In this document: positions 1 to 32,637 of the stretch, one piece after another
Numbering within the stretch: position 1 is the first letter of the stretch
Layout of the letters: each line of letters starts with the position of its first letter
Assembly: GCA_011090425.1 (NCBI GenBank)
Contig: PHGD01000054.1
Location: forward strand, 1-32,637
Length of the DNA stretch: 32,637 nt
Reading direction: 5' to 3'
Origin: Nitrospira sp. LK70
Lineage (GTDB): Bacteria; Nitrospirota; Nitrospiria; Nitrospirales; Nitrospiraceae
The notes under the pieces: model-generated
Databases searched by the model: none
Seen by the model: the letters and a program-made list of their open reading frames with translations, nothing else
Told to the model about the DNA's origin: nothing
Program-made: the position numbers and the translations under genes

Positions 1-149
1 CATACCGGCCAAGGTCGCATCCCTGGTAGTAACGTAGAGCTACATATACTCCTATTCCTTGCATGGTGGTCAAGAAGTGTCTCGGAGCCCGGCTATTCAT
101 TCAAAGGGTGGGTGTGATCCGACACTTTTTATGAGATAAATGAGCGGTC

Positions 150-845
150 ATGCGAACGCGTCTCTCTGGTCCGACCCTCCGTACAATCGCCGAGGTCTTT
201 GGGAAACTCGATTACGAGCAGCTGGGGTCTGTCTATTGCTACGAAGGGGGCGATGAGTTTTGGCGCACCAAGCGAACGCCATGCCGCCGACTGGGAACGG
301 AGGTGGCCGAAGCCCTCGTACGGAGGCTCCCGCGAGATGGGCGGAGTCTATATGTGGGCGCCGGTGTGACGGAGCTGCCGGCCTTACTAGCGGAAGCGCT
401 CGAGCTTCAGCGCCAGGTTGAGCCCCACAATCTCCGCCGGTCGGAGGTGGCGGTGCTCAATCGTGCTTGTCGCGGCCTTCCCATTCGTTTCCGCGCCCTC
501 AACGCCTCATCGGCACAAGGTCGGTTCGATCACATCTGGATCGTCAGCGTGCTCAATGATCCGGAGCGGTTTCCGCACCTCTCCACACTCTCATACGGTC
601 GAGCTGATCCAGTAACGTTCAATCCCCTTCTCTTCCAGAAGGAGCGGCGGATCGTCCAAGCGATCGTGAATCGCTGCATGCCCAAATTGCATCTGCCTGG
701 CCTTGTGACGACGTCAACTGAGGAAGTCCTGTGGATCGCAGACTGGTGCCATCGACACCAAGTTCCCTATCGTGTGGAGCCGAGGCAATATACCACGGCG
801 CTCGTGGGCGATCCGATCTGTTTCATCAAAGTAGGTAACGCGTGA
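150..845 (+). CDS. Hypothetical protein, possible SAM-dependent methyltransferase-like fold
   Basis: The 231-residue product has no signal peptide or membrane segment. Residues 66-84 form a hydrophobic strand followed by a glycine-containing turn and an acidic helix (SLYVGAGVTELP), which resembles motif I of Rossmann-fold methyltransferases. A second strand-like segment with an acidic turn lies at about 126-140 (FDHIWIVSVLNDPERF), where a later motif would be expected. The rest is not recognised, and no substrate can be proposed. The start is the ATG at 150; only a weak purine run (GAGCGG) precedes it. The gene converges on the carbonic anhydrase gene, with 21 bp between the two stop codons. 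A divergent methyltransferase is one reading; an unknown conserved protein is equally possible. Confidence 0.6.
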   Translation: MRTRLSGPTLRTIAEVFGKLDYEQLGSVYCYEGGDEFWRTKRTPCRRLGTEVAEALVRRLPRDGRSLYVGAGVTELPALLAEALELQRQVEPHNLRRSEVAVLNRACRGLPIRFRALNASSAQGRFDHIWIVSVLNDPERFPHLSTLSYGRADPVTFNPLLFQKERRIVQAIVNRCMPKLHLPGLVTTSTEEVLWIADWCHRHQVPYRVEPRQYTTALVGDPICFIKVGNA

Positions 846-866
846 GAGGCGCCTGCCTGATATTTG

Positions 867-1403
867 TCAAAATTCAAACCCGGTCTTCTTAACTATATCG
901 TCCATGTACTGCCTCGCATACTTCACATAGTTATCTGCCGATTCCTTAAGCCAAGCCAGTTCCTTCTCCGTCACCGGTCGCTTGACCTTGGCCGGTGATC
1001 CGAGGATTACACTCTTCGGCTGCACGACCGTCCCTTCGACAATCAAGGCACCAGCCCCTACCACTGAATCTTCTCCAATCACCGCACCGTCCATGATGAT
1101 GGCACCCATGCCCACCAATACACGATCGTGGATCGTACAGCCGTGCAACAGCACGTGATGTCCGATCGTGACCTCATTGCCGATGATCAGCGGGTGTGTG
1201 TCGTGAGTCACGTGCAGCATGCAGAGATCCTGAACGTTGGTCCGATCTCCGATCCGGATGTAGTTCACATCGCCCCGGATCACGCTGTTGAACCAGACAC
1301 TGCAGTCCTCGCCCATGACAACATCGCCGATCACGACAGCGGTCTCTTCGATAAAACATGATTTGGGGATTGTGGGTCTGACGCCTTGAAACGTCCGTAT
1401 CAT
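867..1403 (-). CDS. Gamma carbonic anhydrase family protein (left-handed beta-helix, YrdA/CaiE-like)
   Basis: The protein has 178 residues, the usual size for this family. Hexapeptide repeats of the [LIV]-G-x4 type run from about residue 20 to 135 (for example VVIGDVVMGEDCSVW, VLVGMGAIIMDGAVIGEDSVVGAGA) and would fold into a trimeric left-handed beta-helix. His82 and His87 (GHHVLLHGC) with His64 or His67 sit where the metal-binding histidines of gamma carbonic anhydrases are found. The C-terminal helix (about 145-175) is typical. The family hydrates CO2 or acts as an acyltransferase-like scaffold, and which applies here is not shown. The frame stays open 366 bp further upstream, but family length and the ATG at 1401-1403 decide the start. 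It is transcribed divergently from rimO, with 81 bp between starts. Confidence 0.9.
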   Translation of the reverse strand: MIRTFQGVRPTIPKSCFIEETAVVIGDVVMGEDCSVWFNSVIRGDVNYIRIGDRTNVQDLCMLHVTHDTHPLIIGNEVTIGHHVLLHGCTIHDRVLVGMGAIIMDGAVIGEDSVVGAGALIVEGTVVQPKSVILGSPAKVKRPVTEKELAWLKESADNYVKYARQYMDDIVKKTGFEF

Positions 1404-1448
1404 GAGGGGCACTCTAGGGGAATTGGTTGATCTCCCGCAAGGGTCTGA

Positions 1449-1478
1449 TTGACAGTCTTTTTGACCCTCCCGTAGACT
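1449..1478 (+). promoter_or_regulatory. Putative sigma-70 promoter of rimO
   Basis: TTGACA (1449-1454) and TAGACT (1473-1478) are separated by 18 bp. The predicted transcription start falls on or just before the rimO ATG at 1485, and no Shine-Dalgarno sequence lies between, so a leaderless mRNA is possible. Confidence 0.4.
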
Positions 1479-1484
1479 GCTCCC

Positions 1485-2996
1485 ATGTCTGAGCCATTGA
1501 TCATTCCACGGCGCGCGAAACCGGGAGCCCAGAGAGACAGGCACCGATCCCTGATCGGAGCCAGTCCCCAGAAAACTACGATCGGGTTTGTAAATCTTGG
1601 CTGTTCCAAGAATCAAGTCGACTCGGAAATCATGCTCGGGACTCTTGTGACCGAGGGATTTCAGCTCACCAGTGACCCGAAACAAGCCGACGTGGTCATC
1701 GTCAATACCTGCGGCTTCATCGAAGAGGCCAAAGAAGAATCGATCAACACTATTCTCGAACATGGGCATCTGAAGAAAACAGGAACCTGCCGTGTCTTGA
1801 TTGCAGCCGGTTGTCTAGCCCAACGATATCAAGGGGACTTGCTCAAGGAATTACCGGAATTGGATGGGGTCGTCGGCACCGGTGAATTCGGCAGGATTGC
1901 AGAGATCTGCCAAGACTTGTTGGCCCCCAAGAAACGGCATCGCCGCCTCTGGATCAGTCAACCTCCTTATCTCTACGATGAACTCGCACCTCGCCTGAGA
2001 CTCGGCAACCAGCATAGCGCCTATGTGAAAATCGCCGAAGGCTGCAACCGGAACTGTACCTTTTGTGCGATTCCACTGATGCGCGGCAAGCAGCGCAGCC
2101 GACCGGTGGACTCCATTGTCGCAGAAGCACGACAACTGGCCGAGGAGGGGGTGAAGGAGATCAACCTGATCTCGCAAGACACGATCAACTACGGAGTCGA
2201 TCTTGGTCTTCGTCAAGGTCTGGTTCAACTGCTTCGCGAATTAGTGAAGGTTGAGAAACTCCGATGGATCCGACCGTTTTACCTCTACCCACAGCAAGTC
2301 ACGGATGACCTGCTGGATCTCTACGCGGGTGAAGAAAAGATCACCAAGTATATCGACATGCCGCTCCAGCATATCAATGACCGCATGCTCAAGCGTATGC
2401 ATCGGATGGGAGACCGTGCCGCTATCGACGCTCTGGTCGATCGCATCCGTACCCGTATTCCCGCGGTGACCTTCCGGACGGCCTTCATTGTCGGCTTCCC
2501 GGGAGAAACCGATGCCGCCTATACCGAACTGCACGACTATGTGGAACAGGCTGAGTTCGACCGGGTCGCGGTGTTTCATTACTCTGACGAGGAAGGTACA
2601 GGGGCGGCCGACCTGAACGACAAAGTCGAGCGGGAGGTCATGGATGAACGTCGCAACGCCATCCTCTCCCTTCAGGAGTCCATTTCAGCAGCCAAGAGTC
2701 GGGCCAAAGTCGGCACTATCCTCGAGGTGCTGATCGATGGGCGCTCCGAAGAAACGGAGCAGGTGCTTGAAGGCCGCCACGAAGGACTTGGGCCGGAAAT
2801 CGACGGTGTCGTCTACATCGACGAAGGTTCGGCCCATCGCGGCAGGCAACGCCCGGCTAGCCACGAGATCGACTACCCAGCCCCCGGCGAGTTCTGCAAG
2901 GTCGAGATCACCGATGCGGCGGCCTTCGACCTGCAATGTAGCTTCTCGCCGCGTTGTTGCACCCATACCGACCATTTGCGGAGTGAGGACAGATGA
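1485..2996 (+). CDS. rimO: Ribosomal protein S12 methylthiotransferase RimO
   Basis: This radical-SAM enzyme adds a methylthio group to a conserved aspartate of ribosomal protein S12. The N-terminal UPF0004/MTTase domain (about 32-150) has three cluster-ligand cysteines, Cys40 (NLGCSKNQVDSE), Cys76 (NTCGFI) and Cys110. The radical-SAM domain carries C-x3-C-x2-C at Cys187/191/194 (GCNRNCTFC) with the following PLMRG typical of RimO. A TRAM-like domain closes the protein. At 503 residues it is longer than the usual 430-450, because of about 30 extra N-terminal residues and a longer tail. No ATG or GTG lies between the chosen start and the conserved domain. Its last four bases overlap the start of purU (ATGA), which suggests translational coupling. 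Confidence 0.95.
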   Translation: MSEPLIIPRRAKPGAQRDRHRSLIGASPQKTTIGFVNLGCSKNQVDSEIMLGTLVTEGFQLTSDPKQADVVIVNTCGFIEEAKEESINTILEHGHLKKTGTCRVLIAAGCLAQRYQGDLLKELPELDGVVGTGEFGRIAEICQDLLAPKKRHRRLWISQPPYLYDELAPRLRLGNQHSAYVKIAEGCNRNCTFCAIPLMRGKQRSRPVDSIVAEARQLAEEGVKEINLISQDTINYGVDLGLRQGLVQLLRELVKVEKLRWIRPFYLYPQQVTDDLLDLYAGEEKITKYIDMPLQHINDRMLKRMHRMGDRAAIDALVDRIRTRIPAVTFRTAFIVGFPGETDAAYTELHDYVEQAEFDRVAVFHYSDEEGTGAADLNDKVEREVMDERRNAILSLQESISAAKSRAKVGTILEVLIDGRSEETEQVLEGRHEGLGPEIDGVVYIDEGSAHRGRQRPASHEIDYPAPGEFCKVEITDAAAFDLQCSFSPRCCTHTDHLRSEDR

Positions 2997-3859
2997 CGGC
3001 CCAGAGAAAGGATTCAATCATCCTGCTGATCCATTGCAAAGATCGTAAAGGCATCGTCGCGCGAGTGTCAGGATTCATTCACGACTTCGGCGGCAATATC
3101 CTCGATTCCGACCATCATACGGACGAGGACACGAACGACTTTCTCATGCGCATGGAATTCGCCACGGAGGGATTCCAGATTCCTGCTGACGACATCCCTG
3201 CCGCCTTTGCTCCGATCGCCAAAGTATACGAGATGCACTACGAAGTGTATCCGTCCAGTCGACGAACGCGAGTCGGCATGTTGGTGTCGAAGCAAGACCA
3301 CTGTCTGGCCGACCTGCTCCAGCGACACCGGCGAGACGAACTGCATATCGATATTCCTGTCATTATTTCAAATCACGACACCTGTGCAAGCTGGGCCGAT
3401 CTCTTCAAAATTCCCTTTGCCGTCTATCCCGTGACGAAGGAGAGCAAGCCTCAGCAAGAACAGGAAGTCTTGGCGCTCCTGAGAGAGCACCGGGTGGAGC
3501 TTGTCGTTATGGCTCGTTACATGCAGATCCTCAGCGCGGACTTTCTTGCTCTGGTCGGCTGCCCAGTTATCAACATCCATCATTCTTTCCTTCCGGCCTT
3601 TATCGGAGCCAATCCCTATCGGCAGGCCTACGACCGCGGCGTCAAGATCATCGGGGCAACGGCCCACTACGCGACCCAGGATTTGGACGAGGGGCCGATC
3701 ATTGAGCAAGACGTGATTCGCGTGGGACACCGGGATACCGTAGAAGATCTCGTGCGCAAAGGGCGGGACCTGGAGGAAATTGTGCTTGCCCGCGCGGTCC
3801 GGCGGCATATCGAACGGCGGGTATTGGTGTACGGAAGAAAGACGGTGGTGTTCGACTAG
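2993..3859 (+). CDS. purU: Formyltetrahydrofolate deformylase PurU
   Basis: PurU hydrolyses 10-formyl-tetrahydrofolate to formate and tetrahydrofolate, balancing the one-carbon pool and supplying formate for purine synthesis. The protein has 288 residues, the family norm. An N-terminal ACT domain (about 8-85), the regulatory part in this family, precedes the formyltransferase-fold domain (about 92-288). The catalytic triad is visible as Asn194 and His196 (INIHHSFLPAF) and Asp232 (DLDEGPI). The ATG at 2993 overlaps the rimO stop. The gene ends 12 bp before a strong hairpin terminator. A gcvP gene, also feeding one-carbon folate metabolism, lies 5 kb downstream but is not in the same transcript. 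Confidence 0.95.
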   Translation: MTAQRKDSIILLIHCKDRKGIVARVSGFIHDFGGNILDSDHHTDEDTNDFLMRMEFATEGFQIPADDIPAAFAPIAKVYEMHYEVYPSSRRTRVGMLVSKQDHCLADLLQRHRRDELHIDIPVIISNHDTCASWADLFKIPFAVYPVTKESKPQQEQEVLALLREHRVELVVMARYMQILSADFLALVGCPVINIHHSFLPAFIGANPYRQAYDRGVKIIGATAHYATQDLDEGPIIEQDVIRVGHRDTVEDLVRKGRDLEEIVLARAVRRHIERRVLVYGRKTVVFD

Positions 3860-3870
3860 CCGCTCTTGAT

Positions 3871-3902
3871 AAAGGGAGCAGGTCATTCGACCTGCTCCCT
3901 TT
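3871..3902. terminator. Bidirectional rho-independent terminator between purU and the HtrA-type protease gene
   Basis: A perfect 14-bp inverted repeat (3871-3884 with 3889-3902) encloses the loop ATTC. One arm begins AAA and the other ends TTT, so the hairpin has a short U-run in either direction. It sits exactly between two convergent genes. Confidence 0.9.
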
Positions 3903-3917
3903 TGCTCCTTCGCAGAA

Positions 3918-5393
3918 TTACACTTTCACCGATAGGAACAGCTGACTCCCGCGCCGATTGACCAGGATCAGCACGCTGTCTCCCTTTTTGACATCGAAAG
4001 ACACCTTCTCAAAGTCCTTCACCGACTTGATCGGCTGCCGGTTGATCTCCCGAATCACGTCGCCCGGCATGAGTCCGGCCTTCTCAGCTCCGCTGTCCGG
4101 AGCAACCCTTGTCACCACCACGCCTCGCTTTCCATGGAGGCCGAGTTCTTTGGAGGTAGCCTGATCCAAGTCTTCGACCGCGAGACCAGACAAGGCATAG
4201 TCTGGTTCGCCTCTTTCCACCTTGGCGACTTTCGTTTCATCAGGCTGCTCGACAATTCTGACTGTCATCTCACGTTCTTGACCGTCGCGAATCACTTTCA
4301 CCGGCACGGTGGTACCGGCCGAAGTCCTGGTTACCAGTCGCTGCAACGTGACCCCATCCTCCACAGGGGTGCCCTGATACTCGACAATGACGTCTCCCTG
4401 CTTCAATCCGGCCTGTTCGGCCGGGCTGTCTTCCCGGACGTCGCTGACCAAGGCGCCTTTGGAATTCTTGATCTTGAATGACTTCGCCAGGTCCTGGTTC
4501 AAATCCTGAATGCCGACACCGAGATACCCTCGGACAACCCTGCCTGTCTTGAGCAAACTCTCATAGATCGGCTTGGCCATGGTTGTTGAGACGGCAAAAC
4601 CAACGCCTTGATAGCCGCCGGTCTGGGAGAAAATTGCCGTGTTAATGCCGACAAGCTCACCTCTGGTATTGACCAAAGCACCGCCCGAGTTACCCGGATT
4701 GATGGCGGCATCTGTTTGAATGAAATCCTCATACTGAGTGATGCCCATGTGGCCTCGGCCGACTGCGCTCACAATTCCGAGCGTCACGGTGGAATTCAAT
4801 CCAAATGGATTGCCGACGGCCAACACATACTCACCGACTTGCAGGCGTGACGCATCGCCCCAGGACACTGCGGGAAGGTCGGTCGCGTTGATCTTGACCA
4901 CTGCAAGGTCCGTCTTGGGGTCGGTGCCGATGATCCTACCCTTGAACTCACGTTTGTCGGGGAGCGTGACATTCACTTCGCGGGCCTTGTCGATCACATG
5001 ATTGTTCGTCAAGATATATCCATCCGGAGAGATGAGGACGCCCGACCCTTGTCCTCTCCGAGGCCCTCGATGTTCAAACGGGTCGGATGGCCCCCGACCA
5101 CGAGGTCCGAACGGCTTCCCAAAAAATTCCTCCATTCGGTCTCGTAGCTCGTCAGGGACAGAAAATCCCTCTGAAGTCTGCTCCGTCATGACGGTCGTGA
5201 TGTTGACGACTGCCGGAGTCACTTGTTTGGCGACTTCCGTGAAGCCATTCGCCGGCGTGTCTACAGCGACTGGCATGAAGGCCGTGGACGGCGCATCCGA
5301 TGCATGGGACGCGGTGAGTGAGTGGGTTCCCCAAACTAAAGCGCCGCTCACAAGCCCGATTCCAATCACGGAACCGATGGTACGATATGGCAT
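3918..5393 (-). CDS. Periplasmic serine endoprotease of the DegP/HtrA family (Do-like)
   Basis: The 491-residue protein starts with a hydrophobic signal segment (about 7-30), so it acts in the periplasm on misfolded envelope proteins. The trypsin-like domain (about 50-260) shows the full triad: His132 (TNNHVID), Asp162 (KTDLAVV) and Ser236 (GNSGG). Two PDZ domains follow, at about 285-375 and 390-485. A proline/arginine-rich loop at about 92-115 matches the LA loop region of the family. The longer open frame upstream is discounted because the ATG at 5391-5393 has a strong ribosome-binding site (GGGAGG/GGGAG) just before it. The gene lies downstream of, and in the same direction as, a response regulator and histidine kinase. 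Confidence 0.95.
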   Translation of the reverse strand: MPYRTIGSVIGIGLVSGALVWGTHSLTASHASDAPSTAFMPVAVDTPANGFTEVAKQVTPAVVNITTVMTEQTSEGFSVPDELRDRMEEFFGKPFGPRGRGPSDPFEHRGPRRGQGSGVLISPDGYILTNNHVIDKAREVNVTLPDKREFKGRIIGTDPKTDLAVVKINATDLPAVSWGDASRLQVGEYVLAVGNPFGLNSTVTLGIVSAVGRGHMGITQYEDFIQTDAAINPGNSGGALVNTRGELVGINTAIFSQTGGYQGVGFAVSTTMAKPIYESLLKTGRVVRGYLGVGIQDLNQDLAKSFKIKNSKGALVSDVREDSPAEQAGLKQGDVIVEYQGTPVEDGVTLQRLVTRTSAGTTVPVKVIRDGQEREMTVRIVEQPDETKVAKVERGEPDYALSGLAVEDLDQATSKELGLHGKRGVVVTRVAPDSGAEKAGLMPGDVIREINRQPIKSVKDFEKVSFDVKKGDSVLILVNRRGSQLFLSVKV

Positions 5394-5527
5394 GACTCCC
5401 TCCCTGTGAAGCTGTGGATCAAATACTCGACAAAGAACGAGGTCAGGACTGCAAGGATGTTCCCGGTTTCGATTACACAAAGTAACAACCGGTAATGAGA
5501 GAGGGATTAATCGGGAATTAAACTTCG

Positions 5528-6931
5528 CTAAGCAGTGGAATGGACGAGCGGTAGCACTACAGTGAAGGTTGATCCCTGGCCGAGTTCGCTTTTGACTTCT
5601 ATCCGCCCCTTGTGCAAATCGACAATCCAAGCACAAATGGCGAGGCCGAGACCTGTTCCCTTCTTTGTGTGGGCACGAGCGACGTCTGTGCGGAAGAAGC
5701 GTTGAAAAATCCGCTTGTGATCTGCTCGGGCAATGCCGATGCCATGGTCCGTGACCGACAGTCTGGCCTCTCGACCATCATTCAACAGCGAGATCTCGAC
5801 CTTTCCTCCCTGGTACGAATACTTCATCGCATTCTCAACGAGATTGAGCAGCAACTCGCGGAGCCGCAAGTCGTCGCCTTGCACGACCACCGACATCACT
5901 GTTCCCAGTACAACCTCGATCTTTCGGTCCTGCCCGAGTTGTGTGGCCTGACGATGAATATCTTCGACGAGAGACTCCATTCCAACGGGTAACGACTCCA
6001 GTTTGACTTCTCCCATGTCGGCACGGGAGAGGAACAACAGCTCGTCGACGATCCTGCTCATTCGATCAATCTCTTCCAAATTGCTCTCAAGCACCGACTT
6101 GTAATCTTCGAGCGCACGAGGTCGCCGTAGAACCAGGTCCGTCTCACCCTTCATCACCGTGAGGGGAGTCCGCAACTCATGTGACGCATCACTGGTGAAT
6201 TGACGGATTTGGCTGAACGAGGCATCCAGTCGCCCGATCATGTTGTTGAAGGTGGCGGCCAGACGACCGATTTCGTCGTGCGCCGCCGGCATGCTGAGGC
6301 GCTGGCTGAGATCGCCGGCGGCAATGCGCTGCGCGGCAAGGGTAATCTTATCGACAGGACGTAACGCTCGCCCTGCCAAGAACCATCCCCCCGCGAGGGA
6401 AACAGCCAAGGCGATCGGAATTGCCACCACAAGCAGAATCAGGAATCGATGGAGGGTTTCTCCGACCGATTCCATCGACGTGCCCACTTGCACGATATAC
6501 AGGAGATTACCCCTATACATGATCGGCATAGAGATCAGCCGCAACGGAGGCTCATTGGGATACTTCGCCGACTCGAAAATGCTCTGTCCGGCAATTGCGG
6601 TATCGAGAGCGGTTCGGCTGAGTGGAACTTCATGCTGTTTGATGTTGGGAGATCGGATCGAGATGGTGCCGGAGGGGCTGAAGATCTGGAAGAACTTATC
6701 GATGCGCGTCAGTTCGGGAAATTGGGAGAGCAATTCCTCTTCATTAATCAGAGGGAGAAACCCACGCTCTTCGAGCGACCGCACAGCTGTCGTCGCCGTT
6801 TCTTCCAGGGATTGATCGACGGCGTCGCGCAAATTTCGCGCGGTCATGGCGTACAGCACCACGGAGAAAACCATGAGGACGATGGCAAGGGCGGTCCCAT
6901 ACCAGAGGGTCAGCCGAACACGTAGCGGCAT
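5528..6931 (-). CDS. Two-component sensor histidine kinase (HAMP, HisKA, HATPase_c; heavy-metal-sensor-like)
   Basis: The protein has 467 residues with two membrane helices, about 8-30 and 163-187, enclosing a periplasmic sensor region of about 130 residues. HAMP (about 188-242) follows, then HisKA with the phospho-accepting His251 (SDASHELRTPL), then a HATPase domain with an N-box (NLVENAMKYS), a G1 box (DHGIGI) and a G2 box (GTGLGLAI). The architecture resembles CusS-type or similar envelope sensors, but the signal is unknown. An AGGAG ribosome-binding site precedes the ATG at 6931. The response-regulator gene ends 109 bp upstream and the DegP-type protease gene starts 134 bp downstream, all on the minus strand. 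Envelope stress or metal sensing is an inference from this context. Confidence 0.95.
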   Translation of the reverse strand: MPLRVRLTLWYGTALAIVLMVFSVVLYAMTARNLRDAVDQSLEETATTAVRSLEERGFLPLINEEELLSQFPELTRIDKFFQIFSPSGTISIRSPNIKQHEVPLSRTALDTAIAGQSIFESAKYPNEPPLRLISMPIMYRGNLLYIVQVGTSMESVGETLHRFLILLVVAIPIALAVSLAGGWFLAGRALRPVDKITLAAQRIAAGDLSQRLSMPAAHDEIGRLAATFNNMIGRLDASFSQIRQFTSDASHELRTPLTVMKGETDLVLRRPRALEDYKSVLESNLEEIDRMSRIVDELLFLSRADMGEVKLESLPVGMESLVEDIHRQATQLGQDRKIEVVLGTVMSVVVQGDDLRLRELLLNLVENAMKYSYQGGKVEISLLNDGREARLSVTDHGIGIARADHKRIFQRFFRTDVARAHTKKGTGLGLAICAWIVDLHKGRIEVKSELGQGSTFTVVLPLVHSTA

Positions 6932-7040
6932 CGGTCAGCTCCTGGTCGCTGGTGACGAACTGATACCGTCGCAGAGCCTGCTTGTCGGTTTAGCCATCTC
7001 GGAACCGAGGCACGAGAGCGATGGTCGCTTCGGCACTGTG

Positions 7041-7712
7041 CTAGTCGGCCTTCAGCATATACCCGCTACCGCGAATGGTATGGATCAATTTCTTGGTTCG
7101 GCCTCGATCGATCTTATTCCGAAGGTAGTTGACATAGACATCGATGACGTTGGTGAAGGTGTCGAAGTCTTGATTCCACACGTGTTCGGAGATCATGGGC
7201 CTGGTGAGTACACGGCCGCTATGGCGCATCAGATATTCGAGCAACGCGTACTCTTTCAGCGTCAAATCGATGCGTTGCCCCCCCCGGGTGACGTCACGGG
7301 TCGCCGGGTTGAGAACCAAGTCCTCCACCTGGAGGATTCCTGGGCTCTCAGATGCCCCACGACGCAACAGGGCCCGCACACGCGCCAAGAGTTCATCGAT
7401 CGCAAACGGCTTGGTCAAATAATCGTCGGCCCCGGCATCCAGCCCTTTGACCCGTTGGTCGATCTGGGACTGAGCCGAGAGAATCAGCACCGGCGTGCGG
7501 ATCCGTTCCCGACGGATATTCTTCAGCACATCCAGACCGGACATCGACGGCAACATCACGTCGACGACCAGGAGGTCGTAATTGATCGCCAGGGCCATCT
7601 CTAACCCTTTGGCTCCGTCCTCACAGAGATCGACGGCATAGCTTTCCTCTTCAAGCGCTCGCTGAATAAAAGATCCGACTTTGGTTTCGTCTTCTATGAC
7701 CAGCACCCGCAT
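7041..7712 (-). CDS. OmpR/PhoB-family response regulator
   Basis: The 223-residue protein has a receiver domain (about 1-118) and a winged-helix DNA-binding domain (about 125-223). Acidic pocket residues Glu7/Asp8, phospho-acceptor Asp51 (LLVVDVMLP), Thr/Ser at about 79 and Lys101 (LTKPF) are all present. The wing ends with the usual RGSGYML sequence. The start at 7712 is chosen because GGAG lies 5 bp upstream and because MRVLVIEDE is the normal start of the family; an in-frame ATG at 7727 would add only five residues. It is the first gene of the minus-strand unit that includes the histidine kinase and, probably, the protease, and it is presumably the cognate partner of that kinase. Confidence 0.95.
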   Translation of the reverse strand: MRVLVIEDETKVGSFIQRALEEESYAVDLCEDGAKGLEMALAINYDLLVVDVMLPSMSGLDVLKNIRRERIRTPVLILSAQSQIDQRVKGLDAGADDYLTKPFAIDELLARVRALLRRGASESPGILQVEDLVLNPATRDVTRGGQRIDLTLKEYALLEYLMRHSGRVLTRPMISEHVWNQDFDTFTNVIDVYVNYLRNKIDRGRTKKLIHTIRGSGYMLKAD

Positions 7713-7812
7713 ACACACTCCACACATGTTGGGCAGCGGCGTGATTATACCAGACGGATGAATGTGAATCTTACAATGTACAGGTGCGCTCGATCGTTCC
7801 CGATGCCGCGGC

Positions 7813-8007
7813 TAGCCCGCGTTATTCATGACGATTCGTGGCGAAATCGCGCAGTCGCGTGGCGAGACGGGCACGTGGAGGCCAGAGGAACCGAGGCATA
7901 CTTGAAACAGTATGTCGAGGTTGCGAGGGGCGAGCCTGCCCGCCGAAGGCTCGTCGCAGCAGCGAATCCACGATTGCAGCAGAAGCGTTCATGAATAATG
8001 CGGGCTA
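7813..8007. mobile_element. MITE-like or BIME-like element with 19-bp terminal inverted repeats
   Basis: TAGCCCGCGTTATTCATGA at 7813-7831 is matched in reverse complement by 7989-8007, with one mismatch in 19 bp. The 195-bp unit has no convincing gene. Inside are two smaller hairpins: CATACT/AGTATG around 7900-7918, and GGCGAGCCT/AGGCTCGTC around 7929-7957 with one mismatch. Such a layout fits a non-autonomous miniature transposable element or a compound REP element. No target-site duplication is evident. The right end contains the TAG stop of the minus-strand gene at 8005. Copy number in the genome is not known from this window. Confidence 0.6.
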
Positions 8008-8637
8008 CGTCGAATCCCCAGGGAACGTCTGTTCCAGAGAGGTAATCATGGGCTTGCCGTCGCGGATATTGAAGACCAGCGTTTCTTCGCCCTCCGTCTT
8101 GAATGCCCGATTGGCTTGCAGAAGTGTCTCCGTCGACTTGAAGGACACTTTCGCGCTTCGCTCATCCGAGGCCAACGAGACGGACGTATGCGTACGAGTG
8201 AAGTCGTTGGCGCTGGGAAAGGCGAAACTCATGGCGAGGGTCTTCCGGTAGTCCGCCCGCGTCAGCAGGGCCATCTGTTGTTGCGGGCCCTGTTTCAGAT
8301 GAATGGTGATGGTCGCGTCGTGAGTAATGTGGCGCAGGACGCCGTCGACATCCTTTCGCCGAACAGCCTCGTCGAGTGCGTCGAGAAGAAGGTCGATCCC
8401 TTCCCGAGTCAGACGGATATCGGGCTGGAAGGGCTTCGACCGCGAGTCTGTGAGAACCACGCCAGGCTGACTTGTCGGGAAGTGGGGAACCAGAAAGCTG
8501 AACCCCAGACTCTGGTTCTTCATAATCGCATATCCCGCGTATCCCATGATCGCGGCAGTGCCGAGAAGAATCACTATGCCGATAGCCTTTACCATAGAGA
8601 AGCGATGCGGCGATCCCTTCTCCATCCTTTCATCCAT
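8005..8637 (-). CDS. Membrane-anchored NTF2-like (SnoaL-fold) protein of unknown function
   Basis: The 210-residue protein has a short positively charged N-terminus and one membrane helix (about 17-40, IGIVILLGTAAIMGYAGYAI), then a soluble domain predicted outside the membrane. Residues 75-205 have the pattern of an NTF2-like cone: a helix pair (EGIDLLLDALDEAVRRKDVD, GVLRHI) followed by alternating beta strands (ATITIHLK, TRTHTSVSLA, AKVSFKSTET, ETLVFNIRDGKPMITSLEQ). No enzymatic residues can be named. The ATG at 8637 is chosen with a weak GGGG upstream; two later ATGs are possible. The stop codon lies within the terminal repeat of the neighbouring mobile element, so the C-terminus may have been altered by its insertion. 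Confidence 0.7.
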   Translation of the reverse strand: MDERMEKGSPHRFSMVKAIGIVILLGTAAIMGYAGYAIMKNQSLGFSFLVPHFPTSQPGVVLTDSRSKPFQPDIRLTREGIDLLLDALDEAVRRKDVDGVLRHITHDATITIHLKQGPQQQMALLTRADYRKTLAMSFAFPSANDFTRTHTSVSLASDERSAKVSFKSTETLLQANRAFKTEGEETLVFNIRDGKPMITSLEQTFPGDST

Positions 8638-8951
8638 CGGAACCCCGCGTCATGGCGACCATAGGCCAGCCCTCCGGATCGAAGGTATGAGCTAACAATA
8701 GCGTGAATCATCCGAAAAGCAATCAAAGCCCGCGGCCGTGCAAGACGATGTATCCGGAATACATGCCGAACCCGATGGCTGCTTCGGATAAAGCCTGCTT
8801 GCAACGTACGAATCGTCATGACCACTACAAAATCATCCCCGCAAAACCGGTCCGCTCTTGGAAATAGGGCTGATCGCATGGTACCTTGCCCAATTGACAT
8901 GGGCAGTGCTCGACACATCCCTTCCGAACAAGACAGAAGGTAGCCGACTTC
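8638..8951. other. 314-bp intergenic region between divergent genes
   Basis: This must hold the promoters of the NTF2-like gene (minus) and gcvP (plus). A small hairpin, TGCCCA (8887-8892) with TGGGCA (8900-8905), is visible. A TTGACA at 8894-8899 has no acceptable -10 partner. The tandem aptamer structure of a glycine riboswitch was looked for by eye and not seen. Confidence 0.5.
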
Positions 8952-11840
8952 ATGACATCTCAGAATTGGCTCCGACCGACTGATGACTTTATTCACCGGC
9001 ATCTGGGTCCCACGAGGGCCGACATTCAGGAGATGCTGGCCTGGTTGGGCCTACCCTCGCTCGACACGTTGGCCGATACGGCTATTCCTCCAGACCTTCG
9101 GTTCCATGGGTCCTTGGACGTTCCGACCGGCGACGGTGAGCAGGTCGTCCTGGCCCGTCTGAAAGCCATTGCGTCCCACAATAAGGTCTACCGATCGCTG
9201 ATCGGCATGGGGTACTACGATTGCGTCACCCCGGGTGTGATCCAGCGAAATATTCTAGAAAATCCTGCATGGTATACGCAATACACCCCATACCAAGCCG
9301 AAATCTCCCAAGGCCGTCTAGAGGCTCTCGTAAACTTTCAGACCATGGTAGCGGACTTGACCGGTCTGCCGCTGGCGAATGCCTCGCTGTTGGATGAAGC
9401 GACCGCTGCAGCTGAAGCGATGGCCATGTGTTATACGATCGCCCGCCACGCAGGTGAGGAGCGAAAGGAGTTTTTTGTCTCGCGCGATTGCCACCCACAG
9501 ACCTTGGCGGTGTTGCAGACCAGAGCTGAACCTCTTGGTATTGTCATCAAGACCGGCGTCGCCTCGTCCGTTGATTGTTCGCGCCCTCAGCTGTGCGGCA
9601 TTCTGTTGCAGTACCCGGCTACGGACGGCTATGTGGGCGATTTCAGCACATTGGTCACACAGGCTCATGAGGCCGGTGTGCTCGTAGCGGTGGCAACCGA
9701 TCTTCTGGCCCTGACCTTGCTCCGCTCGCCGGGAGAATTCGGTGCCGATATCGCCGTCGGTTCGACACAGAGGTTCGGCGTGCCGCTTGGCTTCGGTGGC
9801 CCCCATGCCGCATTTCTCTCCACCAAAGAGGAGTACAAACGGCAGGTGCCTGGTCGCCTTGTCGGGTTCTCAAAAGATGTGACCGGCAAACCTGCCATCA
9901 GGCTTTCGCTTCAGACGAGGGAGCAACATATTCGACGGGAGAAGGCCACCAGTAACATCTGTACGGCTCAAGTCCTGTTGGCCGTCATGGCCGCCATGTA
10001 TGTTGTGTACCACGGGCCGGACGGTCTGCGTCGGATCGCAGAACGTATACACGGCCTTACGCTGCTGTTCGCCGAAGGACTGCGCCGGCTTGGGTTCGAC
10101 GTCTTGCCGAAAGTCTTCTTCGATACAGTTCGGGTACCGGTATCCAAGGCTCAGGCAGATCACATAGCAACCAGGGCAAACGAACATGGGATCAATTTCC
10201 GTCGCTATGAGGACGGCTCAATCGGCATCTCGCTCGACGAGGTCAGTTCGGAGGAGGAAGTACAGCGTCTCCTACAGATCTTCGTCGGTCATGATCAGTT
10301 GCCGTTCCGTCTCTCCGACCTCGTTGCCTCCATCGATCTCAGCTACTCGTCTCCCTTGGTCAGAACCAGTAAATATCTGACACACGAGGTTTTCCATCGT
10401 TATCATTCCGAGCACGAGATGCTCAGGTATTTGTACCGGCTGCAGGCAAGGGACCTGTCACTCGTCCACTCGATGATTCCGCTGGGCTCCTGCACGATGA
10501 AACTGAATGCTACCGCTGAAATGCTGCCCGTGACCTGGCCGGAGTTCGCTCGGCTCCATCCCTTCGCGCCGGCTGAGCAAACGCTCGGCTATCGGACCTT
10601 GTTCGGACAGCTCGAATCGTGGTTGGCCGAGATTGCCGGATTTGCGGCCTTCTCACTTCAACCGAACGCCGGATCTCAGGGTGAATATTCCGGCCTGATG
10701 ATGATCCGAGCCTACCATCGATCGAAGGGAGAAACACATCGCGACGTCTGCTTGATCCCCGTCTCGGCCCACGGTACGAACCCTGCCAGCGCCGCCATGG
10801 TCGGCATGGAGGTTGTCGTCGTCGCATGCGATCGGAACGGAAATGTAGATGTCGCCGACTTGGAGACCAAGGCCGCTCACTATCGAGACCGATTATCGGC
10901 CCTGATGCTCACGTATCCGTCGACCCATGGGGTGTTTGAGGCAAGCGTGCGGCGCATTTGTCAGATCGTCCATACCCATGGCGGTCAGGTCTATATCGAC
11001 GGAGCCAATATGAATGCCATGGTCGGCCTTTGCCGGCTGGGCGACATCGGGGCCGATGTCTGTCATCTCAACCTCCATAAGACGTTTTGTATTCCCCATG
11101 GAGGTGGAGGGCCTGGCGTAGGGCCGATTGGGGTGGCACGGCATCTCGTGCCGTTTCTACCGGGACATCCTGTGGTCAAACTCGGTGGGCCTCAATCCAT
11201 CGGCCCGGTGGCAGCAGCCCCCTTCGGCAGTCCAAATATCCTTCCGATCTCCTGGGCCTATATCGCCTTGATGGGTCGTGACGGATTGACCAAAGCCACA
11301 CAGGTGGCCATCCTCAACGCCAACTACATGGCCAAACGGCTGGAGAAGCATTATTCGATCCTCTACCGGGGGGACTCCGGGCTGGTGGCTCATGAGTTCA
11401 TCCTGGACCTTCGTGAATTCAAAGAAAGCGCCGGTATCGAGGCGATGGATGTCGCCAAGCGATTGATGGACTACGGCTTCCATGCGCCGACCGTTTCGTT
11501 CCCTGTACCAGGCACGCTCATGATCGAACCGACGGAAAGCGAAGCCAAGAGCGAGCTCGATCGGTTCTGCGAAGCACTCATTCTGATCCGCGCCGAGATC
11601 CAGGAGATCGTTGACGGACGGCAACCGCGAACGAACAATGTGCTGAAGAACGCGCCTCACACCGCCGCGATCGTGACGGTGACAGACTGGAATCGCCCCT
11701 ACAGCCGGGAACAGGCAGCGTTTCCCGCTCCTTGGATCAGAAACAGCAAGTTCTGGCCGAGCGTGAGTCGCGTCGACGAAGCCTACGGCGATCGGCATCT
11801 CGTGTGTAGTTGTCCCCCCATGGAAACCTACCAGTCCTAA
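8952..11840 (+). CDS. gcvP: Glycine dehydrogenase (decarboxylating), P-protein, full-length type
   Basis: The P-protein is the PLP-dependent decarboxylase of the glycine cleavage system and passes the aminomethyl group to the lipoyl arm of GcvH. At 962 residues it is the full-length fused form, not the split GcvPA/GcvPB form. The N-terminus ([19 protein letters not shown]) is typical. Lys710 in the [18 protein letters not shown] motif is the PLP-binding lysine, with the glycine-rich loop directly after it. The C-terminal half matches the conserved [12 protein letters not shown] and [10 protein letters not shown] segments. AGAAGG lies a little upstream of the ATG. No gcvT or gcvH is adjacent. 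The gene stands alone; the next gene starts 117 bp downstream with its own ribosome-binding site. Confidence 0.97.
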
Positions 11841-11957
11841 CAGAGTCGCCTCCTGTATGACTGTCCGCTGATCCGCTTGAATGGACAAGATCGTTCCTTG
11901 CCTGACTTTCTTGACAAGCAGTAGAGTACGGCTGTCAGCTCTGACCTGGAGGTTCGT

Positions 11958-13277
11958 ATGAACGATATTGGACGCCGAGATTTCCTGGTGCGGACGGGAT
12001 TGGCCTTGGGCACAGCGGTTCTGGCTGGTGCCTACTCTCGCGCGATTGCCGATCAACCGCCCTCACGGTACAGGTTCACAAATTGGGAACACTTTCGGGC
12101 GCAGTTTCCCTTGTCTCCTCAGCTCATCCATCTCGCCGGGTTTTTTCTCGCATCCCATCCCACCCCGGTACGAGAAGCGATCGAACGGCATCGCGCCGGA
12201 CTCGATGCCGATCCCATCGGGTATTGGTACCAGCACGAAGAGAAGCAAGAAGCGAAGGTGCTCCAGGCGGCAGCCGACTATCTGGGCGTTGAACCAATCG
12301 ATATCGCCTTGACCGACAGTACGACGATGGGGTTGGGTTTGCTCTATGGCGGCTTGGCGCTTCGCACAGGGCAGGAAATCCTGACGACGACCCACGACCA
12401 CTATTCGACAGAGACTGCTCTGCGTCTTCGAGCCGAACGGACCGGCGTGAGCCTGCGGCAGATCCCTCTCTATCGTTCCATCAAGACTGTCTCTCGCGAC
12501 GAGCTGGTCGACTCCCTACAAAAGAGCATCACCCCCGCGACACGCATTGTAGCCGTCACCTGGGTTCATTCCAGCACGGGACTTAAGCTGCCGATTCATG
12601 AAATGGCTCTTGCAATCAGATCCATCAATCGATCGAGGGACGAACAAAACCAGATCATTTTCTGCGTAGACGGAGTTCACGCCTTAGGTGTAGAAGATTT
12701 TCGGCTCAGCGAGCTTGGTTGCGATTTTCTGGTCGCGGGAACGCATAAATGGATGTTCGGCCCGCGCGGAACCGGTCTCGTTTGGGGCAATCCGCAGGCC
12801 TGGCCCGTTGCGCAGCCGATCATTCCGACGTTCAACACGCAAGCATTTGACCAGTGGCTGAAGAACGGTTCCACGCATGGTCTCCCACAACCCACTTATA
12901 TGACACCCGGCGGGTTTCATTCGTTCGAACATCGTTGGGCGCTGGACGAAGCCTTCAACCTTCATCAGGCCATCGGGAAAGCTCAAGTGACACAGCGCAT
13001 CTATGAACTGAATCAGCAGCTGAAGCAAGGCTTGGCAGCCATGCCGCATGTCACCCTACACACTCCGGTATCGCAGGATCTTTCGGCCGGGATCGTCTGC
13101 TTCGAGGTGGCTGGAATGACTCCTCGTCAGATTGTGGAGAAGCTGCGGCAGCGTAAGATAGTCGGCAGCGTGACACCCTACGCGACGCAGTATGCTAGGC
13201 TCGCGCCGAGTCTCCTGAACTCACCGAGGGAAATCGAGAACACTTTGAGAGAGATCCGAAATTTTCATTCATCGTAA
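11958..13277 (+). CDS. Tat-exported class V aminotransferase-like PLP enzyme (isopenicillin N epimerase-like)
   Basis: The 439-residue protein begins with a twin-arginine signal: RRDFLVR at residues 6-12, a hydrophobic stretch of about 20 residues and an Ala-rich likely cleavage region near residues 29-31. Export as a folded, cofactor-loaded protein is therefore likely. The rest is a fold-type I class V aminotransferase/cysteine-desulfurase-like domain. Asp238 (CVDGVHALG) and Lys264 (AGTHKWMFGPRGTG) are the expected PLP-pyridine and Schiff-base residues. Homologues of this style are often named isopenicillin N epimerase or selenocysteine-lyase-like, but the substrate is unknown. GGAGG precedes the ATG by 4 bp. 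It follows gcvP in the same direction but probably has its own transcript. Confidence 0.88.
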   Translation: MNDIGRRDFLVRTGLALGTAVLAGAYSRAIADQPPSRYRFTNWEHFRAQFPLSPQLIHLAGFFLASHPTPVREAIERHRAGLDADPIGYWYQHEEKQEAKVLQAAADYLGVEPIDIALTDSTTMGLGLLYGGLALRTGQEILTTTHDHYSTETALRLRAERTGVSLRQIPLYRSIKTVSRDELVDSLQKSITPATRIVAVTWVHSSTGLKLPIHEMALAIRSINRSRDEQNQIIFCVDGVHALGVEDFRLSELGCDFLVAGTHKWMFGPRGTGLVWGNPQAWPVAQPIIPTFNTQAFDQWLKNGSTHGLPQPTYMTPGGFHSFEHRWALDEAFNLHQAIGKAQVTQRIYELNQQLKQGLAAMPHVTLHTPVSQDLSAGIVCFEVAGMTPRQIVEKLRQRKIVGSVTPYATQYARLAPSLLNSPREIENTLREIRNFHSS

Positions 13278-13324
13278 ACAGGAGCCGTCAGGCACAAGGC
13301 GAGTGATATTGCAACGGACTCTTT

Positions 13325-15553
13325 TCAACGCCGATGATAGGGAACACAGAAGCGGTTGGAACAGTGGGCCACTTTCAGGTCGCCGTTCGTGGCGTCGTAG
13401 TAGCTGACCAAGGGTCGGCCATCCGTGCCGATGGCAATCGTCGTGAACTGGCCGACATCGTCCCAGCTCTGGACAGCCGTGTGGGTGACCGTTTCACAGC
13501 CAACATCGGCGCAGCGAGCGACTCGTAAGTCCCCGTTCGTCGCATCATAATAGCTGATCAACCCCCGTTCATCAGCACCAATGGTGATCGAAGAGAATCG
13601 ACCGATGTCGTCCTGGCTGTGAAGTGTGCCGACTCTGGACGAGCGACAGACAAGATCTGCGCAGTGGGCCAGTTTCAAGTCGCCGTTCGTCGCATCGTAG
13701 TAGCTGATTAAACCGAACCCGTCGGCCCCAATCACAACGGAGCCATACTGGCCGACATCGCCCCTACTATCCACCGTGCTTTCTGTCGCAGAACCACAAG
13801 CAACATCGACACAATGTGCTATTTTCAGATCCTGGTTGGTGACGTCATAGTAGCTGATGAGCGCCAGGCCATCGGCACCGATGGTGATCGAGGTAAACTG
13901 ACCGACGTCGCTCTTGCCGGCCAAGGTGGTCATCGTGGCTGAGCTACAGACGAGATCATCACAATGGGCTACTTTGAGGTCGCCGTTCGTGGCGTCATAG
14001 TAGCTGATGAGACCTCGGCCATCAGTCCCGATCGTCACCGACGTAAATTGACCCACCTGACCAACCTGATCTAACGCAAAGGATGTAGAGGAGATGCAGG
14101 CCACATCCTCGCAATGCACCACTCGCAGATCCCTGTTCGTCGCATCGTAATAGCTGATGAGGGGAAGCCCATCTGCCCCGATCGTCACGGAACTGTATTG
14201 ACCAACATGGTCCTGGCTCTGAACGGTCGTCAGCGTGGCAGAGGCGCAGGTCAGGTCACCGCAGTGAACCACCCTGAGGTCGCCGTTTGTCGCATCGTAG
14301 TAGCTGATCAAGGCCTTTCCGTCGGCTCCCAGTACCATTGAAGAGGATGCGCCGACGTTAATAGCTGCTCCGTCCAACGGGGTCACGGTCGCCTCGGTGC
14401 AACCCACATCGCCGCAATGAGAAATCTTAAGATCGCCGTTGGTGACATCGTAGTAGCTGATCAACGGGAGGCCATCAGCCCCGATAGCAACGGATGTATA
14501 CTGGCCGACGTTGCCGGTCCTGTCCGGCGTGGCGAGGGTAGCGGAGGCACAGGCGACATCGCCGCAATGAGCCACCTTCAAATCCCCGTTCGTCACGTCG
14601 TAGTAACTGATGAGGCCCAGCCCATCGGCTCCGATCACGATGGACGTATACCGGCCAACATCGCCTTCGCTCTCAAGCACGGTGCGCGTCGGGGACATGC
14701 ACAGAACTTCCTCGCAATGGATGACTTTGAGATCGCCGTTCGTGGCATCGTAATAGCTGATGAGGGGGTGACTGTCCGTCCCGATCGTGACCGAGCTGTA
14801 TCGACCTACATCGCCGGTTTTGTCAGGAGTCGATGTGAGAGTCGGTTCCGTACAGGGCAAATCAGGGCAGAGGGCCGACTTCAAGTAGTGGTCCGACGCA
14901 TCGTAATAGCTGATGACGCCCTGGCCCATAGCGATAGCAACCGAGCTGTACTGACCGACGTCCCCCTCTGCCTGCAGAAACGTAAGAACCGTAATCGTCG
15001 CGGCCTCACAGGCCACATCGGCGCAATGCGCAACCTTCAGATCGCCGTTCGTGACATCGTAGTAGGTGATAAGGGGAAGCTTGTCGATGCCGATGGTGAG
15101 GGAACTGTATTGGCCCACATTCCCAGCATGGTCGAGCGTTGTGAGCCTGGCCGACGTACAGGCGATATCCACACAGTGCGCGACTTTCAGATCGCCGTTT
15201 GTCGCGCCGTAGTAACTGATGAGGCCTCGATCGTCGCTCCCAAGCGCAATAGAGGTGTACTGGCCGACATCCCCAGTACGGTCCAGCGAGCTGATCGTCG
15301 CCGAGGTGCACAGCTGGTTGGAGCAGTGGGCGACCTTCAGATCATGGTTCGTGGCGTCGTAGTAACTGATGAGGCCGAGACCGTCGGCCCCAATGGCGAC
15401 GGAGGTGTACTGACCGGCGTCGCCTGAGCCATCCCGGGTAATCACCGAGAATCCCGGGCGCTCCCGCGCTGTATCGTCCGCGCGGGAGCCCTGGCTCAGC
15501 TGGAGGCTGGACAGAAACGCAATGATGAAACCGAAAACGATCAGCCGCCTCAT
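13325..15553 (-). CDS. Secreted protein of 14 tandem 50-residue repeats (probable beta-propeller-like)
   Basis: A signal peptide (about 1-26, MRRLIVFGFIIAFLSSLQLS, cleavage near SRA) leads into 14 consecutive repeats of about 50 residues reaching to the C-terminus of the 742-residue protein. The consensus is VGQYTSVxIGxDGxxLISYYDATNGDLKVAHCxDxxC followed by a variable 10-15 residue linker ending in G-D or G-N. Every repeat keeps a C-x4-C pair, which could form a disulfide in the periplasm or outside the cell. The pattern of four short beta strands per unit suggests propeller blades, and 14 units could make two seven-bladed propellers; both are inferences. The repeats are also visible at DNA level as a 150-bp period. 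It lies 129 bp downstream of the TIR-FGE gene. Function unknown. Confidence 0.88.
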   Translation of the reverse strand: MRRLIVFGFIIAFLSSLQLSQGSRADDTARERPGFSVITRDGSGDAGQYTSVAIGADGLGLISYYDATNHDLKVAHCSNQLCTSATISSLDRTGDVGQYTSIALGSDDRGLISYYGATNGDLKVAHCVDIACTSARLTTLDHAGNVGQYSSLTIGIDKLPLITYYDVTNGDLKVAHCADVACEAATITVLTFLQAEGDVGQYSSVAIAMGQGVISYYDASDHYLKSALCPDLPCTEPTLTSTPDKTGDVGRYSSVTIGTDSHPLISYYDATNGDLKVIHCEEVLCMSPTRTVLESEGDVGRYTSIVIGADGLGLISYYDVTNGDLKVAHCGDVACASATLATPDRTGNVGQYTSVAIGADGLPLISYYDVTNGDLKISHCGDVGCTEATVTPLDGAAINVGASSSMVLGADGKALISYYDATNGDLRVVHCGDLTCASATLTTVQSQDHVGQYSSVTIGADGLPLISYYDATNRDLRVVHCEDVACISSTSFALDQVGQVGQFTSVTIGTDGRGLISYYDATNGDLKVAHCDDLVCSSATMTTLAGKSDVGQFTSITIGADGLALISYYDVTNQDLKIAHCVDVACGSATESTVDSRGDVGQYGSVVIGADGFGLISYYDATNGDLKLAHCADLVCRSSRVGTLHSQDDIGRFSSITIGADERGLISYYDATNGDLRVARCADVGCETVTHTAVQSWDDVGQFTTIAIGTDGRPLVSYYDATNGDLKVAHCSNRFCVPYHRR
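13355..15430 (-). repeat. 150-bp tandem coding repeat array (about 14 units)
   Basis: The segment coding for ISYYDATNGDLKVAHC recurs every roughly 150 bp with high nucleotide similarity; on the plus strand the text CGTAGTAGCTGAT or a close variant reappears in almost every unit. Units differ mainly in the linker and at the surface positions. Lengths deviate slightly in the units near 14350 and 14985. Such arrays can expand or contract by recombination. Confidence 0.85.
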
Positions 15554-15682
15554 CTATTTCTTGCCTGGTTGGACCTTCATGGGACACCCATCGCCCCTAG
15601 TGTGAATGACCTTAAACCCAAGAGACAAGGGGCAGAAGAATCGAATCGGAGGGAAAAGGGTAAAAGAACAAAGGGCAAAGGG

Positions 15683-16888
15683 TTAGGGAATGTCCTGGAT
15701 GAGACGAAACCCCAGGGCGTCGCTCCGGTTGCCGGTCGCGTTCCAGCTCCGGTACGAGACACGAAGGTAGTCCGGAGAGTTGTTCCAGGAACCGCCACGG
15801 ATCACGCGCTGGCCTTGGTCATTGTCATACCAACTTGAGCACCATTCCCAGACATTACCAGCCATGTCATAGCAGCCGTAGGGGCTGACTCCGTTGGGAT
15901 ACTGTTTGACCGGAGTCGTACGATCAATGCCGGAATCCTGACTGTTACATCTATCCTTGTCGAAGTTCTCTCCCCAGGGGTACTGTCGCCCGTCTTCGCC
16001 CCGCGCCGCTTTTTCCCACTCTTGCTCGGTGGGGAGGCGCTTGCCGGCCCACTTGGCGTAGGCTTCTGCCTCGTAGCAACTCACACCAACCACGGGATGA
16101 TCGGCCTTGTTCCAGAGTGTGTCATCCCAATATTTCAGGCACGTGACAGATTCTGCGGTCCTCCACTTCCACCCTTCAGATGACCAGTAAGCCTTGTTTT
16201 CGTAGCCTCCTGCTTCGATGAACGCGCGATACTTCTCGTTGGTCATGGGATACTTGTCAATCCAATAGTCATGGTCGATTGTCTCTCGAGTTTTTTCATC
16301 GCCGTACAGGAACGGCCCTTTGGGCACTTTCACCATGTCCACTGGCGTGGCAGGAGTGGATGGCTTGGTCTTCTTTTGAACAGGCTTGGCGTGGGTATCC
16401 GGTTTCGGCTGAGCCTCGCTGAGGCCACGAATCTGTTGCGTCAGGTAAGCAATCAACCGATTCATATCGTTGTGAAAATCGGGGCCAGATCGTACCGCAA
16501 GGCCGTGCCGGTACGGTAACTTCTGAATGCTTTTCGGAAGCTGCTTGGCCGGTGGGATCGAGGCTCCTCTTACCAGGACGGGAATCACAGGAATCTGACG
16601 TTTTAGCGCCGACTCGATTTCAATCCGCACAAAATCTCTCGGGTCTTCAAGTCTGGTCTTGCCCTGGCTGTCCCTTGCCCCCATCCAATCCGGTCCGATC
16701 ACGGCGAGGAACACATCGCACTTGGCCACCTGCTCATCCAGATGTTTGCGAAAGTCCACGCCAAAGGGGATGGAATCCACGTCGACAAAAACGGCCTGGC
16801 GTCCAAACTGCCGGACCAGCCGGTCATCGATACGACCGGTGACATCGGCGCTATCTTCACGTCGATACGAAATCAGAATCTTGCTCAT
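15683..16888 (-). CDS. TIR domain fused to FGE-sulfatase (SUMF1/C-type-lectin-fold) domain
   Basis: The protein has 401 residues. Residues 1-155 are a TIR_2-type domain: ILISYRREDSADVTGRI, a VFVDVDSIPFGVDFRKHL segment and CDVFLAVIGPDW. A proline/lysine-rich linker (about 158-183) leads to an FGE-sulfatase domain (about 184-401) with the typical KYPMTNEKYRAFIEAGG, GVSCYEAEAYAKWAGKRLPTEQEWEKAARG and YDMAGNVWEW segments and a final RGGSWNN...GFR. The catalytic cysteine pair of true formylglycine-generating enzymes is absent, so the domain probably binds rather than oxidises. Whether the TIR part is an active NADase is unclear; an obvious glutamate at the SARM1-equivalent site was not found. The start at 16888 precedes the TIR sequence directly; the longer open frame has no domain. 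The C-terminus resembles a retroelement-diversified region. Confidence 0.9.
   Translation of the reverse strand: MSKILISYRREDSADVTGRIDDRLVRQFGRQAVFVDVDSIPFGVDFRKHLDEQVAKCDVFLAVIGPDWMGARDSQGKTRLEDPRDFVRIEIESALKRQIPVIPVLVRGASIPPAKQLPKSIQKLPYRHGLAVRSGPDFHNDMNRLIAYLTQQIRGLSEAQPKPDTHAKPVQKKTKPSTPATPVDMVKVPKGPFLYGDEKTRETIDHDYWIDKYPMTNEKYRAFIEAGGYENKAYWSSEGWKWRTAESVTCLKYWDDTLWNKADHPVVGVSCYEAEAYAKWAGKRLPTEQEWEKAARGEDGRQYPWGENFDKDRCNSQDSGIDRTTPVKQYPNGVSPYGCYDMAGNVWEWCSSWYDNDQGQRVIRGGSWNNSPDYLRVSYRSWNATGNRSDALGFRLIQDIP
15710..15784 (-). other. Possible diversity-generating-retroelement variable region in the TIR-FGE gene
   Basis: Codons 369-393, between the invariant GGSW and GFR of the FGE fold, are strongly enriched in NNC codons: AAC, GAC, TAC, GTC, AGC, ACC, GGC and GCC occupy 14 positions. 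This is the set expected if AAC codons of a template are mutated at adenines. No template repeat or reverse transcriptase was seen in the window. GC-rich codon usage alone could produce part of the pattern. Confidence 0.4.
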
Positions 16889-17101
16889 GGGTCCCACAAT
16901 GGGAGGACTGAGCCTCACACAACCGTTCGTGGTTCGACTGGGCTCACCACGAACGGATTTCCATGTCTTCGCGCCAGATTCTACGCATTTTCTCGATGAA
17001 GGCAAAGGGGGAATCTGGCTCTCGAATTCAGGAGACTTCCACATCCTTGACGGAGCTATGTAGTAGGTTGGTAGGTGCGAGGTCAGATCCTGGCGAGCGC
17101 C

Positions 17102-17650
17102 CTACTTCTCGTCACATTTCTGGAACTTCGACTCTAAGCATCGCTGAGCCATCTCCTGCGCTTTCTGGATCTGAGCCGGAGTCATACGTGATGCCACCTT
17201 ATCGCGATCCTTCGCCAGCTCTTGTTTCGACCCGCCGCCTAACGATTCGCCCGCGACGCTGTACCACATATAGGCACGAACAGAGTCCTGTGGAACGCCT
17301 TGTCCCTTGTCATACATTTGGGCCAATTCGCTCTGAGCACCGGCGTGGCCCTGCTTCGCAGCCATGCGATGCCATTTCAGGGCTGCCTGGTAGTCCTGCG
17401 TCACACCCAGACCGCTCGCATAGAGCAGTCCGAGATTGTACTGCGCTCGTGCATCTCCTCTCTCCGCCAGAGGGTAAAATAGTCCCGCCGCGAGCCTGTA
17501 GTCTCCACGCTTCAGCGCCTCGTATGGCTCCTCTCCAGCCAAGGGTATCCCTGGTACCGTTTTCTTCGAATCATTCTGTACCGAGTCTGCTGCAGCCACG
17601 GCGGTCGCACTGGTCAAGATCAACACACCTACGAACACGACTAACCTCAT
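17102..17650 (-). CDS. Secreted Sel1-repeat (TPR-like) protein
   Basis: The 182-residue protein has a signal peptide (about 1-21, ending AVAAA). Three Sel1-like repeats follow, at about 44-77, 78-113 and 114-145, with the signature A-x2-NLGLLYASGLGV-x-QDY-x-A-x-KWHRMAAKQGHAGAQSELAQMYDKGQGVPQDSVRAYMWYSVA split over the units. The C-terminal 35 residues are charged and contain two cysteines. Sel1 repeats form alpha-solenoids that mediate protein contacts. GGTAGG ribosome-binding sequences precede the ATG at 17650. It is 213 bp upstream of, and co-directional with, the TIR-FGE gene. Partner and role are unknown. Confidence 0.88.
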   Translation of the reverse strand: MRLVVFVGVLILTSATAVAAADSVQNDSKKTVPGIPLAGEEPYEALKRGDYRLAAGLFYPLAERGDARAQYNLGLLYASGLGVTQDYQAALKWHRMAAKQGHAGAQSELAQMYDKGQGVPQDSVRAYMWYSVAGESLGGGSKQELAKDRDKVASRMTPAQIQKAQEMAQRCLESKFQKCDEK

Positions 17651-18320
17651 CGCCTACCTACCTTTCAGGATGGCCAACTGTCTTGAGACACGGGGCGTTG
17701 CGTTCTGTGACAAGACGACGGACTGCTGTTCTCAGACTTTCGCCGGGCCACAATAGCCACAATTTGCGTCTACGCTCATTCTTGTCGAGTCTTGCCGAGA
17801 TGTCATTTAAAAACTGCTTTCGCAGTACAAGCGGATAGACAGGATCTCGTGCGAGACATGCACCGGCTGGAAATGCGGTTCACCAGAATATTGGTATGGT
17901 GCCGTAGCCGGGATAGCATATGGGAGAATCGTGAAACGCCTTGATGGTAATGGAGATTCCTCTTCCTGTCGCTCCAGGACCACCAATCAAGACTCGTTTC
18001 TTCTTGTCTCTCTTTGTCCGTCCTGACTTGGCGTTAACTGTAACACCCTAATAACACCTGGTGGAAGGCCCCCCTCGCCTTGTCGGCAGCTGGGAAGGGC
18101 TTTCCGAGGCGCTCGCTGGAAGCGCTGCAGCAGACGTCAAGGGGCGTACATTGGAAAGGATCGCTGTTAGGTGACGACTCACATCATTCACCGGAGGGGG
18201 GGCTGAGCCCCTACAGATGTGGAATTGGGTCTCTTGGAAGTTAGGGCAGGATGCAAGTGTGAGGCACCGGCTCATTGGTCAGCACCCTGTTCTTATTCAC
18301 TCGCACTGGAAGGAGGCACG
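17651..18320. other. 670-bp stretch without a supported gene
   Basis: It holds the promoter region of the Sel1 gene and, from 17897, the left part of the presumed integrative element. A GGGGC/GCCCC mini-hairpin with loop TGA lies near 18196-18210 and small inverted repeats near 18106-18130. A minus-strand frame of about 50 codons around 17890-18050 encodes a GGPGATGRG sequence that looks P-loop-like, but it has no good start codon. Confidence 0.5.
17897..17914 (+). repeat. Direct repeat of the tRNA-Leu 3' end (putative att site, distal copy)
   Basis: Seventeen of 18 bases match the 3' terminus of tRNA-Leu at 19312-19329, in the same orientation (TGGTGCCG[T/A]AGCCGGGAT). The match stops sharply on both sides, as expected for an attachment-site duplication left by an integrase that uses a tRNA gene. 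Confidence 0.6.
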
Positions 18321-18581
18321 ATGTTCATATTCAGACAACCCCAAGAGGGCCATAAGCTGCGCACTGGCTACCACAGTGCTCTCGCGCTCGGCTCATTGCT
18401 GTGGCTGATTCTGTCGCTGATTGGTTGTTCCTCGTCACGGAAGGAATATGTTGTGGATTATACCCGTGGGAACGATGTGACCGCCCATGGTTCACGCGAA
18501 CTTCCATGCCATACGGAGATGCACTGCCGGATACTGGCTGAGCGCGACGGGGTGCGTTCATATTGGATGGTGTATCAGTGA
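18321..18581 (+). CDS. Small putative lipoprotein
   Basis: The 86-residue product starts at an ATG with a perfect AGGAGG 4 bp upstream. A charged N-terminus and a hydrophobic segment (about 22-36) end in the lipobox LIGC at about residues 34-37, followed by SSS-like residues. Cleavage and lipidation at that cysteine would leave a mature peptide of about 50 residues with two more cysteines (LPCHTEMHC). No known family is recognised. It lies inside the presumed element remnant and ends 13 bp before the recombinase fragment, which runs in the opposite direction. Confidence 0.7.
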   Translation: MFIFRQPQEGHKLRTGYHSALALGSLLWLILSLIGCSSSRKEYVVDYTRGNDVTAHGSRELPCHTEMHCRILAERDGVRSYWMVYQ

Positions 18582-18594
18582 GGGCAGCAACGAA

Positions 18595-18840
18595 TTAGGC
18601 GAGAGACACAATTGTCATTTGCTTCCCGTCCGGTCCAGGGAAGACATGCTTGCTTTCTCCCGCACATTGCTTTGCGGACCCTAGGATTTTGGTCAGCACG
18701 GGTGTTACTCGCAAAATCTTTCTTTCGCCGCTCCTTCGGCTGTCTAAATTCCAATGTCCCCGCTTGGTAGTCCACGTCTGACCACTCTAGCCCCCGGAGT
18801 TCGGACGCCCGGCGGACTGTCGCTCTGGTCAAGGGTTTAG
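18595..18840 (-). pseudogene. Frameshifted fragment of a tyrosine recombinase (phage-type integrase), catalytic domain
   Basis: One frame encodes the box-I region RRASELRGLEWSDVDYQ and AGTLEFRQPKERRKKD, the usual environment of the first catalytic arginine and the beta-hairpin lysine. A shift near 18712-18722 moves the homology to another frame, which reads RVTPVLTKILGSAKQ and KHVFPGPDGKQM and stops at 18595. Everything N-terminal, the HxxR motif and the nucleophilic tyrosine are missing, so the fragment cannot be active. Its location next to tRNA-Leu and its 3'-end duplication points to the integrase that once inserted the local element. The exact boundaries are uncertain. Confidence 0.75.
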
Positions 18841-19043
18841 TGTGCCAAGACCGAGAAATAGCTAGGGCAAAATGAGCAGTCGAGATACCATGGTATGCGG
18901 CGCTAGACCAGGATAATACAGCTATTCTGGGCGTGCATCCGGGGTGCAGCGGGCCCACTACGCCGTGGCTTGTACCCAACGAACGCGGGGCTGATGTTCC
19001 CAGAGGACTACTAGTAAACTTCGAAAAACGTATAGGAGGCCCT

Positions 19044-19241
19044 ATGGCGTTTGACGACGCATTCCGTGCCCGGTTTATGGCAGGTCAAGCCGACGAGGCG
19101 GAGATCCTCGAAGCTCTAGCCGATGGACTACGGACCGGCATGGTCTGGTGCGCCAGAGGGTACTATAGGCGCCTGGCGCAGACGCTGATAGATGGCGGAT
19201 GGGTCACAGCACGCGGGGACATCATCCGCCGGAGGAGTTAA
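19044..19241 (+). CDS. Small hypothetical protein (65 aa)
   Basis: The start at 19044 is favoured over upstream in-frame codons because AGGAGG lies 4 bp before the ATG. The product is mostly helical in character with an acidic-then-basic pattern: an AFDDAFRARFMAGQADEAEIL segment, a central RTGMVWCARGYYRRLAQTLIDGG segment, and a strongly basic tail (RRRS). No family is recognised. Its position between a decayed integrase and tRNA-Leu suggests that it is cargo or a regulatory leftover of a mobile element. Confidence 0.55.
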   Translation: MAFDDAFRARFMAGQADEAEILEALADGLRTGMVWCARGYYRRLAQTLIDGGWVTARGDIIRRRS

Positions 19242-19311
19242 CCATAAGAGGTTAGTGATGTCTGATCTTAACCACACAGACGAGCGGATCTATAAGATGT
19301 ATCCCCGTGGT

Positions 19312-19329
19312 TGGTGCCGAAGCCGGGAT
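19312..19329 (+). repeat. Direct repeat within the tRNA-Leu 3' end (putative att site, tRNA copy)
   Basis: This is the tRNA-internal partner of the 18-bp sequence at 17897-17914. It covers the CCA end, the discriminator base, the 3' acceptor strand and the first bases of the T-stem, a classical target for tyrosine recombinases. Confidence 0.6.
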
Positions 19330-19398
19330 TTGAACCCGGACACCCGTGAGGGCGCTAGACCCTGAATCTAGTGCGTCTGCCAGTTCCGCCACTTCGGC
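19312..19398 (-). tRNA. tRNA-Leu(CAG)
   Basis: Read on the minus strand, the 87-nt sequence folds into a cloverleaf. The acceptor stem GCCGAAG/CTTCGGC is perfect and followed by A and an encoded CCA. The anticodon stem CTAGA/TCTAG encloses the loop TTCAGGG, giving anticodon CAG (decodes CUG). The T-arm GGGTTCAAATCCC region is standard, and the long variable arm of class II tRNAs is present. Confidence 0.96.
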
Positions 19399-19439
19399 CC
19401 TAGGCGATGTTGAAAGAACCCGTCAGCTTCGTTCACGTT

Positions 19440-19540
19440 TCGCTCAAGGTTTCGACGCACCGGCGAAGAGTACACCTCAACCTTTCGCTTATTGCTGCTT
19501 CGCTGAACAGCCTTTTTGAACATCCTCGAAAGCGATAAAA
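19440..19540. repeat. Possible dispersed intergenic repeat
   Basis: This non-coding stretch between the tRNA and the helicase-like gene has the look of a repeat relic: a TTTCGACGCACCGGCGAAG segment, a CCTCAACCTTTCGCTTATTG segment and a CAGCCTTTTTGAACATCC segment in a row. The impression rests on general familiarity with intergenic repeats in this kind of genome, not on a second copy in the window. Confidence 0.25.
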
Positions 19541-19677
19541 ATACCCTGACCCTCGTTCGTCGTCACCCTGCGGCCTCGTGTAAGACCGGTTGAGCGTGCC
19601 AAGAGGTCAGCCCTCAAAGGAGTCGGATTATCCTGAATTCTCGTTACCCACGTCAAGCAACTGTCAGGGGCAGCTGC

Positions 19678-21174
19678 TCAATGTGCGATACGGGTGGTCG
19701 CCTGAGACGGAGCCCACTGTCTCGCTGCAGCTATGTCACGTGGATCGCCGCTGACGATGACGCGTTCGCGTACAAGTCCGGCGGCAGCCAGAAGCGAAGG
19801 CACGGCGATCCACGGGGCCTCATCGACCATTAAGACATCGAAGCGCACCCGGCCGAACAAAGGATCGCTCGCGACTCGCGTGGATGTGGCGGCAACAACT
19901 CGTCGATTCTGCAGGAAGGCCTGGCGGTTCGGATTCTCCTCGGCAAGCATCAGCTCACGAACCTTTTTCGTACCACCGAGTTTTGCGATGTGCTCCTTGA
20001 GTCCGTCAAACTCGGCTCGCATCCCTCTGGGAACGGCCGCCTCCGGAGCCAACTGCTGAATGTTCGTTTTGGCGACATCGAGTTCTTTGTTCAGTTGATC
20101 CATCTGAGCCTGATACAACGAGCAGTACTGTTTGAGGGACTCCGCATTCTTCCCCACCGCCTGCATCGTCAGACGTTGAAACAAGGGTAGGTTTTCGAAC
20201 TCCTCGAGTGTCTTCCGGACATCGGCCATTCTCACTTGAAGATCTCGCACTTGTGTGACGAGGCGCCATTCCAACAGGCGGACTTCGTCCAGGTCTTGCT
20301 GTTTCGCTTCTTTCTGAGACAAAAACGGTGCGAGTTTTCGGAAGCGGTCGTACTTCTGTTTCAAGGAGGCCTTGTCACCCTGTGACTTGGCATAGAATTG
20401 ATGCCTTTGCGCCTCGAACCCCAGTTCCTGAAGGTCGACGCCGCCGGCTTGCGAAGCAATCGGGAGTTCATACCGAGTGATCCACGTTTTGTGGTTCAGT
20501 CCGCCGGCCTTCATGGTACGCCCCACGATCCCTACAATCTCATCGCATGCCTGGTGATCGGGACTGATCAGGAGTATGCGTTTGTTGCCGCGAATGAGTT
20601 CCATCGCCAGACTAGCGAGCTTTTGACGGCGGAACGGCCGGTCATCCGACCACACAGCTGTGAAGACTGATGAGGCGGAGGGGAATGTTGCGACCTGATC
20701 TTCCTGCACCTGTAACAGCGACGCTAACCGCTCGGCCGACCCGAGGTGATATTGGTCCGGCTTCGCCAGCATTTCTTTCAGACGGAAGGTCGACATAGTG
20801 ACCAGGCCGACCTGATCTGGAATGAGAGTGACAGAAGAAACTTCGGCTCCAAGGGCATCGACCAGCTGGACAAGTATGCTGTTCCCGGTCTGCTGGAGCA
20901 CAATTCCTTCCGTCGTGTCCGCTTCGTTGGTGGGGACGATGGACACCGGAAGATCGGCGCATAGCGTGACCTCAGCGGGCACCATAAACTCGTACAGATG
21001 GAGATCGCCTGTTGTCTGCAGTAGGCGACCTTGCGACGCCACGACAGGAGCGTCCTGCTCTGTTTCAGACAGACGGACTTGCTCCGCTTCGAGCCGGCTG
21101 ATCCACGATTCGATGAGGTCCGTTGCAGTCATCGGGACTGAGCTCAGCTGCATTTCACGGCGAGGAAGGGTCAT
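19678..21174 (-). CDS. Degenerate SF1 (Upf1/IGHMBP2/DNA2-like) helicase-related protein lacking P-loop and second RecA domain
   Basis: The 498-residue protein has an N-terminal beta-rich part (about 40-130), then a RecA-like domain interrupted by a coiled-coil insertion (about 255-400). The order of segments matches SF1 helicases: ILLISPDHQACDEIV (about 200-214) for motif Ia, a RRVVAATSTRVAS segment before motif II, DEA at 451-453 (FDVLMVDEAPWI) for Walker B, and SGDPRD (about 475-480) for motif III. The Walker A position (about 172-186, VWSDDRPFRRQKL) has no GxxGxGK[ST]. The protein ends 18 residues after motif III, so motifs IV-VI are absent. ATP hydrolysis and unwinding are unlikely; a binding or regulatory role is an inference. 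A weak GAAGGG precedes the ATG, and internal starts are possible. Confidence 0.75.
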   Translation of the reverse strand: MTLPRREMQLSSVPMTATDLIESWISRLEAEQVRLSETEQDAPVVASQGRLLQTTGDLHLYEFMVPAEVTLCADLPVSIVPTNEADTTEGIVLQQTGNSILVQLVDALGAEVSSVTLIPDQVGLVTMSTFRLKEMLAKPDQYHLGSAERLASLLQVQEDQVATFPSASSVFTAVWSDDRPFRRQKLASLAMELIRGNKRILLISPDHQACDEIVGIVGRTMKAGGLNHKTWITRYELPIASQAGGVDLQELGFEAQRHQFYAKSQGDKASLKQKYDRFRKLAPFLSQKEAKQQDLDEVRLLEWRLVTQVRDLQVRMADVRKTLEEFENLPLFQRLTMQAVGKNAESLKQYCSLYQAQMDQLNKELDVAKTNIQQLAPEAAVPRGMRAEFDGLKEHIAKLGGTKKVRELMLAEENPNRQAFLQNRRVVAATSTRVASDPLFGRVRFDVLMVDEAPWIAVPSLLAAAGLVRERVIVSGDPRDIAAARQWAPSQATTRIAH

Positions 21175-21225
21175 AATAAATGCCCTTCGCGCTACCTGTC
21201 CACCATTGGGACCGAGAAGTTGCCC

Positions 21226-21255
21226 TTGTCTTCACGACCACATCTTGTCTAGAAT
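21226..21255 (+). promoter_or_regulatory. Putative sigma-70 promoter of the small gene at 21279
   Basis: TTGTCT (21226-21231) and TAGAAT (21250-21255) are spaced by 18 bp, and the predicted transcript would start about 15 bp before the GTG start and its ribosome-binding site. Confidence 0.4.
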
Positions 21256-21278
21256 GAGCGCCTTCTGTGGAGGAACCT

Positions 21279-21548
21279 GTGAAGGGCTTACGGTTTGAGC
21301 GGATCGCCAAAGGACGGCACTACAACGTGGTCTTCCATATCGGCAGCACCTACATACCCGTGAGTGACGAGACGGTAGAAGAACTCAAAGAGCAAAGCCT
21401 GCTCTCGACCGAACGATTTTTGGATGTCCTCATCGACCGGGTCGGCTATTCATCCTACCTGAAGGATCAGATCCGCAACGAACTCAAAGCGACGGGCGAT
21501 CCCACCACGCAGATCACCGTCTTGCAAGGTGCCATCCGCGAGCTGTAA
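21279..21548 (+). CDS. Small hypothetical protein (89 aa)
   Basis: A GTG start at 21279 is chosen because GGAGG (21269-21273) lies 5 bp upstream; another GTG at 21267 would overlap this site. The product begins MKGLRFERIAKGRHYNVVFHIG. It has a beta-rich first third followed by helices rich in Glu and Leu (VEELKEQSLLSTERFLDVLI). There are no cysteines, no signal peptide and no recognised domain. It is divergent from the helicase-like gene with about 100 bp between starts and converges on the TPR gene. Function unknown. Confidence 0.7.
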   Translation: MKGLRFERIAKGRHYNVVFHIGSTYIPVSDETVEELKEQSLLSTERFLDVLIDRVGYSSYLKDQIRNELKATGDPTTQITVLQGAIREL

Positions 21549-21601
21549 GGCACGGCTTCGTCGTTCGTGAATCGCACTCGGCGAGCACCGGCCCTATTCC
21601 T

Positions 21602-22633
21602 TCAATCCCCGACCTGCCCTTGCTGGAACAACTGGTTCATGATCTGATTCTTTTTCTCGGGATCGCGATAGTACTTCAGAGCTTTGGTGTAGTTTTCCAT
21701 CGCGCTCTGGTGCTTGCCACGCAGGGCATAAATTTCAGCGATGCCGTGATAGGCCCGCGCATCTTCCTCATTGCATTTAAGCGCCCGGTTGAACATGTCC
21801 GTCGCTTCCTGAAGTCTATGCTTGCCTAATGCCAGCCACCCGAGCGCGGAATGGGCGGGGCCGCAGTCGGGATCTGCGTTGAGTGCGTCTTGATAACTCT
21901 TGTGCGCGAGGTCCAGGCGTCCCCGCACTTCGTAGAGTCCGCCCAGCGCGAAGTGGACTTCGGCATCCTGTGGGTTCAGGTTCAAGGCGGTCTTGTAGGA
22001 TTGCACGGCCGGCTCCATCTTCCCCTGCTCTGCGAGAGCACAGGCGAGATTGGAATGTGCTGCCGAATCGTTGGGCGTGAGCTTCACCACCTCCCGGTAT
22101 TCTTTGATCGCCATTTCCAGGCGCCCTTGATCTTGATACGCGACCCCTAGATTCATCCGTGCCGGCGCGTAGTCCGGGGCGAGTCGGACGGCTTCACGAT
22201 ACCCCTTGATCGCCATTTCAAGATGACCGGCACGTTCGTGAACCTGTGCCAGAAAGTAATGCGGATAGGCAGATTGGGGGAGTAACCGAGCGGCGTCCGA
22301 GTAGGGTCTCATGGATTGCTCCGAGTGACCAGATTGCGCCAGAAATATTCCCATGACCAAACAGCAGTAGCCATTGTCCGGATACCGATCGAGCAGATTC
22401 TCCACCCACGTTCTCACGGTCGCAATGTCTTTCGCCACGTCGAGGCAGAGCGCATGGGCTTTCCAGGCATCCGCAAACCGACCCTGCAAGAGATACACGA
22501 CGTTTCGTGCGAAGAGAGGACGTGGATCCTTTGCCCCGTCCGGATCTCGGCTCCAATCCAACGACTCAGCGAACAAGGTGTCCCATGCTCCCACCACGAT
22601 GGCGGCTTCACATTGTTGCTGATAGGTGCTCAT
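21602..22633 (-). CDS. TPR-repeat protein
   Basis: The 343-residue cytoplasmic protein contains about seven tetratricopeptide repeats from roughly residue 90 to 325, with the standard pattern A-x2-NLGxAYxxxGxxxxAIxxYxxAxxLxP. The clearest units are ARMNLGVAYQDQGRLEMAIKEYREVVKLTPN and the unit after it, HSNLACALAEQGKMEPAVQSYKTALNLNPQ. The first 90 residues are less regular, with a Cys/Trp-containing helical region. There is no signal peptide. Its start lies 16 bp after the stop of the ThyX-like gene on the same strand, so the two are very probably co-transcribed and may work together. TPRs mediate protein-protein contacts; the partner is unknown. Confidence 0.93.
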   Translation of the reverse strand: MSTYQQQCEAAIVVGAWDTLFAESLDWSRDPDGAKDPRPLFARNVVYLLQGRFADAWKAHALCLDVAKDIATVRTWVENLLDRYPDNGYCCLVMGIFLAQSGHSEQSMRPYSDAARLLPQSAYPHYFLAQVHERAGHLEMAIKGYREAVRLAPDYAPARMNLGVAYQDQGRLEMAIKEYREVVKLTPNDSAAHSNLACALAEQGKMEPAVQSYKTALNLNPQDAEVHFALGGLYEVRGRLDLAHKSYQDALNADPDCGPAHSALGWLALGKHRLQEATDMFNRALKCNEEDARAYHGIAEIYALRGKHQSAMENYTKALKYYRDPEKKNQIMNQLFQQGQVGD

Positions 22634-22649
22634 GTCCGATGCGCGGATC

Positions 22650-24137
22650 TTACCGAGTCAGTGCGTCTTCGACATCAGGTGGTGTCGCCTGGATAGCTTC
22701 GCCGAGGAACGGAAATTTCTCGGCCAGCTGCTGCTTCATCTGCCAGGCAACCGTTCTGTACGACCAATGGCCCTTCACACCGGACCGGAGTTTGGCGATA
22801 TACTCCGCTTCGGCGTAGTCCATCTTGAACAAACAGCGCACCTTGAAGCCGAACGGAATGGCGTAGAGTGAGGCTTCCTGATCCTTATTCTTGAGTGACT
22901 CGATATCCTGACGCACGGCATCCATCGCCTGTCGATACTCCTGATCCAGCCCCGCCTTAATAAGCAGCGGCGGCACGTCATAGCCGTGAAGAGTGGTGAA
23001 GTTTTGCTGGACTTGCTGGCATCGCCGATGGCGGTGCAGATCCCGCCAGGCGCCGATGTCCATCAGGATATCGAAGTTGAATGCATAGCCGCTGCGGAAC
23101 TCCTTGACAAGTTCATCGTACGGCCCGCGCTGTCTCGTGGCGACTTCGATGGTCGACTGTTTCTCCTTCTCAGACCACTCTCTCACGACCTCGAGTATCT
23201 TCCGGTACGGGGCCTGCGACACGCGATAGAGGAGCGTCGTGACAATTTCGTCGAGCGGCTGATGTGGGTCAATCAGCTCGACCGACTCCACGGCACCCCA
23301 CGTACCGGGTTGATCCAACCCTGTGCCGCGTAATGCTGCTTTGGCATGGCGGGCCAAATCGGAGTAGACCGCTTCTTGATAGGCGTTCTCTTTCGCATGC
23401 CGTGCCAATGTCGGAGCCAGAGGATCGTTCAATCCTGAGGCCTGACCACAGAGTTCGCCCCACAGATTCACCGGCGGCCGCTGGCAGGCCTCTTTCAAAT
23501 CCTCACCGATCGCCCGCAGTTCCGGCAATTGCGACGACAACAGGCGCGTCATCTGTTTTTCCAAGGTCCGGATGCTGACGACTTGCCCTACGTTGGTCTT
23601 TGCCGCAAGAGGAAGCAGGTACCGGGTGACATCAAACGCGCGTGCCCCGATTGTCCTCTGATAATCGGCAGATTTCATGGACTCCGGACGTGGCTCCCGT
23701 TCAGAGAGGTATGCGCTCAAGGGATCGTGCAGCAATCGATAAATTTCAGACAGACTGCGGAGAATGCCTTCATAGAGAGCTTCCGTTTCGCTGCCTCGGA
23801 TCTGGCCCGGCACAAACCACCTGCTCGAGGCAAAATTCTGATAGCGGCTCGATTTCGCCTGGCCGTCCCAGAGCGCCTCGTCCTCCAAGCGAATGGCGGC
23901 GAGTTCCGAGATGTCTTCAAAACAGATGATGACGTGGCCGAGATCGGCGATCGACGCATGACCGTAATCGAAGTAAAACTGCTCCCAGAACTTTTCCGAG
24001 GAATGTCCATGAACCCACCGGATGCTTTCTTCGATGGAATCGGGCGACCGGCTGTAGCGGGCCAGCGCATAAGCAGATTTCTCCGGGGGCATGGGAGCGA
24101 TGGCCACGACTCGGCGACCTGATTGGTTTTGACTCAT
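22650..24137 (-). CDS. ThyX-like protein with two Thy1-type halves, signature motif degenerate
   Basis: The protein has 495 residues, about twice the usual ThyX length. Two copies of a Thy1-like pattern are visible. Half one (about 15-220) contains HASIADLGHVIICFEDISELA, then SSRYQNF, then a SIRTLEKQMTRLLSSQLPELR helix. Half two (about 260-480) contains YELVKEF-like helices, RHRRCQQVQQNFT and a VRCLFKMDYAEAEYIAKLRS helix. The ThyX signature RHRxxSxNExSxR is reduced to SxR in half one and to RHR in half two, so dUMP methylation with FAD is doubtful. Automatic annotation would call it FAD-dependent thymidylate synthase. It is divergent from hisS and probably co-transcribed with the TPR gene. 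Confidence 0.75.
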   Translation of the reverse strand: MSQNQSGRRVVAIAPMPPEKSAYALARYSRSPDSIEESIRWVHGHSSEKFWEQFYFDYGHASIADLGHVIICFEDISELAAIRLEDEALWDGQAKSSRYQNFASSRWFVPGQIRGSETEALYEGILRSLSEIYRLLHDPLSAYLSEREPRPESMKSADYQRTIGARAFDVTRYLLPLAAKTNVGQVVSIRTLEKQMTRLLSSQLPELRAIGEDLKEACQRPPVNLWGELCGQASGLNDPLAPTLARHAKENAYQEAVYSDLARHAKAALRGTGLDQPGTWGAVESVELIDPHQPLDEIVTTLLYRVSQAPYRKILEVVREWSEKEKQSTIEVATRQRGPYDELVKEFRSGYAFNFDILMDIGAWRDLHRHRRCQQVQQNFTTLHGYDVPPLLIKAGLDQEYRQAMDAVRQDIESLKNKDQEASLYAIPFGFKVRCLFKMDYAEAEYIAKLRSGVKGHWSYRTVAWQMKQQLAEKFPFLGEAIQATPPDVEDALTR

Positions 24138-24216
24138 AAAAAGGCTTTCACATCGTATCGAACCATAGGTCGCGCACTATACCTCTCACGTCAACATGGC
24201 GCAAGTTGCCGGTCCG

Positions 24217-24246
24217 TTGACTTGCCTCGAAAGGCGCCGCTATAGT
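24217..24246 (+). promoter_or_regulatory. Putative sigma-70 promoter of hisS
   Basis: TTGACT (24217-24222) and TATAGT (24241-24246) are separated by 18 bp. This predicts a leader of about 40 nt before the hisS ATG and its GGAGG. Confidence 0.6.
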
Positions 24247-24295
24247 CCGCACGAACTGGGTTCTGTAACACACATCCTTGTATGGAGGTGACCAG

Positions 24296-25564
24296 ATGTC
24301 CCTGATCAAGGGCATCAAAGGTGCCAAAGATCTGTTGCCGGACGAGACGCCCCGTTGGCGCCTCATCGAAGAGGCTGCCAGACGGTGGGCCCACCGCTAT
24401 GGATTTCGTGAAATTCGCATTCCGATCTTTGAAGTGACTGCCTTGTTTGCACGGAGCATCGGCGCATCGACCGATATTGTCGAGAAGGAGATGTACACGT
24501 TCCAGGATCGGGACGGTACCTCGCTGACCCTTCGACCTGAAGGGACCGCCGGGACAGTTCGAGCCTATATTGAACACAATCGGTCCTCTCTCCCTGTTCC
24601 TCAGAAGTACTTTTATTTCGGGCCGATGTTTCGTCACGAGAGGCCTCAAGCAGGCCGGCTGCGGCAATTTCATCAGTTTGGCATCGAATCGCTTGGTATG
24701 GCTGACCCTCAGGCTGATGTGGAGGTCATTGCCCTCCTCTGGCGAATCCTGTCTGATCTCGATCTGCCAGATCTCACTTTGGAGATTAACAACCTCGGCT
24801 ATGTCGCTGATCGAGACACCTATCGGCCCCACCTCGTGAGCTACCTCAAGCAGCATGAATCCGGCCTTTGTGCGAATTGCCGACATCGCATCGAAGCGAA
24901 TCCTCTGCGCGTCCTTGACTGCAAAGTCCCTGAGTGTCGGGCGATTACAGAGACCGCTCCGCGGTTAACTGACTCCCTTTCTGAGGCAGCTCGTTCGTAC
25001 TTCACACGAGTTTTATCCGGCCTTGATGTCGTGAAGATTCCCTACTCGTTGAATCATCGACTCGTTCGAGGTCTCGATTACTACAACCTCACCACCTTTG
25101 AGGTTACTGCAACTAACTTGGGGGCTCAGAATGCTGTAGGGGCCGGTGGACGGTACGATGGATTGGTTGAAACGCTCGGAGGGCCGTCTACCCCGGCTGT
25201 GGGTTTTGCCGTCGGTCTTGAAAGAGTGGCGATGTTGTTGCCTGAGTCCGCGGTCAAAAAGATTCCACATGCTGTGACTGTGTATGTCGCCGGCTTCGGC
25301 GGTGACGGTGCTGTGGCTGGCCTCACGGCTCTCGAAGAACTGCGTCTTGCCGGGCTCCAAGCCGTCTCCGATTTTCGATCCATCACCTTGAAGGCTCACT
25401 TACGACAAGCAGATCGTTTAGGCTGTCGGTTCACCCTCATCATCGGCGATGACGAAGTCGCAAAAGAGTCTGGTATTCTTCGCGATATGGAGACCAAGGT
25501 ACAGTCTGATGTGAGCCTCTCCGCCCTAAGTCCTCAGATTCGCTCTCTCGTTTCCGCCTCCTGA
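24296..25564 (+). CDS. hisS: Histidyl-tRNA synthetase
   Basis: HisRS charges tRNA-His with histidine in the cytoplasm. The 422-residue protein has the normal length for the class II enzyme. It starts with the typical GIKGAKDLLPDE. Motif 2 (FRHERPQAGRLRQFHQFG) lies near residue 110, the histidine-binding HisA motif (VRGLDYYNLTTFE) near 255-270, and motif 3 (GFAVGLERV) near 300. The C-terminal anticodon-binding domain occupies about 325-420. The ATG at 24296 is preceded by GGAGG with a 7-bp spacing; an upstream TTG in frame would overlap this site and is rejected. A promoter is visible upstream. The following DsrE-like genes have their own promoter. Confidence 0.97.
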   Translation: MSLIKGIKGAKDLLPDETPRWRLIEEAARRWAHRYGFREIRIPIFEVTALFARSIGASTDIVEKEMYTFQDRDGTSLTLRPEGTAGTVRAYIEHNRSSLPVPQKYFYFGPMFRHERPQAGRLRQFHQFGIESLGMADPQADVEVIALLWRILSDLDLPDLTLEINNLGYVADRDTYRPHLVSYLKQHESGLCANCRHRIEANPLRVLDCKVPECRAITETAPRLTDSLSEAARSYFTRVLSGLDVVKIPYSLNHRLVRGLDYYNLTTFEVTATNLGAQNAVGAGGRYDGLVETLGGPSTPAVGFAVGLERVAMLLPESAVKKIPHAVTVYVAGFGGDGAVAGLTALEELRLAGLQAVSDFRSITLKAHLRQADRLGCRFTLIIGDDEVAKESGILRDMETKVQSDVSLSALSPQIRSLVSAS

Positions 25565-25581
25565 AGCGCCCATTTTTCAGG

Positions 25582-25610
25582 TTGACTTTCTGCCGAGAAC
25601 CACTTATTCT
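25582..25610 (+). promoter_or_regulatory. Putative sigma-70 promoter of the dsrE/F/H-like genes
   Basis: TTGACT (25582-25587) and TATTCT (25605-25610) are spaced by 17 bp. The resulting leader would include the very AT-rich stretch at 25621-25657. Confidence 0.45.
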
Positions 25611-25620
25611 CCAGCGACAT

Positions 25621-25657
25621 CATAAATATATAACTATATAAAATTAATCGTAAATTC
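25621..25657. other. Strongly AT-rich stretch upstream of the DsrE-like gene
   Basis: Almost all bases are A or T over 36 bp (TATATA and AAATTAAT runs), unlike the surrounding GC-rich sequence. It could be an untranslated leader with low structure, a second promoter, or an easily unwound DNA element related to the nearby origin. Confidence 0.5.
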
Positions 25658-25659
25658 CT

Positions 25660-25980
25660 GTGAATTCAAAGAAGATAGGTTTCCTCCTGGCTCTTCCCCC
25701 ATCACACAGTAGTGCTGAGACTGTTCGCGGGCTTGCGCGCGCGGCCCTAGATGCCGGCCATGATGTCTATCTGTATCTGATTGACGAAGGCGTAAAGAAC
25801 ATCCACACCGAGCACTACCGAGGTCTCGCCCAAGCAGGGGCCCGCGTTTTTGCCTGTGCCTATGGGTGTCAACAACACCAGGTTCCAACGGCGACCATTG
25901 ATCCGAAGATGTCACTCTGCGGCCTTGTCGTGCTATCTGGAATTATTGATGCCTGTGATCCGTTTTTGTCGTTTACCTGA
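25660..25980 (+). CDS. DsrE-family (TusD/DsrE-like) protein
   Basis: The 106-residue protein matches the DsrE/DsrF-like alpha/beta fold: a first strand KIGFLLALPPS, a Ser-rich turn followed by a helix (AETVRGLARAALDAGHDVYLYLIDEGVKN), and ARVFACAYGCQQHQV, where cysteines sit at the position used for sulfur carriage in TusD/DsrE. The C-terminal LVVLSGIIDACDPFLSF is the usual closing strand-helix. The family relays persulfide sulfur, in tRNA thiolation or in sulfur metabolism. A GTG at 25660 is the start, without a clear ribosome-binding site, which weakens the start call. It begins a run of three small genes ending 330 bp before dnaA. Confidence 0.8.
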   Translation: MNSKKIGFLLALPPSHSSAETVRGLARAALDAGHDVYLYLIDEGVKNIHTEHYRGLAQAGARVFACAYGCQQHQVPTATIDPKMSLCGLVVLSGIIDACDPFLSFT

Positions 25981-25991
25981 TTATCTGCACC

Positions 25992-26333
25992 ATGGCAAAA
26001 AATATAGCCGTTGTTATTCAAGAAGATCCTCGAAAGACCCATAGGCCCGTCGAGGCCTTGCGTATTGCACTCGGTCTTGCGGCGGGATCTCATACGACAA
26101 CGGTCGTTCTTCTTGGGGAAGCTGCTCGTCTTCTCTCGGAAGAGACTGACGACATCATCGACGTCGATATCCTCGAAAAGTATCTTCCCTCGATTGAACA
26201 GCTCGAAATCCCCGTTGTTCTGCAAGACAGACCAGACCAGATACCAGTTCGGGACGAATTCTCTGCCAGACGAGAAAATGACGAAACGATCAGCTCCTTT
26301 GTACGATCCATGGACTGTGCACTCGTTTTTTGA
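25992..26333 (+). CDS. DsrF-like (TusC/DsrF) protein
   Basis: The 113-residue product begins with a strand and a helix typical of the DsrE/DsrF superfamily: KNIAVVIQEDPRKTHRPVEALRIALGLAAG, then TTVVLLGEAARLL. The rest has the alternating pattern with IPVVLQDRPDQI and ends with FVRSMDCALVF, whose single Cys lies near the C-terminus, not at the usual DsrF site. It starts 11 bp after the DsrE-like stop and precedes the DsrH-like gene by 16 bp, so the three form a compact operon in the order of tusDCB/dsrEFH. Role in sulfur relay is inferred from family and order only. Confidence 0.75.
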   Translation: MAKNIAVVIQEDPRKTHRPVEALRIALGLAAGSHTTTVVLLGEAARLLSEETDDIIDVDILEKYLPSIEQLEIPVVLQDRPDQIPVRDEFSARRENDETISSFVRSMDCALVF

Positions 26334-26349
26334 TTCGGGAGTTTCTTCT

Positions 26350-26568
26350 ATGCCGTCGCTCGTCTACGTTGTTCGTTCTCCGCTTCAGAGTCTGCACCAT
26401 GCACTCCTCCCGGGGGACGGTTCCACAGTGGTGCTCTCGCTTGAAGATCCTCTTCTTCCAGGAAAAGTATTGCGTGCAGCGCCTGACACCCGATTAACAG
26501 AAGGGGAGCGGTTGTCCTATGAGCAGGTGTTGGCGATAGTCCTTGAGAGCAAGGTTGTGACTCTTTGA
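26350..26568 (+). CDS. DsrH-like (TusB/DsrH) small protein
   Basis: The 72-residue product is a little shorter than typical TusB/DsrH. It begins MPSLVYVVRSPLQSLHHALLP, the position and pattern of DsrH, followed by STVVLSLEDPLLPGKV, and ends with a helix and strand (SYEQVLAIVLESKVVTL), as in this family. The cysteine that carries sulfur in DsrH is not present. The assignment leans on its place as third gene after DsrE-like and DsrF-like genes. No ribosome-binding site is clear. The frame is open upstream, but the ATG at 26350 gives the natural DsrH start. Confidence 0.65.
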   Translation: MPSLVYVVRSPLQSLHHALLPGDGSTVVLSLEDPLLPGKVLRAAPDTRLTEGERLSYEQVLAIVLESKVVTL

Positions 26569-26604
26569 CTCCGAAGTTTTGTAGTAAAGAAAATTCGTAG
26601 TCGT

Positions 26605-26646
26605 GGGAGTAGGAGTAGGAAAGTGAATAGGGAGTAGAAGTAGAAT
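26605..26646 (+). repeat. Purine-rich TAG-repeat tract (possible DnaA-trio element)
   Basis: About 42 bp consist almost only of A and G with recurring TAG: GGGAGTAGGAGTAGG, then GAATAGGGAGTAGAAGTAG. It resembles the trinucleotide DnaA-trio that loads DnaA on single-stranded DNA at origins, but spacing is irregular and it lies about 50 bp from the nearest weak DnaA box. Confidence 0.4.
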
Positions 26647-26670
26647 GTTATTGATGTGATTGACGAAATA

Positions 26671-26680
26671 TAGACGTCTA
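26671..26680. promoter_or_regulatory. 10-bp perfect palindrome in the origin region
   Basis: TAGACGTCTA equals its own reverse complement. It could be a binding site for a dimeric regulator. It lies between the purine tract and the weak DnaA box; no function is shown. Confidence 0.3.
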
Positions 26681-26694
26681 GGGAAGGATAACCC

Positions 26695-26703
26695 TGTGGA
26701 TTA
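26695..26703 (-). promoter_or_regulatory. Weak DnaA box
   Basis: TGTGGATTA on the plus strand is TAATCCACA in reverse complement, one mismatch from the consensus TTATCCACA. Confidence 0.5.
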
Positions 26704-26851
26704 TTTCTTTATGGAAGAGGTGGAACCTGTGAAGAGTTTGGGAAGGGGAGCAGAATGCTGAGAGGGGTGTCTTCATAAGGCTCGACATGACCTTGTGTGA
26801 CATGGTAGTCAGCGTCGGTTTTTGGTAGGTATGTAACGGATGAGAAGATGG

Positions 26852-26860
26852 TTATCCACA
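26852..26860 (+). promoter_or_regulatory. DnaA box (perfect consensus)
   Basis: TTATCCACA matches the DnaA box consensus exactly and lies 39 bp before the dnaA start. Confidence 0.85.
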
Positions 26861-26862
26861 AG

Positions 26863-26871
26863 TGTGAATAA
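26863..26871 (-). promoter_or_regulatory. DnaA box
   Basis: The plus-strand TGTGAATAA reads TTATTCACA on the minus strand, one mismatch from consensus. It lies 2 bp from the perfect box. Confidence 0.7.
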
Positions 26872-26874
26872 TCC

Positions 26875-26883
26875 TGTGTATAA
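26875..26883 (-). promoter_or_regulatory. DnaA box
   Basis: The plus-strand TGTGTATAA reads TTATACACA on the minus strand, one mismatch from consensus. It is 15 bp before the dnaA start, so DnaA could also repress its own gene here. Confidence 0.7.
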
Positions 26884-26898
26884 GGGTTGTGACAGGTT

Positions 26899-28242
26899 AT
26901 GAGTATCGATGCCGTGTGGGAGGAAGCGCTGCAGTATATCCAAGAGAAGGTTCCAAAGCAGGTGTATGACACATGGTTCCTGCCAGTTCGTCTAGACCGG
27001 ATTGAGAACTCGACGGCGCATATCGGAGTTCCGAACAAATTCTTTGGAGAATGGTTGAATACTCATTATGGATCCCTGCTGGCAGAAGCCATGACCACGG
27101 TTGGTGGGGGAGAGGTGATGACTGTTGCATTTGCCGTTCGTGAGAACGGAGCTCGGTCGGAGAGCGAATCCCAAGGCGTCAGGAACGAGCCTCGGAGCCC
27201 AACGCAGGGCAAGCCTCGACGGGGAATCCAGCTGAACCCAAAATATACATTTAAAAACTTCGTCGTTGGTGCGGGGAATCAATTTGCTCATGCAGCGTGC
27301 ATGGCAGTGGCGGAACAGCCTGGACAGACCTATAACCCGCTCTTTATTTACGGTGGTGTGGGACTTGGAAAGACGCATCTTTTGAACGCCATAGGGAATC
27401 ATGTGGCTGAAAAGAGCGATTTGCGCATTGTGTACCTGACCACGGAACAATTTACCAACGAGGTGATCAACTCCATCCGCTATGACAAGATGATGGATCT
27501 GCGGAAGCGCTATCGACATATCGATATGCTGATGATCGACGACATTCAGTTCTTGGTCGGAAAAGAACGGACACAGGAAGAGTTCTTTCACACCTTCAAT
27601 GCCTTGTACGAAGGCCATAAACAGATCGTGCTCTCGAGCGACCGGTTTCCGAAGGACATGCCTGACATCGAAGAACGTCTGCGTTCCCGTTTCGAGTGGG
27701 GATTAATCGCCGATTTGCAACCTCCCGACGTCGAGACTCGGATCGCGATTCTGAGAAAAAAGTCGGAGGATGAGGGAGTCAAGTTACCGGAAGACGTGAT
27801 CCAGTTCCTCTCCACGACGATGAAGAGCAATATCCGTGAGCTGGAAGGGAGTCTTGTCCGATTGGGCGCCTATGCGTCGTTGACGGGCCAAGTCATTACC
27901 CTAGATCTGGCCAAGAGCGTCCTCCGCGATCTGATCGGAGACAAGAAGAAGATCGTGACGATGGACGATATTCAAGAAGCAGTGTGTACCCAGTTCCATG
28001 TAAAACTGACCGAACTGAAATCGCGCCGGCGGAGTAAGACCCTCGTACATCCTCGGCAAATCGCGATGTATCTCTGTCGAGAGTTGACCGACGCATCGTA
28101 TCCTGAAATTGGGCGACAATTCGGCGGCAAGGACCATACAACGATCATTCATGCCTGCCGTCAGGTTGCGAAGTCTAAGGAGAACGACACGACCTTGCAT
28201 GCGACGATTGAAACACTGAAAGAGCAAATTCTTCGGAGCTAA
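26899..28242 (+). CDS. dnaA: Chromosomal replication initiator protein DnaA
   Basis: DnaA binds DnaA boxes, opens the origin and loads the helicase. The 447-residue protein has domain I (about 1-80, VWEEALQYIQEKVPKQVYDTWF), a short linker (about 85-115), the AAA+ domain with Walker A GGVGLGKT at 152-159 and Walker B (MLMIDDIQFL), and the C-terminal DNA-binding domain IV with the family signature GGKDHTTIIHACRQV. The ATG at 26899 has only a weak AGG nearby. Three DnaA boxes lie within 50 bp upstream, consistent with autoregulation. It is followed by dnaN, 20 bp after its stop. Confidence 0.98.
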   Translation: MSIDAVWEEALQYIQEKVPKQVYDTWFLPVRLDRIENSTAHIGVPNKFFGEWLNTHYGSLLAEAMTTVGGGEVMTVAFAVRENGARSESESQGVRNEPRSPTQGKPRRGIQLNPKYTFKNFVVGAGNQFAHAACMAVAEQPGQTYNPLFIYGGVGLGKTHLLNAIGNHVAEKSDLRIVYLTTEQFTNEVINSIRYDKMMDLRKRYRHIDMLMIDDIQFLVGKERTQEEFFHTFNALYEGHKQIVLSSDRFPKDMPDIEERLRSRFEWGLIADLQPPDVETRIAILRKKSEDEGVKLPEDVIQFLSTTMKSNIRELEGSLVRLGAYASLTGQVITLDLAKSVLRDLIGDKKKIVTMDDIQEAVCTQFHVKLTELKSRRRSKTLVHPRQIAMYLCRELTDASYPEIGRQFGGKDHTTIIHACRQVAKSKENDTTLHATIETLKEQILRS

Positions 28243-28262
28243 GAATCGGGGAGAATGTTTCC

Positions 28263-29390
28263 ATGAAGGTACGGATAGAGCGAGATGAATTGCTGACCGG
28301 GCTTCAACGGGTTCAAGGCGTCGTTGAGAAGCGGAACACGATGCCGATTCTATCGAACATCCTCTTTGAAGCAAAACAGGAGGGGATAGAAATCGTCGCG
28401 ACCGACCTCGAGATCGGGGTGCGAGGCCTGTACAAGGCGACCGTCATCGAGACGGGAGGGGTTACCATTTCGGCCAGAAAGCTGTTCGAAATCATCAAGG
28501 AAGTGCCACCCGGCGAAGTTGAGCTCACGTCTGCCGACAACAACTGGACCACCATTCAAGCCGGGAAGAGCCAATTCAAAGTCGTGGGGTTGCCCAGTAC
28601 GGAGTACCCGGCGTTGCCGGCGATCGAGCGTGAGGGATTGACGCCGCTTTCTGGAGACGGCCTGCTTGAATTGATCCGAAAGACACTCTTTGCCGCAGGA
28701 GATAATGATGCGCGGTATATCTTGAATGGGCTCCTTGTCACCCTTCTCGCCACGGATAGAAAAACGTCCCTTCGGTTAGTGGGCACGGACGGGCATCGTC
28801 TCGCCGTGTCAGAACAGGAAGTCGGAAAGACCGACACGAAGGGCGTCCCGCAGGAAATCAAGGCGATTATTCCGAAGAAGGCCGCACACGAAATCCGGCA
28901 TCTCTTGGAAGAGGGAGGAGACAGCGAACCACTGATCGGTTTTACGAAGAACCTCATGATTTTTCGAAAAAGCGGCCTCCTGCTCACATCGCGATTGATG
29001 GAAGGCAACTATCCCAACTACCAACAGGTCATCCCGAAAGAGAACGGCAAGAAGATCAGCGTGAACCGGGCTGAACTGGAAAGCGCGCTGCGGCGAGTCT
29101 CGGTCTTATCGAAGGATAAAACCAGCGCGGTGAAAGTGTCGTTCGCGCCCGGCACGATGACCCTGTTTACCAGCAGTCCGGACTACGGGGAAGCCTCGGA
29201 AGATTTGCCTGTTCGATACGAGGGGGATGCGCTCAGCACGGGTTTTAACGCCCGCTATCTGTTGGAGGTCTTCAGTGTGATGGACGGGGAGAGCATCTCT
29301 ATGCAGATGGAAACCCCTTTGAGTCCCTGTCTGATCCAGGAACCGGATAACCCTGGGTTTAAGTGTGTGGTGATGCCGATCAAGATCTGA
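28263..29390 (+). CDS. dnaN: DNA polymerase III beta subunit (sliding clamp)
   Basis: The beta clamp forms a dimeric ring around DNA and tethers DNA polymerases. The 375-residue protein has the expected length and three similar clamp domains (about 1-120, 128-250, 252-375). It starts with MKVRIERDELLTGLQRVQGVVEKRNTMPILSNIL, the standard clamp N-terminus, and ends with PDNPGFKCVVMPIKI, typical of the peptide-binding cleft at the C-terminus (usual motif MPMR/MPIK). The start lies 20 bp after dnaA, suggesting co-transcription. gyrB follows 102 bp later. Confidence 0.98.
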   Translation: MKVRIERDELLTGLQRVQGVVEKRNTMPILSNILFEAKQEGIEIVATDLEIGVRGLYKATVIETGGVTISARKLFEIIKEVPPGEVELTSADNNWTTIQAGKSQFKVVGLPSTEYPALPAIEREGLTPLSGDGLLELIRKTLFAAGDNDARYILNGLLVTLLATDRKTSLRLVGTDGHRLAVSEQEVGKTDTKGVPQEIKAIIPKKAAHEIRHLLEEGGDSEPLIGFTKNLMIFRKSGLLLTSRLMEGNYPNYQQVIPKENGKKISVNRAELESALRRVSVLSKDKTSAVKVSFAPGTMTLFTSSPDYGEASEDLPVRYEGDALSTGFNARYLLEVFSVMDGESISMQMETPLSPCLIQEPDNPGFKCVVMPIKI

Positions 29391-29480
29391 AAGGTTCCGA
29401 TAGCCGCCCGACCAACATGGACACCGAGAACTCTCTGTTCGCCTCACAGCCGACGAATCATGCGACCCTATGACGATTGA

Positions 29481-31961
<2,481 letters not shown>

Positions 31962-32029
31962 CGCTATTCGTTAATTGTGAATCGCCGGAGAGAGTCTTGA
32001 TGAACTCTTACGTTCAGGTTTCACGAATG

Positions 32030-32057
32030 ACGATTAACGGTTAACGGTTAACGATTC
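32030..32057 (+). repeat. Tandem 7-bp repeat (ACGRTTA-like, four units) before gyrA
   Basis: Four consecutive 7-bp units, ACGATTA ACGGTTA ACGGTTA ACGATTC, end just upstream of the gyrA ribosome-binding site. The last unit forms part of CGATTCAC (32052-32059), which pairs in reverse complement with GTGAATCG at 31977-31984. Confidence 0.7.
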
Positions 32058-32067
32058 ACGAGGGAAA

Positions 32068-32637
32068 ATGCCTCCCGATGAACGTCTAGAACATATCGAC
32101 ATCGAAGACGAGATGCGCTCGTCGTACTTGAGCTACGCGATGAGCGTGATCGTGGGACGCGCGCTGCCCGACGTCCGCGACGGACTCAAACCCGTTCATC
32201 GCCGGATCTTGTTCGGTATGAATGAAATGGGCCTCGCCTCTAACCGTGCCTACCGGAAATCGGCCAAGATCGTCGGCGAAGTCATGGGGAACTATCATCC
32301 ACACGGCAACATGCCCATCTACGACGCGCTCGTCCGGATGGCGCAAGATTTCAACATGCGCTATCCGCTCATCGACGGCCAAGGTAATTATGGGTCGATG
32401 GACGGCGACCCGCCGGCCGCCGAGCGCTATACCGAAGCGCGCATGACGAAACTGGCTGAAGAGATGTTGGCCGACATCGACAGGGAAACCGTCGATTTCG
32501 GGCCGAACTACGACGAATCAAGACAAGAACCCCTGGTCCTGCCGACTAGGGTGCCAAATCTGCTCATCAACGGTGCCGGCGGTATTGCTGTCGGCTACGC
32601 AACCAATATCCCGACGCACAACGTCGCTGAGATCATC
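32068..32637 (+). CDS. gyrA: DNA gyrase subunit A (5' part, cut by the window end)
   Basis: The reading frame is open to the last base of the window, giving 190 residues of a protein normally about 800-850 long. It begins [21 protein letters not shown], then [26 protein letters not shown], the standard winged-helix region of the breakage-reunion domain. The active-site tyrosine lies in the ERYTEAR segment near residue 120. GAGGG precedes the ATG at 32068 by 4 bp. In the quinolone-resistance region the residue equivalent to E. coli Ser83 is Met82 and that equivalent to Asp87 is Asp86. The gene follows gyrB directly and is very likely co-transcribed or at least co-regulated with it. Confidence 0.97.

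What the first reader, a model, noticed from the sequence alone, without database searches (positions are those of the whole stretch)
15683..16888. TIR-FGE protein with a C-terminus that looks like a DGR variable region
Seen: a TIR domain fused to an FGE-sulfatase fold without catalytic cysteines. Between the invariant GGSW and GFR the sequence is rich in N, D, Y, S, A, T and G, encoded mainly by NNC codons (14 positions among codons 369-391). Known: FGE/C-type-lectin-fold proteins are frequent targets of diversity-generating retroelements, which mutate template adenines, so that AAC codons become any NNC codon. Inference: this may be a diversified receptor coupled to a TIR effector domain, or a relic of one. 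High GC at third positions weakens the argument.
Basis: partly seen in the sequence, partly recalled or inferred. Interest (0 to 1): 0.7.

Follow-up and report, generated by a model that had tools for sequence, protein, structure and literature searches.

The report
TIR receptor rewritten by mutagenic retroelement
A Nitrospira bacterium carries a likely immune-type receptor whose recognition tip was recently rewritten by a hypermutating retroelement; the template is still in the same genome, the copying enzyme is truncated, and nearly every such target gene examined in the genus is followed by a conserved DNA tag that may mark it for rewriting.

Summary
The last 120 bp of the TIR-FGE gene (window 15695-15814, minus strand) is a diversity-generating retroelement (DGR) variable repeat. 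A template repeat on another contig (C155:1398-1517) matches it over 120 aligned positions with 14 mismatches, all at template adenines and none at the 87 other bases (p about 1e-9). A DGR-type reverse transcriptase (RT) lies directly upstream of the template. The target is therefore remote, diversified in trans. In this assembly the RT lacks about 98 N-terminal codons, and the accessory gene avd survives only as fragments beside other targets, so the repeat is best read as recently rewritten and now probably frozen. Related Nitrospira genomes keep the intact cassette. The genome holds at least seven more FGE genes with variable-repeat-like ends; three also carry TIR domains.

Unexpected: these genes are followed, right after the stop codon, by a conserved pyrimidine-rich tract (CCCTTTGCCCTTTGTTCTTTTACCCTTTGC). 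In this genome all 7 tract matches sit there; in 396 genomes of the phylum there are 61 matches against 1 control match, and 29 of 30 inspected follow a variable-repeat end. In this genus it stands where the usual downstream hairpin is missing, and is a candidate target-site element.

The parts
15683..16888 (-). TIR-FGE protein, 401 aa (same-frame ORF open to 17044)
   Evidence: ORF; Pfam TIR_2 + FGE-sulfatase; orthologues in the same genus start at the same Met
16508..16879 (-). TIR domain (residues 4-127); Glu90 (16619-16621) aligns with the glutamate of SARM1 DWVHKE, the known catalytic Glu
   Evidence: alignment to SARM1 (E=0.004); catalytic role from general knowledge
15698..16342 (-). 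FGE-sulfatase / C-type-lectin-fold domain; no cysteine in its C-terminal segment
   Evidence: includes TvpA, 2y3c, E=9e-10; Foldseek to FGE/EgtB structures
15695..15814 (-). variable repeat (VR), residues 359-398; 14 differences from the template repeat at C155:1398-1517, all at template A
15655..15682 (-). conserved pyrimidine-rich tract right after the stop codon (CCCTTTGCCCTTTGTTCTTTTACCCTTT), candidate DGR target-site element

Best explanation
The C-terminal 40 residues of this TIR-FGE protein are a DGR variable repeat, written in trans from a template repeat on another contig by error-prone reverse transcription. SHOWN: the template/VR pair with adenine-only differences; a DGR-type RT beside the template; the same cassette intact in a related Nitrospira genome (FGE target, avd, RT, template); hypervariability of template-A codons between species; a conserved tract after the stop codon of VR genes. 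SHOWN FOR THIS ASSEMBLY: the RT lacks its first ~98 codons and avd is only fragmentary, so the local machinery looks dead although the last rewriting was recent (0/87 non-A differences; 95% upper bound about 3.4%). INFERRED: the FGE (C-type-lectin-fold) surface binds a ligand through the diversified residues and the TIR domain, which keeps the catalytic glutamate position, is the NAD-consuming or signalling effector, making a single-chain diversified sensor-effector most likely used in conflict with phages or competitors. INFERRED: the tract marks or assists target-site recognition.
For: Template and VR: 120 positions aligned without gaps, 14 mismatches all at A, 0/87 at other bases, hypergeometric p=1.2e-9. 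RT at C155:556-1407 with GIPIGNLTSQ and YVDD motifs; the intact G002 relative's best PDB sequence match is 8ub7, E=1e-53 (from memory the BPP-1 DGR RT). The other RVT_1 hits whose frames I read are group II-like. In G002 the intact cassette has template/VR differences 23 at A, 0 elsewhere, plus bAvd (PF22296) and RT. Orthologue identity at template-A codons 0.26 versus 0.74, permutation p<5e-5. TIR Glu90 aligned to SARM1. FGE domain matches TvpA, a DGR variable protein. Three further TIR-bearing FGE genes with VR-like ends in the genome: C104 TIR-FGE, C170 TIR-TIR-FGE, C24 TIR-nSTAND1-FGE.
Against: The RT next to the template is 5'-truncated: homology to intact cassettes starts only at C155:557; its N-terminal part and a full avd were not found in the genome (one search had no positive control). 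The template and VR are on different contigs of a draft genome (201 contigs, 3.6% contamination), so they could come from different strains. Ligand, TIR activity and any defence role are untested. The neighbours that I scanned by Pfam show no recognisable defence system.
Confidence: 0.87

Rival explanations
1. The DGR is still fully active in this organism; the truncated RT on C155 is an assembly artefact or a second, decayed copy, and an intact RT/avd is missing from the draft.
For: Template and VR have no non-A difference, as expected for ongoing homing; the draft has 201 contigs and repetitive cassettes break assemblies; relatives G002 and G023 keep avd and RT together.
Against: Genome estimated 99.98% complete; neither the RT N-terminus nor a complete avd was found; avd fragments beside other targets (C48 twice, C170) fit real decay.
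Confidence: 0.3
2. Ordinary FGE paralogue whose C-terminal loop evolves fast, with no retroelement involved; NNC bias is GC3 bias.
For: Gene has fairly high GC3; FGE matches are numerous in the genome (29).
Against: A template repeat with 14/14 adenine-only mismatches next to a DGR-type RT; 16/21 NNC at template-A codons versus 32% elsewhere.
Confidence: 0.01
3. The diversified TIR-FGE protein is a signalling or self/kin-recognition receptor rather than a defence sensor.
For: DGR targets in cyanobacteria were proposed to tune signal transduction (PMC7517822); no defence neighbours among the genes scanned.
Against: Sister targets in the same genome are TIR-nSTAND1-FGE and STAND-FGE proteins, architectures proposed as antigen sensors in PMC10907252.
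Confidence: 0.3
4. The pyrimidine tract after each VR is a shared 3' untranslated leftover of gene duplication, not a functional target element.
For: All the genes share an FGE 3' end by descent, and the tract was not functionally tested.
Against: Between paralogues whose 210 bp upstream of the VR are only 46% identical, the tract is 70% identical and the following 60 bp drop to 38%; a related tract follows FGE genes in other phyla, in two loci with a DGR RT; absent after the template repeat in both G000 and G002.
Confidence: 0.25

Closest known systems
BPP-1 DGR (Bordetella phage; mtd/avd/TR/brt)
   Same: adenine-specific template-to-VR transfer, RT of the same family, bAvd-type accessory in relatives, VR at the 3' end of a C-type-lectin-fold gene
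   Different: target is chromosomal, remote and TIR-fused; no GRNA-loop hairpin found after the VR (required in BPP-1, PMC3240598), a conserved pyrimidine tract instead; RT truncated in this genome
Thiohalocapsa PB-PSB1 DGRs (PMC10907252)
   Same: DGR-diversified FGE/CLec sensors fused to or near TIR, CHAT and STAND domains; degenerate cassettes; trans action inferred from perfect match at non-A sites
   Different: DGR 2 target there is CHAT plus TIR; here a minimal TIR-FGE in Nitrospira; no conserved 3' tract mentioned in the passages I read
[quoted passage not shown]
   Same: remote VR genes elsewhere in the genome, N-terminal TIR-like domains on CLec variable proteins
   Different: remote targets there were accepted at >50% identity to the template; here the remote VR matches its template exactly at all non-A sites
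Treponema denticola TvpA (2y3c)
   Same: FGE-type C-type-lectin fold carrying the VR at its C-terminus (VR position from general knowledge)
   Different: no TIR domain; a different lineage
Thoeris ThsB / TIR effectors
   Same: weak TIR similarity (PADLOC ThsB 9e-7); catalytic Glu position kept
   Different: fused directly to a diversified FGE domain; no ThsA neighbour identified

Membership tests
Diversity-generating retroelement target (VR) | template repeat in the same genome with mismatches confined to template adenines | tested here: met
   14/14 at A, 0/87 elsewhere
Diversity-generating retroelement target (VR) | VR at the 3' end of a C-type-lectin-fold gene | tested here: met
   residues 359-398 of 401, FGE fold
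Diversity-generating retroelement target (VR) | inverted repeat / hairpin downstream of the VR (common but not universal feature) | tested here: not met
   no perfect stem of 6 bp or more with a 3-6 nt loop within 130 nt of the GFR codons here or in most related VRs; PMC3240598 says such repeats are nearly always present
DGR cassette (functional, in this genome) | complete DGR-type RT | tested here: not met
   RT present next to the template but lacking ~98 N-terminal codons in this assembly; intact in relative G002
DGR cassette (functional, in this genome) | accessory protein (avd) | tested here: not met
   only fragments in G000; bAvd intact in relatives
DGR cassette (functional, in this genome) | ongoing diversification in the population | not tested
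   no reads or strain-level data available; interspecies comparison only
TIR-domain NADase effector | catalytic glutamate | tested here: met
   Glu90 aligned to the SARM1 DWVHKE glutamate (weak, E=0.004)
TIR-domain NADase effector | NAD cleavage on activation | not testable with these tools
   needs biochemistry
Formylglycine-generating enzyme | active-site cysteine pair near the C-terminus | tested here: not met
   no cysteine in the C-terminal segment (sequence)

The most novel reading that the evidence does not exclude
Nitrospira and several other phyla use a class of DGR targets marked by a conserved pyrimidine-rich (complement: polypurine) tract directly after the VR stop codon, in Nitrospira instead of the usual cruciform hairpin. 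The tract acts as the portable recognition element that lets one retroelement rewrite many dispersed TIR and STAND sensor genes in trans, and many genomes keep the resulting repertoire frozen after losing the RT.
Probability: 0.45. Interest if true: 0.82.

Novelty: new variant of a known kind. Interest (0 to 1): 0.7.

Why it matters
It gives a minimal one-protein version of a hypermutated immune-type receptor (diversified binding surface fused to a TIR effector) in Nitrospira, a genus of nitrifiers, with template, target and decayed machinery all identifiable. The conserved 3' tract could let remote DGR targets be found without their template (a large metagenome survey states that it cannot detect remote targets, PMC8144416) and makes target-site recognition in chromosomal DGRs directly testable. 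Target genes that persist in genomes where no RT was detected raise a new question: are DGR products kept as a frozen repertoire?

Tried and rejected
Second template repeat in this genome: an A-rich template pattern found only C155, so the other VR-like genes here (mostly closer to the G002 template) have lost theirs or it is unassembled. Chance or GC3 bias rejected. Group II intron RTs as the source: the other RT frames I could read are group II-like. Exact-match tract scan of viral contigs: 0 hits. Hairpin after the VR: none in most in-genus sites. Earlier published mention of the tract: none found in open-access full-text searches; subscription papers and preprints were not searchable. The structure tool gives no coordinates, so the variable residues were not mapped onto the predicted model (mean pLDDT 86.7, pTM 0.58). 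A first region comparison used the wrong VR offset and crashed; corrected. Three family searches failed on wrong coordinates and were repeated.

Full report
WHAT WAS CLAIMED.

OBSERVATION. The ORF, the two domains and the 14 NNC codons in residues 369-391 are all as described. The 401-aa start at 16888 is the one shared with orthologues in the same genus.

TEMPLATE AND RT. Searching the window's own genome with the 3' end gave an 88% match over 120 bp on contig C155. All 14 mismatches fall on adenines of the C155 copy and none on its other 87 bases (p=1.2e-9). The C155 copy, translated in the same frame, reads GQHVIRGGSWNNKPDNLRVSNRNRNTTDNRNNNLGFRLIQ, an asparagine-rich sequence of the kind expected for a DGR template. 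A reverse transcriptase with the motifs GIPIGNLTSQ and YVDD ends inside the first bases of that template. The intact homologue from relative G002 has 8ub7 as its best PDB sequence match, E=1e-53, which I recall as the BPP-1 DGR RT. Of the other five RVT_1 matches in the genome, those whose frames I could read are group II-intron-like.

INTACT CASSETTE IN RELATIVES. G002, same genus, carries FGE target, bAvd-like gene (PF22296), RT and template. Its template and its adjacent VR differ at 23 positions, all adenines. About 184 bp after the template are 83% identical between C155 and G002. Genus identity: locus L221 of genome G350 (same genus code as the window) is 100% identical over 3030 bp to L183, deposited as Nitrospira sp. 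JZ-3_Bin7.

DECAY IN THIS GENOME. On C155, homology to intact cassettes begins only at position 557, so about 98 N-terminal codons of the RT are missing, and a GIY-YIG gene sits upstream. The missing N-terminal part was not found elsewhere (that search had no positive control). avd occurs only as fragments next to VR-like targets on C48 (twice) and C170. With 0/87 non-A differences the last rewriting is recent (95% upper bound on divergence about 3.4%, rule of three), so I read the VR as recently rewritten and now probably frozen, with assembly error as the main alternative.

COMPARISON BETWEEN SPECIES. Across six orthologues, template-A codons keep 26% identity while the rest of the FGE domain keeps 74% (permutation p<5e-5); the other VR codons keep 79-89%. 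This is the DGR signature seen between species.

A FAMILY OF TARGETS. The genome has at least seven further FGE genes with VR-like ends. Pfam gives TIR-FGE (C104), TIR-TIR-FGE (C170) and TIR-nSTAND1-FGE (C24); C48 (twice), C90 and C169 carry STAND-like or fragmentary ones (by reading the sequence). Their VRs are mostly closer to the G002 template than to the C155 template. In the 59-genome search of the window's genome and its relatives, DGR RT matches were found in 8 genomes, the window's own included. G012, with 9 tract sites, had no RT match at the strict cut-off used.

CONSERVED TRACT. Immediately after the stop codon of VR genes lies a tract near CCCTTTGCCCTTTGTTCTTTTACCCTTTGC. Across 22 in-genus sites, pairs with diverged upstream coding (46%) still share 70% in the tract, and identity falls to 38% in the next 60 bp. 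In this genome a pattern allowing 3 mismatches matches 7 times, all after VR-type FGE genes, control 0. In 396 genomes of the phylum it matches 61 times, control 1. Of 30 matches inspected, 27 follow an intact VR-type end, and two more, L207 and L226, follow frameshifted or contig-cut VR ends, leaving one unexplained. A model built from the genus finds 10 matches at E<=1 in 506 kb of other loci, reversed control 0; 8 are within 12 bp of an FGE stop, and the remaining two (L121, L115) lie about 6 and 31 bp past FGE matches by the coordinates. These include Acidobacteria L169 and Deltaproteobacteria L115, both with a DGR RT in the locus. The tract is not found after the template in G000 or G002. 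The hairpin with a GRNA loop described for BPP-1, a kind of element said to be nearly always present (PMC3240598), was not found at most in-genus sites, while Acidobacteria, Armatimonadetes and Brocadia loci have tract plus hairpin. That the tract is a target element is an inference; the pattern of conservation is what is shown.

FUNCTION. TIR Glu90 aligns with the catalytic position of SARM1 (weak similarity). The FGE domain matches TvpA, a DGR variable protein, and its C-terminal segment has no cysteine. A diversified binding surface fused to a TIR effector fits the antigen-sensor proposals for Thiohalocapsa (PMC10907252) and the vWA ternary systems (PMC7159879), and TIR-like domains on cyanobacterial variable proteins are already reported (PMC7517822). 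Ligand and outcome remain inferred.

NOVELTY. A TIR-fused DGR target and remote targets are known kinds; the Nitrospira family, its orphan repertoire and the conserved tract in place of the hairpin are, as far as the open-access library shows, not described. I rate it a new variant of a known kind.

Noticed in passing
window 15655-15682 (-); also C24, C48, C90, C104, C169, C170 of the same genome: Conserved pyrimidine-rich tract directly after VR gene stop codons, across the genus and, more loosely, other phyla; possible DGR target-site element.
   Followed up: yes
L069, L103, L110, L112, L113 (genome G012): Nearly complete Nitrospira genome with 9 tract sites but no DGR RT match at the strict cut-off: possible frozen repertoire of DGR products.
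   Followed up: partly
window 13325-15553 (-): 742-aa protein with a signal-peptide-like start, made of about 15 repeats of ~45 aa (ISYYDATNGDLKVAHC); no convincing Pfam family.
   Followed up: no
L169 (Acidobacteriia MAG contig): Three VR-type FGE genes, a DGR RT and a template in one locus, each VR followed by the tract and, in at least two cases, a strong 11-bp GC hairpin.
   Followed up: partly
L019:6825-7050, L021:170-289, L021:3590-3775: Truncated avd remnants behind VR genes in the window's genome, i.e. other decayed DGR cassettes.
   Followed up: partly
L031 (C87 of the window's genome): Another FGE gene with a VR-like end of the GFRC class and a diverged tract, possibly a target of a second DGR class (cf. 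the G018 template in L062).
   Followed up: no
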